From Pseudomonadota bacterium (GTDB lineage Bacteria > Pseudomonadota > Gammaproteobacteria > UBA5335): DNA of 64,000 nt. The notes beneath the pieces were generated by a model. That model did no database searches. It saw only the letters and a program-made list of their open reading frames with translations, and was not told the origin of the DNA. Both the position numbers and the translations under genes were made by a program. The stretch spans positions 1-64,000 of the forward strand of contig JAXHTV010000007.1 of assembly GCA_034189865.1 (NCBI GenBank), given 5' to 3'. Each line of letters opens with the position of its first letter. The stretch's first letter is position 1. This document shows positions 1-64,000 of the stretch, piece after piece.

Positions 1-1497
1 GATCTCATTCACAGTATCGCCGACGCGCTGCAATTCATCTCCTACTATCACCCGCTTGATTTCATCCACGCAATCCACGAAGCCTACCAGCGGGAAGAAA
101 ACCCGGCGGCCAAGGACGCCATGGCGCAAATCCTGATCAATTCCCGCATGTGTGCGGAAGGTCATCGGCCCATCTGCCAGGACACGGGCATTGTCACGGT
201 GTTCATGAAAGTCGGCATGAATGTGCAATGGGATGATGCAACGCTGAGCCTTGAGGAGATGGTGAACGAAGGTGTCCGCCGCGCCTATCAACACCCGGAT
301 AACGTTTTGCGGGCCTCCATCCTGTCGGACCCGGCCGGAAAACGCCAGAACACGCGCGACAACACTCCGGCGGTCATTCACACCCAAATCGTTCCGGGCG
401 ATACGATCGATGTTCAAGTGGCCGCAAAGGGCGGTGGCTCCGAAGCTAAATCCAAATTCGTGATGCTCAATCCCTCCGATTCTATTGTGGACTGGGTCCT
501 CAAAACGGTGCCGAGCATGGGGGCCGGATGGTGCCCGCCAGGCATGTTGGGCATCGGCATCGGCGGGACAGCGGAAAAAGCCATGTTACTGGCCAAGGAA
601 TCGCTGATGGACCCGGTGGATATTCAGCAATTGATCAGCCGTGGCCCAAGTAACCGGGCCGAGGAATTGCGTCTGGAAATATTCGATAAGGTCAACGCAC
701 TGGGTATCGGTGCCCAAGGGCTGGGTGGTCTGACGACCGTAGTGGATGTCAAGGTCCGGGACTATCCCACCCATGCCGCCAACTTGCCTGTAGCCATGAT
801 TCCCAATTGCGCCGCCACCCGGCACGCACACTTTGTGCTCGACGGGTCGGGCCCAGCCGAACTGACACCCCCCAAACTCGAAGACTGGCCGGAAATCACC
901 CGAGAGGTTTCCGACGCCCGGCGGGTCAATCTCGACACCCTCACCCCGGAGGATGTCAGCCAATGGAAATCCGGCGACCGCCTGTTACTCTCCGGCAAAA
1001 TGCTGACCGGGCGGGATGCGGCCCACAAGAAAATGGTGGATCTCCTCAACAACGGCGAAAAACTGCCGGTGGATTTCACCAACCGCTTCATCTACTACGT
1101 TGGACCCGTCGATCCGGTGCGGGAAGAAGTCGTCGGTCCGGCCGGTCCCACGACAGCCACCCGCATGGACAAATTCACCCGGACGATGCTGGAACAAACC
1201 GGCCTGCTCGGCATGATCGGGAAGGCGGAACGCGGTCGCGTGGCAATCGACGCCATTCGCGATCACCGGGCGGTATATCTGATGGCGGTCGGTGGCGCTG
1301 CTTATCTCGTCTCCAAGGCGATCCGCAAAGCCGAAGTCAAGGCGTTTCCCGAACTGGGCATGGAGGCGATCTACGAGTTCGAGGTCGAGGATATGCCCGT
1401 GACCGTGGCCGTGGATGCCGCAGGGGAGTCGGTACACCACACAGCGCCCAAAGTGTGGCAGGCCAAAATCGGCAAAATACCCGTAACCGAAGCTTAG
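1..1497 (+). CDS. fumA: Class I fumarate hydratase (5' end cut by window)
   Basis: Interconverts fumarate and malate in the TCA cycle using an oxygen-sensitive [4Fe-4S] cluster. The reading frame is open from base 1 (first residues DLIHSIADALQFISYYHP), so only a few N-terminal codons are missing; the first in-frame ATG, at 121, is internal. Candidate cluster cysteines are seen in PICQDTG, AGWCPPG and NCAATRHAHF. About 498 residues are visible, against roughly 500-510 for single-chain class I fumarases. The product is cytoplasmic. A strong hairpin terminator follows, and the convergent peroxidase gene starts beyond it. The family is clear; the choice of symbol among fumA-like names is conventional. 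Confidence 0.93.
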   Translation, partial: DLIHSIADALQFISYYHPLDFIHAIHEAYQREENPAAKDAMAQILINSRMCAEGHRPICQDTGIVTVFMKVGMNVQWDDATLSLEEMVNEGVRRAYQHPDNVLRASILSDPAGKRQNTRDNTPAVIHTQIVPGDTIDVQVAAKGGGSEAKSKFVMLNPSDSIVDWVLKTVPSMGAGWCPPGMLGIGIGGTAEKAMLLAKESLMDPVDIQQLISRGPSNRAEELRLEIFDKVNALGIGAQGLGGLTTVVDVKVRDYPTHAANLPVAMIPNCAATRHAHFVLDGSGPAELTPPKLEDWPEITREVSDARRVNLDTLTPEDVSQWKSGDRLLLSGKMLTGRDAAHKKMVDLLNNGEKLPVDFTNRFIYYVGPVDPVREEVVGPAGPTTATRMDKFTRTMLEQTGLLGMIGKAERGRVAIDAIRDHRAVYLMAVGGAAYLVSKAIRKAEVKAFPELGMEAIYEFEVEDMPVTVAVDAAGESVHHTAPKVWQAKIGKIPVTEA

Positions 1498-1545
1498 GCG
1501 AGCCGGCACGGCGCTCGTGTCGCGATTCCGCCTTATTCACTGACG

Positions 1546-1575
1546 AAAACGCCGCTCGACTGAGCGGCGTTTTTC
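1546..1575. terminator. Bidirectional Rho-independent terminator
   Basis: A stem ACGCCGCTC/GAGCGGCGT with a GACT-type loop is flanked by an A-run on the left and a T-run on the right, so it can end transcription of the fumarase gene rightward and of the cytochrome c peroxidase gene leftward. It lies between the two convergent stop codons. Confidence 0.85.
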
Positions 1576-1591
1576 TGTATCGACAGGTAGG

Positions 1592-2635
1592 TCAGGGCAG
1601 TGGCGGACGCGTAGTCGCGACACTGGGTGGCAATATCGGGTAAGTCACCTGGGGTTGTTCCCCGGTCAAACTCATCAAGAAAGCCGCGATTTTGCTCACT
1701 TCATCTTCCGACAGTTGCATGCCCAATTGGCTTTCCGCCATCACGGTCACCGCTTGTTCTAGATCCCAGATGCGTCCGGTATGAAAATAAGGCGCCGTCA
1801 GCGCGATATTTCGCAAGCTCGGAACCTTAAATGCGAACTCGTCGCCGGCGCTGTGGGTCACTTCGTAGCGTCCCTTGTCCGCGGGCGGCAGCAGATCCAC
1901 GCCCGGGTCCTTGACCGCGCCAAAGCGAGCGTACATCCGCCCCCCCATATTGAGACCACCGTGACAGGCACCGCAGCCTTTATCCAGAAAAAGTTCCAAC
2001 CCCGCCTTTTGATCGCTGGCCAGGGCGTTCGCGTCGCCTCGCAAGTACTGATCGAAAGGTGCCTTGGGCGTGATGAGAGTCGCCTCAAAAACCGCGATCG
2101 CCTTGGTGATATTGGCGTAATTGATCGGATCCGCCTCGCTGGGAAACGCCTGCTGAAAAGCATCGTGATAGCCTGGAATGCCTTTCAGTTGGGCCACCGC
2201 GTCGGTCTCGGTCATCCCCATTTCGATGGGATTGATAATCGGGCCGCCCGCCTGTTCTTCGAGATCTTTTGCCCGGCCATCCCAAAACTGATCGATATTG
2301 AACACTGCATTGAAAACCGTCGGTGCGTTTCGGCCGCCGCGCTGGGCTTCGTGCCCGATGGATGTCGGTCGGCTGTCCGCGCCAGCTAAACCGATTTGAT
2401 GGCAGGTGTTGCAACTGACATTGTGTGCCTTGGACAAACGCGGTTCGAAGTAAAGCATGCTGCCGAGCTTCACCTTGGCCGGTGTCGCCGGATTGTTCGG
2501 AAGCGCAGGCGCTGAGAGTGGAATAGGCTCGAAAACCTGCTGCGCACGCTGCATCAACGGATCCGCACCGGCCGGTGCGACAAAACCGGTGACGCCAGCC
2601 GCCATAAGCAAAAAGTATCCAAGACGATTTTTCAT
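1592..2635 (-). CDS. Di-haem cytochrome c peroxidase (CcpA/MauG family)
   Basis: Periplasmic enzyme that reduces hydrogen peroxide with electrons from small c-type cytochromes, or a MauG-like relative. Two haem c attachment motifs are seen, CNTCH in the N-terminal half and CGACH in the C-terminal half, matching the family architecture; the length of 347 residues is normal. The protein starts with a Sec signal peptide (MKNRLGYFLLMAAGVTGFVAPAGA). The ATG at 2635 is chosen because GGAGGG precedes it at good spacing; the frame stays open 13 codons further upstream without such a site. It lies downstream of alkB on the same strand, but a terminator separates them, so co-transcription is doubtful. 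Confidence 0.9.
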   Translation of the reverse strand: MKNRLGYFLLMAAGVTGFVAPAGADPLMQRAQQVFEPIPLSAPALPNNPATPAKVKLGSMLYFEPRLSKAHNVSCNTCHQIGLAGADSRPTSIGHEAQRGGRNAPTVFNAVFNIDQFWDGRAKDLEEQAGGPIINPIEMGMTETDAVAQLKGIPGYHDAFQQAFPSEADPINYANITKAIAVFEATLITPKAPFDQYLRGDANALASDQKAGLELFLDKGCGACHGGLNMGGRMYARFGAVKDPGVDLLPPADKGRYEVTHSAGDEFAFKVPSLRNIALTAPYFHTGRIWDLEQAVTVMAESQLGMQLSEDEVSKIAAFLMSLTGEQPQVTYPILPPSVATTRPPLP

Positions 2636-2800
2636 CGGGATCACCCTCCAAGCCGTGGCCTTGTCTAGTAACATTCACGCATTCCCCTGCCGTCTGCAGA
2701 AAAGCGACGGTCGAGGGTCAGTAACGAGTCTCGGACGGCCTAACGACCCACTGCGGGGTATCGCCAGCACATATAGCTGTAGGTGGGGGGGAGCGCGCTT

Positions 2801-2840
2801 AGAAAATCGAACGCCGCCCTGACGGACGGCGTTCTTCTTC
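2801..2840 (-). terminator. Rho-independent terminator after alkB
   Basis: Read leftward, GAACGCCG pairs with CGGCGTTC around a loop of about ten bases and is followed by a TTTTCT tract. It begins 6-12 bases after the alkB stop codon. Confidence 0.8.
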
Positions 2841-2845
2841 GGGTT

Positions 2846-4093
2846 TTAAGCGGGCGCTTTCTGGGTCGGGTTAGCGGGCCCTTGTCGAGCTGCATCGACT
2901 AAGGCGGGAATACCGCTTTTTCCGTTGGCTTCCCGCGCCAGTTCGCGCTCACGGTCATTCGCCCAGTGGGCGTCCCACTCCAGCAGCTTCGGCGTCATAA
3001 TGCGGTACCACAACGGCGGCACCAAGGCGATCAAGAACGCTGTGATGTAACCGGTCGCGTACATCGGCGCATCTTTGTAGGGTTTCAGATCCCAAAACTC
3101 CACACTGGCGTCGGCGTGATGATGAGAATGCCGACCGATGGCCACCGTGTACCAATAGGTCGCCCGGTTATTGGTGTTCCACGAATGACGCGGTTGAACA
3201 GGATCTGCCGGATCACGGACCAAACCGTAGTGCTCCGTGTAGTTGGCCAATTCTAGTACCACGTGCACGGCCAAGGCGTTGATGAGGAATAACACCACGC
3301 CGAGAATACCAGCGGCCCAGAAAGCGAACAGCACAATCGCCGCTTCCATGGCATAACTTCTCACCAAACGATTGCGCCAACCGTAAGGAGCCGCGCCGAT
3401 CTTTCGGCAACGATCGGCTTCCAACCGCCAGCAATTCCGGTACTGACCGATAATGGAGCGCCACACGAAGTGGTAAAAACTCTCACCGCGCACCGCCGTG
3501 GCCGGATCAGCCGACGTCGCCACCGTCGCATGGTGTCCATAGGGATGCTCGATGGAGAAGTAGGTCATCATGCTGAAGGCTTCGCCCAGCCGGCCCATGA
3601 AAAACGAAAAAGGCTGCTCTGTCCGGTGGGTTAGCTCATGACCGATCACGATGGCGCCATTTACGGTCGCCACGATCAACGCGCCCGTGGCGCCGAGATA
3701 GTCAAACCACGTATTGTTGGCGTGGGCAGCGATCATGTCGTACCCGAAAATGCTCTCGACGAAGGCGGCTATCCCGAGAAAATCGCCTGGCACCGTGGCT
3801 TGGCGAATCACCCAGCAAAAGAGCAAAAACGCGACAACAATAATCGGTACGACCGAGTACATCATCCCGTAGAAAATGCCCGGGCGAGCATACTCGTATT
3901 CGCGATCATCATCGCCCAGGAGCATATCGCCGACAAAGAACACAACCACAAACGCGATAGTCACCTGCCACATGGCAGCACCGCCCAAGATCATTGCCAC
4001 GCAGGCAGCAATCCCTAAAGTGGGCAAAGCGTAGAATCGCGCATATGCCCAGAAACCCGCCTTGACGGGTTGGTCATTAACTTGAGTATTCAT
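2846..4093 (-). CDS. alkB: AlkB-family membrane di-iron monooxygenase, divergent
   Basis: Integral membrane non-haem di-iron hydroxylase; characterised relatives put oxygen on the terminal carbon of n-alkanes using rubredoxin as electron donor. The histidine boxes are visible: HELTH, EHPYGHHATVAT, and RHSHHHAD near the C-terminus, plus NYTEHYGL and HSWNTNN. Several hydrophobic segments fit the usual six-helix plan. The boxes differ from classical AlkB (HELTHRT rather than HELGHK; an acidic HADASVEFWD tail rather than HAHPTRRY), so the substrate may not be a medium-chain alkane. No rubredoxin, rubredoxin reductase or alcohol dehydrogenase gene is nearby. Start ATG at 4093 follows AAGGAGGAGTG. 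The length of 415 residues is normal. Confidence 0.82.
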   Translation of the reverse strand: MNTQVNDQPVKAGFWAYARFYALPTLGIAACVAMILGGAAMWQVTIAFVVVFFVGDMLLGDDDREYEYARPGIFYGMMYSVVPIIVVAFLLFCWVIRQATVPGDFLGIAAFVESIFGYDMIAAHANNTWFDYLGATGALIVATVNGAIVIGHELTHRTEQPFSFFMGRLGEAFSMMTYFSIEHPYGHHATVATSADPATAVRGESFYHFVWRSIIGQYRNCWRLEADRCRKIGAAPYGWRNRLVRSYAMEAAIVLFAFWAAGILGVVLFLINALAVHVVLELANYTEHYGLVRDPADPVQPRHSWNTNNRATYWYTVAIGRHSHHHADASVEFWDLKPYKDAPMYATGYITAFLIALVPPLWYRIMTPKLLEWDAHWANDRERELAREANGKSGIPALVDAARQGPANPTQKAPA

Positions 4094-4096
4094 CAC

Positions 4097-4554
4097 TCCT
4101 CCTTTTTAAACGCAACCGGTGGAATTACTGAATCAGTCATAACACCTGTTACTCTCAATTTGCGTCCTGACTATTGTGATTGTTTTGTGACGCGAATTTG
4201 TTGGTAATCACTAAATCACTCTTCACTAATATACATCCACTGCTTCTAAAAAAAAATGCGACATATTGTCGCGGACACAGCGCCATTACCACACACCAAT
4301 TGAAGGTTCAATCGCATCGGTGATCACGCCAAGGGTGTGTGAATAGTGGCCATCGCCTGCGCCCCGATCGATCGAGCTCCGCCTGACAGCCAAGAGGCGA
4401 ACCAACCGGCCAAGAGAAACGACCGGCGGCCGATCGCTGAATTGCAGAGAAGATCTCCTGCCACGCATCCGTCGCCGACGATCCAAATGGGATACTGTAC
4501 CCCACCACCTAACCTTCGCGTTCAATATCACTGAACATCGGTCGATATCTACAC
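4097..4554. other. AT-rich intergenic region between divergent alkB and the PAS/GGDEF/EAL gene
   Basis: No convincing gene is seen. The half next to alkB is AT-rich and holds ACTGAATCAGT (4127-4137), a short palindrome, and the GCGACA-TAT-TGTCGC hairpin described separately. The half next to the signalling gene is GC-rich and gave no recognisable promoter. It must contain the control sites for both divergent genes. Confidence 0.5.
4249..4272 (-). promoter_or_regulatory. Perfect hairpin plus T-run in the alkB upstream region (attenuator, terminator or operator)
   Basis: GCGACA-TAT-TGTCGC (4258-4272) is a perfect inverted repeat. Read toward alkB it is followed at once by ATTTTTTTTT, the layout of an intrinsic terminator about 155 bases before the alkB start. 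It could be an attenuator if alkB transcription starts upstream, or a palindromic operator. The function is inferred only. Confidence 0.4.
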
Positions 4555-7128
4555 ATGGTCCGGTCGTCTCTGTCGTCGCAATCAATTGAGATCGGTCCAC
4601 GCCGATCTAGAAGACTCGCACCACCAAACGAATATGCCATGGATTATCACGTACAGAGAACAGAAGACGGTGAGACCATTGGTCCCCAGGTCATTCTAGA
4701 TAAGGTCCTAAACGCTTTACCGGACATCGTCGTCATAACCGACGGCGGAATCGGCACCGACTCTGGACCGCGAATCGAATTTGTCAATCAGGCGTTTGGC
4801 GAATTTCTCGGTAAACACCCCCAGGACATCGTCGGCTTACCGGTCAGCCAGTTTCTGAAATCCTATTTTGGCGATGCGACTCGCACACGATTCCGAACGC
4901 TGATAACTCAAGGCAGCCCGGCGCAGACTCGTCTGGTGCGCACCCAGGACGACGGGGCTAAGCAGTACGTTGAGTTTCACGTCGTCCCGATCCTCGATCC
5001 GCACGGCCAACTCAAACACATGATCGGCGTCGGTCGAGACGTAACCCAACAATGCGACGCTCTGGCCAAAGCAGTCGAGAGTGAAGCCTATTACCGCGCC
5101 ATCTTCGATCAAAGCCCTCACCCCGTGATGATTTTCTCACCGGCGGGTGAAATTCTCTCGTGCAATCAAGCGGTCCTCGACCGTTTAGGGATCAATATGC
5201 ACGAGCTGCGAAAAAAGTCTTTCGCCGAACTCGTCCATCCGAGTGACCTCCAGGCCTCCTTTGAACATTTTAAGGAGGCGGCGTGCGGCAAAACGCCCGC
5301 GCCGCTGGTGGCCCGCGGACGCAACCGCGATGGAGAATATGTCGAGGCGGCCATCACCGACGTGCCCATCGTACTGGACGGAAAAATCGTCGCGGTCGTG
5401 GCCATGATGAACGATCTTACCCAGCTTCGCCGTCTGGAAGAACGATTACGCTTATCCGCCAACGCGTTGGCAAACATCGCAGAAGCCGCGGTGATCACCA
5501 CGCCTGATTTGTCGGTAATATCCGCAAACCGCGCGTTCACTTCGATCACCGGCTATATGGAAGCCGAGTTTGTCGGCCGCAGTCCCCTCGAACTCTGGGC
5601 CGACGATGCCGACCAACCTTCGACAGAAGAGGTGCGCCTTGCGATCGAGCGCGACGGTTATTGGCAAGGAGAAACCAAGAACCGACGAAAAAGCGGTGAA
5701 ACGTACCCAAGTCTAACGGCCATCAGCGCCGTCCGGGACCAACAAGATCGTATTACGCATTTTGTTGGGGTGTTTAGCGATGTCTCGAAATTCAAGGCAT
5801 ACGAGGAACGCCTGGAACATTTGGCGCACCATGACAGCTTGACCAACCTCCCGAACCGCGCCATGTTCGAGTGCCACGTCAACACGGCGATTTCCCGCTC
5901 CAAGCGTAACGGAAAGCCGTTTGCGCTGATGTTCTTGGACCTGGATCAGTTCAAAGCCGTCAACGATTCGCTGGGGCACCGCGCCGGAGACGAATTGCTG
6001 CGCAGTGTCGCAAAACGCTTGAGCGAATCGTTGCGCGGCACAGATGTCGTCGCCCGCTTAGGTGGTGACGAGTTCGGAATGCTGCTGGGGGACCTGACAA
6101 GCTCAACGGACGCCGCCCGGGTGGCGGAGAAAGTACTAACGGCCTTATCGACGCCTCATTTACAACCGAGCTACGAGCTGTTCACTTCAGCCAGCGTCGG
6201 CTTGGCGATCTACCCCGACGATGGCGAAGAGCCGCTCACGTTGCTCAAGAATGCCGATGCCGCCATGTACCTGGCTAAAAAGGAAGGGAGGAATACTTAC
6301 CGGTTCTTCTCTGCCGATATCAACGCCAAGGCCCATGAATATTTGGTACTTGCGAACAACCTGCGCCACGCCTTGGAGCGCAATGAGTTTCATCTACTCT
6401 TTCAGCCGGTTGTGGACCTGTCTACCGGCAGAATCATCGGCGCCGAAGCGCTGCTGCGCTGGACACATCCTGAGTCTGGCCTGGTCAGCCCGGCCACATT
6501 CATCCCCATCGCCGAGACCACGGGACTGATCGGCGTGATCGGCGAATGGGTGCTATACGAAGCCTGCCGGCAAGCCACACAATGGCAACGATTGGGGCAT
6601 CCGCCCGTTCGGGTTGCAGTGAACCTTTCGGCGCGTCAATTCCGGGAACCCGGATTGGTAGAAAAAATCGAAGCGGTTCTGGCCGAAACGGGCTTGGCGC
6701 CGCAATGGCTGGAACTGGAAATCACCGAAACGATGATGATGGAAAACCCCGAACGGGTGAAAACCATACTCGGCGAACTCCACGCCCGTGGCATCAGCAT
6801 CGCAATCGATGATTTCGGAACAGGATACAGCTCCCTAAGCTATCTGAAGGCGTTTCCCTGTGACTTCGTGAAAATCGACCGATCATTTATCGATGGCGTC
6901 CCGAAGGACCAAAACGACATTACCATTACCGAGACCGTGATCGGGATGGCGCAACGGCTGGGAATGCGGGTCATCGCGGAGGGTATCGAAACTTCGGAGC
7001 AATTAGAATTTCTCCGTCGCGGCGGTTGCGAAGAGGGTCAAGGGTTCCTGTTCAGCAAACCGTTGCCACCGGGCCAGATCGCGAAACTCCTTGGACAAAC
7101 CCACTCGCTATTCCCATTGACCCGGTAA
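4555..7128 (+). CDS. PAS-PAS-PAS-GGDEF-EAL cyclic-di-GMP signalling protein
   Basis: Soluble sensor with both cyclic-di-GMP synthase and phosphodiesterase domains. Three PAS-type sensor modules are seen at roughly residues 45-160, 165-285 and 295-415. A GGDEF domain follows at about 425-585 with an intact GGDEF motif (ARLGGDEFGMLL), then an EAL domain at about 600-850 with EALLRW and IDDFGTGYSSL. Both active sites look intact, so net activity cannot be told from sequence. No transmembrane segment is evident. The start is uncertain: ATG 4555 gives 857 residues, but ATG 4639 (MDYHVQ) is equally plausible and neither has a strong ribosome site. It converges on a globin-coupled diguanylate cyclase gene only about 50 bp away. 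Confidence 0.9.
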   Translation: MVRSSLSSQSIEIGPRRSRRLAPPNEYAMDYHVQRTEDGETIGPQVILDKVLNALPDIVVITDGGIGTDSGPRIEFVNQAFGEFLGKHPQDIVGLPVSQFLKSYFGDATRTRFRTLITQGSPAQTRLVRTQDDGAKQYVEFHVVPILDPHGQLKHMIGVGRDVTQQCDALAKAVESEAYYRAIFDQSPHPVMIFSPAGEILSCNQAVLDRLGINMHELRKKSFAELVHPSDLQASFEHFKEAACGKTPAPLVARGRNRDGEYVEAAITDVPIVLDGKIVAVVAMMNDLTQLRRLEERLRLSANALANIAEAAVITTPDLSVISANRAFTSITGYMEAEFVGRSPLELWADDADQPSTEEVRLAIERDGYWQGETKNRRKSGETYPSLTAISAVRDQQDRITHFVGVFSDVSKFKAYEERLEHLAHHDSLTNLPNRAMFECHVNTAISRSKRNGKPFALMFLDLDQFKAVNDSLGHRAGDELLRSVAKRLSESLRGTDVVARLGGDEFGMLLGDLTSSTDAARVAEKVLTALSTPHLQPSYELFTSASVGLAIYPDDGEEPLTLLKNADAAMYLAKKEGRNTYRFFSADINAKAHEYLVLANNLRHALERNEFHLLFQPVVDLSTGRIIGAEALLRWTHPESGLVSPATFIPIAETTGLIGVIGEWVLYEACRQATQWQRLGHPPVRVAVNLSARQFREPGLVEKIEAVLAETGLAPQWLELEITETMMMENPERVKTILGELHARGISIAIDDFGTGYSSLSYLKAFPCDFVKIDRSFIDGVPKDQNDITITETVIGMAQRLGMRVIAEGIETSEQLEFLRRGGCEEGQGFLFSKPLPPGQIAKLLGQTHSLFPLTR

Positions 7129-7161
7129 CCACCTTCACGAGCTCCCGCGACGCAACCGGGC

Positions 7162-7180
7162 ATGGCCGAAAATCGGCCAT
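7162..7180. repeat. Perfect hairpin between convergent cyclic-di-GMP genes
   Basis: ATGGCCGA-AAA-TCGGCCAT forms a perfect eight-base stem with a three-base loop in the gap between the two convergent genes. On the plus strand TTTTT follows only ten bases later, so it is at best a weak terminator. Confidence 0.4.
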
Positions 7181-8250
7181 CAGCAACGGATTTTTAGGCC
7201 ACCGTCTCTCTTGGCCGAGTACATTTTGTCGTCCGCCAAACGGATTAGCTCGTCGCCGGTGACAAATTGCTCAGGTCCGGTCTGCGCCAGGCCGACACTG
7301 AGACTGCATGCCGGACCGCACTCGCTGCAAGCCTCTACGATCCGCTGACCAAGAAGCTCTGCGTTACCCAGATGGCAATCCGGCAGGATCACACAGAATT
7401 CATCACCGCCGTATCGACAGGGGATATCGACCTCCCGAATGTTGGCTCGCAGACAGCAGGCGAGATTTTTCAACACTTCATCGCCTTTGACGTGGCCATA
7501 CTTGTCATTAATTTCCTTAAAACAATCCACATCAATGTAGATCATCGATAAAGGGGTTTGGCGTCGTTTGGCCACAGCGATTTCCCGCGCCAACATCTCG
7601 TGCATGGCCCTTTTGTTGTAGAGCTCGGTCAACGGATCACGTTTAGCTTGATCTTCAAGTTGCCGGGTTCTCTGAGCCACCTTCTCTTCGAGGCTTTTAG
7701 CGTAGATCTCGGTGCGCTTCTGCGCGGTTTCGATCTCGCCGACCAAACTGTCGATATAGGTATCAAACACCAAAGTCGTATCGAAATAGATGAGCCGATC
7801 CAACGTTTCAGCGAGAAACCGAAAGCGCTGCCGATCCTCGATCGCCGTATCGAGCTGTTGAATCAATAGTTCTTTTAAGCTCCGAACGGCCGAGAGGTAA
7901 AGCTTCGGTTCAACTCCGATTCGCTTGTGGACCATACCGATCCGCAAGCGATTATTGACATACTCGCGGTCATAGCGCCCCGAGAATAAATCGACAATGT
8001 AGTTCCGCTGAGCCGTTCGTAACCTTTGGAGGGTGTCGGCGTCACCAATCAACAGCGAAATTTCGTCGATTGAGGTCTGGCGATCATAGAATTCATCAAC
8101 AATCAGGTCGATACGGCTCTCAATGAACTCTTTCATTCCATAGAGTTGCTCAAGCGCCTCGAATGTAAGACCCAACAGATCCATGCGATTTTGGATCTCA
8201 ACGTCGCTGACCCGCATTTGCTCAAGGAGGGTTCTGTCGGTTCGCCTCAC
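7180..8250 (-). CDS. Globin-coupled sensor diguanylate cyclase
   Basis: Predicted haem-based oxygen sensor that makes cyclic-di-GMP (DosC/BpeGReg class). The N-terminal part, about residues 10-160, matches the protoglobin sensor domain, with the likely proximal haem histidine in RIGMVHKRIGVEPKLYL (about residue 108). A helical linker leads to a C-terminal GGDEF domain with intact YGGDEF. An RxxD product-inhibition site (REVD) sits five residues before the GGDEF motif. The start is set at GTG 8250 because AGGAGAGG lies just upstream; the frame extends 13 codons further to a TTG without a ribosome site. The chosen length is 356 residues. It is a separate transcription unit converging on the PAS/GGDEF/EAL gene. 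Confidence 0.88.
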   Translation of the reverse strand: MRRTDRTLLEQMRVSDVEIQNRMDLLGLTFEALEQLYGMKEFIESRIDLIVDEFYDRQTSIDEISLLIGDADTLQRLRTAQRNYIVDLFSGRYDREYVNNRLRIGMVHKRIGVEPKLYLSAVRSLKELLIQQLDTAIEDRQRFRFLAETLDRLIYFDTTLVFDTYIDSLVGEIETAQKRTEIYAKSLEEKVAQRTRQLEDQAKRDPLTELYNKRAMHEMLAREIAVAKRRQTPLSMIYIDVDCFKEINDKYGHVKGDEVLKNLACCLRANIREVDIPCRYGGDEFCVILPDCHLGNAELLGQRIVEACSECGPACSLSVGLAQTGPEQFVTGDELIRLADDKMYSAKRDGGLKIRC

Positions 8251-8908
8251 ACTACCTCTCCTAACACCAAATAAGATGCTGTGGAACAACGATCATCCGG
8301 CCACGACTGCTTCAGATAACCAGCACACCGATCCATGCGTTTTTATCGGCCGCCTGGTAGCCTAACTTGATCATCGACGTCCAACTGGGGGACCCCATCG
8401 ACTTTCAATGGCGCTAACGAATGGTTAACATCACGCCACCCAAGACCATGGCCATCACTAAGCAACTACGTTTCCATCGCCTGGTTGTTCAATCTGGCGT
8501 CAATTTGCTCAAAAAAGAACACAACCGTTATCGAAGAGCAAAGTACAATCGAAAACAATGTTTAGCTCTAGTAACCACCAATATCGGCAATAACCCCAGT
8601 TTCTTTCACCCAAAAGACTGATTAGATTTTCTACCCGCCCAATACCCACGCATGGCGACTTGTATCGCGCCGGTAAACTGCGAAAACGAAGCGCTAAAGG
8701 ACGCGGGCGTTGTTGCGCAGCAACTCTGCTTTTCAACCTGCCAGAAGGAACCTTTAATTCGTCGGTTCGTCTATGACAATCGTCGGGGCATGGAAACCAT
8801 CAGCCGCCCGCGCGCCGTCGTTCCACGCAACGGGCCAAGACCCATATAATCAGGCACGGGAATCATCGGCCATCGGCCGGGTGCTGAGTGAATCAAAAGG
8901 AGATCCCA
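8251..8908. other. Gene-free region upstream of the ABC transporter operon
   Basis: About 650 bp without a convincing gene; the open frames present show no recognisable protein features. It separates two divergent transcription units. A perfect TATAAT box near its right end is listed separately. No repeat or RNA gene was recognised. Confidence 0.5.
8845..8850 (+). promoter_or_regulatory. Candidate -10 box for the ABC transporter operon
   Basis: TATAAT matches the sigma-70 -10 consensus exactly and lies about 60 bases before the GTG start of the ATPase gene. No good -35 match is found at 16-18 bases spacing, so the assignment is tentative. Confidence 0.4.
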
Positions 8909-9850
8909 GTGATTTCTGTGCGAGGTTTAAGCCGCCGCTACGGTGATTTCACGGCGGTAGACGGAGTATCTTTCGAAATCGGCCAGGGTGAGATTGTGGG
9001 GCTGCTTGGCCACAACGGCGCCGGAAAAACCACGATCATGAAGATGCTCACGGGCTATCTTGAACCCAGCGGCGGCCGCATCCATATCGACGGACTCACG
9101 TGGCCGGAACACGGCCCGGACATCAAAGCGAGGCTCGGCTACCTGCCGGAAAGCCTGCCGGTTTACGCGGAACTCACGGTAGCGGACTACCTGCAATTCA
9201 CCGCCGCCATGCGGGGACTCAAGCCATCCGGCCGTGGACCTGCCATTCGCCGGGCCATGATGGAAACGGATCTGACAGACAAGGCCCTGCAGCCCATCGC
9301 CACCCTCTCACGCGGCTACAAGCAACGGGTGGGGGTGGCACAAGCCATACTCCACAGACCCAAGCTACTGATTCTCGATGAGCCCACGAACGGGCTGGAC
9401 CCGTCCCAAACGCAGCACATGCGGGAGCTGATCAAAAGCTTATCGGCGCAGGCCACGGTGATCCTCTCCACTCACATCATGCAGGAGGTCGACGCCATCT
9501 GCGATCGGGCGTTGATTCTTCGCAACGGCCGTTTGGTGGTGAACGAACGACTGGAGGCTTTGCGCCAAAGCAACCAACTCCGCCTATGCACTGACGCTGA
9601 CAGCGAACGCGTGGATGCGCTGCTGGCCGGCTGCGAAGGCGTCCAACGCCTCGGTACGGAAAACACCGGCTCTGCATATCGTCATCGGCTGCAGGTAACG
9701 GGCAGCGAAACCGAAATAGCAGCCGCCGAGGTCGCCCAGCGCCTGATCGGCGGCGGACAGAAACTATTCGAACTGGCCAGGGAACAACGGGACCTGGAAA
9801 CGGTATTCCGCGAAGCAAATGCCAAGGAGGATCTCTTCCATGCGGCTTGA
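8909..9850 (+). CDS. ABC transporter ATPase of a Gld-like (ABC-2) system
   Basis: ATP-hydrolysing subunit of an ABC-2 type transporter, resembling GldA of gliding bacteria. Walker A GHNGAGKT, the signature region LSRGYKQRVG and Walker B LLILDEPTNGLD are all intact. The C-terminal ~90 residues after the nucleotide-binding domain are family-specific. GTG 8909 is preferred because AAGGAG lies six bases upstream; an in-frame GTG at 8888 would add seven residues but has the ribosome site inside the gene. It overlaps the following permease gene by 11 bp, showing translational coupling. The transported substrate is unknown. Confidence 0.85.
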   Translation: MISVRGLSRRYGDFTAVDGVSFEIGQGEIVGLLGHNGAGKTTIMKMLTGYLEPSGGRIHIDGLTWPEHGPDIKARLGYLPESLPVYAELTVADYLQFTAAMRGLKPSGRGPAIRRAMMETDLTDKALQPIATLSRGYKQRVGVAQAILHRPKLLILDEPTNGLDPSQTQHMRELIKSLSAQATVILSTHIMQEVDAICDRALILRNGRLVVNERLEALRQSNQLRLCTDADSERVDALLAGCEGVQRLGTENTGSAYRHRLQVTGSETEIAAAEVAQRLIGGGQKLFELAREQRDLETVFREANAKEDLFHAA

Positions 9851-12746
9851 TCAAGATATTCGTCGCATTGCAGGAAAAGAGCTCACGCTCTTTTTCTCCT
9901 CGCCGATTGCTTATCTTTTTTTAGCCACCTTCGCAGCGATTACGCTGTTTGTGTTTTTCTGGGTGGACGCGTTCTTCGCCCGGAACATTGCCGATGTTCG
10001 GCCATTGTTCGAGTGGATGCCGGTGTTGTTGATTTTCCTCTCGGGCGCTCTGACGATGCGCATGTGGAGTGAGGAACGACGCACGGGCACGCTGGAATTC
10101 GTCCTCACCCTGCCGGTGAGTACTACCCGCTTTGTGCTGGGTAAATTCGTCGCTTGCCTGAGTTTGCTGCTACTGGCCCTGATTTTGACCGCGCCCCTGC
10201 CGCTCACGGTGGCTTGGATCGGCAACCTGGATTGGGGTCCAGTCGCTGCGGCCTATCTCGCCACAGTGCTGATGGGCGCGGCCTATCTCAGTATTGGTTT
10301 GTTTGTCAGTGCGCGCAGCGACAGTCAGATTGTCAGCCTGATCTTGACCACACTGGTCTGTGGTGTGTTCTACCTGCTGGGCGCCAACCTGCTTACGGAT
10401 TTTCTCGACAATCGTCCCGGCGAATTATTGCGTTCGCTGGGCAGCGGTTCACGCTTCGATTCCATCACCCGGGGCGTGCTTGATTTGGGTGATCTCTACT
10501 TTTATCTCAGCATCACCACCGCTTTTCTCACCTTGAACGTCTTCTCGCTTGAGCGATTGCGCTGGTCGTCCGGCACCCGCTCGGTGCACCACCGACGCTG
10601 GCGGGCGCTGGCGGGCTTATTGGTCGCCAATGCGTTGCTGGCCAACGCGTGGCTGACCGAGTTGCCCAACCTGCGCTGGGACCTCACGGAGGGCCGACTC
10701 TATTCTTTGTCCGAAACGACCCGGGAACAGCTGGCACAGCTCGAAGAACCCTTGCTGATTCGCGGTTACTTCAGCGCTAAGACCCACCCCCTTTTGGCGC
10801 CACTGGCCCCACAGCTTCAGGACTTGATACGGGAATACGCTGCCGTCGGCGGTGACCGTGTCCGGGCTGAAATCGTCGATCCTGCCAGTGAACCGAACCT
10901 GGAAGACGAAGCGAACAAGCGTTATGGCATCCGACCGGTGCCTTTGCAGGTAGCGGATAAGTATCAGTCCTCACTCGTTAACTCCTATTTCGATGTACTC
11001 ATTGAGTACGGCGATCAGTACCAGGTGCTCGGTTTTTCCGATCTCATCGAAATCAAAGTCCGCGGCGAAGCCGATGTGGATGTACAGCTGCGCAACCCGG
11101 AATACGACATCACCCGGGCCGTTAAGAAGGTGGTCTCGAGCTTTCGCTCCGGAGGCGATTTGTTCGGGAGCCTGCCTGAGGGCGTGACCCTGACCTTCTA
11201 CGCGTCGGACGATTCCCGGCTGCCGGAGCAACTGGTGAAATTTAAATCGACCGTGCGTTCCTACCTAAACGAACTCAACCCGGAAGCACGTGAGAAACTT
11301 GCCGTGCAATGGCTCGACCCGGCTCAGAACGGCGGTGCCATCGCCCGGCAAATCGAAGAAGACTACGGCTTCATGCCCATGGCAACGAGCTTGTTCGATA
11401 CCGAACAGTTCTACTTTTACATGACACTGAGCAACGGCAAGCAAATCGTCCAACTGCCCCTGCCCGAAGACCTCAGCGTGGAAGCGTTCGATCGGCTGAT
11501 GGACAACGGCCTGATGCGCTTTGCCAGCGGCTTCCTGAAAACGATTGCCCTGGTCACGCCGCCGGCCGATCCGGCCATGATGCAATACGGCATGGGGGGC
11601 GGAGCCCGCCAGTTCAACCAACTGAGAACGGTGCTCAGTGAGAATTTCAATCTCAGCGAAACCGACCTGACCAGTGGCCGCGTACCACTCGAGGCCGATG
11701 TATTGCTGCTGGTTGCCCCGGAATCGTTGGACAACACGCAACTGTTCGCCATCGATCAATTCCTGATGCAAGGCGGCACCGTGATTGCCGCGACGGCGCC
11801 GGTGGCTGTTGAACTGGGCAATCAACGGCTGGTCGCCACGGAGTATGACAGCGGGCTCACCGACTGGCTGGCTCACCATGGCCTGGCCATGCCGCAAGCA
11901 TGGGTAATGGACCCTCGCAACGCCGCATTTCCGCTGCCGGTCACCCGGAACGTGGGTGATTTCAGCTTCCAGGAAATGGCTATGCTGGACTACCCCTACT
12001 TTGTCGACGTACGAGGCGAAGGACTCAATGCGGACCACCCCATTGTCTCCAGCCTGCCCCAAATCACCATGGCCTGGGCCTCGCCCATCGAGATCGACCC
12101 ACAAGCCCCGGCGCAGCGGAACTGGGTGGAATTGATGCACAGCTCCGCCGAGGCGTGGCGCTCTACCGATTTGGACGTGATGCCCCGGCTGGACACCCAA
12201 GGGCGCGCCGACTATCAACCGCAAGGCGAACGCGGCCCCCATACCCTGGGGGTGCTGACACAAGGTCGGTTCGAATCGTATTTTGCCGCTCGCCCCTCAC
12301 CACTTTTGGCGGATGAGTCCTCGGCCCAGAACGATGCCTCCATAGCGACGGAAACCGTGCCGGACAACCCGGCGACCATCAGCGGCGTGATCGAAAAATC
12401 CGCCGAATCGGCACGGTTGATCGTGTTCTCATCCAACGAATTTCTGGCCGATCAGGTGATCAACCTGTCCGGGGCCACCAGCGGCACAGAGTATCTGAAC
12501 GCGACCCAAATGATTGCCAACGCCGTCGAATGGTCCGTCGAAGACACCGGCCTGCTCTCGATTCGCGGCCGTGGCCATTTCAATCGCACACTACCGCCCA
12601 TGGAGCGTGATCAACAACGATTCCTGGAATACCTGAACTACACCTTTGCCCTGGCGGGCATTGCCATTGTCGCTCTGGTGCATCGACGTCGGAAAAGCCG
12701 CCGTATGGCAGCCTATCGACAACTGTTGGCAAATGCGGAGGTGTGA
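9840..12746 (+). CDS. Fused ABC-2 permease and GldG-like auxiliary protein
   Basis: One polypeptide of 968 residues combines what are two proteins, GldF and GldG, in Flavobacterium. Residues about 1-240 are an ABC-2 permease with about six membrane helices. A further helix near 250-275 leads into a large extracytoplasmic domain resembling the GldG/IFT52-like family (RWDLTEGRLYSLS at its start), and a final helix lies close to the C-terminus before a basic tail RRRKSRR. ATG 9840 is used because AAGGAGG precedes it; it lies inside the end of the ATPase gene. Function in proteobacteria is not established: surface polysaccharide, lipid or envelope export are possibilities only. The next gene is the usual DUF4340 partner. 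Confidence 0.82.
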   Translation: MRLDQDIRRIAGKELTLFFSSPIAYLFLATFAAITLFVFFWVDAFFARNIADVRPLFEWMPVLLIFLSGALTMRMWSEERRTGTLEFVLTLPVSTTRFVLGKFVACLSLLLLALILTAPLPLTVAWIGNLDWGPVAAAYLATVLMGAAYLSIGLFVSARSDSQIVSLILTTLVCGVFYLLGANLLTDFLDNRPGELLRSLGSGSRFDSITRGVLDLGDLYFYLSITTAFLTLNVFSLERLRWSSGTRSVHHRRWRALAGLLVANALLANAWLTELPNLRWDLTEGRLYSLSETTREQLAQLEEPLLIRGYFSAKTHPLLAPLAPQLQDLIREYAAVGGDRVRAEIVDPASEPNLEDEANKRYGIRPVPLQVADKYQSSLVNSYFDVLIEYGDQYQVLGFSDLIEIKVRGEADVDVQLRNPEYDITRAVKKVVSSFRSGGDLFGSLPEGVTLTFYASDDSRLPEQLVKFKSTVRSYLNELNPEAREKLAVQWLDPAQNGGAIARQIEEDYGFMPMATSLFDTEQFYFYMTLSNGKQIVQLPLPEDLSVEAFDRLMDNGLMRFASGFLKTIALVTPPADPAMMQYGMGGGARQFNQLRTVLSENFNLSETDLTSGRVPLEADVLLLVAPESLDNTQLFAIDQFLMQGGTVIAATAPVAVELGNQRLVATEYDSGLTDWLAHHGLAMPQAWVMDPRNAAFPLPVTRNVGDFSFQEMAMLDYPYFVDVRGEGLNADHPIVSSLPQITMAWASPIEIDPQAPAQRNWVELMHSSAEAWRSTDLDVMPRLDTQGRADYQPQGERGPHTLGVLTQGRFESYFAARPSPLLADESSAQNDASIATETVPDNPATISGVIEKSAESARLIVFSSNEFLADQVINLSGATSGTEYLNATQMIANAVEWSVEDTGLLSIRGRGHFNRTLPPMERDQQRFLEYLNYTFALAGIAIVALVHRRRKSRRMAAYRQLLANAEV

Positions 12747-12748
12747 GT

Positions 12749-13711
12749 ATGCGTAAAGCGATTGTGGTATTAACCGGTGTTTTCGTACTGCAAATCCTAC
12801 TTGTGGCGGGGTTTTCGTGGCGTGAGAGCGGTTCCAGGGACACTCCCGCCGCCGCCACACCCTTGCTGGAACTGAGCACCGATGCGATTGATGGCATTCG
12901 GATCGAAGGCGAGGGCCAAACAGCTTTGCTACGCAAATCGGAGAACGGATGGAAGCTCCCGGACTACCACGGCTTGCCGGTGGACGAATCGAAACGGACC
13001 GGCTTGATCGATCAACTCTCGACGATTGAACTGACATGGCCGGTCACCACCACCGCCGGTAGCGTGGACCGATTCGAGGTCGGCAACGACAACTTCCAGC
13101 GGCGTCTGGTCTTTCTCCAGGGCGATACCGTGCTGCAGGAGCTGTTCCTGGGGACCTCGCCGGGGTTCCGCCAAGTGCACGCCCGAAAAGCAGGCCAGGA
13201 TGCAGTCTACGCCATCGAGTTCAGCAACTTCCAAGCCACAAGCGACCCGAAGGACTGGTTTGACAAAGGCCTGCTCCAGCCGACCGGCGAGATCACTCGT
13301 ATCGCCGGGGACGGCTTTGTGCTGCGCCGGCAGGACACTAGTTGGACGCTCGAAGGGGCAGAGCCCGAGCAGGAAATCGACACCGACACGGCGAACCAGC
13401 TTCGAAACCGGCTGCAAAACCTGCGGGTGATCGCGCCGGTCGAGAACTCCAGTGGTTTAGAACACAAGCAACCGGTGTTTAGCCTGACCCTCAGTGGCGC
13501 CGAAGCCGACACGCGATACGATTTTTATCAGCAAAACGAGAGATATATCGTGCACGCCTCTCCGCACCCGGGTTACTTCGAAATCGCCGACTACGTCACC
13601 GAGGCGCTGATGAAGATCGACCGCGATAGCCTACTGACCACGGCCGGGACAACCGCAACGCCAGACGAAAGATCACAGCCGGTGAAGACCGGCGAGCAAA
13701 CAATGCCGTAG
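12749..13711 (+). CDS. DUF4340 protein, third gene of the Gld-like ABC operon
   Basis: A 320-residue protein with one N-terminal membrane anchor (IVVLTGVFVLQILLVAGFSW) followed by a presumably periplasmic domain of repeated beta-rich segments. DUF4340 proteins commonly sit beside GldG-type ABC permeases, as here; their role is unknown. ATG 12749 follows GGAGG at seven bases; an earlier GTG at 12743 has no room for a ribosome site. The first codon lies just after the permease stop codon, so the three genes form one operon. Confidence 0.78.
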   Translation: MRKAIVVLTGVFVLQILLVAGFSWRESGSRDTPAAATPLLELSTDAIDGIRIEGEGQTALLRKSENGWKLPDYHGLPVDESKRTGLIDQLSTIELTWPVTTTAGSVDRFEVGNDNFQRRLVFLQGDTVLQELFLGTSPGFRQVHARKAGQDAVYAIEFSNFQATSDPKDWFDKGLLQPTGEITRIAGDGFVLRRQDTSWTLEGAEPEQEIDTDTANQLRNRLQNLRVIAPVENSSGLEHKQPVFSLTLSGAEADTRYDFYQQNERYIVHASPHPGYFEIADYVTEALMKIDRDSLLTTAGTTATPDERSQPVKTGEQTMP

Positions 13712-13800
13712 TGGCGGTCACGGCCAGGTCGACGGTAGCCAGACCAACCCAACCCATCACGAAAAATCGCCCGCCGGCCAGCGATGGGAACATCGATGAA

Positions 13801-13823
13801 CGCCCCGCGACCACCGCGGGGCG
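13801..13823 (+). terminator. GC-rich hairpin downstream of the Gld-like operon
   Basis: CGCCCCGCG and CGCGGGGCG form a perfect nine-base stem with a five-base loop about 90 bases after the DUF4340 stop. A T-run is lacking (TGTTGTG follows), so it is a non-canonical terminator or an RNA-stabilising hairpin. Confidence 0.5.
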
Positions 13824-14257
13824 TGTTGTGAGATCTCCGGTAACGCGGACCGGCGAGGCTAACCTGTCGTCTATACTATAAAAAGACGATCAGAGATGGG
13901 GGGGGCGACTGATCGTGGGGAATCGCCCATTCAAAGAGCCTGCCATGGCACCGACTCGACTCGAGTCGACCCAGCCTAGGACGAATCCACTGAATGGCCA
14001 GCGCGTGGGGGTCACCGCTCGCTAGAATGTTAAGCGCGCCCGAACGGCGGAAATAAACCCGTAAGCCAATCGATCCGTATCCACCGAATGTGTCAAGCTG
14101 TTTTGTGTCCGTTGACAAAGGCAACGACTGGCTAATCCTTGAAGAAGAAAACAACTGAAAAAAATGCTTAAATAAACCCCTCATCAGAACCATGGTCAAA
14201 TGACAATATGACTGAACATTCATCAGGTATTACTCAGTTAATCTTGGCCATAGCACT
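13824..14257. other. Gene-free, palindrome-rich leader of the membrane-bound diguanylate cyclase gene
   Basis: No convincing gene. It holds a run of eight G (near 13899), TGCCATGGCA (13941-13950), TCGACTCGAGTCGA (13956-13969) and CCTAGG close together, enclosed by CCATTC (13927-13932) and GAATGG (13992-13997), which could pair. The last 200 bases are AT-rich. It does not match the cyclic-di-GMP riboswitch pattern known to me. Confidence 0.45.
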
Positions 14258-15475
14258 ATGGAATTGAAGAAGGCAAATTTACCAAGAAAATCAAACCGAA
14301 AAGGTCCTGCTTATCTTATTAGCAGCCCCCTTGACTGGACTTATATCGACCGGACGATCTTTCTCGCGCTGATTAGTCTCTTTGTACCCCTGATATACGG
14401 CAGTGTTATCGCCTACGGCCTGTATCTTCAACACTATTTCCCCGAAACAGCACCCATCGCACTGAATCGCCCCGTTGTATTTTGGTATCTCGGCATCTAT
14501 TGCCTGCATTTTCTGGGTCTGGTGTTTTTTATAGGGGCGGCCCTGAGAATTAGAAAACAAACCGAACAATGGCCGCTATTTTGGCGTTTCGTATCCTATA
14601 GCTGGGCATTGAGTGTATTAATCCCAAGCTTTCTGGCAGGCACCTATTACATCGACGGTGTATTGATGCTTTTGCTTGGATTCACCCTGAGTTTGCCGCT
14701 ACAAAATCATCGCGTTTTAATGCAGACATACTTCTTAGCGACCGCCATGTTTTTCTTCATGGTTTTTTTGGATCTCAGCGGTACGGTTCCCCACGCCCCC
14801 TTATTCGAGCACTTGCCGTATATCGACGAGGACCCATGGCAACCTTGGCACCAGGCCAGATTGACAATGGCTGGCGGGACTTTTTTGTTCAGCTATATCA
14901 CCGCAACAGTCACCATTCGGTGGCGTAAACGCGAACAACTCTATCAGGATATGTCCACTAAGGATGGACTGACCGGTCTTGCGAGTAGAAATTATTTTCT
15001 AAGCCGCATGCAAAACGAATTCGAGAAAGCCCAAAGCAGGCAAGGCACCTTGTCCTGCATTATGATCGATCTTGATTTTTTTAAGAAAGTTAACGACGTA
15101 TACGGCCATCATGTGGGTGATTTCGTTCTGGAAGAAACGGCAAAAATCCTTATGGCCAATGCCCGTAAGTATGACGAAGTGGGCCGATATGGAGGTGAAG
15201 AGTTCGCCCTGTTGCTGCCGGACACCCCACAGATTATCGCAGCACAAATTGCGAAGCGTATCTGTAGCGCGTTTTCGGATAATAAAATCCGCATCGATGG
15301 CATGAGTATCAGGGTGACCGCCAGCCTGGGTGTTGCTTCTTACCCTGATGCCGAAATCGCCAACATGAATGACTTACTCAAGAAAGCGGATAGCGCACTT
15401 TATGCGGCAAAAAACGAAGGTCGAAACAAGGTCGTGGTTGCAAAGCAAAAGCTTCCCGTTTCACTTAACGGATAA
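14258..15475 (+). CDS. Membrane-bound diguanylate cyclase (GGDEF)
   Basis: Makes cyclic-di-GMP from GTP at the inner membrane. The N-terminal ~225 residues contain about six hydrophobic helices forming an unassigned membrane sensor region. The C-terminal GGDEF domain (about 235-400) has the active variant RYGGEEF and an RKYD inhibitory site five residues before it. No strong ribosome site precedes ATG 14258. The gene and its leader look AT-richer than the flanking DNA, with more A/T-ending codons than neighbouring genes, which may mean transfer. It stands alone: a 386 bp gap follows before the convergent phosphorylase gene. Confidence 0.87.
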   Translation: MELKKANLPRKSNRKGPAYLISSPLDWTYIDRTIFLALISLFVPLIYGSVIAYGLYLQHYFPETAPIALNRPVVFWYLGIYCLHFLGLVFFIGAALRIRKQTEQWPLFWRFVSYSWALSVLIPSFLAGTYYIDGVLMLLLGFTLSLPLQNHRVLMQTYFLATAMFFFMVFLDLSGTVPHAPLFEHLPYIDEDPWQPWHQARLTMAGGTFLFSYITATVTIRWRKREQLYQDMSTKDGLTGLASRNYFLSRMQNEFEKAQSRQGTLSCIMIDLDFFKKVNDVYGHHVGDFVLEETAKILMANARKYDEVGRYGGEEFALLLPDTPQIIAAQIAKRICSAFSDNKIRIDGMSIRVTASLGVASYPDAEIANMNDLLKKADSALYAAKNEGRNKVVVAKQKLPVSLNG

Positions 15476-15861
15476 CTTCCGAACCGCATTGACGCGAGTG
15501 GGACGCGGGCCACGTGGCCTTGGGATTTTTTCGACTAGTTCTTCAACGCCAAAACCTGATAGCGCCAACCGATCTTTGCGGCAACTTGCAAATACTTTCA
15601 TTTGATCTTGCCTAACATGCGCATCCGCCCGACGGCAAAAAGCAGCGTTCCTCCTGTCGTTCCACCCGTTTACGCCGGCCAAGTCGCCGCCTCAGCGTCT
15701 ACAGAGATAACCTTCAGGTCGATGCAATGGGGAACGTGGCCCGGAAGCGGCAGGTATTGGGCTTCGAATTCAAATGAGACCAAGCGATCGGTTAATCGGC
15801 TTTCGTTCTGTGGCCGACGCGGATCAATGCGTTCGCGGAGACGGAATCAATCGCCCACGTG
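15476..15861. other. Gene-free stretch between convergent genes
   Basis: No gene is recognised. It holds GGCCACGTGGCC (15508-15519) followed by a six-T run (15526-15531), a possible weak terminator for the cyclase gene. The rest shows nothing recognisable. Confidence 0.5.
15508..15531 (+). terminator. Possible weak terminator of the diguanylate cyclase gene
   Basis: A short stem made by the palindrome GGCCACGTGGCC is followed six bases later by TTTTTT, 33 bases after the stop codon. The stem is only four to five base pairs, so support is modest. Confidence 0.35.
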
Positions 15862-16620
15862 TTATTCGAGGTGCGTTGCGAGTTTTAGGGCTTGGGCGAG
15901 GATGGCTCGGGCCTTGGCCATGCCTTCGGAGAGGGTTTCTTCAATTTCAGCATGGATGTCGCTGCCCTGTGGACCAGCGCCGGCCGCCCAGTTAACCGAT
16001 ACGGCCAGGCTCGCGTAGTCCACTTCCAGTTCCCGAGCCAAAGCGGCTTCGGGCATGGCGGTCATGCCCACCATGTCGCAGCCGTCCCGCCGTAGCCTAC
16101 GAACCTCCGCCGCGGTCTCAAGGCGCGGACCTTGGGTCACGCCGTAGGTACCGTGCTCCAACACTTCCACGCCGGCCTGTTTGGCGGCGAGTAGCAGCCG
16201 GTCCCGCAGTTTGGGGGTATAGGGATGAGTGAAGTCGATGTGGCTGACGTCGTCTACGTCCGAAAAGCTGTGGGCGCGCCCCCAGGTGTAGTCGATCAGT
16301 TGGTCGGGCACGGCGAGTTGTCCCGGCCCCAAGTCCGAATGAATGCCGCCCACGGCGGCGACGGCAAACACTTGTTTTACGCCCACGGAATGTAGCGCCC
16401 ACAGGTTGGCTTGGTAGTTGACCTGATGAGGCGGCAGGCTGTGCCGCACCCCATGGCGCGCCAGAAAAACCACCGGATGGCCGTGAAAGTCGCCGATATA
16501 CAGCGGCGCGGACGGCGTACCGTAGGGAGTGGCGGCCTCGCGTTTGGCGACCACTTGCAAACCTTTCAATTCCGTCAATCCGCTGCCGCCGATCACGGCG
16601 GTTTGTATTTCTTCACTCAT
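15862..16620 (-). CDS. S-methyl-5'-thioinosine / 5'-methylthioadenosine phosphorylase
   Basis: Nucleoside phosphorylase of the PNP/MTAP family that splits the by-product of polyamine synthesis to a free base and 5-methylthioribose-1-phosphate. IGGSGL at the N-terminus, FLARHG, AVAAVGGI, GPRLET and MVGMTAMPEA are family motifs. At 252 residues it is the usual length. A homologue beside nagZ in Pseudomonas acts on methylthioinosine; the same neighbourhood here (nagZ, hpt) favours that specificity, with the released hypoxanthine then used by hpt upstream in the same operon. The exact substrate is not provable from sequence. Confidence 0.85.
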   Translation of the reverse strand: MSEEIQTAVIGGSGLTELKGLQVVAKREAATPYGTPSAPLYIGDFHGHPVVFLARHGVRHSLPPHQVNYQANLWALHSVGVKQVFAVAAVGGIHSDLGPGQLAVPDQLIDYTWGRAHSFSDVDDVSHIDFTHPYTPKLRDRLLLAAKQAGVEVLEHGTYGVTQGPRLETAAEVRRLRRDGCDMVGMTAMPEAALARELEVDYASLAVSVNWAAGAGPQGSDIHAEIEETLSEGMAKARAILAQALKLATHLE

Positions 16621-16651
16621 GGCCTAAACCCGCTGCTGAAGTGAGATCAAT

Positions 16652-17215
16652 CTATTCCGCCAGGGCGTAGATGCCGCGCACGTTGCGCAGATAACCCCGG
16701 TAGTCCATGCCAGCGCCGAACACGTATCGATCCGGCACGGTCAGGCCCAGGTAGTCCGCCTTGATGCCGAGCGCGTTCCGATCGTGGCGCTTTTCACACA
16801 ATATGGCGGTGCGCACGCTCACGGCCCCCTGCTCGGTGGACCAATCCCGCAAAGCGGCAAGGGTAATTCCTTCGTCCAGAATGTCATCCACGATCAGCAC
16901 ATGCCGCCCCTTAATCGCGGTTTTGGGCTTGGCATGCCAGGACAAACCCGCCCCGGTGGTATTGCCGGCATAGCGCGTGGCATGGAGGTAATCCAGCTCC
17001 AAGGGAAAATCCAGGTGCGTCAGCAAACCGGCGGTGGCGAACAAGCCGCCGGTCATCACGCACAACACCACCGGGTTGGCCTGGGACAAATCCTGGCTCA
17101 CGGCCTGGGCCATGGCAGCCAGCGCTTCATCGACGGCCTCGGCGGTGTGGATGCAGTCTGCGGTGCGCATCACTTGGCGAGCTTCGGCCGCAAGCTCATC
17201 GCTGACGTGGGTCAC
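16652..17215 (-). CDS. hpt: Hypoxanthine-guanine phosphoribosyltransferase
   Basis: Purine salvage enzyme joining hypoxanthine or guanine to PRPP. The PRPP-binding motif is seen as VLIVDDILDEGITL, and the family flap and C-terminal VPDRYVFGAGMDYRGY region are present. GTG 17215 is chosen because GGAGG lies seven bases upstream and the start overlaps the nagZ stop codon as GTGA; a frame extension of 39 codons upstream runs inside nagZ and is not used. The resulting 187 residues match the family. The operon places it directly ahead of the methylthioinosine phosphorylase, which releases hypoxanthine. Confidence 0.9.
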   Translation of the reverse strand: MTHVSDELAAEARQVMRTADCIHTAEAVDEALAAMAQAVSQDLSQANPVVLCVMTGGLFATAGLLTHLDFPLELDYLHATRYAGNTTGAGLSWHAKPKTAIKGRHVLIVDDILDEGITLAALRDWSTEQGAVSVRTAILCEKRHDRNALGIKADYLGLTVPDRYVFGAGMDYRGYLRNVRGIYALAE

Positions 17216-18261
17216 GCGGTTTCCTCCCCTGCTGATTTCAACTGACGAAGCCGGGCCAGGCTTTGGAGGGCGCGCGACCGGCGGTTGGCGGCATCGGCCA
17301 CAACCGGCCGACCGCGCAGCCGGGCCATGCAATCACGAAATCGGCTATCCGATCGCCAATCCAGGCCATCGAGCAGTTCAATAACGCCCGCGCGATCGTT
17401 GCACACCAAAAGAATGTCCACACCCGCTTCCAAAGCCGCCATTGCCCGCGTTCTCATATCGCCAAAGCCCGTCGCCCCGACCATGGAAAGATCATCGCAA
17501 AACACGGGGCCGGCAAAGCCGATCCTCTGGCGCAGGATTTCCCCAATCCAGCGCACCGAAAAACTGGCCGGGCGCGGATCGAACTGGGTGTAAACCACAT
17601 GAGCCGTCATCACGGCGGCCAGCTCGCCGGACTCGAGGAGTTTTCGGTAAGGGTACAAATCATGCGCCCAAATGGTGTCGAAATCGCGCTCGTCCACCGG
17701 TAGCTCGGTGTGGGAGTCCCCCCGCACGCTGCCGTGTCCGGGATAATGTTTGCCCACGCCGGCCATGCCTGCCTCACGCAGGCCCGCGAGATACGCCTGA
17801 GCCAAGGTCACGACGGCGGCGGGATCGGCATGCAAGGCCCGGTCGCCAATCACTTCTTCGTTTCCGGCGCGCAGATCCAACACCGGGGCAAAGCTTAAGT
17901 CCACTCCCCGTGCACGCAGCTCGCTGGCCATGAGCCAAGCCAAATCGCCGGCCATCGGCAGAGCCTCGTCAGCTTGGGAATCCAAGGCATCACCCAAAAC
18001 GGCCAGGGGCGGAAGACGGGTAAAACCATGCCGGAAGCGCTGCACCCGACCGCCCTCCTGGTCCACGCTCACCAACAAGTTGGAACGCTGCGCACGCAGT
18101 GACTGAACCATGGACTCCAGCTGACCTGGGGACTCGTAGTTGCGGCTGAACAATATGGCGCCGCCCACCAAAGGATGCTGGATCAGTTCACGCTCCTCGG
18201 CATCCAGCCGGGTGCTGTGAAAATCGATCATGAGCGGACCGGGATCGCGCGCTTGGGTCAT
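17212..18261 (-). CDS. nagZ: Beta-N-acetylhexosaminidase
   Basis: Cytoplasmic glycoside hydrolase family 3 enzyme of peptidoglycan recycling; removes GlcNAc from GlcNAc-anhydroMurNAc peptides. The family motif KHYPGHG followed by GDSHTELP (catalytic histidine region) and the early segment DQEGGRVQR are visible. The length of 349 residues is typical. Its activity generates the signals that induce AmpC beta-lactamase in bacteria with ampR, none of which is seen here. It starts about 10 bases after the L,D-transpeptidase gene ends and its stop overlaps the hpt start, in an operon linking wall recycling and purine salvage. Confidence 0.95.
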   Translation of the reverse strand: MTQARDPGPLMIDFHSTRLDAEERELIQHPLVGGAILFSRNYESPGQLESMVQSLRAQRSNLLVSVDQEGGRVQRFRHGFTRLPPLAVLGDALDSQADEALPMAGDLAWLMASELRARGVDLSFAPVLDLRAGNEEVIGDRALHADPAAVVTLAQAYLAGLREAGMAGVGKHYPGHGSVRGDSHTELPVDERDFDTIWAHDLYPYRKLLESGELAAVMTAHVVYTQFDPRPASFSVRWIGEILRQRIGFAGPVFCDDLSMVGATGFGDMRTRAMAALEAGVDILLVCNDRAGVIELLDGLDWRSDSRFRDCMARLRGRPVVADAANRRSRALQSLARLRQLKSAGEETA

Positions 18262-18271
18262 GTTGTTGAAT

Positions 18272-18766
18272 TCAGTTTGCGTGAATGGTCAATGGAATGC
18301 CGGGATATGCCAGGTCGAACAGTTCGATCACATCGCCGTTGCGCATGCGGATGCAACCTTTGGAGCCGGGCTCGCCCATGGCCAATTCGTCCGGGCTGCC
18401 GTGGATGTAGATATAGCGCCGAAATGTATCCACCCGCCCCAGGCGATTTTTGCCCACTTCCCGCCCGCAAAGCCAGAGTATCCGCGTCAAAATCCAATCT
18501 CGGCCGGGGTTGGCGCGAGCGAGACTGGGGCTGTAGATCTCCCCGGTAAAACGTCGGCCAACGAATACTGCACCCGGCGGCGCATCACGCCCAATGAGCG
18601 CCCGAACGTAATGAGCTCCGCGGGGGGTACAGTAACTGTCCGCCTGTTCGCCCGGCCCATTGGCGGCTGTGGAAACGCTATATTGCCGTAGCACCTCGGT
18701 ACCTTGCCATAGGGTGAGGCTTTGGTCCGGAATGCTCACCTCGATACGGCGCGAACCGTTCTTCAC
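18272..18766 (-). CDS. L,D-transpeptidase (YkuD domain), no visible signal peptide
   Basis: YkuD-family protein of 164 residues. The catalytic signature is complete: IYIHGSPDE followed by GSKGCIRM with the active-site cysteine. Known members cross-link peptidoglycan or attach lipoproteins from the periplasm, yet this one begins directly with the catalytic fold (VKNGSRRIEVSIPDQSL) and shows no signal sequence. GTG 18766 is chosen because it overlaps the CYTH stop codon as GTGA with GGAG eight bases upstream; an open extension of 32 codons lies wholly inside the CYTH gene and carries no signal peptide either. It may act in the cytoplasm or reach the periplasm by an unrecognised route. Confidence 0.85.
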   Translation of the reverse strand: MKNGSRRIEVSIPDQSLTLWQGTEVLRQYSVSTAANGPGEQADSYCTPRGAHYVRALIGRDAPPGAVFVGRRFTGEIYSPSLARANPGRDWILTRILWLCGREVGKNRLGRVDTFRRYIYIHGSPDELAMGEPGSKGCIRMRNGDVIELFDLAYPGIPLTIHAN

Positions 18767-19251
18767 CGATTGCGCTCCGAGGCCGTCCACTCGCTGTAGG
18801 GATGCCTGACCAGGGAAACGTTCAGGTAGCGCGGATCGTGGCTGACTTCCGCCCCCAACCATTCGGGACGCTCGAATGCTTCCCGTTCGTCCGAAAGTTC
18901 GATTTCGGCCACCACCAGGCCTTCGTTCGCACCTAGAAACTCATCGACCTCGTAAACATGCCCGCGGATGGGCACGTAATAACGTCGCTTTTCGATGGCC
19001 GGACCGGCACACAGATGGTCCATGATCTCCCGCGCATCGTCGATGGGAATGGGGTATTCGTATTCCCGACGGCGGATATCGATGGTGGCACCTTTGATGT
19101 TGATCCAGGCACGGTTGCTGGCAATTCTCACCCGCACCACGCTGTTGCCTTCCAGATTCAGGTAACCCTGCACCATCTCCTGGTGCGAGGTGATGGAAGA
19201 TCGCCAGTTATCATTTGAAACCAGAAACTTACGCTCAATTTCTATACCCAT
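18763..19251 (-). CDS. CYTH-domain protein (probable inorganic triphosphatase)
   Basis: A 162-residue single-domain CYTH protein. The family ExExK motif is seen at the N-terminus as EIERKFL, with the alternating charged strands that form the triphosphate tunnel (EYEYPI, EVDEFLG, VAEIELSDE). Small bacterial members usually hydrolyse inorganic tripolyphosphate; class IV adenylate cyclase is another possibility. It is the first gene of the leftward operon running through ldt, nagZ, hpt and the phosphorylase, and its stop codon overlaps the next start. Confidence 0.85.
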   Translation of the reverse strand: MGIEIERKFLVSNDNWRSSITSHQEMVQGYLNLEGNSVVRVRIASNRAWINIKGATIDIRRREYEYPIPIDDAREIMDHLCAGPAIEKRRYYVPIRGHVYEVDEFLGANEGLVVAEIELSDEREAFERPEWLGAEVSHDPRYLNVSLVRHPYSEWTASERNR

Positions 19252-19283
19252 AACGGTGCAAGTCCGTGGTCTGTAGTCAAAAT

Positions 19284-20621
19284 CTAATGCCGCTCAAAAC
19301 AAGCGATGGCTTCAACATGATGGGTTTGGGGAAACATATCCATCACCCCTGTGCCGGCCAAACGGTAACCCAACTCATGCACCAGAATCTGTGCATCGCG
19401 TGCCAAGGTCGCCGGGTGGCAGGACACATAAACCACGCGCGCTGCGCCCGATTGCGTCACCAGCGGCAATACCTCCCGCGCGCCGCTTCGCGGCGGGTCC
19501 AGCAATACCGCGTCGAATCCCCCGTTCATCCAAACAGGGTTCTGCAATTGAGCTGAATCGTAAAGATCAGCATAGTGGAATTCGACATTCTCGATGCCAT
19601 TTCGCGCCGCGTTCTCCTGGCCTTTCGCCACCAGGGCCTTGTCTCCTTCCACGGCGACCACGTGCCCTGCGCGGCGGGCGATGGGTAGCGTGAAATTCCC
19701 CAGCCCCGAAAACAATTCCAACACCCGACTATCAGTGGAGCAATCCAGCAACGCCAGCGCACGCGCCACCATCTGACGATTGATCTGCGCATTGACCTGC
19801 GTGAAGTCGGTCGGCGAGAAGCCAATGGTGACATCTGACGATGGCAACTCATAACACAGCGGCGGATAGTCCGGCTCCAGCGGGACCAACGCATCCGGCC
19901 TGCCCGGTTGCAGGTAAATCTGAACGTTATGGTCGCGGCCGAACGCCTGGAATGCGCTACGATCGTCCTCTGTCGGCTCGGTGAGCACGCGAAACACCAG
20001 CGCCACGTGCTCGTCGCCCGCAGCCACCTCGATTTGGGGTATGCGGTCAGGAATGCTCGACCCGCCCACCAGCGCCGATAGCGGCTGCAACAAGCTCGCC
20101 ACACGGGCATCCAACACCTCGCATTGCGTCATATCCGCCACGTAAGGCGAGCGACGTTCACGAAAGCCGATGAGTACCCGGCCTTTGCCGTGCACCTGCT
20201 TAACGGCCAGCCGGGCCTTGCGGCGGTAGTTCCAGTGCGGCCCCAGCAGCGGTTCATAAACCTCATCGGGCTCCACTTGCCCTAAGCGTTTGAGTCCTTC
20301 CAGTAAGTGCTGTTGCTTCTCGCGTAGCTGCGCCTGCGGCGAGAGGTGTTGCAAACAACAGCCGCCGCATCGGCCGAAAAACTCACAGCGCGGTTCCACG
20401 CGGTCGGGCGAGGGCTCCAGCACCTCCACCACGTCGCCTTGATCGAAATCCCGGCGCCGGCCGGTGGTGATGTAGCGCACCGTCTCGCCGGGCAAGGCGC
20501 CATGGATAAAAACCTTTTTGCCCTCAACGGCGGCGATCCCAAGACCTTCGTGGCTCAGACCGCTCACCTGCACGACAACCGGATCGGGCGGCAGCCGGTT
20601 GCGTCTTTGGCGTCGCGACAT
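19284..20621 (-). CDS. rlmD: 23S rRNA (uracil-1939-C5)-methyltransferase
   Basis: SAM-dependent, iron-sulphur methyltransferase that makes m5U1939 in 23S rRNA. An N-terminal TRAM domain (about 1-70) is followed by the cluster motif CEFFGRCGGCCLQH, a SAM domain with LELFSGLGNFTLP, and the catalytic segment VYVSCHPATLARD. ATG 20621 (MSRRQRRNR) is chosen since it follows the exonuclease stop by five bases; an upstream open extension overlaps the exonuclease gene and has no family sequence. The product is 445 residues. The order gacS-cysM-rlmD is the same as in Pseudomonas, but relA, usually next, is absent here. Confidence 0.94.
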   Translation of the reverse strand: MSRRQRRNRLPPDPVVVQVSGLSHEGLGIAAVEGKKVFIHGALPGETVRYITTGRRRDFDQGDVVEVLEPSPDRVEPRCEFFGRCGGCCLQHLSPQAQLREKQQHLLEGLKRLGQVEPDEVYEPLLGPHWNYRRKARLAVKQVHGKGRVLIGFRERRSPYVADMTQCEVLDARVASLLQPLSALVGGSSIPDRIPQIEVAAGDEHVALVFRVLTEPTEDDRSAFQAFGRDHNVQIYLQPGRPDALVPLEPDYPPLCYELPSSDVTIGFSPTDFTQVNAQINRQMVARALALLDCSTDSRVLELFSGLGNFTLPIARRAGHVVAVEGDKALVAKGQENAARNGIENVEFHYADLYDSAQLQNPVWMNGGFDAVLLDPPRSGAREVLPLVTQSGAARVVYVSCHPATLARDAQILVHELGYRLAGTGVMDMFPQTHHVEAIACFERH

Positions 20622-20626
20622 GTTAC

Positions 20627-21424
20627 TCAGTTCACGTCCCCTGCTTTGTCGTCGGCGTCGTCCCAGGCCGCCAGAAACGCCTGGAAGTGAGGCTTGTTCT
20701 CCTCCACCAGCTGGGCTTTCACCAAGGCGCATTCGCGCTGATAGCCGGCGGGATCGAGATCACCCCGGATGAGCTGGAACCGCAGATAAATCAGGTAGGT
20801 ATTTAGCGCGTCCGTTTCGCAGTAATCCCGAATGGCGGCGACCTCCCCGGCCAGAAAGGCATCCCAAACCTTGTCGCCCCGCATACCCATCTTGCCCGGC
20901 AAACCCAGCATCACCGCGACTTCGTCCAACGGGGCGTTGGCACGCGCCTGATAACCCGCCAAAACGTCCATCAAATCGGTGTGCCGCCAGTGGAAACGGC
21001 CCAGGTAGTTGTTCCATCGAAAAGCCGTGTCCTCGTCACCGAGTTCCCAATAGCGCGGGGCTTGAACGCCATGCAAGAGCGAGCGGTAGTGAAGCACGGG
21101 CAGATCGAAGCCGCTGCCGTTCCACGACACGATGGTGGGGGAAAACTTGTCAATGCCATCGTAAAAACGCGAAACCAGCTCGCGCTCGGGCGCATCCGGC
21201 TCGCCCAACGACCACACCTTGAACTGATCGCCTCGGCGCAAACAGATGGATATGGCCACGACGCGGTGCAGGTGCAGCGGCAAAAACTCCTGACCGGTCT
21301 TTTGCCGCCGTTGGTGAAACATGATCCGCGCTACGTCCTCGTCGGACAAATCGGGTACGTCGTACAAACGTCGCCCGGTATCGAGATCTGGCACAGTCTC
21401 GATGTCGAAAGCAATGACATTCAT
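20627..21424 (-). CDS. DEDD-type 3'-5' exonuclease (PolB-like)
   Basis: Predicted exonuclease with the RNase H-like fold. The metal-binding acidic motifs are visible: FDIETVPD at the N-terminus, VSWNGSGFDLPVL in the middle, and RDYCETDALNTYLIY near residue 200. The 265-residue length fits the stand-alone proteins related to the proofreading domain of family B DNA polymerases. It lies between cysM and rlmD on the same strand, only five bases from rlmD, so they are probably co-transcribed. Whether it trims DNA or RNA in the cell is not known. Confidence 0.82.
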   Translation of the reverse strand: MNVIAFDIETVPDLDTGRRLYDVPDLSDEDVARIMFHQRRQKTGQEFLPLHLHRVVAISICLRRGDQFKVWSLGEPDAPERELVSRFYDGIDKFSPTIVSWNGSGFDLPVLHYRSLLHGVQAPRYWELGDEDTAFRWNNYLGRFHWRHTDLMDVLAGYQARANAPLDEVAVMLGLPGKMGMRGDKVWDAFLAGEVAAIRDYCETDALNTYLIYLRFQLIRGDLDPAGYQRECALVKAQLVEENKPHFQAFLAAWDDADDKAGDVN

Positions 21425-21456
21425 GATCTATTCGGTTCCGTCCGGTCAATCGGGTC

Positions 21457-22347
21457 CTAAACGGGAAAGACGCCGGTGGACAGATAACGATCCCCCCGGT
21501 CGCAGATGATGCCGACAACCACGGCGTTTTGCGTCTCGGCCGCGATTCGCAGCATCGCCGCCACGCAGCCGCCCGAAGAAACGCCGGCCAGGATACCTTC
21601 CTGTGCCGCCAACTGCCGCGTGGTTTCCTCGGCTGCGGCTTGGTCGATATCAACGATTCGGTCGATTTTCCGGGCATCGAATATCTTCGGCAAATACGCT
21701 TCGGGCCAGCGCCGGATTCCCGGAATGCTGGCGCCGTCGGCCGGTTGCACGCCAACGACCTGGACAGCCGGGTTTCGGGCCTTCAAGTAACGTGAGCAGC
21801 CCATGATCGTGCCGGTGGTACCCATTGAGCTGACAAAGTGAGTGACGGTGCCGCCCGTGTCGCGCCAGATTTCCGGGCCGGTTCCTTCCTCATGTGCGCG
21901 GGGATTATCGGGGTTGGCAAACTGATCGAGGATTTTTCCCTCGCCTTGCGCCACTAATTGCTCGGCCAAATCACGCGCCCCTTCCATGCCCGACTCGGCA
22001 GAGACCAGGCGAATATCCGCTCCGTAGGCTTTCATGGTGGCCACGCGCTCTTTGCTGGCGCTCTCGGGCATGATCAGCACCATACGGTAACCGCGAATGG
22101 CCGCGGCCATAGCCAGGGCGATGCCGGTGTTACCGCTGGTGGCCTCAATCAGCACATCCCCAGGCTGGATTTCACCGCGCTGCTCGGCATGGCGGATCAT
22201 ACTCAAGGCCGGTCTATCCTTGACTGAGCCGGCCGGATTGTTGCCCTCCAGTTTCACCAGCAAGGTGCAACCGGTATCGCGGCCGAGCCGCTGCAGACGG
22301 ACCAACGGGGTATTACCGACAAATGCTTCTACGGTTGGAAATTCCAT
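21457..22347 (-). CDS. cysM: Cysteine synthase B
   Basis: PLP enzyme making cysteine (or S-sulfocysteine) from O-acetylserine. The PLP lysine lies in NPAGSVKDRPA, with the phosphate-binding loop TSGNTG and later GTTGTIMG. The chosen start MEFPTVEAFVGNTPLVRLQRL gives 296 residues, typical of CysM; in-frame starts up to 15 codons upstream are possible since no ribosome site stands out. It is divergent from gacS across a short AT-rich gap with a palindrome, and conserved beside rlmD in pseudomonads. Confidence 0.92.
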   Translation of the reverse strand: MEFPTVEAFVGNTPLVRLQRLGRDTGCTLLVKLEGNNPAGSVKDRPALSMIRHAEQRGEIQPGDVLIEATSGNTGIALAMAAAIRGYRMVLIMPESASKERVATMKAYGADIRLVSAESGMEGARDLAEQLVAQGEGKILDQFANPDNPRAHEEGTGPEIWRDTGGTVTHFVSSMGTTGTIMGCSRYLKARNPAVQVVGVQPADGASIPGIRRWPEAYLPKIFDARKIDRIVDIDQAAAEETTRQLAAQEGILAGVSSGGCVAAMLRIAAETQNAVVVGIICDRGDRYLSTGVFPV

Positions 22348-22422
22348 GCGGCGATTGTAATGCATCAGAGCATCAACCGACACGAGCAGCACCGACCGAG
22401 CGCCTAAGTATCAAATTTCCCA

Positions 22423-22442
22423 TATAATTTTCACAATTGTGA
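22423..22442. promoter_or_regulatory. TATAAT box and TCACAATTGTGA palindrome between cysM and gacS
   Basis: TATAAT (22423-22428) reads toward gacS, and a perfect 12-base palindrome TCACAATTGTGA (22431-22442) follows it at about the expected transcription start. Read toward cysM, TTGTGA and GATACT sit 18 bases apart, a possible weak -35/-10 pair. The palindrome could be an operator serving one or both divergent genes; the regulator is unknown. Confidence 0.4.
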
Positions 22443-22503
22443 CGATAAACAACACGGCGCCGGTTAACCGCGCGCCACAACTCACCGAGGAGATTGGAGC
22501 GTC

Positions 22504-25239
22504 GTGCTAAAAAGCTGGGGAATTCGCGATCGAATGCTGCTGCTGGCCTTGGTACCGCCGGCACTGATTGCCATGATCGTGGGTTTCTATCTCATCAATG
22601 TTCGCATTCAGGATTTGGACCAGGCGCACGAGGAGCGTGGGCAAACCCTAGCGCGAGACGTGGCCGGCACGGCCGAGTACGCGATCCGCAGTGGAGATAT
22701 GGCGCTGGTGGAGCATGCCACGCAAATCGCACTGGCCAATCCCACGGTGTTCTCCGTGGTGGTATTCAGTCCCGGTGGCAAGATCCTGGTCGACGCGCAC
22801 AACGACAACAACATACCTCAGGTCCCGGATGAGTCCAGTTGGCTGGAATACCTGTTGCGACAACCAGGGCTTGGCACCAGTGTGTTTTCCCGGCCCATCC
22901 AATTCCCCACCAGCGAGGCACCGGGTCGAGTCGATGTGGTGCTCTCCCGGTCGGAAACCCAAACGCGGCAGATGGAGGTGCTGTTCAACGGGCTTCTGAT
23001 CACCGCCATGGGCCTGCTGGTGAGCTATCTGCTGGCGCTCAGCACCAGCCGGGACATCATCATCCCGATATTGCGGCTCACCCGGGCCGTTCGCAGCTTC
23101 CGCCGCGGCCAACTCACCCGCCGCGTACCCGAACAGTCTGGCGGTGAGCTCGGCACCCTGGAACGAGGCATCAATGCCATGGCGGAATCGTTGTTGGTCA
23201 GCCGCCAAGACTTGCAGGGACAAATCTACCAATCCAACGCGGAATTGCGCACCACACTCGAGGAATTGGAAATCAAAAACGTCGAGCTCGACCTGGCCCG
23301 ACGCCGCGCCGAGGAAGCCAGCCAGATTAAATCGCGCTTTCTGGCCAATATGAGCCATGAAATTCGCACCCCGGTGAACGGGATGGTGGGCTTCACCCGT
23401 CTGCTGGCCCAGACCGAAGTGGATCAAGAACAGCGCGAATACGTACAGATCATCGAGAATTCGGCCAAGAATCTGCTCAGCATCATCAACGATATCCTGG
23501 ATTTCTCCCGTATCGAAGCCGGCAAGCTCACGATCAACCACGGCCCATTCAACCTCAAGGAACTGGTAGACGAAACCGTCGGGCTGTTGGCGCCGTTGGC
23601 CTTCGAGAAGGGCTTGGAATTGGTCTGCCTGGTCTACCGGGACGTCCCACTGCAATTGGCCGGCGATGCCCTACGCTTGCGGCAGATTTTGACCAACCTC
23701 TTAAACAACGCCGTGAAATTCACCAACGAAGGACAAGTCACCGTTCGAATCATGGTCCACGACGAGTCGGAGGACCAAGTCACCATCAAAGTCACCGTCA
23801 GCGATACCGGGATCGGGATCGAACCCGAGCACCAAAGTCGTATCTTCCAGGCGTTCAGTCAGGCCGACACCCGTTTTACCCGCCGCTTTGAAGGCACCGG
23901 ACTGGGTCTGTACATCACCGAGCGCTTCTTGCACGCCATGAACGGCCAAATCGGCTTCGAAAGCACGCCGGGGAAAGGGTCCAAGTTTTGGTTCACGTTG
24001 CCACTGGAACGCCTGCCCGTCGAGGACCGACAGCCCGAACAGACATCCCTGCAGCCGGCGTTACCGCACCGGCAAGCACTGGTCTACGACGCGAACCATC
24101 TGTCTTGCCTGGCCATCAGCCATTTGCTTGAGCAATGGGGGGTCGACGTCACGGAGGCCGATAGCGCAACCGATATTCGGGAGCTGATCGGCCAAGCGCA
24201 AGAGAGACACTACGATTTCGTCGTGATTGGCCTGGCCGTCGCGCAATTGACAGAAGGCCCCACCACCGAGCTTCTGACATGGCTGCACGATCAGCGCCAA
24301 CGAGTCATTACGCTGGCGAACTCGGTCGACCGGAGCGTCCACGCTCGGCTGCGGGATCTGGGCGCGGCGTCCAGTCTTCCCAAGGTGATCAATCGCAACA
24401 AGTTGCTGGACACCCTCTGCGAAATGACCGACGCCGAAACATATCCCTGCGTCGACGAAACCATCAGCGCTGTCAGCGCAGAGATGCCCGCGTTGGCCGG
24501 TCTGCGCCTGCTGGTAGCCGACGACAACCGGGTTAATCTGCGGCTGTTGTCGACACTACTGAGCCGACACGGCGCGAAAGTCGATGAGGTGGACAATGGC
24601 GAGGCGGCCGTGGCCAAGTTCCGCGAGGCCCACTACGACGCGCTGCTACTGGACGTGCACATGCCCGTCATGAGCGGGGTCGACGCCGTCAAACACGTCC
24701 GGCAACTCGAGCCCGCGGGCCACCACACACCCGTGATCGCCGTCACCGCCAACGCGATTCCCGAAGAATGGCGCCGCTTCCGGCAGGCCGGCATGGACGA
24801 CTGCCTGGTCAAGCCCATTGAGGAAGCCGCCATCGTCGAATGCCTGACCCGGCTTTGCCGCGAGACCGCTGACAACCGTGCTGCTGAGCACCTCGAAAAC
24901 GACCGGCCACAGTCCGGCAAGCGACTGACAGGCGATTCGCCTTTGATGGATGCCGAAGTGTTAGAGATGTTGCTGGAAGATCTCCCGCAACAACAAGACC
25001 TGATGAACCAGGCCTACGGCGAGCAGAATCTCAGCCAGATGATCGACCAGGTGCATTTGATCCACGGATCCGCGGCATTCTGCGGCTTGTCGGCCATTAA
25101 AGAAGCGGCCTTCGTATTGGAAAACCAGTTAAACCAAGGCGGCAGCGAAGAGGGCGAGGTGAGCTATTTGTTGGCGCGTCTGAACCGGGAAATCGACCAA
25201 TTCCTGCGCCCGTATCAAAACCGCCAAACGGCGCCCTAA
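22504..25239 (+). CDS. gacS: Hybrid sensor histidine kinase GacS/BarA
   Basis: Inner-membrane hybrid kinase that, with a GacA/UvrY response regulator, controls small-RNA/CsrA circuits. Two membrane helices near residues 10-30 and 160-180 enclose a periplasmic sensor, followed by HAMP, a coiled coil, the dimerisation box SHEIRTPVNGMVGF, an HATPase domain (DTGIGIEPE, GTGLGL), a degenerate receiver lacking a clear phospho-aspartate, a full receiver (LLLDVHMPVMSG) and a C-terminal Hpt domain (HLIHGSAAFCGL). Length 911 and order match BarA/GacS. Start GTG 22504 follows GGAG. The cognate regulator is not in this window. Confidence 0.94.
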   Translation: MLKSWGIRDRMLLLALVPPALIAMIVGFYLINVRIQDLDQAHEERGQTLARDVAGTAEYAIRSGDMALVEHATQIALANPTVFSVVVFSPGGKILVDAHNDNNIPQVPDESSWLEYLLRQPGLGTSVFSRPIQFPTSEAPGRVDVVLSRSETQTRQMEVLFNGLLITAMGLLVSYLLALSTSRDIIIPILRLTRAVRSFRRGQLTRRVPEQSGGELGTLERGINAMAESLLVSRQDLQGQIYQSNAELRTTLEELEIKNVELDLARRRAEEASQIKSRFLANMSHEIRTPVNGMVGFTRLLAQTEVDQEQREYVQIIENSAKNLLSIINDILDFSRIEAGKLTINHGPFNLKELVDETVGLLAPLAFEKGLELVCLVYRDVPLQLAGDALRLRQILTNLLNNAVKFTNEGQVTVRIMVHDESEDQVTIKVTVSDTGIGIEPEHQSRIFQAFSQADTRFTRRFEGTGLGLYITERFLHAMNGQIGFESTPGKGSKFWFTLPLERLPVEDRQPEQTSLQPALPHRQALVYDANHLSCLAISHLLEQWGVDVTEADSATDIRELIGQAQERHYDFVVIGLAVAQLTEGPTTELLTWLHDQRQRVITLANSVDRSVHARLRDLGAASSLPKVINRNKLLDTLCEMTDAETYPCVDETISAVSAEMPALAGLRLLVADDNRVNLRLLSTLLSRHGAKVDEVDNGEAAVAKFREAHYDALLLDVHMPVMSGVDAVKHVRQLEPAGHHTPVIAVTANAIPEEWRRFRQAGMDDCLVKPIEEAAIVECLTRLCRETADNRAAEHLENDRPQSGKRLTGDSPLMDAEVLEMLLEDLPQQQDLMNQAYGEQNLSQMIDQVHLIHGSAAFCGLSAIKEAAFVLENQLNQGGSEEGEVSYLLARLNREIDQFLRPYQNRQTAP

Positions 25240-25260
25240 AAACAGACGCCGCAGCGGCCG

Positions 25261-25635
25261 TCATTCGATCACGACAAAGGCCACGGCGTATTCTTTTTCA
25301 TCGCTGATCGTGGCATGGACCACGCTGGCTTCGATCCGGGCCAGCAGATGGGCCGCCGGCCCTTCCAACACCACAATGGGCTTGCCGGCCGCGTCATGGT
25401 CTATCCGGATATGGCGCGGTCCCATGCCATGGCGAAAACCGGTACCCAAGGCTTTGGCGACGGCTTCCTTGGCGGCAAACCGTTTGGCCAGAAAACGGGC
25501 GGGGAAACGATGGGCGGCGAAGTCCTCCCACTCGTCGGGATGCAGAATGCGACGCGCCAGCCCATCACCCAAACGGGCCAGATCGCGCTCCAGGCGTTTG
25601 ACGCTACAGATGTCCGTGCCGACGCCACGGATCAT
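25261..25635 (-). CDS. acpS: Holo-[acyl-carrier-protein] synthase
   Basis: Transfers 4'-phosphopantetheine from CoA to acyl carrier protein. The family signatures [13 protein letters not shown] at the N-terminus and [13 protein letters not shown] in the middle are present; 124 residues is normal. It is the last gene of the lepA-lepB-rnc-era-recO-pdxJ-acpS run, starting in an ATGA overlap with pdxJ, and ends only 21 bp from the convergent gacS gene. Confidence 0.95.
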
Positions 25636-26381
25636 GGCATCGGCCGTGCTGCCAACATGAGCCGTTTCATCTCCCTGACGGCTTGGGCCAACCCATCGAA
25701 AATCGCCTGCGCCACAATGGCGTGGCCGATGTTGAGCTCCACCACCTCGGTAATCGCCGCCACCGGCGACACATTGTGGTAATGCAGGCCGTGACCGGCA
25801 TGAACCGTCAAGCCCAACGCCGCCGCTTGTTCCGCCGCGCGTTTGAGCCGAATCAGTTCCTCAGACCGTTGCGCTCGGGTCGCAGCATTGGCATAGCCGC
25901 CGGTGTGCAACTCAATGGCCTGGACACCCAACTGAGCGCAAGCCTGGATCTGCTTCTCTTCGGCGTCGACGAATAGCGAGAGGCGAATTCCGGCCGCCAT
26001 GAGCCGATCGCAGACTTTGCTGAGCGAACTCAATTGAGCCAAGACGTTCAGACCCCCTTCGGTGGTGAGCTCATCTCGCCGTTCCGGCACCAGACAACAG
26101 TCGCTCGGCCGGGCCTGGGTGGCGAAGGCGACCATCTCATCGGTTGCTGCCAACTCCAGGTTCATTCGGGTCTGTATTGTCTCCAAAAGCAACCGAACAT
26201 CGCGCTCCTGAATGTGGCGACGGTCTTCGCGTAAGTGCACCGTAATGGCATCGGCGCCGGCGTGTTCGGCCATCAGTGCGGCGTGCACCGGGTCGGGATA
26301 TCGGGTACCCCGGGCTTGGCGCAGCGTGGCCACGTGGTCGATGTTGACACCCAGCTGAATGGGTTGTTGGGTCGTATTCAT
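25632..26381 (-). CDS. pdxJ: Pyridoxine 5'-phosphate synthase
   Basis: Condenses deoxyxylulose 5-phosphate with 3-amino-2-oxopropyl phosphate to pyridoxine 5'-phosphate. The characteristic N-terminus [17 protein letters not shown] and the segment [13 protein letters not shown] are visible; 249 residues is typical for this TIM-barrel enzyme. Both ends overlap neighbours by four bases (recO upstream, acpS downstream), which shows tight translational coupling. Confidence 0.96.
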
Positions 26382-27115
26382 TCTGATTCTTTCCGTTCGG
26401 CAGAAGAGCGCTTTGTGAGCAGCTCACTCATCACACGTCGGCTTCGTAAGGGCTCGCCGCCCAAATGGTGCGCCAACACCCGGCGTAGCAGCCGTTTTGC
26501 GTACTCTCTCTGTTCGCCGGTGGAGAATGCCTCCTCCGCAAGCGCCAGCAGACAGCTCCCGGGGATGTCGGACTCGCCACGACCCGTGCTGGGACGTGGC
26601 CCGGCCTCCACATCATACCGGTACCACCGGTCACTGCGAACGGGTGCATCACTGCCCGCCTCGTGTTCCAACACCAGACCGAATCCCAATTCCTGAAGCA
26701 GATGTTTTTCGAACATTCGCAAGGTGGTGTCGGGCTCCGACGCGGCAGCCAGCCGACCGATGGCCAGCGCATACTGATCGAAAACCCCCGGACAGGAATC
26801 TTGACGCCGGAGCAGACGCAGCAACAGCTCATTCATGTAATAAGCGGAGTACAGCCGATCCCCTTGCAAGGCCGGCAACACTGCCCCGCTTTCCACACCG
26901 GTGAGCTGCCCCAACTCGCCCCGAATCATCCAGGAACACAGTAACGGCCCGAATGGCCGCAAAAGCGGGCGCCAGCGCGATTTAGGACCCCGCACCCCGC
27001 GCGCGACCAAGCCCATACGGCCATGCTCGCGAGTCAAGAGTTCGACGATCAAGCTGGTGTCGCGGTAAGCATAGCTGTGCAGCAGGTAGGAAGGCTGCAA
27101 ATCAACGCGGGTCAC
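26378..27115 (-). CDS. recO: DNA repair protein RecO
   Basis: Helps RecA load onto SSB-coated single strands in the RecFOR pathway. The N-terminal OB-fold segment [21 protein letters not shown] is typical, followed by the helical C-terminal domain; 245 residues fits. The start is GTG 27115, three bases after the era stop codon. Position between era and pdxJ is the conserved gammaproteobacterial order. Confidence 0.93.
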
Positions 27116-27118
27116 GGC

Positions 27119-28036
27119 TCAGGTTCCGTCGTAGCCAAAGGCTTCCAACGCGCCGGGGTTGTTGGTCCAGTTTTCTTTCACTTTGACCCAGAGTTCGAGA
27201 TGCACCGACTCACCCAGGTTTTCCGCAATGGCCAGCCGGGCCGCTCGACCGATGCGCTTCAAGCTTTGCCCCTGCGCCCCGATGACCATGCCTTTCTGGC
27301 TATCCCGTTCCACCCAGATCACCGCGCCGATATCGACGCCCTTGTCCGAGCGTTTGAACGATTCGACTTCCACGGTCAACGCGTAGGGAATTTCCTGGTG
27401 AAGATGCAGCATGAGCTGCTCCCGAATCAGCTCGCCGACCAAAAACCGCTCGCTGCGGTCGGTGACGTACTCCTCGGGAAACAGCGGCTCGCCTGTAGGC
27501 AAATGTGCCAGGATTTCGCGCTCTAGCGCGTCGATGTTGTCCCCGCGTTGTGCCGATAACGGCACCACGAAGGCGAAATCCATCTTGCGAGAAAGCGAGT
27601 CCAAAAGCGGCAATAACTTTTGCTTGGGCTTGATGCGATCGACCTTATTCACCACCAGTCCCACCGGATGCGGATGGTGCCGCAGACGCTCAACCACGGC
27701 TTGATCTTCCGGGGTCCAACGCTCGGCGTCCACCACAAACAACACCAGATCCGCTTCATCGAGCGCAGCGAGGGCCGCCCGGTTCATTTCCCGGTTGATG
27801 GCCCGCCCGCCGGATTGGTGAATACCGGGCGCATCGATGAAAACGATCTGTCCGTCGGGCCGCGTGTGTATGCCATGAATACGATGACGTGTGGTCTGCG
27901 GTTTCCGTGTGACGATGCTGATCTTCTGACCCACCACCCGATTGACCAGGGTGGATTTTCCCACGTTGGGTCGGCCAGCCAACGCCACGAACCCACTGCG
28001 GTAAGCGGATGCCGTCGAGACGAAGGTATTATTCAT
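27119..28036 (-). CDS. era: GTPase Era
   Basis: Essential GTPase for 30S subunit maturation. G1 GRPNVGKST, the G2 region with the conserved threonines (KPQTTRHRI), G3 DAPGIH and G4 NKVD are seen in the N-terminal domain, and a C-terminal KH domain follows (VIGAQGQSLKRIG). ATG 28036 (MNNTFVSTASAYRSG) gives 305 residues and overlaps the rnc stop region by eight bases; a long open extension upstream lies inside rnc and is not used. Confidence 0.95.
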   Translation of the reverse strand: MNNTFVSTASAYRSGFVALAGRPNVGKSTLVNRVVGQKISIVTRKPQTTRHRIHGIHTRPDGQIVFIDAPGIHQSGGRAINREMNRAALAALDEADLVLFVVDAERWTPEDQAVVERLRHHPHPVGLVVNKVDRIKPKQKLLPLLDSLSRKMDFAFVVPLSAQRGDNIDALEREILAHLPTGEPLFPEEYVTDRSERFLVGELIREQLMLHLHQEIPYALTVEVESFKRSDKGVDIGAVIWVERDSQKGMVIGAQGQSLKRIGRAARLAIAENLGESVHLELWVKVKENWTNNPGALEAFGYDGT

Positions 28037-28709
28037 GGCCGGACAGCACCTGATAAGCGGACTCGGCAGCGCGTTGTTCGGCCTGCCGACGGCTGCGTCC
28101 TTGCCCGGTGTAGGACTGATCCGTATTGTCGATATGACAGGCCACCAGAAACTGCTGCTCGTGATCGGCGCCGGTGACCTCCAATACTTCGTATCGCGGC
28201 ACCGGGACGCCCCGTCCCTGCAGATATTCCTGAAGGCGGGTTTTGGCATCTTTGAGGTCATCGACCGACGGTAGATTCTCCAAGCGCGATGTGAACAATC
28301 GCGCGATCAAACCGGAAACCGCGGGAAACCCACCATCAAGGTAAACAGCGCCTATGACGGCTTCGATGGCATCGGCCAGGATAGATTTTCGCCGAAAACC
28401 GCCCGTCTTGCGGGCACCAGCACCCAAACGAAGAAATCGCCCCAGATCGAGTTCCTGCGCAATCTGCGCCAGGGTATCACCCTTCACCAACGTCGCTCGC
28501 ATACGACTGAGATCACCCTCGGCCAGATCCGGACAACGCTCGAACAACGCCTGCGAGATCACCAAATTAAGAGCCGCATCGCCTAAGAATTCCAGTCGCT
28601 CGTAGTTTCGCCGACTGAAGCTGCGATGGGTGAGCGCGCTTTCCAGCAATTGAGCATCGCGAAACTGATATTCCAAACGATCTTGCAATATGTCCGTACG
28701 CGTATTCAA
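28029..28709 (-). CDS. rnc: Ribonuclease III
   Basis: Cleaves double-stranded RNA in rRNA processing. The catalytic signature appears as ERLEFLGDAALNLVIS, with a second acidic cluster in ADAIEAVIGAVYLDGG, then a C-terminal double-stranded RNA-binding domain (DAKTRLQEYLQGRG to the end). 226 residues is normal. The start appears to be TTG 28709, overlapping the stop of the DUF4845 gene; no ATG or GTG in frame suits better. The gene overlaps era by eight bases. Confidence 0.94.
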   Translation of the reverse strand: MNTRTDILQDRLEYQFRDAQLLESALTHRSFSRRNYERLEFLGDAALNLVISQALFERCPDLAEGDLSRMRATLVKGDTLAQIAQELDLGRFLRLGAGARKTGGFRRKSILADAIEAVIGAVYLDGGFPAVSGLIARLFTSRLENLPSVDDLKDAKTRLQEYLQGRGVPVPRYEVLEVTGADHEQQFLVACHIDNTDQSYTGQGRSRRQAEQRAAESAYQVLSGHE

Positions 28710-29071
28710 CGACCGCCGACCTCAACCTCTTCGGAGAATTTGAGCACCAGATCGATATTCCAGAACCATGGGGTTCGAACTTCATAATCCGCCTGCACGA
28801 CGGTGGAATCGTTCTCACGGAAGATAACCAGATCGCTATTGCCGACATGACTGACCTGATTAATCTGAAAACGGCGCAATATCAGGTCCCGAACGTTTCT
28901 TGGCGACAAGTCCTCGGTTTCCGGCAGTTCAGTCAACGATTGGATTGACGACGAGACTTTCAAGTAATCCAAATAAATCGGTAGCAAAAGAAAAGCGGTA
29001 TAGCCGGAAAACGTGACGACCACAATCAATGCCATTATGCCGGGGATGCCAATACCTTTTTGCCGAATCAT
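28706..29071 (-). CDS. DUF4845 small membrane protein
   Basis: A 121-residue protein with one N-terminal membrane helix (GIMALIVVVTFSGYTAFLLLPIYL) and a short soluble domain. It is the DUF4845 type commonly found between lepB and rnc in gammaproteobacteria, as here; its function is unknown. ATG 29071 is chosen because AGGG lies upstream and the sequence after it is the conserved part; an open extension overlaps lepB. The stop overlaps the rnc start. Confidence 0.8.
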   Translation of the reverse strand: MIRQKGIGIPGIMALIVVVTFSGYTAFLLLPIYLDYLKVSSSIQSLTELPETEDLSPRNVRDLILRRFQINQVSHVGNSDLVIFRENDSTVVQADYEVRTPWFWNIDLVLKFSEEVEVGGR

Positions 29072-29139
29072 GATTGAATTCACCCTTCGCTGGTCAATCG
29101 CTTGGTTCCCGCGGCACTGCCGTGCACATCCAACTAAAA

Positions 29140-29931
29140 TTAGTCGATGATTTGTCCGATGCGGGACCACCCAGGCAGACCCTTGTTGTGATCCCAGTTC
29201 ATCCAGATGACCACCGCTTTGCCCACCAGATTGGCTTCAGGAACCATGCCCCAGCGGCGACTGTCATCACTGTTGTCCCGATTATCACCCATCACGAAGT
29301 AATGACCTTCCGGTACCCGTTGCACGCTCTCAAGGGACGGCCGACCGGAGGTGAGCAACACTTCGTGGGCGTTTCCGGGCAAATCTTCCCGGTAGCGCCA
29401 CGCGCGGGCGATTCGCGGCGCACCAGTTCCTGTATAAAGGCCCAGCCTTGTCATCGGCACTGGCTCCCCATTTATAAAGACCTGTTTCTCCCGGTAGGCA
29501 ATTTCGTCGCCCGGCAAGCCCACCACCCGCTTGATGAAATCTTTTGAGGGATCTTCGGGAAAACGGAATACCATCACGTCACCACGCTCCGGTTCCCGCC
29601 ATTCCAGGATTTCGATATTCGATACCGGTAGACGAATTCCGTACCGAAATTTGTTCACCAGGATAAAGTCGCCCGTGAGCAAGGTCGGCACCATCGAGGC
29701 GGAGGGAATCCGAAACGGCTCGACCACAAACGACCGAACGAGCAAAACCACCAGCACGACAGGAAACAAGCTGCGACCGAAATCGACCAGCGTGGAGGGC
29801 TCCTCCGGTGGCTGATCGGACGCCTCGGCTTCGCGCTGGCGGCGGGGTTCCCATCGAAACTTATCAAGTCCCCACAGAACCCCCGTTATCAGCGTCAGCA
29901 CCACCAGCAAAAGCGAAAAATCAGCGTGCAT
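29140..29931 (-). CDS. lepB: Signal peptidase I
   Basis: Inner-membrane protease that removes Sec and Tat signal peptides. Two membrane segments lie at the N-terminus and before the catalytic region. The catalytic serine is in PSASMVPTL, the lysine in KRVVGLPGD, and the conserved GDNRDNSDDSR box follows. The length of 263 is typical. ATG 29931 follows GGAGA. It directly follows lepA as in most gammaproteobacteria. Confidence 0.96.
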   Translation of the reverse strand: MHADFSLLLVVLTLITGVLWGLDKFRWEPRRQREAEASDQPPEEPSTLVDFGRSLFPVVLVVLLVRSFVVEPFRIPSASMVPTLLTGDFILVNKFRYGIRLPVSNIEILEWREPERGDVMVFRFPEDPSKDFIKRVVGLPGDEIAYREKQVFINGEPVPMTRLGLYTGTGAPRIARAWRYREDLPGNAHEVLLTSGRPSLESVQRVPEGHYFVMGDNRDNSDDSRRWGMVPEANLVGKAVVIWMNWDHNKGLPGWSRIGQIID

Positions 29932-29965
29932 ATGTTCTCCTTAGATACTCCCCATTCGCCCGCTG

Positions 29966-31768
29966 CTAACTGGATTTTTTACCGACGTCCAACACAGCGA
30001 GAAATGCCTCCTGTGGCACTTCCACACGACCGATTTGTTTCATCCGTCGCTTACCGGCTTTTTGCTTTTCCAATAGTTTCTTTTTACGGGTGATGTCGCC
30101 CCCGTAGCACTTGGCCGTGACGTTCTTTCTCAACGCTTTTACGTTGGTTCTGCAGACGACGTGATTGCCGATCGCCGCCTGTATGGCGACTTCGAACATC
30201 TGCCTTGGAATCAACTCACGCATTCTTTCCGCCAATTGCCGACCACGGCTCTGCGCTTGATCCCGGTGGGCAATCACCGACAACGCATCAACGCGTTGGC
30301 CATTGATCAACAAATCCAACTTGACCAGATCGGCGGCTTGGAAACGTTCCAGGCGATAGTCGAATGAGGCGAATCCTCGGCTAACCGACTTGAGCTGATC
30401 GAAGAAATCCAAAACGACTTCACTCAGCGGCAGTTCATACTCGATGGACACTTGGCTGCCGAGATATTGGAGGCGTTTTTGCGTGCCCCGCCGTTGCTCG
30501 CACAGCGTGATGACCGCTCCGACATGCTCCTGCGGACATAGAATGCTGGCCGCAATAATCGGCTCGCGGATTTCCTCAATCTCGTTCACGGGCGGCAGTT
30601 TGGTGGGATTATCCACCTCAATGGTTTCACTGGCGGTGGTTACCACTTGGTAAATCACCGTGGGCGCGGTGGTGATCAGGTCCAGGTCGTATTCGCGCTC
30701 AAGGCGCTCCTGAACGATCTCCATGTGCAACATACCGAGAAAACCGCAGCGGAAACCGAATCCCAACGCACTGGAAGTTTCCGGCTCGAAATGAAGCGCG
30801 GCATCATTCAGTCTGAGTTTTTGCAGCGCCTCGCGCAGATCTTCGTAATCATCGGAGCTGACGGTGAACAATCCGGCAAAAACCCGGGGCTGCACCGCCT
30901 TGAATCCGGGCAATCGAGACGCACAAGGCCGGTCGACATGGGTCAACGTATCGCCCACCGGTGCGCCGTCGATTTCTTTGATTCCGGCAATCACATAGCC
31001 GACTTCGCCAGTTTCCAAGGCCCGCTGATCGGCCGGTTTGGGCCTAAATGCCCCAAGACGATTTACGATATGGGCACGTCCGGTAGACATGACCTGCATT
31101 TTTTCACCCACCGCCAGGCGTCCGGAAACCACCCGGACCAGCGAGATCACGCCAACATAATTGTCGAACCAGGAATCGATAATCAAAGCTTGCAGCGGTG
31201 CTTCGGGATCTCCGTTGGGCGGCGGGATTTTCTTAACAATCACCTCTAACAGCTCATCGACACCTTCGCCCGTCTTGGCGCTCACACGAACAGCGTCGGT
31301 GGCTTCCAGACCGATCACGTCTTCGATTTCCTGAATGACCCGATCCGGGTCGGACTGAGGCAGATCGATCTTGTTCAACACCGGAACCACTTCCAGTCCC
31401 TGCTCGATGGCGGTGTAGCAGTTGGCAACGCTCTGTGCCTCAACGCCTTGAGCGGCATCGACGACCAACAGTGCCCCCTCACACGCCGCCAGCGAACGCG
31501 ATACCTCATACGAGAAATCGACGTGGCCGGGGGTGTCGATAAAATTCAACTGATAGGTGTTTCCGTCCCCCGCGGCATACTGAAGCGTCACCGACTGGGC
31601 CTTAATGGTGATTCCGCGCTCGCGCTCCAAATCCATCGAATCGAGGACTTGCTCTTGCATCTCGCGGTTGCTGAGACCACCACATATTTGGATTAACCGA
31701 TCGGCTAGCGTCGATTTGCCATGATCAATGTGGGCAATAATTGAAAAGTTGCGGATGAATTGCTGCAT
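29966..31768 (-). CDS. lepA: Elongation factor 4 (LepA)
   Basis: Ribosome-bound translational GTPase. G1 [18 protein letters not shown] and NKIDLP are intact; domains II, III, V and the LepA-specific C-terminal domain with [15 protein letters not shown] and [15 protein letters not shown] complete a 600-residue protein of normal size. It is followed by lepB at 34 bases. The usual mucD/degP gene upstream is missing; a glutaredoxin-like gene is there instead. Confidence 0.97.
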
Positions 31769-31896
31769 TCGGCTTTGCTGTTAATTGTGAGCCTTGAAAT
31801 TCTACGCGGGCCACACGGTTAGTGTCATGTCGATTTCAATCCCGAAATTCCAGCCCGGCGGAACATATCAATCCGAACCGGCAGCGGCACCGGGGG

Positions 31897-32157
31897 CTAC
31901 CCTGCCTCGTTGACGAAACGCGCGAGGAATTCCCGAACTCGCGGCTCATCCAGTCGATATTCCGAGAGTTCTTCTTCCCCGACCGCCAAGACCGGTATTC
32001 GCAGCGCGTAGCGGGCCACCAAGTCCGGTACACCATCGATGTTCACGTGGCGCACAACAACGGGATCCATACCCTCAAGCAAGGCCGCCAAATCGGCCGT
32101 GAGTACATCGCACAAATGACACCCGGGTCGACCATAAATCGTGAATTCGATGGCCAT
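31897..32157 (-). CDS. Glutaredoxin-family (DUF836) protein
   Basis: A small thioredoxin-fold protein of 86 residues with a CHLC redox motif near the N-terminus (YGRPGCHLCD) and the cis-proline strand IPVLAVGEEEL. Such proteins often sit between the rpoE operon and lepA. Its partner is unknown. ATG 32157 (MAIEFTIYG) is preferred; the frame extends 17 codons further without family similarity. Confidence 0.8.
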   Translation of the reverse strand: MAIEFTIYGRPGCHLCDVLTADLAALLEGMDPVVVRHVNIDGVPDLVARYALRIPVLAVGEEELSEYRLDEPRVREFLARFVNEAG

Positions 32158-32281
32158 ACTCAGTTTCGGAACCTTGAGTGAATCACGCAGGGATGGAGCA
32201 TGACCCACCCTCGAAGTGATCGGCTCATGCCATGTCCGGGCGGCATACTCTCAAAAACGGCGGGGTCAAGGAAAGCGGCGA

Positions 32282-32776
32282 TTAAGGTAAACCTCGCTCG
32301 GTGCCCGAAACATTCGAGGCTACCGAGCAACTGGGCCTCGCTGTTTCAAGCCGGCGCATCGTCATAGGCCCTAATGGCGCTTCACCCTGTGGACGGCGCA
32401 ACCGATAACGCGCGACAAGCCATCCCGCAAACAGACCTGCCATGGCCCCACCACCGGAAAACCCATCGCCGCCGTGAAGTGATTGCGCCAACAGCAAACC
32501 GGCGAAGAAGCCGGACAAGGGCAATCCAAAGGCAAACAGCGCATGGTTCTCCACTGGTCGCGCCGGGATGGCGAGCATGACATGATCACCGGGCCGGGCC
32601 GCGATGGTATTCCGCACCCGGGTCGATACCGTCGATCCCTTAACGGCAAGTCGCCAGGAAAGGCAACCTCCACCCGCGGCGCATCGACCGCACAGTTCAC
32701 TATTTGCAATGGGTTGAACCGTTGCCCACCCGTCCTCGGTGGATACGACGTAGGCGAGTGCGGTGAGCTGACTCAA
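32282..32776 (-). CDS. rseC: SoxR-reducing/sigma-E factor regulator RseC (MucC-like)
   Basis: Inner-membrane protein of the sigma-E operon. The N-terminal cytoplasmic part has a cysteine cluster CGRCAAGGGC, followed by two hydrophobic helices (about 80-100 and 105-120), as in RseC/MucC. It starts with TTG 32776, overlapping the rseB stop as TTGA with GGGAG ten bases upstream. The 164-residue length is normal. Its exact role is unsettled in the literature. Confidence 0.87.
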   Translation of the reverse strand: MSQLTALAYVVSTEDGWATVQPIANSELCGRCAAGGGCLSWRLAVKGSTVSTRVRNTIAARPGDHVMLAIPARPVENHALFAFGLPLSGFFAGLLLAQSLHGGDGFSGGGAMAGLFAGWLVARYRLRRPQGEAPLGPMTMRRLETARPSCSVASNVSGTERGLP

Positions 32777-33753
32777 TCGGCCATGTCTCCCTGTCGCATG
32801 GATTCACCAATCAATCGTAAGGTGGGATAAGGCGCTTCACCGACGACGGTGATCTGATGGCCTTCGACCACGAAACCATAAGCATTGGCCGAACCCTTTT
32901 GGAATTCTCCGGTAAAGACGTCTCCGTCCTCCAGAATCGGGCTCACGAAGACGGAAATAGCCGTCAAACCGTCACTATAAACCACTTGTTGGACATCGTG
33001 ATCCACGTCCGGATGCCGGCGTATGCCGTGCATCATTGTCTCGAAGCCAGGGGGAAGTTCGGCAGCATACCACCGTACCACGTCATCTGGGGGCGGCATC
33101 GCCGACGTTCCGACATGCGGATGCTTTTTGAGCTGCGACTCGTCCACATTCGGCTCGAAGTCAGAGTCGTCCGTCACGCCGCCGATTCGTAGCTGGGCGA
33201 ACATCACCTGCTGTCGAACCAAACGACGATCGTCAATCATCTGGGCATCCAATAACAACCCGGTATCCCGATCCAGGCAAAGCAGATAACCGAATCGATA
33301 CTCGTCCTTCGGCACCACGGCGGTGCGTTGACAGGGCCGGTCGGCGACTCGGTCAGGGCCTTCGTCGTGGAGCTTATAGTGTGCGAGAACTCGCTCTACG
33401 TTATTGGGCCAACCGGAGAAAAACGGCGGAAACCCCCGCGCACCCTCCACCATGATCCCGCGTGCGGGAAAATACCGGATGACTCGCCCCTCGACGCGAT
33501 GAATTTCACGGAGCTCACCGTTCAGCGAAACAATCCGGGTACGATGGCCTTCGCTCCCGCGATGGATCACCCTGGCCGCCTCCAGAACGCCGTCCTTGAC
33601 GAAAACAAACACGCCTTCGTAACTCAGCTCATCAGCCGCTTGCACCATGCGACCCAACCAGGCGGGCCCCGGCTCAGCTTGCTCGTCGGCATAAGTGACG
33701 GAATGGAGACTCAGTAGCGCATAAATCACTACGAGGGCCGCTCTAGCAATCAT
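32773..33753 (-). CDS. rseB: Sigma-E regulator RseB (MucB)
   Basis: Periplasmic protein that binds the anti-sigma factor RseA and shields it from proteolysis, releasing it when it senses envelope lipids. An N-terminal signal peptide (ALVVIYALLSLHSVTYA) precedes a MucB/RseB domain starting at SYEGVFVFVKDG. The length of 326 is typical. It is coupled to rseA by an ATGA overlap and to rseC by four bases. Confidence 0.92.
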   Translation of the reverse strand: MIARAALVVIYALLSLHSVTYADEQAEPGPAWLGRMVQAADELSYEGVFVFVKDGVLEAARVIHRGSEGHRTRIVSLNGELREIHRVEGRVIRYFPARGIMVEGARGFPPFFSGWPNNVERVLAHYKLHDEGPDRVADRPCQRTAVVPKDEYRFGYLLCLDRDTGLLLDAQMIDDRRLVRQQVMFAQLRIGGVTDDSDFEPNVDESQLKKHPHVGTSAMPPPDDVVRWYAAELPPGFETMMHGIRRHPDVDHDVQQVVYSDGLTAISVFVSPILEDGDVFTGEFQKGSANAYGFVVEGHQITVVGEAPYPTLRLIGESMRQGDMAD

Positions 33754-34418
33754 CTTGCGCTGGCAGCCGTGAGCTCATACCGGGAGTCCACTACGCGGAC
33801 GTAGGGCAACATGCCAAGCTGTCCGGCATCTACCAGCCCTTCATTGTGACTGGCCAACAACCTGTCTAGGCGTTCGTCCATGCGCTCTCGGGCCCGCTGC
33901 AACCGGTTGCCCGCATCTGCTACCACGGCTTCCTCTGGCTGGGTCTCCACCGCCGGCACTTGTGCGGCTACAGTGGTTGGTACCGCCGGAGGAGTCTCCG
34001 AGGGGGTTGTTTCCACGACGGCGACCGGCCCGAGAGGCGCGACCACTGGCTCCGGTGTAATGCTCGTTCCCGATTGCAAGGTCACGAAAAACGTCACTGC
34101 CACCAAAGAAGCCGCCACAGCGAAGCCTGAAGCCATCGAAACCCAGCTTAATTCACGCGAGGGCACATGGGATTCATTCTCGATCGCCCGCATAATGCTC
34201 GCCGACAAATCGGGATTGACCCGCTCGGGGAGCGAATTACGAATCACATCGCCAATGAGATGGTATCTTTCGAACTGTTTTCGCGAATACTCATCTCGAA
34301 TCAGCCGACGACAGAAAAACCGCTGCTCAGTCGGCGCCAATTCGCCATCCATACCCGCTGACAGGTCGTCTCCAACCTGTCGCTCCGATCCTGTTTGATG
34401 CGCTGCCTTGTCTGGCAT
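33750..34418 (-). CDS. rseA: Anti-sigma-E factor RseA (MucA)
   Basis: Single-pass inner-membrane protein; the cytoplasmic N-terminus holds the sigma factor and the periplasmic part is cut by stress proteases. The N-terminal anti-sigma domain (DDLSAGMDGELAPTEQRFF) and one membrane helix near residues 95-115 are visible, followed by a proline- and valine-rich periplasmic linker. 222 residues is close to the family size. It follows rpoE by 29 bases. Confidence 0.92.
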   Translation of the reverse strand: MPDKAAHQTGSERQVGDDLSAGMDGELAPTEQRFFCRRLIRDEYSRKQFERYHLIGDVIRNSLPERVNPDLSASIMRAIENESHVPSRELSWVSMASGFAVAASLVAVTFFVTLQSGTSITPEPVVAPLGPVAVVETTPSETPPAVPTTVAAQVPAVETQPEEAVVADAGNRLQRARERMDERLDRLLASHNEGLVDAGQLGMLPYVRVVDSRYELTAASAR

Positions 34419-34447
34419 TCCCCATTACCTCTTGTGCTCGCCAACTG

Positions 34448-35026
34448 TTAGTCCATTAACGGACGAAGCTCTTTATCAATACTTTCTCGGGCACGAAACA
34501 GACGGGACCGCACCGTACCGACGGGACAATCCATTGCTTCCGAGATTTCTTCATATGTCATGCCTTCCAGCTCACGAAGGATGATTGCCGTTCGGAGGTC
34601 TTCCGGCAGGCGCTCAATGGCATCGATGACCGTTTGCTTGATCTCATCGGTTAAAACCAATCCCTCTGGCGTGTCGATCTCAGTCAACTGGTTCGCCAAG
34701 TCCACCCCGCTTCCGTCGCCGCCCGTCTCGGATTCGGTCATGACGGGTGCACGCCCGCGCGCCACCAGGAAATTCTTGGCAGTATTGATTGCGATGCGGT
34801 ACAGCCACGTATAAAAGGCGCTGTCGCCACGAAACGATGGAATCGCCCGATAGGCTTTGATGAATGCCTCTTGGGTCACATCGTAGGCATCGCTGGGTTC
34901 ATGCACGTAGCGTGATACCAGCTTCACGACTTTGTTCTGATACTTTCGTACGAGAATATCGAACGCTGCCTTGTCGCCCTGTTTGACGCGTTCCACCAGT
35001 TCCTGATCTACACTCAATTTGCCCAT
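34448..35026 (-). CDS. rpoE: RNA polymerase sigma-E factor (RpoE/AlgU)
   Basis: ECF sigma factor of the envelope stress response. Region 2 (FDILVRKYQNKVVKLVSRYV, DAYDVTQEAF) and region 4 (RTAIILRELEGMTYEEIS, GTVRSRLFRARE) are complete. ATG 35026 (MGKLSVDQELVERVKQGD) gives 192 residues, matching E. coli RpoE; ATG 35044 is less likely because AGGAG falls between the two. A sigma-E type promoter lies upstream, so the gene is probably autoregulated, and it heads the rseABC operon. Confidence 0.96.
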   Translation of the reverse strand: MGKLSVDQELVERVKQGDKAAFDILVRKYQNKVVKLVSRYVHEPSDAYDVTQEAFIKAYRAIPSFRGDSAFYTWLYRIAINTAKNFLVARGRAPVMTESETGGDGSGVDLANQLTEIDTPEGLVLTDEIKQTVIDAIERLPEDLRTAIILRELEGMTYEEISEAMDCPVGTVRSRLFRARESIDKELRPLMD

Positions 35027-35067
35027 GCGGGCATTTCTCCTCATGCCCGCAACTAAACCGCCTATTC

Positions 35068-35095
35068 GCTAGACAAGCCCGGTTGGGGTAAGTTC
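35068..35095 (-). promoter_or_regulatory. Sigma-E type promoter of rpoE
   Basis: On the minus strand GAACTT (35095-35090) and TCTAG (35073-35069) are separated by exactly 16 bases. This matches the sigma-E/AlgU pattern GAACTT-N16-TCTGA closely and ends about 40 bases before the rpoE start, as expected for autoregulation. Confidence 0.75.
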
Positions 35096-35204
35096 GCCAC
35101 CAAACAACCCGAACAGTTATAGTATTGCGGTTATGCACGCAATCGGTCACAGATCGGTATGCTCGTTTGGCCGCCGATTGTAGCAATCTCCCACAGGACG
35201 ATCT

Positions 35205-36866
35205 ATGCAATACCCGTCGACCGACGTGTTGGTCGTAGGCAGCGGCGCCGCCGGGCTGACACTTGCTCTCCGGCTGGCCGACCATTGTCGCGTCACCGTG
35301 CTATCCAAAGGAGGTCTGTCGGCTGGCAGCACCGCTTACGCCCAAGGCGGTATTTCCGCAGTTCTGGATGCCAAAGATTCCCTTGATGCTCACGTCCAGG
35401 ACACGCTGAACGTCGGCGCCGGACTGTGTGATGAATCGACGGTGCGATTCACCGTCGAACGGGGACCGGCCGCCATCCGGTGGCTGGCTGATCTGGGCGT
35501 CCCGTTCACTCGAAAGTCGGAAGACGAGCACGTCGATGGCTCCTCATTTCACTTAACTCGCGAAGGTGGCCACAGCCATCGGCGGGTTGTTCACGCCGCG
35601 GATGCCACCGGGGCGGCCATCGCAGATACGCTGCAGCAGCGGGCGCACTCGCATCCTAACATCACCTTATTGGAAAACCGCGTCATCGTTGATCTGATCA
35701 CGCACGGAAGGCCCGGATTTTTCCCGCCTCGCTGCCTTGGCGCTTATGTCTACGATCACGAAAATCGCCAGGTGGAACCGATCGCGGCGAAATTTACCGT
35801 CCTGGCGACCGGCGGCGCCAGTCGAGTTTACCGCTACTCCAGCAACCCGGACGGTTCGACCGGCGACGGCATCGCCGTGGCTTGGCGGGCCGGTTGTCGC
35901 GTGGCCAACATGGAATTCATGCAGTTCCACCCCACCTGTCTTTATCTACCCGGCGCACCCACTCAAGCCGCCCGCTCGTTTCTCATCAGCGAAGCGGTGC
36001 GGGGTGAAGGCGGGCGGCTCATTTTGCCCGATGGAAGCCGCTTCATGCAGCGCTTCGATCCCCGGGGTGAATTGGCGCCTCGAGATATCGTCGCGCGCGC
36101 GATCGATCATGAGATGAAGCGACTGGGCATCGCCCATGTGGGCTTGGACATCAGCCACAAGAGCGCCGAGTTCATCCGACAGCATTTCCCGAACATCCAC
36201 GCCCAATGCCTGGAACTGGGCTTCGACATCACGCAAGAGCCGCTGCCGGTCGTTCCTGCCGCACACTACACCTGCGGTGGCATCGTCACCGATACCTATG
36301 GCCGAACCGACCTCGAGGGCCTCTACGCCGTTGGGGAAACCGCTTACACCGGATTACACGGCGCCAATCGCATGGCCAGCAACTCTTTGCTGGAATGTTT
36401 AGTGTTTGGCACCTCCGCAGCGGAAGACATCGGCCGACACCTGCGGAACATCGCGCCGGCACCGACCCTTAAACCATGGGATGAAAGTCGCGTCACCGAT
36501 TCGGACGAAGAAGTGGTGGTGACACACAATTGGGACGAGCTGCGCACCTTTATGTGGGATTATGTCGGCATCGTCCGAACCACCAAACGACTGCAGCGGG
36601 CACAGCGCCGAATTCAGCTGCTCCGGAGCGAAATCGCGGACTATTACGGTAATTTCCGTGTGAGCCGTGACTTACTGGAACTTCGGAACTTGGCGCAAGT
36701 GGCGGATCTCATCGTGCGCTGTGCGTTATCCCGGCGTGAGAGCCGTGGCTTGCATTACACGCTGGACTACCGCGAACCCAGTGATGCCCCCCAAATCAGT
36801 GTCCTGATTCCGGAGAACTTTGCCGGAACCCGCCACACCACCACATGGTGGAGCGAACGGCCTTAG
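35205..36866 (+). CDS. nadB: L-aspartate oxidase
   Basis: FAD enzyme that oxidises aspartate to iminoaspartate, the first step of NAD synthesis. The FAD-binding start [16 protein letters not shown], the loop [27 protein letters not shown] and the C-terminal helical domain are present; 553 residues is typical. It is divergent from rpoE, an arrangement also known in Pseudomonas, and converges with ygfX 16 bp away. Confidence 0.96.
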
Positions 36867-36882
36867 GTCCGCCCCGGCGGCG

Positions 36883-37302
36883 TCAGCTAAAACGCACGCG
36901 AACAATCAAGCGACGACGCAAAGGCCAAGGCAGGCTGTCCGGAAGAACGATGACATGGCGGCTGGTCAAACCACACCGGAATCGCAAAATGACCAGTCCC
37001 CGGGTAATAAATGCACCTGGCATCAGCCGGCCGACACATTGCCGACCGGCGGCTTGTGTCAGCGACCATTCACCACGCTCAAGATGGGTCAAACGTGTGA
37101 CCCGGCCACTCATCCAATGGTTACGAAGAAACAAGCCCGCGCTCACGAGGATGAGCGACGAGACCACAAAAGCGACCTGGAAAGGCAAAACGGCCCAGGC
37201 TGATATCAGCGCCAGACCGTACCCACCGGCAAGCCCCACAGTCAGCCAGCGCGAAGGACGAAGATAGAAATCACGCGTCGCCGCGAATCCGTCTAACGAC
37301 AT
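36883..37302 (-). CDS. ygfX: YgfX-family inner-membrane protein (CptA-like)
   Basis: A 139-residue protein with two adjacent hydrophobic helices (about residues 20-58) and a basic cytoplasmic tail, starting with the family-type LRPSRWLTV segment. YgfX was proposed in E. coli to be a toxin acting on FtsZ and MreB with SdhE as its partner, but that role is disputed. The gene overlaps the end of sdhE by 32 bases, so the two are translationally linked. Identification rests on context plus the short motif. Confidence 0.72.
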   Translation of the reverse strand: MSLDGFAATRDFYLRPSRWLTVGLAGGYGLALISAWAVLPFQVAFVVSSLILVSAGLFLRNHWMSGRVTRLTHLERGEWSLTQAAGRQCVGRLMPGAFITRGLVILRFRCGLTSRHVIVLPDSLPWPLRRRLIVRVRFS

Positions 37303-37510
37303 CAGCCATAACCGGGTCGGTAGGTTGCTCTGCGCCGAGAAGATAGCCCACCAACTCCGGGTCCTGGAGCTCTAGCAACGATTCAAACGCGGATTGCTCG
37401 GGCGGGGACAGCTCATCCAAATGCCGCTCGAGAAATTCGAGTAACAAGTGATCAAGCTCTTTCATCCCCCGTCGACAACGCCACCGCATGCGCGCCCGGT
37501 GATCGGCCAT
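37271..37510 (-). CDS. sdhE: FAD assembly factor SdhE
   Basis: Small helical protein needed for covalent attachment of FAD to SdhA. The diagnostic RRGMKELD motif (RGxxE) is seen near residue 15; 79 residues is the usual size. Its position directly after sdhB, with ygfX overlapping its end, puts the flavinylation factor in the operon of its client enzyme. Confidence 0.93.
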   Translation of the reverse strand: MADHRARMRWRCRRGMKELDHLLLEFLERHLDELSPPEQSAFESLLELQDPELVGYLLGAEQPTDPVMADVVRRIRGDA

Positions 37511-37538
37511 GATACGAACTCTGCGAGAGAATCGCCGT

Positions 37539-38315
37539 TTAGCGGCGAAGCACCATCAGCTTTTTGATCTCGGCGATGGCTTTCGCCGGATTCAGCCCTT
37601 TCGGACAGGTGTTGGTGCAGTTCATGATGGTATGACAGCGATACAGTTTGAACGGATCTTCCAAGGCGTCCAAACGCTCGCCGACTGCCTCGTCGCGGCT
37701 GTCGGCAATCCAGCGATAGGCTTGCAACAGCGCCGCAGGACCCAAGTAGCGATCGTTCCACCAATAACTGGGACACGAGGTGGAGCAACACGCACACAGG
37801 ATACACTCGTATAGCCCGTCGAGGTCGGCACGGTCTTCCTTGGATTGTAGACGCTCTCGATCCGGCGGTGCCGGCGTGTCGGTCTTCATCCAAGGTTCCA
37901 CCGACGCGTACTGGGCGTAGAAATGGGTCAGATCCGGCACCAGGTCTTTGATCACCGACAGGTGCGGCAGCGGATAGATTTTGACGACCCCTTCGATTTC
38001 ATCGATCGGCTTGGTACATGCCAGCGTGTTGGTCCCATCGATGTTCATGGCACAGGAGCCGCACACGCCCTCGCGACAGGAACGCCTGAAGGTCAATCCG
38101 GGATCGATCTCGTTTTTAATTTTGATGAGCGCATCAAGCACCATAGGCGCGCAATCGTCGAGATCGATCTCGTAGGTATCGACACGGGGATTGTGCCCGT
38201 CCTCGGGATCGTATCGATATACCTGTACCTGCTTCGTCCGTTTGGCCGTCGCCGGGGCCGGATGGTGTTTGCCTTTGCCGACGACAGAGTTTTTAGGAAG
38301 CTTGAATTGCGCCAT
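37539..38315 (-). CDS. sdhB: Succinate dehydrogenase iron-sulphur subunit
   Basis: Carries electrons from the SdhA flavin to ubiquinone at the membrane. All three clusters are marked: [2Fe-2S] [15 protein letters not shown]...C, [4Fe-4S] [12 protein letters not shown] and [3Fe-4S] [17 protein letters not shown]. At 258 residues it has a lysine-rich N-terminal extension of about 20 residues compared with E. coli. A hairpin-containing gap of 94 bp separates it from sdhA. Confidence 0.96.
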
Positions 38316-38357
38316 TCTTAATCAACCTCGCCTTCGTCCCGGAAGTTCAGGACCTTT

Positions 38358-38382
38358 GTGGGCGCCGGCCTGCAGCGCCCAC
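38358..38382. repeat. REP-like hairpin between sdhA and sdhB
   Basis: GTGGGCGC and GCGCCCAC pair perfectly around a nine-base loop, followed by CCTACGG. The layout resembles dispersed extragenic palindromes of gammaproteobacteria; no second copy was noticed in this window. It may stabilise or attenuate the sdhA-sdhB message. Confidence 0.55.
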
Positions 38383-38409
38383 CCTACGGATACGGTTCGT
38401 TTGATCGCC

Positions 38410-40200
38410 TCAATACACCCGGGGTTTGGGTGGAATCACGTCCACATCGTCCGTCAAGGTGTACATGTGAACGGGCCGATAATCGATGCGGGTCTGACCG
38501 TTACCCTCCTGCCAAATGAGCGTATGCTTGTGCCAGTTTTCGTCATCACGCTCGGCAAAATCTTCCCGCGCATGTGCACCGCGGCTCTCTTGCCGGTTGC
38601 TGGCCGCGTTCATGGTCGTCACGGCGTTCCCCAGCAAGTTCTCCAACTCAAGCGTCTCGACCAGATCGGTATTCCAGATCAGGCCACGATCACTCACGCC
38701 GATCTGATCAAAACCCTTCCAGGTTTCCGCAATCTTCTCCACGCCTTCCTGCAAAACATCGCCCGTTCGAAACACGGCCGCATAGTTTTGCATCACCCGT
38801 TGCATTTCCAACCGGAGATCGGCCGTCGGGCGCTCGCCTTTGGCGTCCCGCATCTTATCCAGCCGTTCGATGCCCAGTTCGCTGGCCGACGCCGGCAGGG
38901 TCTTATGGGGCTGCCCGGGCTTGATCAACTCGGCACAACGCAGCGCTGCGGCCCGGCCAAACACGACGATATCCAGCAGCGAGTTGGAACCGAGACGATT
39001 GGCACCGTGAACGGACACACAGGCCGCCTCGCCAATGGCCATCAGCCCGGGCACCACGCAGTCGGGATCACCATCTTTCAAGGTCACCACTTCCCCGTGG
39101 TAGTTGGTCGGAATACCGCCCATGTTGTAGTGAACGGTAGGAAGCACAGGGATCGGCTCACGCGTGACGTCCACTCCGGCGAAGATCTTTGCCGACTCGG
39201 CAATCCCCGGTAGCCGCTCGTTGATCACTTCCGGACCCAGGTGCTCCAGATGCAGGTGAATGTGGTCATTCTCCGCGCCCACACCTCGGCCCTCTCGAAT
39301 CTCGATGGTCATGGCCCGGCTGACCACATCGCGGGAAGCCAAGTCTTTGGCGTTCGGAGCATAGCGCTCCATAAAACGCTCGCCTTGGGAATTGGTCAGA
39401 TAACCGCCTTCGCCGCGAACCCCTTCCGTGATCAGACAGCCCGCGCCATAAATGCCGGTGGGGTGAAACTGCACGAACTCCATATCCTGAAGCGGCAGTC
39501 CGGCTCGAAGGACCATGCCGTTGCCGTCGCCCGTACAGGTGTGCGCGGAGGTGCAAGAAAAGTAGCTACGACCGTAACCGCCAGTGGCCAAGACCGTCAT
39601 ATGGGCGCGGAATCGATGAATGGTGCCGTCTGCCAAGTTCCATGCCGTGACGCCGCGACAGACACCTTCTTCGTCCATGATGAGGTCAAGGGCAAAATAC
39701 TCGATGAAAAATTCGGCGTGGTGCTTGAGCGATTGCTGGTAAAGCGTGTGTAGGATGGCGTGCCCGGTTCGGTCGGCGGCGGCGCAGGTTCGTTGGGCTG
39801 TGCCCTCGCCGAACCGCGTGGTCATCCCGCCGAAGGGTCGTTGATATATTTTGCCGTCTTCGGTGCGCGAGAACGGCACCCCGTAGTGCTCCAGTTCCAC
39901 GACCGCCGGCACTGCTTCACGGCACATGTATTCAATGGCGTCCTGATCTCCCAGCCAGTCCGAACCCTTGACCGTGTCGTACATATGCCAGCGCCAGTCG
40001 TCCTCGCCCATATTCCCCAGCGCGGCGCTCATACCGCCCTGCGCTGCCACGGTATGGCTGCGGGTGGGAAAAACCTTGGTCAGACAAGCCGTCGATAAGC
40101 CTTTCTCCGCCATTCCCAAGGTGGCTCGGAGTCCCGCTCCCCCGGCCCCCACAACGATGACGTCGTATTGATGTTCGATAATCTTGTAGGCACTGGTCAT
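38410..40200 (-). CDS. sdhA: Succinate dehydrogenase flavoprotein subunit
   Basis: Oxidises succinate to fumarate and joins the TCA cycle to respiration. The FAD-binding N-terminus [16 protein letters not shown], the covalent-FAD histidine in [12 protein letters not shown], and the active-site region [21 protein letters not shown] are intact; 596 residues is typical. It follows sdhD by six bases. Confidence 0.97.
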
Positions 40201-40206
40201 GAAGCT

Positions 40207-40587
40207 TCAGCCTCCGAAAGCAACTCTAAGAACGGCCAAAATACCCGCCACGCCGAGCAGAGTCAGCGCAAACTTGGCTGCGATCAAAGAAGCGATTTTG
40301 ATCCACTCGATGTCAACGTAGTCTTCGATAATGACTTGCACACCGAGCTGAGCGTGGTAGAAAACCAAGGCGATCAGTATCACCATGAACACCGTCACGT
40401 GAGGCCGAGAAATCCACTCAACCACGATCGGATAATCGGCACCGGCCACGGAGACCAGGGCCACGACGAACCATAGCAACAGGGGAACCAGCGCCAGTCC
40501 ACTCAAACGCTGTAACCACCAGTGATGCGCGCCTTCTTTGGCTGAACCGAGATGGTTGACTCGGGAAATCGGCGTCCGAGAGTCCAT
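40207..40587 (-). CDS. sdhD: Succinate dehydrogenase membrane anchor, SdhD
   Basis: Hydrophobic anchor with three membrane helices. HHWWLQRLSGLAL near the N-terminus and FYHAQLGVQVIIEDYV, with the likely haem histidine and the quinone-site Asp-Tyr pair, identify it. 126 residues is normal. It starts one base after the sdhC stop codon. Confidence 0.93.
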   Translation of the reverse strand: MDSRTPISRVNHLGSAKEGAHHWWLQRLSGLALVPLLLWFVVALVSVAGADYPIVVEWISRPHVTVFMVILIALVFYHAQLGVQVIIEDYVDIEWIKIASLIAAKFALTLLGVAGILAVLRVAFGG

Positions 40588-40588
40588 A

Positions 40589-40978
40589 CTACGCTCCGAT
40601 GGTGAGGCCTAACGTCCAGGCCAGAAAAGTGAGGATTCCGGTCGCTATCAACACGGCGACTCCGCTCTGCCGGGCCTGTTCTTTCTCGAAACCAAACCCC
40701 AAATCCCAGGCCAAATGGCGCACGCCGTTGCTGAGGTGATAGAAAAGCGCAACCGACCAGCCGAACAACAACAGTTGTCCCAGCCCCGAACTCAGCAGGC
40801 CTTGCGCAGTCGCATAAGCCTCCGGACCAACTGCCAATGCGCACAGCCAATAGATGAGAACGAGCGTACCGACCGTCAGTGCCACACCGGTTGCCCGATG
40901 CAGAATCGACAGCAGCATGGTCAATGACCAACGGTATATCTGCAGATGGGGAGAAAGAGGCCTGTTGTCGGAAGCCAT
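40589..40978 (-). CDS. sdhC: Succinate dehydrogenase cytochrome b556 subunit, SdhC
   Basis: Quinone- and haem-binding membrane subunit with three helices. The family signatures RPLSPHLQIYR at the start, SILHRATG (quinone site) and FYHLSNGVRHLAWD (haem ligand region) are all present; 129 residues is typical. It heads the sdhCDAB-sdhE-ygfX operon. Confidence 0.95.
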   Translation of the reverse strand: MASDNRPLSPHLQIYRWSLTMLLSILHRATGVALTVGTLVLIYWLCALAVGPEAYATAQGLLSSGLGQLLLFGWSVALFYHLSNGVRHLAWDLGFGFEKEQARQSGVAVLIATGILTFLAWTLGLTIGA

Positions 40979-41013
40979 TCAGCTTACCTCCAGGTTAAAT
41001 TACTCGGGACTGG

Positions 41014-41029
41014 GCGAACGTCCGTTCGC
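41014..41029. repeat. Inverted repeat in the sdhC leader
   Basis: GCGAACG-TC-CGTTCGC is a perfect seven-base inverted repeat about 36-50 bases before the sdhC start codon. It could be an operator or a leader hairpin; no regulator is identifiable. Confidence 0.4.
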
Positions 41030-41145
41030 GCGATTTCAAGAACCACGGCGAGAAGTTCCGAAACGAGGAGTCATCTTCCGCTGCCCGGGGAATAAGGTCC
41101 ATTGAGCGGGGGGACCTGCACACCTACCACCGAGGCAATCGCGGA

Positions 41146-41313
41146 TTAAAAATCAATACAGCGGCCTTTTCGTTCCCAGTCGCTGTATCGCGTCGGCTCC
41201 AGCCCCTGTGGGCCACCGATTTCCTTCGGCTTTTGGGCCGCCCTTTGTTTGCTTTCGCCCGACGGGTTTTTTCGACCCCGATCAGACGGTGGCGGGTCGC
41301 GTCGTTCCATCAT
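41146..41313 (-). CDS. DUF1674 protein (SDHAF4-like succinate dehydrogenase assembly factor)
   Basis: A small protein ending in EIGGPQGLEPTRYSDWERKG followed by a short RCIDF tail, the hallmark of DUF1674, the family of eukaryotic SDHAF4, which protects flavinylated SDHA before it meets SDHB. The N-terminal part is charged and low-complexity, as in relatives. ATG 41313 gives 55 residues; an ATG at 41367 would give 73, and the true start is unsure. It lies just upstream of sdhC on the same strand, which supports a role with this enzyme. Confidence 0.8.
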   Translation of the reverse strand: MMERRDPPPSDRGRKNPSGESKQRAAQKPKEIGGPQGLEPTRYSDWERKGRCIDF

Positions 41314-41494
41314 CCATCCCGTGGAATCACAGGCGCCTTTTATACTGAATATGCCTATTGCGCGCAACCTGGAAGCGACCTGAACCGCTCACCGGCGGGC
41401 TGACACCAAGGCCCGGTTACCCTAAGATGGTGCTTCGTACCGTTGAGTTTTCCCTCACCCGATGGACCCGCGATTTCGGAGAGGTTCTGAATAC

Positions 41495-42529
41495 ATGAAA
41501 CCAAACTGGAAAACGTTTCTCGTGGATGCCGGCGCGGAATTCGAAGATGACCGCATCGTCCACTACGGCAATCCCGAGCGCGAACGCCGGATGGTCATGA
41601 CGGGTAATGTGTTTTGCGACCTTTCTCACTTGGGGTTGATTAGCGCTTACGGTGAAGACGCACTGACCTTCCTGCAAGGCCAATTCACCAACGACCTCAG
41701 CATGGTCGACGAGACCCGAAGCCAACTCAGCGCGTACTGCGACCCGAAAGGGCGCGTATTGGCAAGCTTCCGGCTATTCAAGCGAGGCGACACGTACTAC
41801 ATGGCGCTGCCCCGGCAAAACCTGGAACCGGTGTTACAACGCCTCCGCAAATATGTTCTCCGTGCCGACGTCACGCTGGAAGATGCTTCGGACGCCTTTG
41901 TCCGGGTCGGCATGTCGGGCCCCAGTATGGACGTGGAACTCGGCCACGCGGTGAGCCCCATTCCCAGCGAGATCGACCAAGTGACCACGCTTGAGGATGT
42001 GAGTGTGTTGCGGATACCCGGACTTCATCACCGATTTCAGGCTTTCGGTGAACTCGAAACCATGAAAAAAGTCTGGGATCGCCTGAATGTCCGCTGCGCC
42101 CCCATCGGCCCGGCACCCTACAAATTGCTGGATGTGCTGGGCGGTGTGCCGACGGTGTACCCCGAAACCGCCGAGCGTTTTCTTCCACAGATGCTCAACC
42201 TTGACGCCCTCAGCGGCGTGAGCTTCAAAAAAGGCTGCTACCCAGGCCAGGAAATCGTGGCCCGGGTGAAACACTTGGGAGGCTTAAAACGGCGTATGAT
42301 TCGGGCCCATGTTCGCGGAACCAAGCAGCCGAAAATTGCCGATTCGGTCTACTTGGCAGGCCAGGATCAGGCCGTCGGACAGGTGATCGACTCTCAACCC
42401 CATCCCGATGGTGGGCACGAAATACTGGCGGTCTTGCAGATCGATCTCGCAAACCGAAGCGACCTCGTCACGGGGTCTCCGAACGGCCTGCCCATCGTTG
42501 TGGGAAACCTACCCTATTCGGCTGAATAA
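41495..42529 (+). CDS. ygfZ: Folate-binding protein YgfZ
   Basis: GcvT-like protein that uses tetrahydrofolate to help build or repair iron-sulphur clusters of enzymes such as MiaB. The diagnostic KGCYPGQEIVAR motif with its conserved cysteine is seen near residue 230. ATG 41495 (MKPNWKTFL) is chosen with GGAGAGG upstream; 344 residues. Neighbouring sdhE in many gammaproteobacteria, it here sits beside the sdh operon on the opposite strand and converges with lysS 15 bp away. Confidence 0.93.
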   Translation: MKPNWKTFLVDAGAEFEDDRIVHYGNPERERRMVMTGNVFCDLSHLGLISAYGEDALTFLQGQFTNDLSMVDETRSQLSAYCDPKGRVLASFRLFKRGDTYYMALPRQNLEPVLQRLRKYVLRADVTLEDASDAFVRVGMSGPSMDVELGHAVSPIPSEIDQVTTLEDVSVLRIPGLHHRFQAFGELETMKKVWDRLNVRCAPIGPAPYKLLDVLGGVPTVYPETAERFLPQMLNLDALSGVSFKKGCYPGQEIVARVKHLGGLKRRMIRAHVRGTKQPKIADSVYLAGQDQAVGQVIDSQPHPDGGHEILAVLQIDLANRSDLVTGSPNGLPIVVGNLPYSAE

Positions 42530-42544
42530 AAACCTAGAGAAGCG

Positions 42545-44041
42545 TCAAGAACTCTCGGGGCGCATATGCGGAAACAACAGGACGTCCCGAATCGACGGCG
42601 AATCGGTCAGTAACATCACCAGCCGGTCGATCCCGATACCCTCCCCGGCGGTCGGCGGCAGACCATATTCCAAGGCCGTGACGTAATCGCCATCGTAAAA
42701 CATCGCCTCCTCATCGCCGGCGGCCTTTTCTTCAACTTGCCGCCGGAAGCGCTCGGCCTGGTCTTCCGGGTCGTTCAGCTCCGAAAAACCGTTGGCGAGT
42801 TCACGGGTGGCTACGAAAAACTCGAAACGCTCGGTGACCTCAGGATCAGCGCTTTTGGCCCGCGCAAGCGGGGAAACCTCAGTCGGGTAATCAGTGATGA
42901 ATGTCGGATCGACCAGCCGCGACTCCACCGTGTGCTCGAAGATCTCCACCAGTAACTTACCCCAGCCGACGTTGGGCTTGACGGAAATGCCCAAGTGATC
43001 ACACGCTGAAACCAAATAGTCGCGGTCCCGCAACCGGTCGATATCCAGATCCTGATTAAACTCTGCAACAGCTTCGGCGACGCTCATCCGGCGAAACGGC
43101 TGCCCGAAATCGATTCTCATCCCCTGGTACTCGAATTGAAAACCACCCACGACCACCGATGCCAAACCGCGCAGCAGCTCTTCGGTCAGATCCATCAGAT
43201 CGCGATAGTCGGCGTACGCTTGATAGAACTCCAACATGGTGAATTCGGGGTTATGCCGCGCAGAGACCCCTTCGTTACGGAAATTTCGGTTGATCTCGTA
43301 GACTTTTTCGAATCCTCCGACCACCAGGCGCTTGAGGAACAGCTCCGGGGCGATTCGAAGATAGAGCGGAATATCCAAGGCATTGTGATGGGTGATGAAG
43401 GGCCGGGCGGTGGCGCCACCGGGAATCACCTGCATCATGGGGGTTTCCACTTCGATAAACCCATGATCGTCAAAAAAAGCCCGGATGAAGTTAATGATCA
43501 CGCTGCGGGTTCGAAACAAAGCGCCCGTTTGCGGATTCATGATCAGATCCAAGTAGCGCTGACGGTAGCGCGTCTCCTGGTTGGTCAGCCCATGAAATTT
43601 CTCCGGTAAAGGCCGCAAGGATTTGGTGAGCAAACGCGCCTGGGACACACGGATCGACAATTCCCCGGTTTTGGTCTTGAACAAGGTCCCTTCCGCGCCG
43701 ACGATATCCCCCATATCCCAGGTTTTGAAATCCCGGTAAACCGCTTCGCCCAACGCGTTCTGTTGGAAGAACAACTGGATGCGGCCGGCCATATCCTGCA
43801 CGTGAACGAAACTGGATCGCCCCATGACCCGTTTGGCCATAATCCGGCCGGCCACGCGAACCTGAACCGGGTCCGCTTCGAGTTCGGCATTCTCCAAGCT
43901 GCCGTAGCGGCGGAGAAGATCGCCCGATAGGGCGTTCCGCTCGAAGTCGTTGGGAAATGCCTGCCCGTTTTCCCGCCATTGCTGGAGCTTGAGCCGGCGC
44001 TGCGCGATCAGGCTGTTTTCGTCTTGCGATTCCTGGGTCAT
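42545..44041 (-). CDS. lysS: Lysyl-tRNA synthetase, class II
   Basis: Charges tRNA-Lys. An N-terminal OB-fold anticodon-binding domain (about 60-150) precedes the class II core with motif 2 [18 protein letters not shown] and motif 3 [12 protein letters not shown]; 498 residues is typical. It follows prfB by 24 bases, the conserved prfB-lysS arrangement. Confidence 0.97.
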
Positions 44042-44065
44042 GGTGATGTCTCGAGTGCTCTGATT

Positions 44066-45161
44066 TTAAAGCGCTTGTTTCAAACTGGCTTCGATAAATG
44101 GATCCAAGTCACCGTCTAAAACGGATTGGGGGTTACTGTTCTCCACCCCGGTACGCAAGTCTTTGATGCGCGACTGATCCAGTACGTACGACCGAATCTG
44201 GCTGCCCCAACCGATATCCGCCTTGGAATCCTCTTGCACTTGGGCCTTTTCTTGGCGCTTTTGCAGCTCCAACTCGTAGAGCTTGGCCTTGAGCTGTTTC
44301 ATGGCCGTGTCTTTGTTTTGATGCTGCGAGCGGTTGTTTTGACACTGCACGACCACGCCAGTGGGAAGGTGAGTGATTCGAACCGCCGACTCGGTACGGT
44401 TAACGTGCTGACCGCCGGCGCCACTGGCACGATAGACGTCTATCCGCAAATCCGCCGGATTGATTTCAACCTCGATATCGTCGTCCACCTCAGGCGCCAC
44501 AAAAACGGCGGCGAAGGAGGTGTGGCGACGGTTTCCGGAATCGAACGGCGATTTTCGAACCAAACGATGAACCCCGGTTTCGGTGCGAAGCCAGCCGTAA
44601 GCATAAGGTCCTTCAACCCGCACGGTGGCGCTTTTAATGCCGGCTACATCCCCCGCGGAAACTTCCAGCAGCTCCGCTTTGAATTCGTGCTTCTCGGTCC
44701 AGCGCAGGTACATGCGTAGCAGCATCTCGGCCCAATCCTGCGCTTCCGTACCGCCAGATCCGGCCTGGATGTCCAGAAAGCAGGATGAGTCGTCCAGCTC
44801 GCCCGAAAACATCCGCTGAAATTCCAGCCCGACAATATCTCGCTCAAGCCCCTCGACGTCGGCGGCAACCTCCCCCGCCGTGGCCATATCATCTTCGACT
44901 TCGGCGAGCTCCAACAGCTCTCCGGCGTCGTTCAGTGCGCCATCGAGCCGCTCAAGCGTGAGCACTACGTGTTCCAGTCGAGCGCGCTCACGACCCAGCG
45001 CCTGGGCCCGTTCGGCGTCGGACCAGACGTCCGGCACCTCGAGTTCCCGTTCGACCTCAGTCAGACGCTCTTTCTTGGCATCGTAGTCAAAGATACCTCC
45101 GCAGGTCGTGCAAACGTTGCGACAGGTCTTTCAAGCTTGTTTTAACGCCGGCAAGCTCCAT
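44066..45161 (-). CDS. prfB: Peptide chain release factor 2, with programmed +1 frameshift
   Basis: Terminates translation at UGA and UAA. The gene starts at ATG 45161 ([17 protein letters not shown]), 24 codons before an in-frame TGA at 45089-45087; after the slippery CTT codon reading shifts +1 and continues from base 45088 (DYDAKKERL). CGGAGG just before CTTTGAC is the internal Shine-Dalgarno-like stimulator. The joined product is 364 residues, like E. coli RF2. The UGA-reading motif SPF and catalytic [12 protein letters not shown] are intact. RF2 level thus controls its own synthesis. GAGGA precedes the start at eight bases. Confidence 0.96.
45085..45100 (-). promoter_or_regulatory. prfB: prfB programmed frameshift site
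   Basis: On the minus strand GGAGGTATCTTTGACT contains the internal Shine-Dalgarno-like element, the CTT shift codon, and the poor-context stop TGAC. This is the canonical RF2 autoregulatory +1 frameshift signal. Confidence 0.95.
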
Positions 45162-45273
45162 GATGTCAGTCCTCGAAACAGTCACTACGCAATCGACGCG
45201 GGCGGCCGATTCGACAAGCCGACGTCAAAATAGTCGCGTAGTTTAACTCAGCCGACGGGCGTTAGCAGCCGAT

Positions 45274-46314
45274 TCAGGGAAACTTCAACAAGCGGTCGGA
45301 CAGACCGAGGCGCCGCAAGACAGCGCTTAAGTGACGTCGCTGGAAGGTATATCGATAGCCATCCAGCGGAATCAGGGTCAGCCGTTTGACGTGATCGGAG
45401 CGAAGCCGGGCCATCAATGGCATCAACCAGGTTTCCTCCAGGGACGAAGCTGCCTCGTACCAGCCGTCAAGATCGCCATGGGCAGCCAACCGGTTCACCT
45501 GGGGCAGCAGCAACAAGACGCTGCCGTCCAGGTCATCAAAGTTCAGTTGGGCACACCCGGCGGGCGGTTCACGCCACAACGAGGCGGTGAAATCCGCCAA
45601 TCCGGACAGGAAACCGCCCGGTCCGATGACGTGAGACCAGCGTTTCTGGGGTGCCGGACCAACTTCACCCTCACCCCAAAACCACAGGCTGTTGATTTCC
45701 CGCTGGCCCGTTTCCGCGCGGAGTCGGTTCACGGGATGGTCGTGGAACAGCATCTGGCATTCCGTGAGCATGGTCTGAAGAATCACGGCGTCTTCGCCCG
45801 CGGGCTGCGAATGATCGATTCGATCACCAACGACGGCGGAAAGACTTTCGGTTGCCAGGCGGAAGGGCCTGGGAAGATGTAAGTACCAGCGCCCCGACGT
45901 GGCCATCTCCAAACGATATCCGGCGCCCTCGAACGCCGCGTTATAGCTTTCCACCAGTGCCCGCGACTCCGCTGCCTGCAAGTTCAACGCGGTCTCGTCA
46001 AACAGCACCATCCCTTCGGTTCCCGCCTGAAGATTGACGGGGTCTGCACGCAGCACGGGGCCGGGCACCGCTCGCCCAAAATCCCCCAGATAACTCAAGG
46101 TGGCCACCGGCAAGTGATCTTGCACACCGGAGCCGATGCCGAACAACTTGAACAGGGCCGGCTCCAGCAATCGGGGCCGGAACTCGGCACGTTTGGCACG
46201 ACACAAACAGGGACTGAGCGCCGGCAACACTTCCGCGAGCGGCAGATGAGCCTGCGGCACGCCGCGGACGGGACCGAGGATGCCAGGCACGAGAACGGTG
46301 AGATGGATCGCCAT
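45274..46314 (-). CDS. rpfE: RpfE-like / phosphoglycerate-mutase-like protein
   Basis: A 346-residue cytoplasmic protein that resembles the RpfE family, often annotated as a cofactor-independent phosphoglycerate mutase-like regulator. The family-type stretch CQMLFHDHPVNRLRAETG...INSLWFWGEGE is visible, and VLVPGILGP lies at the N-terminus. In Xanthomonas rpfE is in the rpf region that also holds prfB and lysS, so the order rpfE-like, prfB, lysS supports the call. ATG 46314 follows AAGGG at seven bases; an upstream extension runs through a palindrome. Biochemical activity is unproven. Confidence 0.65.
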   Translation of the reverse strand: MAIHLTVLVPGILGPVRGVPQAHLPLAEVLPALSPCLCRAKRAEFRPRLLEPALFKLFGIGSGVQDHLPVATLSYLGDFGRAVPGPVLRADPVNLQAGTEGMVLFDETALNLQAAESRALVESYNAAFEGAGYRLEMATSGRWYLHLPRPFRLATESLSAVVGDRIDHSQPAGEDAVILQTMLTECQMLFHDHPVNRLRAETGQREINSLWFWGEGEVGPAPQKRWSHVIGPGGFLSGLADFTASLWREPPAGCAQLNFDDLDGSVLLLLPQVNRLAAHGDLDGWYEAASSLEETWLMPLMARLRSDHVKRLTLIPLDGYRYTFQRRHLSAVLRRLGLSDRLLKFP

Positions 46315-46327
46315 TGCGCCGCCCTTC

Positions 46328-46353
46328 AGATTCCGGCGTGAACGCCGGAATCT
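46328..46353. repeat. 26-base perfect palindrome in front of the rpfE-like gene
   Basis: AGATTCCGGCGT and ACGCCGGAATCT are perfect inverted repeats separated by two bases. The hairpin would end immediately upstream of the AAGGG ribosome site. It resembles dispersed ATTCC...GGAAT palindromes of gammaproteobacteria; no second copy is seen here. Confidence 0.6.
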
Positions 46354-46497
46354 CGGCCCGATATCACGATGACCGGGCGACAACCGGCGAAACACACCAA
46401 GCGTGCGCGAGGCGTTGCTATTCTGGAGACGCCTGGGAGATGGAACCTCACCGAAGCGGCATCAACACGATGTGCATCCATGGACTGAGGCTCGCTT

Positions 46498-47640
46498 CTA
46501 GGCCAATCGATCGAGGATGGTTCTTTCCACCGCCTCGCGTTTCGCCTCCACGTCCAAGATCTCACTTTGCAACCGGTTGATGGCGATGTCCGGATCCTTC
46601 AAGCCGTGTCCGGTCAGCGTGCAAACCACCGTGCTGCCCGGCGGAATGCGACCCGCCTTGATATCCGAGATCGCACCGCAAACGGATGTGGCCGACGCCG
46701 GCTCGCAGAACACGCCTTCCCGGTCCGCCAGGTACTTCTGGGTTGTGACGATTTCGTCGTCGGAGAAATCCCGGAACCAACCACCGGATTCCGTTTGCGC
46801 GAGGTTCGCTTGCGTCCAGCTTTGAGGATGGCCAATACGAATGGCGGTGGCTACGGTCTCCGGCGCGTCGATCATATGCCCCTGGACGAAGGGCGAAGCG
46901 CCCGAGGCCTGATAACCGACCATTCTGGGGCGATGTTGCACCATGGGCACGTGAGTCAATTGACAGCCCCCCCCACAAAAGGCGCAGGCCTCGGTGGTTT
47001 TATGCCCGGGAGAGGTCATGAGTTCCGTATAGCCGATCCAATAGGCCGTGATATTCCCGGCATTACCCACCGGCAGACAATGGTAATCGGGCGCCCGGCC
47101 CAGCTCTTCCACGATTTCGAACGCGGCCGTTTTCTGGCCCTGGAGCCGGTAGGGGTTGATGGAATTGACCACCGTCACCGGCGCGGTATCCGCCAACTCT
47201 TTGACGAGGCGCATACCCACATCGAAGTTCCCCTTAATCTGCATCACCACCGCGCCGTGGGCCATCGCTTGCGCCAACTTGCCCATGGCAATCTTGCCGT
47301 CGGGAATAATGACAAATGCAGTGATCCCGGCGCGGGCGGCATAGGCCGCCGCCGAAGCCGAGGTATTGCCGGTGGAAGCGCAAATGATTGCGCGACTTCC
47401 TTCGGCCACCGCTTGGGTGACCGCCACGGTCATACCTCGATCCTTAAATGAACCGGTGGGATTGAGACCTTCGAATTTCACGTAAAGATGATGTTGCCCA
47501 CCCAAATCGCGCTCGATGTTGTCCAAACGAATCAGCGGGGTATTACCTTCTCCGAGGCTGATAGGGCGAACATCCTCAGCCAGTGGCAGCCGATCCCGAT
47601 AGCGCTCGATCAAGCCAGTGTAGCGAGGATGAAATTCCAT
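46498..47640 (-). CDS. thrC: Threonine synthase
   Basis: PLP enzyme forming threonine from O-phosphohomoserine. The PLP lysine is in [14 protein letters not shown], and the phosphate-binding loop and later serine/threonine dehydratase-like fold are intact. 380 residues matches the shorter threonine synthase class. It follows hom by 41 bases; alaC-hom-thrC run in one direction. Confidence 0.95.
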
Positions 47641-47681
47641 GGGGTGGTTCTCCGATCGTAAACGTGAGTCCGTCGGCGCCG

Positions 47682-48995
47682 TTATTGAAACGCGTGCAGC
47701 CGAATGCGGGTAATTTGCTTGGACACCGAAACCAACTGCGCGATTTGCTTCAATGCTTCGTCTAGGCGGCCTTCTCGAACGACGTGGGTCAACAAGATGA
47801 CCGGCAACTCCGCTTGACCCGGGCTCTGGGATGGTTTTTGCAGGATCGCCTCGATGCTGATGGCATGCTCGGCCAAGATGCGGGTGATATCCGCCATCAC
47901 GCCCGGGTGATCCTCAACCTGCAGCCTCAAGTAGTAGGCCGCCTCCACCGATTCCATGGGGACAATCTCGGTATGTGAAATCGCATGATCCTGGAATCCC
48001 AAATAAGGAACTCGATGTTCCGGATCGGCACTGAGAACCCGAACCACATCCACCAGATCCGCCACCACCGCCGATGCCGTGGGCATCGCGCCGGCACCGG
48101 CTCCGTAGAACAACATGTCCCCTGCGGCATCACCATGAATCAAGACGGCGTTCATCACCCCATCCACACTGGCCAAAAGACCTTTGCGGGGTATCAGGGT
48201 GGGATGGACCCTCAGCTCAACGCCGCTTTCGGTTCGCTGAGCGATGCCCAAATGCTTGATCGCGTAGCCCAGCTCCGCGGCATATTCGATATCCTCATAG
48301 CCGATCGCACCGATACCTTCGGTATAAACGCGATCGAACTGGAGTGGGATACCGAAAGCGATCGCCGCCAGGATTGTCAGCTTGTGGGCGGCATCAACGC
48401 CTTCGACATCGAAGGTGGGATCGGCTTCGGCGTAACCCAGAGCCTGAGCTTCAGCGAGGGCATCGGAAAAATCCATGCCGCGATCCCGCATTTCCGTCAG
48501 GATAAAGTTAGTCGTCCCGTTGATAATGCCCGCCAGCCACTGAATGTGGTTGCCCGCCAAGCTCTCGCGTATCGCTTTGATGACGGGGATACCGCCACCG
48601 ACCGCCGCCTCGAAGGCGACGATCACGCCCCGATCCCGCGCCGCCTGAAAAATCTCGTTGCCATGCTCCGCAATCAGCGCCTTGTTGGCGGTGACCACGT
48701 GTTTCCCTTCGGCGATGGCCTCAAGAACAAGCGTGCGCGTGGGTTCGAGCCCTCCCATCAGTTCCACGACCACCGAGATTTCGGGGTCTCGGATGACGGC
48801 ATAGGGGTCTTCGGTCAATGCGGCCCCATCGATCGTGCAAGTACGCGGTTTGTTCAGATCTCTGACCGATGCGCGCTTCACGATGACCCGACGGCCGGCA
48901 CGACGTTCGATTTCCTGTGCGCTGCGCGTAAGCAAATCCACGGTTCCGCAGCCGACGGTGCCAAGACCCAGTAGGCCGATATTCACTGCCTGCAA
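47682..48995 (-). CDS. hom: Homoserine dehydrogenase
   Basis: Reduces aspartate semialdehyde to homoserine. The NAD(P)-binding [13 protein letters not shown] is at the N-terminus, the catalytic core has [15 protein letters not shown] and [10 protein letters not shown], and a C-terminal ACT domain ([17 protein letters not shown]) allows feedback control, probably by threonine. No ATG suits the start: TTG 48995 follows GAGGAG by nine bases and is chosen (437 residues); GTG 48986 is an alternative. Confidence 0.93.
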
Positions 48996-49058
48996 AAGCC
49001 CAATCTCCTCAATGAACAAAACTCAAGTCGCGAGCCATCATTAGCGTCAGGGTAGAGA

Positions 49059-50231
49059 CTAACGGAGTACTCGACGCATGTTACGCAACGCCTGACGGGT
49101 ACGATGCTCATTTTCGATCAAACTGAATCGAACGTGATCATCGCCATACTGGCCGAACCCGATGCCGGGCGAGACCGCCACCTTAGCCTCTTTGAGCAGC
49201 ATTTTGCTGAACTCCAGCGACCCCATCTCCCGAAAACGCTCGGGAATGGGCGCCCAAACGAACATAGTCGCCTTGGGCTTTTCGCACTCCCAGCCCAACC
49301 GGTTCAAGCCCTCGCAGAGGACGTCCCGGCGCTTACGATACATCTCTCGGATCTCAGCGACGCAGTCCTGCGGGCCTTCCAGCGCCGCAATGGCCGCCAC
49401 CTGGATGGGCGTGAAAATCCCGTAGTCCAGATAGGACTTCATACGGGCGAGCGCCTGGAGCAAAACGGGATTGCCGCACATAAAACCTACCCGCCAACCG
49501 GGCATGTTGTAGCTCTTTGAAAGCGTGTAGGACTCGATCGCCACTTCCTTCGCACCAGGCACCTGCAATATCGACGGCGCGGTGTAACCGTCGAAACACA
49601 AATCGGCGTATGCGATGTCGTGCAAAACCCAGATGCTGTGCTCACGGGCAATGGCGACGACTTTCTCGAAGAAATCCAGCTCGACGCAGTCCGTGGTGGG
49701 ATTGCCGGGAAAGTTGAGAACCAACATTTTGGGCTTGGGCCAGGAATCTCGAATGGCTTTCTCGAGCTCAGCAAAAAAATCGCCGCCCGGAATCATGGGT
49801 ACATGCCGGATGTCGGCACCGGCGATCACGAATCCATAAGGATGAATCGGATAGGCCGGATTGGGCACCAAGACCACATCACCCGGGCCGACTGTTGCCA
49901 ATGCCAGGTGCGCCAGACCTTCTTTGGAACCGATGGTTACCAAAGCTTCGGATTCGGGATCCAGTTCCACTTGATAGCGGTCTCGATACCAATGACAAAT
50001 CGCCCGCCGCAGACGGAGGATACCGCGAGACTGCGAATATCGGTGAGTGTCCCCGCGCTGAGCGGCTTCGATCAATTTGTCGACAATATGCCGCGGCGTG
50101 GGCTGATCCGGGTTGCCCATTCCGAAATCGACAATATCTTCACCACGAGCGCGGGCGGCCGCTTTCAGCTCGTTGACAATGTTGAAAACATAAGGCGGAA
50201 GACGTTGTATGCGTTGAAATCTGTGTATCAA
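49059..50231 (-). CDS. alaC: Alanine-type aminotransferase (AlaC/YfdZ family)
   Basis: Class I/II PLP aminotransferase; relatives make alanine from glutamate and pyruvate. The PLP lysine is in [15 protein letters not shown], and the [12 protein letters not shown]-type region and the C-terminal arginine region ([10 protein letters not shown]) are present. 390 residues is normal. The start appears to be TTG 50231 ([15 protein letters not shown]) with a weak ribosome site. It stands immediately upstream of hom-thrC; a strong hairpin lies in its leader. Confidence 0.85.
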
Positions 50232-50263
50232 GGTGGGTTCGTCCGATCATGTGGATCAAACAA

Positions 50264-50294
50264 CATCCCGATCATTCACGAAGCGATCGGGATG
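50264..50294. repeat. Ten-base-pair hairpin in the alaC leader
   Basis: CATCCCGATC and GATCGGGATG are perfect inverted repeats with an 11-base loop, 33 bases upstream of the alaC start. No T-run follows. It could be an operator or an RNA leader structure. Confidence 0.5.
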
Positions 50295-50374
50295 CAAACT
50301 GGGCAAAGTACAAAGAGTCGAACCCACTGTCAATCGCCCGGCGTTATACTGTGGGTAATCCAGTCAACTTGTGA

Positions 50375-50752
50375 ATGACGATGAAACTGCACTCGGACAG
50401 CCGAACCATCAGCCACCGGGTCAACGCTTACGCACCCGGTGAAATCCGCATTGGCGAGACCGTCTACCGTCGCTCGTTGATCGTCAACGCCGACACCCTA
50501 CTGGCCGATTGGCGTCCACAAACATTTGACGCAATCGATGCGAGCGATATGGACCCGATCTTGGCGCTGGAACCGGAAGTGGTCATCTTGGGAGCGGGAA
50601 TCACAGCCCGACCACCCACCTGTCGGTTCATTCCCCTATTTCATCGAGCCGGAATCGGGTTTGAACTCATGACCACCGATGCCGCGTGCCGCACCTATAA
50701 CATCCTGTTGGCCGAAGGCCGGAACGTCACTGCCGCGCTGATTCTTTCATAA
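50375..50752 (+). CDS. Mth938-domain (DUF498/NDUFAF3-like) protein
   Basis: A 125-residue single-domain protein of the Mth938-like fold, the family of human complex I assembly factor NDUFAF3. The conserved stretches PGEIRIGETVYRRSLIV and EVVILGAGITARPP are seen. Function in bacteria is not established. The start may be ATG 50375 or ATG 50381; neither has a clear ribosome site. It converges with rpoS 53 bp away. Confidence 0.83.
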   Translation: MTMKLHSDSRTISHRVNAYAPGEIRIGETVYRRSLIVNADTLLADWRPQTFDAIDASDMDPILALEPEVVILGAGITARPPTCRFIPLFHRAGIGFELMTTDAACRTYNILLAEGRNVTAALILS

Positions 50753-50805
50753 TAACTACAGCGCGATCGGGACGGGCAGAACCACCCGCTTGATGTTTCA
50801 TCATC

Positions 50806-51831
50806 TCAGCCAAGCAGGATATCCTGGTTTTGGCCTTCGCTCTCCATGATTTGCCGCAGTCTTTTCAAGGCATCGACTTGAATCTGGCGCACCCGCTCGC
50901 GGGTCAATCCGATTTCGCGGCCGACTTGCTCCAATGTTTCCCGCTCTCGGCCGTTCAAACCGAACCGGCGTTCCACGACTTCTTTTTGTTTCTTGGGCAA
51001 CCGGGATAACCAACGGGATAAGACGGTGCGAAGATCGTGATCCTGTATCTCTTCGGACGGATCATAGCTGTTCTCGTCGGCGAGTGACTCGAGCACCGGG
51101 CGATCGTCCTCAACCCCCAGAGAGACGTCGACGGACGCCGTACGCTCGTTGAGGGTCAGCATCCGTTTTACATCGTCGAGGGGTTTGTCCACCATCTCGG
51201 CGATCTCTTCAGGGGTCGCTGTACGATGGTAAGTTTGACTGAGCTTTCGGGCGGCCCTCAGATACACGTTGATTTCTTTGATCACGTGTATTGGCAATCG
51301 AATCGTGCGCGTTTGATTCATCAATGCGCGCTCGATGGTTTGGCGAATCCACCAGGTGGCGTAAGTGGAAAATCGGTACCCCAATTCCGGGTCGAACTTG
51401 CCCACAGCGTGGATCAACCCCAAATTTCCCTCTTCGATCAGGTCAAGCAGCGGCAAACCGCGGTTGATGTAACGCCGGGCAATCTTGACCACTAAACGGA
51501 GATTACTCTCGATCATGCGATGGCGGGATGCCTCACACCCGCGTCTTGCTCGCCGGGAATAGTAAACTTCTTCTTCCGCCGTCAGCAGTGGCGAATAGCC
51601 AATCTCGTTGAGGTAAAGGCGAGTGGCGTCCATCTGAACGTCCATCTCATTCGCCCAGGAAGACGTTTTCTGTTCAGAATCACTGCCCGATTCCGCCGAC
51701 AAATCCGGCGAATCGCCGCTCCCGCTGCCGGAATCCTCATTTTCTAATTTGGGCTGTTCTTTGTCGTCCCAGCTTTCGCCCAAGTTTCCCGAAATATCGA
51801 CTGTCAGTTTCTCTGGCCTGCCCGCCGTCAT
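50806..51831 (-). CDS. rpoS: Stationary-phase sigma factor RpoS
   Basis: General stress sigma factor. An acidic, Gly/Ser-rich N-terminus is followed by region 1.2 ([28 protein letters not shown]), region 2 ([29 protein letters not shown] in part), region 3 and region 4.2 ([19 protein letters not shown]), all intact. ATG 51831 (MTAGRPEKL) with AAGGAG six bases upstream gives 341 residues; an open extension upstream has no family sequence. The long gap from nlpD leaves room for a leader in which post-transcriptional control could act. Confidence 0.96.
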
Positions 51832-51948
51832 TGCCTGCTCCTTGAGGACGAACCTCTCCGTTGACAAGGACGGGATACCCACAGAAGTGAAGGCGAAACG
51901 AAAAGGCGAAGGACCAGCGCCATAGATCGACGACGGCCAACACATACG

Positions 51949-51966
51949 AGATTTTTTTAAAAATCT
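51949..51966. repeat. AT-rich inverted repeat in the nlpD-rpoS gap
   Basis: AGATTTTT-TT-AAAAATCT is a perfect eight-base inverted repeat within the 225-base gap between nlpD and rpoS. It could be a promoter-associated or weak leader structure; nothing decides. Confidence 0.35.
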
Positions 51967-52056
51967 GCTCCGCCCGGTCGAGTCCTCCGTCCACGGAATA
52001 TCCGCGTCACGACTTACGGCAGAGACATTATGAGTGGTCTCAAGTAGCCCGATGGT

Positions 52057-52815
52057 TTAACGAGCCGGTAGATAACGCAGCGGATCAACGGGGGCTCCAT
52101 CCACGCGTATTTCGAAATGCAATATGGGTTGTTGATTGTTGCCGAGCCCCATTTCGGCAATCAACTGCCCAGCGACCACTTTGTCTCCTTCCTCCACATA
52201 CAACTTGCGGTTGTATGCATACGCACTTAAAAAATGATTGTTATGTTTCACGATAATAAGCTGACCGTAACCGATTAGTCCACTACCGCTGTAGACGACA
52301 CGCCCGTCGGCCGCCGCGCTCACCGCACTGCCGCCCTTACCAGCGATATCAATGCCCTTGTTGCCCCGCCCCTGACTGAATCGTTCAACGACCTGCCCCT
52401 GAGCCGGCCAACGCCACACCGGCGAAGATGCCGCAACGGACGTGCTTCCCGAAGCGGATTTCGACGATGCCTTGGCTTTCGGCGAACTGGGACGGGTGGT
52501 GGAAGAAGCGGAAGGGCGCGACAAGCGCAAACGTTGCCCGATATAAATCAGATCTGGATTGTGCAATGAATTCCATGCCGCGAGATCGCGCGCGTCCAAC
52601 TGATAGTACCAAGCGATGGCGTAGAGCGTCTCACCGCTCTGGACAGTGTGGTATTCAGGTCTCGGGCCTTGATGGGCCGGCGGGCGACCGGGCGAATCGG
52701 GCCAATTCAATGCCGTACTGCATCCCACCGAAACCAGCGCGAACAGACCGATCAGTCCGGCGGGACGATAGAGGCCGGTGATCCAACGCCTGATGCGGCC
52801 CGAGTTCGCCACCAC
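52057..52815 (-). CDS. nlpD: LysM/LytM-domain lipoprotein NlpD
   Basis: Outer-membrane lipoprotein that activates cell-division amidases. The N-terminus has a hydrophobic stretch and a lipobox-like SVGC near residue 32. One LysM domain (YHTVQSGETLYAIAWYYQL and onward, about 55-100) and a C-terminal LytM domain (about 140-250) follow. The LytM metal ligands are degenerate (NKGIDIAG instead of HxGxD), as in NlpD of E. coli, so it is an activator and not a hydrolase. 252 residues; start GTG 52815 without a clear ribosome site. Confidence 0.9.
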   Translation of the reverse strand: MVANSGRIRRWITGLYRPAGLIGLFALVSVGCSTALNWPDSPGRPPAHQGPRPEYHTVQSGETLYAIAWYYQLDARDLAAWNSLHNPDLIYIGQRLRLSRPSASSTTRPSSPKAKASSKSASGSTSVAASSPVWRWPAQGQVVERFSQGRGNKGIDIAGKGGSAVSAAADGRVVYSGSGLIGYGQLIIVKHNNHFLSAYAYNRKLYVEEGDKVVAGQLIAEMGLGNNQQPILHFEIRVDGAPVDPLRYLPAR

Positions 52816-52830
52816 CGCAAGCGGAGGCCG

Positions 52831-53403
52831 TTAGAGCACGAAATACATCGCGACCAGGACCGTCGCAACGCCCCAACCGATGAATTCCATGTAGTCTTTG
52901 ATATAACCCTCGACCGCAGCTCCCCATCTTCCGACGATAAACGACACCAGAAAGAACCGGGCGCCACGGCCGATAAAGGAAGCCACGATGAAAGGTAACA
53001 GCGCCATACCCATAAATCCGGAGGCAATGGTGAACATCTTGTAGGGAATCGGAGAGAATCCGGCGATGAACACCACCCAAACGCCCCAGGTACGAAACAG
53101 TTCTTGGACGAGCTCCAGTTTCTCGGTGTACCCCATACGTTCGATCCATGGCGCCAAGGCGTCGAAGGCGAAATGGCCGAGGATATAACCCAGTAGACCG
53201 CCCGCCACCGACGCGATGGTGGTGAGCAACGCGAATTGTAACGCCCGATTTGGTTTCGCCAGCGCCATGGGGATCAGCATCACGTCCGGCGGTACGGGGA
53301 AAAAAGAAGACTCGGCGAAACTCACCCCGCCGAGATACCACGGTGCGTGCCGATGTCCCGCCGCACGTACGGTCCATTCGTACAACCCGGTAAACAGCTT
53401 CAT
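52831..53403 (-). CDS. yqaA: YqaA-type VTT/DedA membrane protein
   Basis: Integral membrane protein of 190 residues with about five hydrophobic segments and the VTT-domain features FPVPPDVMLIPMALAKP, ASVAGGLLGYILGHFAF, and the arginine-containing FIGRGARFFLV. DedA-related proteins move lipid carriers or lipids between leaflets in some species; the substrate here is unknown. ATG 53403 overlaps the pcm stop codon. It is inserted between pcm and nlpD, an order found in many gammaproteobacteria. Confidence 0.82.
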   Translation of the reverse strand: MKLFTGLYEWTVRAAGHRHAPWYLGGVSFAESSFFPVPPDVMLIPMALAKPNRALQFALLTTIASVAGGLLGYILGHFAFDALAPWIERMGYTEKLELVQELFRTWGVWVVFIAGFSPIPYKMFTIASGFMGMALLPFIVASFIGRGARFFLVSFIVGRWGAAVEGYIKDYMEFIGWGVATVLVAMYFVL

Positions 53404-54062
53404 CAATACCCCTCGACTAGCGGCACAAAGTTGACGGATTCAAGGACTTCTTCCTCGTACGCCCCCCCAGTGCGATGAATAACCCGTAACTGTTGCTCCT
53501 GCGTTCCACCAATCGGAATCACCAAACGGCCACCCACGGTGAGTTGCTCGAGCAGCGCGAGCGGAAGATCTTCCGGCGCCGCAGTCACCAGAATGCCATC
53601 GTAGGGGGCATTTTCTTCCCACCCCCAGTGACCATCACTGTGACCACAAACCACATTACGGATGCCGAATCGCTTCAAGCGAATTTTCGCCTGCGTGAAC
53701 AGCTCCGGAATCCGCTCTACAGTAAAGACCCGAGGCACAAGCTGAGAGAGAATCGCGGACTGATACGCCGATCCGGTACCCACCTCGAGCACCCGCTCGG
53801 GCGCATGTCCGGCGAACAAAGTCTCTGTCATCTTCGCCACGACATAGGGCTGGGAGATGGTTTGACCGTAACCGATGGGCAGCGCCACATCCTCGTAGGC
53901 CCGACTGGCCAGCGCTTCGTCGACGAACAAATGACGTGGCATGTTCCCCATCAACTCGAGCACCCGCTCATCGCCGATTCCCCGTTCGGCCAGGCGTCGC
54001 ACCATACGGGCCCGAGTCCGCTGGGACGTCATCCCCACCCCTTGCAAGCGAATATCGCTCAC
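53403..54062 (-). CDS. pcm: Protein-L-isoaspartate O-methyltransferase
   Basis: Repairs isoaspartyl damage in proteins using SAM. The SAM motif [18 protein letters not shown] and the upstream [17 protein letters not shown] region are typical; 219 residues is normal. It begins at GTG 54062 in a GTGA overlap with surE, so both stress/repair genes are translationally coupled and are likely expressed with nlpD and rpoS. Confidence 0.95.
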
Positions 54063-54811
54063 AACTCAAACCCTTTCAGCCAACCCGCCACGGCCTCCAA
54101 ACCAGTGTACTGGGTCAGGTCGACCTGAACCGGGGTCACGGAAACGGCAGCGTCGGCAACGGCATGAAAATCGGTACCCGGCCCGGCATCCGCTTCGGCG
54201 CCGGCCGGACCCACCCAGTAGATGGGTAAGCCGCGCGGGTCGTGGCTCTTGATCACGCGCTCCGCGCGGTGTCGGCGTCCCAAGCGAGTCGCCACCACGC
54301 CGCGAATTTGATCCATCGGCAAATCGGGCACATTCACATTGAGGATGGTATCGGCCGGCAGCGGATTGACGCGCAAGCGAAGCACCAGCTTTTTCACAAC
54401 TTCGGCCGCCGTCTCGTAGTGACATGGGTTCTCGGAGACCAGCGAAACCGCAATGGCCGGCAGACCCAGGAACCGCCCCTCTACGGCGGCAGCCACCGTA
54501 CCGGAATAGAGCACGTCATCCCCCATATTCGCACCGGCATTGATGCCGGAGACCACCATGTCGGGCAACTCATCGAGTAAGCCCGTGATGGCGAGGTGAA
54601 CGCAGTCCGTCGGTGTGCCGTCCACACAACTGACGTTATTCGGGCCTTCGTGAACGCGCAGGGGTCGATTCAGGGTGAGGGAGTTACTGGCACCACTTCG
54701 ATTTCGGTCCGGCGCCACCACGATCACATCGGCGATTTCCGACAAACCCTCACACAGCACCCGCAGCCCGCGAGCTTGGCAACCGTCATCGTTACTGAGC
54801 AAGATCCGCAC
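54059..54811 (-). CDS. surE: 5'/3'-nucleotidase SurE
   Basis: Metal-dependent phosphatase acting on nucleotides and polyphosphate, linked to stationary-phase survival. The N-terminal metal-site RILLSNDDG and the later [20 protein letters not shown] are complete. GTG 54811, with AAAGGA just upstream, gives 250 residues; the long open extension before it carries no family sequence. It heads the surE-pcm-yqaA-nlpD-rpoS block. Confidence 0.95.
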
Positions 54812-55052
54812 GGTGTTCCTTTTTTGAATCCAGCTGAAGCGTGATACCTTTTGGCTGACCGTGAAACCTTCTGTCAACGCGCCGGTCAGAACAGTCTGGG
54901 ACTGCGCATGATAAGGTCCTGCGCGGCGTGAAATTTCACCGGGTCGCCCAGGCAAAACTATACTCGAACCGGTCGCGAGTCACCTAGTTTTGTCGAATGG
55001 CATCAGATCGCCAGGCGGCCGTCATGGCGACAGACGCAAACAGGCATTGTCC

Positions 55053-55595
55053 ATGAACGACGAAAACGACCTGTCCTCAAAAGACGCCGAATTGTTTCGC
55101 GAGGCGATGTCGGATGTTCGTGTACTGAAACACGATCGCGTCTCACTTCGACGCACGCCGCCCACCGCCGAGCCCCATTTTACGCGCAAAGATGAAGCCG
55201 CCGCATTGCGGGAATCTCTACTTGGGCCCACTGATATCGAGCTGGAGTCCGGCGAGGAATTGTTTTTTGCCCGGCCTGAGATCCGACGCACCGCATTGCG
55301 AAAACTTCGTCGCGGTCAATACGTGGTTGAGGACGTGCTCGATCTGCACGGCTTAAACCGCCACCAAGCGCGCCAAGCAGTGAACGAATTCCTGCACGAG
55401 GCCTGTACCGCTCGGATGGGCTGCGTTCGTATCATTCACGGCAAAGGACTGCGCTCACCGCAACAACGCGCTATTTTGAAGCACAAGCTCAACACGTGGC
55501 TTACCCATTGCGAGGCGGTCTTGGCCTTTTGTTCCGCGCGCCCCCACGATGGGGGTACTGGCGCCGTTTACGTTCTGCTCAAGCGGCGCTCATAA
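55053..55595 (+). CDS. Smr-domain protein (putative DNA/RNA endonuclease)
   Basis: A 180-residue protein with a charged N-terminal half and a C-terminal Smr domain containing DLHGLNRHQARQAVNEFL and VRIIHGKGLRS, the two signatures of the family. Stand-alone Smr proteins have nicking or RNA-cutting activity in a few cases. ATG 55053 (MNDENDLSSKD) is preferred to an upstream ATG at 54990. It is on the opposite strand within the otherwise leftward truD-surE order, and its stop codon overlaps that of truD. Confidence 0.87.
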   Translation: MNDENDLSSKDAELFREAMSDVRVLKHDRVSLRRTPPTAEPHFTRKDEAAALRESLLGPTDIELESGEELFFARPEIRRTALRKLRRGQYVVEDVLDLHGLNRHQARQAVNEFLHEACTARMGCVRIIHGKGLRSPQQRAILKHKLNTWLTHCEAVLAFCSARPHDGGTGAVYVLLKRRS

Positions 55596-56705
55596 ACCCT
55601 TCGCCTCACCGCGCTCCAACGTCGGCTCGCCGGTGTCCAACAACTCGCGAAGCAAACTCGTTGCATAAGCGCCGGCGGGCAGGAAGAAAGACACATTCAT
55701 CTCGTCACTATCGACGATCTGCCACTTCAAATCCGAGGGATAAACGCGTAAGGCGCGCCGCTGATGCGCCATTCCCTCGCCGGCCAGCAGCGCACACAAT
55801 TCCGGATAATCAGCCGCCACGGCACGTTCGAGTTCCTTCACGGCACCGTCTGTCGGTGGCTCACCCGCGCCCCACATGGGCCCGGTGACGTTTAACTCTC
55901 CCGCAGCGGTCCGTCGTGCCAGCGCTTCGCCATCCTGTTCAGAATCGAACAGAAAATGACTGCCCCGCCCCGCCAGCTGCAAGATATCGCCGGCTTGAGA
56001 CTGATTCCAACTTCCGGAGCGCACGCGGGCATCGAGCACGGCGTTGAAAATCTCACTGCGGGCCGCCGAAAGGGCCATCGTTCGCTCTCCCCGTCCAGCG
56101 CGACGTGGACGGCGAGATTGCGCGGTCAGCGCGCGGGCCTGCTGTAGATTGCTGCCGTCACGACCGAACCGTTGGGGCCCGAAGTAGTTGGGAAAGCCCT
56201 CTTTGCTAATCATCTCCAAGCGCCGCTGCAACGCGATGCCATCGGCGGCCAGGTCGCGTATACGCAAGTTGAACCGATTGCCGCGCAAGGCGCCTACCCT
56301 GAGCTTTCGATTGTGCTGAAAAACCTGCAACACTTGAGCACAGCCTTCGGTCTCCGTGGACAAAGCCGCGTGCCAGTCGGGCGCAGGACGGCCGGCCAAA
56401 TCAACTGAGAACCACTGCTCGGTCACCGCGTGGCGGTCTTTCCGCCCGGCATAACCCACCGCAGCGCTCGGCACGCCAGCCACACGGGCCAGTTTGGCCG
56501 CCAACCAAGTGGTATTCGCTTCACGCTTTTGAATAAAGAGCAGTACGTGCTGACCGCTTTGCGCCGGCTCGAATGCCAAGACTTCCTGCACTAGAAAGTC
56601 TTCCGGCACCTGTCGTGTCACGCCTCGTCCCACCGGACCGCCCCAGGCATAGGCCAACGGCTGCGAGCCGCCCCCAACAACCGAAACCGGAGACTCAGCG
56701 GACAT
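55590..56705 (-). CDS. truD: tRNA pseudouridine(13) synthase TruD
   Basis: Makes pseudouridine 13 in tRNA-Glu. The catalytic motif [18 protein letters not shown] and [14 protein letters not shown] are visible; the inserted TRUD domain follows. ATG 56705 gives 371 residues and overlaps ispF by 11 bases; a longer open frame reads antisense-phase into ispF and is not used. The last six bases overlap the convergent Smr gene. Confidence 0.95.
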
Positions 56706-57180
56706 TGCCGGTCTCAACGAGCAACACCACCGCTTCCGCCGCGATACCTTCCTCCCGGCCGATGAAACCCAAACGCTCGGTGGTGGTGGCCTTGAGGTTG
56801 ACACGGGTCGTGCTGACCCCGAGATCAGAGGCCAAATGCGCACACATTTGTTCGATATGGGGCTTAAGCTTGGGCGCCTGGGCGATGACGGTGATATCTG
56901 CATTACCGACCTGCAGCCCCAGCTGCTCAATCAGCCACACCACGTGCCGGAGCAAATCCCGGCTGTCAGCGCCCTGCCACTTGGGATCGGTGTCCGGAAA
57001 ATGGCTACCGATATCGCCCAGCCCCGCAGCACCGAGCAGAGCATCACAAAGGGCGTGAATGGCCACATCCCCGTCGGAATGGGCGACAACACCTCGGGGG
57101 TAAGGAATGCGCACTCCGCCCACAATGACGCAGTCACCCGGCCCGTAGGCGTGGACATCATAACCGTGACCAACACGCAC
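56695..57180 (-). CDS. ispF: 2-C-methyl-D-erythritol 2,4-cyclodiphosphate synthase
   Basis: Fifth step of the MEP isoprenoid pathway. The metal-binding [33 protein letters not shown] and the C-terminal [17 protein letters not shown] segments are complete; 161 residues is typical. The GTG start at 57180 directly follows the ispD stop codon. Confidence 0.97.
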
Positions 57181-57891
57181 TTAGTGTTCCCCCCGCTGAG
57201 CCCAGCTGCGGTGTATCGCCTCGGCCATCACCAAATCGGCCGGGGAAGTGATTTTAATGTTATCCGCCCGGCCTGGCACCAAATGAGGTCGACCGCCAAC
57301 TTGTTCCATGGCCGAGGCTTCGTCGGTGACTGTCCATTGTTCGTCGACGGCACGTTCCAATGCATCGCGCAACTCGGCGTAGGGAAACATCTGAGGGGTA
57401 AAAGCTCTCCAGATGCCAGTGCGGGACAGGGTGTCGCGGACACATCCCTCGTCGTCCGCGCGTTTTAACGTGTCAACCACCGGTGCGGCCAACAGGCCGC
57501 CGGCGAAACCCGGCGCCGCGGAAGCCAACAACCGTTCAAGATCGGTGCGGTGAAGACAGGGACGCGCCGCATCGTGAACCAACACCCAGTCGCCGGACTC
57601 GGCCGTGTCTTCAAGACGAATCAAGCCACTTAGAACGGAATACATCCGTTCCTGCCCACCCGGCGCCAAGACAATACGGGCATCGCGAGAGACGGCCAGT
57701 TGTGGCCAGTGCGTATCCGCCTGCCCCAGAACCACCACGATACCGGCCACGCTCGGCTCGGCCAGAAACGGCGCCAGAGACCATTCGATGACGGTCCGGC
57801 CGGCCAATGGTAGATACTGCTTGGGAATTCGCGAGGCCATGCGCGATCCGACACCGGCGGCCGGTACCACGACCCAAAACCGGCTATTCAT
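57181..57891 (-). CDS. ispD: 2-C-methyl-D-erythritol 4-phosphate cytidylyltransferase
   Basis: Third step of the MEP pathway, making CDP-methylerythritol. The N-terminal CTP loop VVPAAGVGSRMASRIPKQYL, VHDAARPC and the C-terminal NIKITSPADLVMAE are present. ATG 57891 (MNSRFWVVV) gives 236 residues and overlaps ftsB by eight bases; an upstream extension lies inside ftsB. Directly joined to ispF, as in E. coli. Confidence 0.96.
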   Translation of the reverse strand: MNSRFWVVVPAAGVGSRMASRIPKQYLPLAGRTVIEWSLAPFLAEPSVAGIVVVLGQADTHWPQLAVSRDARIVLAPGGQERMYSVLSGLIRLEDTAESGDWVLVHDAARPCLHRTDLERLLASAAPGFAGGLLAAPVVDTLKRADDEGCVRDTLSRTGIWRAFTPQMFPYAELRDALERAVDEQWTVTDEASAMEQVGGRPHLVPGRADNIKITSPADLVMAEAIHRSWAQRGEH

Positions 57892-58192
57892 CGTTCTGAG
57901 CGGCTTGTTCTCGTTCCGGCCGCTGATCCACGACGTGGTAGAACACTTCGTCGCGACCCACCATCCCCAGTTCCTGACGCGCGCGCTCCTCCACGGCATC
58001 GAGTCCCTGCTTGAGGTCTCTGACTTCCGCCGACAAGGCTTCGTTGCGGGCCCGAAGTCCGCGATTCTCGCTTTCTATCTGTTGGATCTGCGCATCCAGA
58101 CGGCGCCGGAGCGGATAGCCGTCGTCTGCCAACCAGATCTGGAACTGCAGCGCCAACAGCAGCAACACAAGCGCCGAAACGATCCATTTCAC
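57884..58192 (-). CDS. ftsB: Cell division protein FtsB
   Basis: Small bitopic division protein of the FtsQLB complex. A short N-terminal cytoplasmic stretch and one membrane helix (VSALVLLLLALQFQIWL) are followed by a periplasmic coiled coil (RRRLDAQIQQIESENRGLRA) and an acidic tail. GTG 58192 gives 102 residues with GGTGGAG upstream; a TTG at 58222 is an alternative. The eno-ftsB-ispD-ispF order is conserved. Confidence 0.9.
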   Translation of the reverse strand: MKWIVSALVLLLLALQFQIWLADDGYPLRRRLDAQIQQIESENRGLRARNEALSAEVRDLKQGLDAVEERARQELGMVGRDEVFYHVVDQRPEREQAAQNDE

Positions 58193-58294
58193 GGCCAGTA
58201 AACTCCACCTATCTCGCCCCAATCACGCTCGGAACAACCGCCGTCGTGCGCCGGGGCCATTGCGCAGACCCGACGCGCGAGGCGATCGAGCTGA

Positions 58295-62132
<3,838 letters not shown>

Positions 62133-62238
62133 CTAAGGATGTTATGTGAATCGGAGAGGCTTTTTACGACGGGGCTCCAGCCTACCAGAGTCCCCCCCGG
62201 ACGACAATGAATACCCCACCAAATTCCCTCATACGAGC

Positions 62239-63573
62239 TTAGTGCAATGGTGGATGATTCGACCATTCAAGCCGCAAGCCCGGACCATTGCCAGCGGAGA
62301 AAGGCGCGCAATCGCATAACTCGCCGATGGCCGCCAGCTCATCGTCGACGAAAAGCAGCGGCATGTAAGAACGCATCCACGGTACCACGCGCCGCTCTTG
62401 CAATAGCTTCTTCAGCGGACGAGTCGATCCGCGCACCTGCGGGCGGCACCGCTCGCCGCCTTGGCGAAAACCGATGGTGATTCGCGCGCCCAGAATGTCC
62501 AGATTCAAGCCACCAGCCGGTGAGGAAACCAAGCGCAGAGTACCCAGTCCTGCGGGCAAGGAAAAACCCGTTGCCGGATTCTGCCATTGCACGGGTGATG
62601 ACCACGGCTTGACGCATATCGGGCGGGCGGCATAAAGGAAATTTCCATAACGACGCACCTCCCCGCCTGGCCAGTCGATACGGGGGCTACCCGCGCCCCC
62701 CCGCTCAATCGCGGTCTCGACAATTTGCCGCAGTTTCCGTTCACTCGGACAAGTCAAACCGGTCAGCTCCAACCAAACCCGCAACAGCTGAAACTGCCGC
62801 GCCACCGATCGGCCGGCCATCCGATCCACGGCCAAGCGCCCGCCCGAATCCATCAGGCTTGCCAGCTCTTCTCGTGCGTACTCGCGAAGCAATGCCGCCG
62901 CATCGGCGTTGTGTCTGGCAACCCGCGCCAGCGTTTTAGCCGCCGCGGGCCAGCGCTCACGCAGGCGCGGCGTGATTTCGTGACGAAGATAATTGCGGTC
63001 GAAGGACACATCGGCGTTACTCGCATCTTCCACCCAGTGCAGGCCACGCTGCCGAGCATATTCGGTGAGTTGGCTTCGATCGACGTCCAGCAAAGGACGC
63101 ACCAGCGAGCCGGCCCCAAAGCGGGCGACCGCGGGCATGGCAGCCAGCCCGGTGGGACCGGCACCGCGCAAGGCCTGGAGCAAAAAAGTCTCCATCTGAT
63201 CATCCCGGTGCTGACCGGTCAGGAGCACATCACCCTCGCCCATGACATCGGCCAGCGCCTGGTAACGGGCCTCTCGAGCCTGGGCTTCCAAACTATGGCC
63301 ACGCGCTAAGACCAGGTTCAGTTCCAGACAGCGGTACGGCACTTGGAGTTCTCGGCAAACGGTGCGGCAATGGGCATCCCACGACCGACTCACAGGCTGT
63401 AACTTATGGTCCACGTAAACGGCGTGAACCTCCGCGCCATCGAGGGCGGGGCGAGCCGCCGCCACCAAATCCAGCAGGACACTGGAATCCACCCCCCCAC
63501 TGAACGCAACCCAATAACGCCTGGGCCTCGGGACGGGCTTCAGCCGATCAAGCAGATACGCAGCCGACAGCAT
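62239..63573 (-). CDS. tilS: tRNA(Ile)-lysidine synthase
   Basis: Puts lysine on cytidine 34 of tRNA-Ile(CAU). The PP-loop ATP site AFSGGVDSSVLLDLV, LLTGQHRDDQMETFLLQALRG and the C-terminal TilS domains are present; 444 residues is normal. ATG 63573 (MLSAAYLLDRL) is preferred over a TTG three codons upstream; no strong ribosome site. It lies between accA and pyrG, the common order. Confidence 0.95.
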   Translation of the reverse strand: MLSAAYLLDRLKPVPRPRRYWVAFSGGVDSSVLLDLVAAARPALDGAEVHAVYVDHKLQPVSRSWDAHCRTVCRELQVPYRCLELNLVLARGHSLEAQAREARYQALADVMGEGDVLLTGQHRDDQMETFLLQALRGAGPTGLAAMPAVARFGAGSLVRPLLDVDRSQLTEYARQRGLHWVEDASNADVSFDRNYLRHEITPRLRERWPAAAKTLARVARHNADAAALLREYAREELASLMDSGGRLAVDRMAGRSVARQFQLLRVWLELTGLTCPSERKLRQIVETAIERGGAGSPRIDWPGGEVRRYGNFLYAARPICVKPWSSPVQWQNPATGFSLPAGLGTLRLVSSPAGGLNLDILGARITIGFRQGGERCRPQVRGSTRPLKKLLQERRVVPWMRSYMPLLFVDDELAAIGELCDCAPFSAGNGPGLRLEWSNHPPLH

Positions 63574-63612
63574 GGCGAACAAGCGGGCGAAAACACGGGG
63601 GACGGCCGACTA

Positions 63613-64000
63613 CTAAGCATCTTTGAATTGCCCGAAACCCATCAAACGCCCATGGCGTTGGGCGAGCAATTCGTCTGTTTTGATCTGCCGGAGCTCGGCG
63701 AGTGCTTCGATCAGATAGGTTCGAAGCCGGCGGGCCATTTCTGCCGGATCACGATGCGCACCGCCCAGTGGTTCAGGAATCACCGAATCCACCAACCTCA
63801 GTTCGTGCAAGCGATCGGACGTAATGCCCATGGCCGACGCCGCCTCCTCGGCCTTGGCGGCATCTTTCCAGAGAATCGATGCACAGCCCTCCGGCGAAAT
63901 TACCGAGTACGTGCTGTGTTGCAACATGGCCACCCGATCACCCACACCGATGGCCAAGGCGCCACCGGATCCGCCTTCGCCGACCACAACACACACGATT
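63613..64000 (-). CDS. accA: Acetyl-CoA carboxylase carboxyltransferase subunit alpha, C-terminal part
   Basis: The C-terminal 129 or so residues of the alpha subunit that transfers the carboxyl group from biotin to acetyl-CoA. [20 protein letters not shown] and [16 protein letters not shown] are diagnostic. The frame is open at the window end (position 64000), so the N-terminal half lies outside; no frameshift is seen in the part present. Confidence 0.95.

Follow-up and report, generated by a model that had tools for sequence, protein, structure and literature searches.

Three closely spaced genes lie on the forward strand at positions 8909–13711 of the window, by which we mean the whole 64,000-nucleotide stretch of DNA analyzed here, from a genome of 2.9 Mb in 72 contigs. 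The first gene (8909–9850) begins with GTG and encodes a GldA-like ABC ATPase of 313 amino acids, the second (9840–12746) begins with ATG and encodes a fused GldF-GldG protein of 968 amino acids, and the third (12749–13711), also with an ATG start, encodes a DUF4340 protein of 320 amino acids. The first two genes overlap by 11 bases, the arrangement seen most often in the listed relatives, and a gap of 2 bases separates the stop codon of the fused gene from the start of the third, in agreement with the tight coupling described in an earlier note on this DNA. Start codons at 8909, 9840 and 12749 are favored over alternatives at 8888 (GTG), 9819 (ATG) and 12743 (GTG, giving 322 amino acids) because each is preceded by a ribosome-binding site: aaggag at 8897–8902, aaggagg at 9824–9830 and ggagg at 12737–12741, respectively. 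The first two of these sites back the starts that the note had chosen for the ATPase and fused genes. Residue numbers given below for the fused protein run from the ATG at 9819 (an open frame of 975 amino acids), and those for the DUF4340 protein follow the 322-residue form.

Open reading frames and Pfam domains are placed as expected for the Gld-like three-gene set that the note had proposed. Matches above the gathering score occur in the order ABC_tran, then ABC2_membrane_2, DUF7088 and ABC_transp_aux, and then DUF4340. The middle three (PF12679, 46.9 bits; PF23357, 107.9 bits; PF09822, 152.2 bits) all exceed their cut-offs in this order within one frame, which assigns the locus to the Gld-like ABC superfamily and upholds the description of a single 968-residue permease and GldG-like protein. 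The third gene product matches PF14238 with 77.5 bits against a gathering cut-off of 25. The ATPase retains an intact Walker A motif (GHNGAGKT), signature (LSRGYKQR), Walker B motif (LLILDEP) and H-loop (STH). A GC-rich hairpin of 10 pairs at 13800–13824 (+ strand, −24.1 kcal/mol, z −2.76) starts 89 bases 3′ of the DUF4340 gene and is a possible transcript end, with a poor T tract. A promoter scan returned 1 site versus 2.3 expected, and a terminator scan 13 sites versus 6.2 expected.

The trio is a widespread subfamily and is not confined to this genome. At least 486 relatives were confirmed in a scan of named genomes, and the best 80 of these relatives were taken; these are the nearest relatives, such that figures derived from them are biased upward. 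They come from Microbulbifer, Cellvibrio, Colwellia, Hahella, Pseudoalteromonas, Desulfobulbus, a Nitrosomonas MAG and other taxa. A single frame longer than 900 amino acids is present in 79 of the best 80, the remaining one being cut by a contig end, and chance open reading frames or a fusion made by sequencing are thereby ruled out. The ATPase gene lies upstream of the fused gene in 80 of 80, and a DUF4340 gene lies downstream in all 78 that have room for it, a few of these being cut or short; in the other 2, the contig ends within 118 bases of the fused gene. Thus the fusion and its DUF4340 partner, noted earlier from this one locus, co-occur elsewhere in proteobacteria.

A less biased picture comes from 274 gammaproteobacterial genomes drawn evenly across the class, in which PF09822 is found in 182 and DUF4340 in 121. 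Fused frames of at least 940 amino acids number 25, and 22 of them adjoin a DUF4340 match without inner stops, which is cut by a contig end in G076 and lies in a short frame in G141. The other three have a stop-broken DUF4340 match (G203), a position at a contig end (G233) or no DUF4340 match (G202). In a sample of the phylum, a full-length or near-full-length fused match occurs in 23 of 398 genomes, that of the window included. Within the gammaproteobacterial family of the source organism, whose class is read from the named relatives, the fused protein is present in two of six genomes, in the second as two pieces at contig ends. Spread by plasmids or viruses was considered and rejected: tblastn in plasmids gave two incomplete matches, spanning 45% and 23% of the query, and a 290-residue piece lay on one viral contig.

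PF09822 frames in the class, among the matches listed, fall into three main sizes. Fused frames of ∼960–1030 amino acids define type I, frames of ∼590–710 define type II, and frames of ∼440–540 define type III, some of whose short forms are joined to GldF to give ∼700 amino acids. Among the matches listed, type I is present in at least 26 of the 274 class genomes (one of them cut by a contig end), type II in at least 53, and neither in 103 of the 182 PF09822 genomes. Type II was assigned by frame length and score, with 10 rows checked in a tree of GldF domains (76 rows). In this tree a single branch (88/96, in 84% of bootstrap trees) sets type I off from the other rows, and another (100/97) does so for type II, the sister group of type I; the type III rows are separate from both, and four long branches are unsure. 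Desulfobulbaceae rows fall inside type I, and therefore some transfer is likely. As a separate observation, the G203 locus (L050, 10382–10957) carries a short DUF4340 frame whose full match crosses stops, next to an intact fused type I gene.

Type II systems have the same parts in the same order as type I, with a GldG-like protein of ∼625 amino acids and a DUF4340 protein. However, their GldF and GldG proteins are separate, and in the rows viewed they lack both the Thr-His-Pro motif and the mid-helix glutamine described below. Type III differs from type I in its short GldG-like protein of ∼455 amino acids. Neighbors of the 22 type III loci taken include mutM (14 loci), a hydantoinase-like gene (11) and ggt (9), as well as two Pfam families near four loci each, which we take to be coaD-like and rsmD-like genes. 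In the fused short forms at L048, L099, L100 and L103, mutM follows and there is no DUF4340 match. One of these, L048 (8301–11305; about 93300–96304 of contig 9), belongs to the genome of the window, which thus also has a type III set: an ATPase and a fused short GldF-GldG protein of 676 amino acids that adjoins mutM, without DUF4340. In six other type III loci (L088, L094, L095, L102, L105 and L107), the GldF domain is C-terminal in open frames of 546–625 amino acids, with an extra ∼290–370 residues, putative as coding, ahead of it.

Types I and II were found together in none of the 26 type I genomes of the class sample, where 5.0 were expected (P 0.0028). Counted by family, two are shared versus 4.4 expected (P 0.13), and G551, a genome of the phylum sample, combines type I with a further, separate frame that scores like type II. 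Mutual exclusion of the two types is thus no more than suggestive of a shared function.

The trio resembles GldAFG of Flavobacterium in its ATPase signature (LS-x-GY-x-x-R), its GldF-like permease and its GldG-like periplasmic protein, but differs in the fusion of GldF with GldG and in the added DUF4340 protein. Such family resemblance raises the idea that the trio is a surface motility system, supporting gliding as the proteobacterial equivalent of GldAFG, and a passage of PMC3368414 describes, by similarity alone, a GldAFG-like three-gene region in the gliding gammaproteobacterium Thiothrix nivea. However, all three proteins miss the curated NCBI equivalog cut-offs for GldA (TIGR03522, 266 versus 402.6 bits), GldF (TIGR03518, 160.9 versus 288.5) and GldG (TIGR03521, 116.9 versus 389.85). 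On these models L081, the only type II set tested, reaches higher scores of 324, 189 and 130 bits. Searches for the gliding and type IX genes gldL and gldN gave no match in the source genome, as in every control genome, and flagellin and PilT are present. Because of these results we regard gliding as unlikely here, as the note had anticipated, and a motility role for the trio as the least probable of the readings we weighed.

An AlphaFold2 model of the fused protein (pLDDT 82.1, pTM 0.69) suggests an order of domains along the chain. Residues 12–247 (9852–10559) are predicted to form a membrane domain with a NosY-like fold: in VIA-align comparisons of the predicted model, NosY ranks first (7o12_E, Z 20.4, 231 residues aligned, rmsd 2.7), ahead of ABCG (Z up to 17.7) and ABCA proteins (Z up to 17.1). 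Two probable thioredoxin-like domains follow, at residues 286–447 (10674–11159), overlapping DUF7088, and at 448–568 (11160–11522). Residues 574–910 (11538–12548), which correspond to ABC_transp_aux, are predicted to adopt the GIFT fold of OST48/Wbp1 and IFT52, with Z 19.1 to OST48 (8b6l_N), 17.7 to IFT52 (5fmr_A) and 16.0 to 6c26_B in VIA-align comparisons of the model; unlike in those proteins, the domain here sits on an ABC permease, after the two probable thioredoxin-like domains. A helix in the model at residues 930–974 (12606–12740) may anchor the GldG part in the membrane. Neither the fused protein nor the DUF4340 protein finds a solved relative by sequence, the best E values for the two profiles being 0.88 and 1.2.

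Tandem thioredoxin-like domains are probable in the predicted structure. Among the Foldseek hits are many proteins with a thioredoxin fold (2ywm_D, E 3.5e-4; PDI; calsequestrin), which superpose poorly overall and come without stated ranges, and the order of strands and helices in residues 312–444 and 456–566 of the model fits two such domains. The two domains match each other as profiles with a probability of 96.3%, versus at most 1.9% for 10 column-shuffled controls. Against a thioredoxin profile built from relatives, the first domain gives a weak match (P 0.0012, probability 19%; P at least 0.1 for 10 shuffles), and the second gives P 0.0085, about as good as the P 0.0073 of DUF4340, an unrelated control; the GIFT domain gives P 0.06 and the membrane domain P 0.44. 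With a broader alignment, the first domain again gives P 0.0012, over 38 columns only, with eight shuffles and one reversal at 0.03 or above. Both alignments set a conserved YGI-x-PVP under the thioredoxin YGIRGIP, and one of them brings an invariant Thr-His-Pro (residues 322–324, 10782–10790; 65-row alignment) near the thioredoxin CxxC. None of the rows viewed for type II (11) or type III (8) has this tripeptide. Among the domains compared, mean conservation is greatest in the first thioredoxin-like domain (0.76, versus 0.74 for the membrane domain), where 69 of 162 columns are conserved at 90% or above. The redox CxxC of the thioredoxin superfamily is missing from this protein, whose periplasmic part contains no cysteine. 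Because cysteine is likewise absent from 62 of 65 rows (the other three having one each), the thioredoxin-like part is probably a binding module rather than a redox enzyme.

The DUF4340 protein is modeled (pLDDT 92.5, pTM 0.80) as one N-terminal helix at residues 3–29 (12749–12829) followed by two repeat domains at residues 45–165 and 182–286 (12875–13600). The repeats are homologous to each other (profile match 95.7%; eight shuffled controls at most 0.7%). Foldseek finds no match for the fold (best E 0.084), and the Z scores of domain 1 in VIA-align, 7.0 to 2mct and 6.9 to 4r7r, may reflect only a common arrangement. The helix would be a membrane helix, and its Gln17 (codon 12791–12793) is conserved without exception in the 74 type I DUF4340 proteins; by eye, none of nine type II and eight readable type III N-termini has a mid-helix glutamine. 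Such constancy of a polar residue, in what would be the only membrane helix of the protein, suggests that the helix touches the permease. Other members of the family appear in passages of published reports: one domain is essential in a DUF4340 protein from Verrucomicrobium spinosum (PMC12283558), and PA4040 of Pseudomonas aeruginosa belongs to the DUF4340 family (PMC8088628).

We favor, with a probability of roughly 0.45, the interpretation that the trio is an ATP-driven machine for periplasmic handling, acting in the manner of NosDFY, and not an ordinary exporter. It would be an ABC machine of the ABC-2/NosY class in which a pair of ATPases is expected to associate with a pair of fused proteins. 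Each fused protein would contribute one NosY-like membrane domain together with a periplasmic part, tethered at both ends by membrane helices and made up of a GIFT domain and two thioredoxin-like domains that lack cysteine. The DUF4340 protein would join through its one transmembrane helix with the invariant glutamine and contribute its two repeat domains. Binding and hydrolysis of ATP might then move this periplasmic head, which would grip and release a client in the periplasm or envelope. The client, a protein or a glycoconjugate, would be handled mechanically, as nitrous oxide reductase is by NosDFY, rather than exported in bulk.

NosDFY works mechanically, and the trio shares with it a membrane domain of predicted NosY fold, an ABC ATPase and a large periplasmic partner. 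In contrast to NosDFY, the trio has no NosD-type partner; its partners are GldG-like and DUF4340 proteins, and its head, joined by DUF4340, is probably composed of thioredoxin-like and GIFT domains fused to the permease. Assembly of the CuZ center of NosZ in the periplasm requires the nosDFYL operon, according to a passage of PMC7558416. In favor of mechanical handling, NosY ranks first for the membrane domain, the first thioredoxin-like domain is conserved like that membrane domain, and the thioredoxin-like and GIFT folds look like binding modules. The intact ATPase motifs, the DUF4340 gene beside the fused gene in all 78 relatives with room for it, and the invariant polar residue in the DUF4340 helix also speak for this reading. 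Parts of a study in Flavobacterium (PMC9127263) report that GldA and GldF are essential for gliding, that GldA mutations lower GldJ and GldK, and that stability of GldK needs GldF; such effects on protein levels are as expected of a handling machine. Counting against mechanical handling, a NosD-like partner is missing, a Z score of 20 versus 17 does not separate mechanics from transport, because the membrane domains of NosY, ABCG and ABCA share one fold, and the thioredoxin assignment draws on poorly superposed Foldseek hits and a weak profile match.

The same shared fold class (Z 15.7–17.7 to ABCG and ABCA exporters in the rows shown) is consistent with a different activity, in which the trio exports or flips a lipid, glycolipid or polysaccharide and the GIFT and thioredoxin-like head receives a sugar-bearing substrate together with DUF4340. 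The GIFT domain, named for GldG and IFT52, is proposed to bind sugars in a passage of PMC7226087, which would suit an exporter and counts against mechanical handling. Near 6 of 107 loci lies an AMP-binding enzyme, possibly of lipid metabolism. However, no glycan synthesis gene is found among the 10 annotated neighbor clusters, the other 23 clusters carrying no annotation. We consider export possible but less probable than mechanical handling.

Import, with GldG and DUF4340 serving as tethered solute-binding proteins, is much less probable still. PF09822 stands in one survey's list of solute-binding families (in part of PMC9602780), and NCBIfam labels GldG a "substrate-binding protein", but the folds of the GldG part are predicted to be GIFT and probably thioredoxin-like, and the membrane domain belongs to the ABC-2/NosY/ABCG class. 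Members of this class are known chiefly for export or mechanical work.

We found no published substrate or mechanism for the trio in the open-licence literature searched, consistent with the earlier note's view that no cargo had been described in proteobacteria. If the trio is a mechanical machine and not an exporter, "cargo" may be the wrong question. New here are the constant association of the three genes, the sorting into three types, the predicted head of probable thioredoxin-like domains plus a GIFT domain, and the invariant glutamine of the DUF4340 helix. A bolder extension, possible but doubtful, is that type I is a distinct, self-contained, ATP-driven gripping machine of the periplasm, a NosY-type motor fused to an inactive tandem thioredoxin pair and a GIFT domain (as a bacterial relation of the OST48/IFT52 module) with an obligate, membrane-tethered DUF4340 repeat protein as partner, performing a general quality task on envelope proteins or glycoconjugates that type II performs elsewhere. 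The domain-level model, with its NosY-like motor, probable thioredoxin-like and GIFT head and DUF4340 protein, presents the trio as a machine whose parts can be tested, and it may help to explain the role of GldAFG in Bacteroidota. Gld-like ABC systems and DUF4340 proteins are common in gammaproteobacteria.

The surroundings of the trio name no client, and across the 107 loci surveyed it behaves as a self-contained unit. Thirty-three non-trio clusters occur in at least four loci, the commonest being of the SDR type (19 of 107), followed by a hydrolase (11) and NnrU (10); the 10 annotated clusters comprise SDR, two hydrolases, NnrU, GST, a Cys/Met enzyme, AMP-binding, GGDEF, a sigma factor and a DNA polymerase III subunit. 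In the window, three c-di-GMP-type genes flank the trio (4555–8289 and 14258–15475). One, at 4555–7128, has GGDEF and EAL motifs seen by eye, and the other two encode a protoglobin-GGDEF protein and a GGDEF protein according to Pfam. GGDEF-type neighbors characterize a minority of type I loci: the cluster containing two of the window's genes occurs at 4 of 27, and another cluster at 5 of 107. Further downstream, at 15862–17332, a gene for S-methyl-5′-thioinosine phosphorylase (NF006599, 351.8 bits) adjoins one for hypoxanthine-guanine phosphoribosyltransferase (NF006605, 249.2 bits), likely a methylthioinosine salvage pair.
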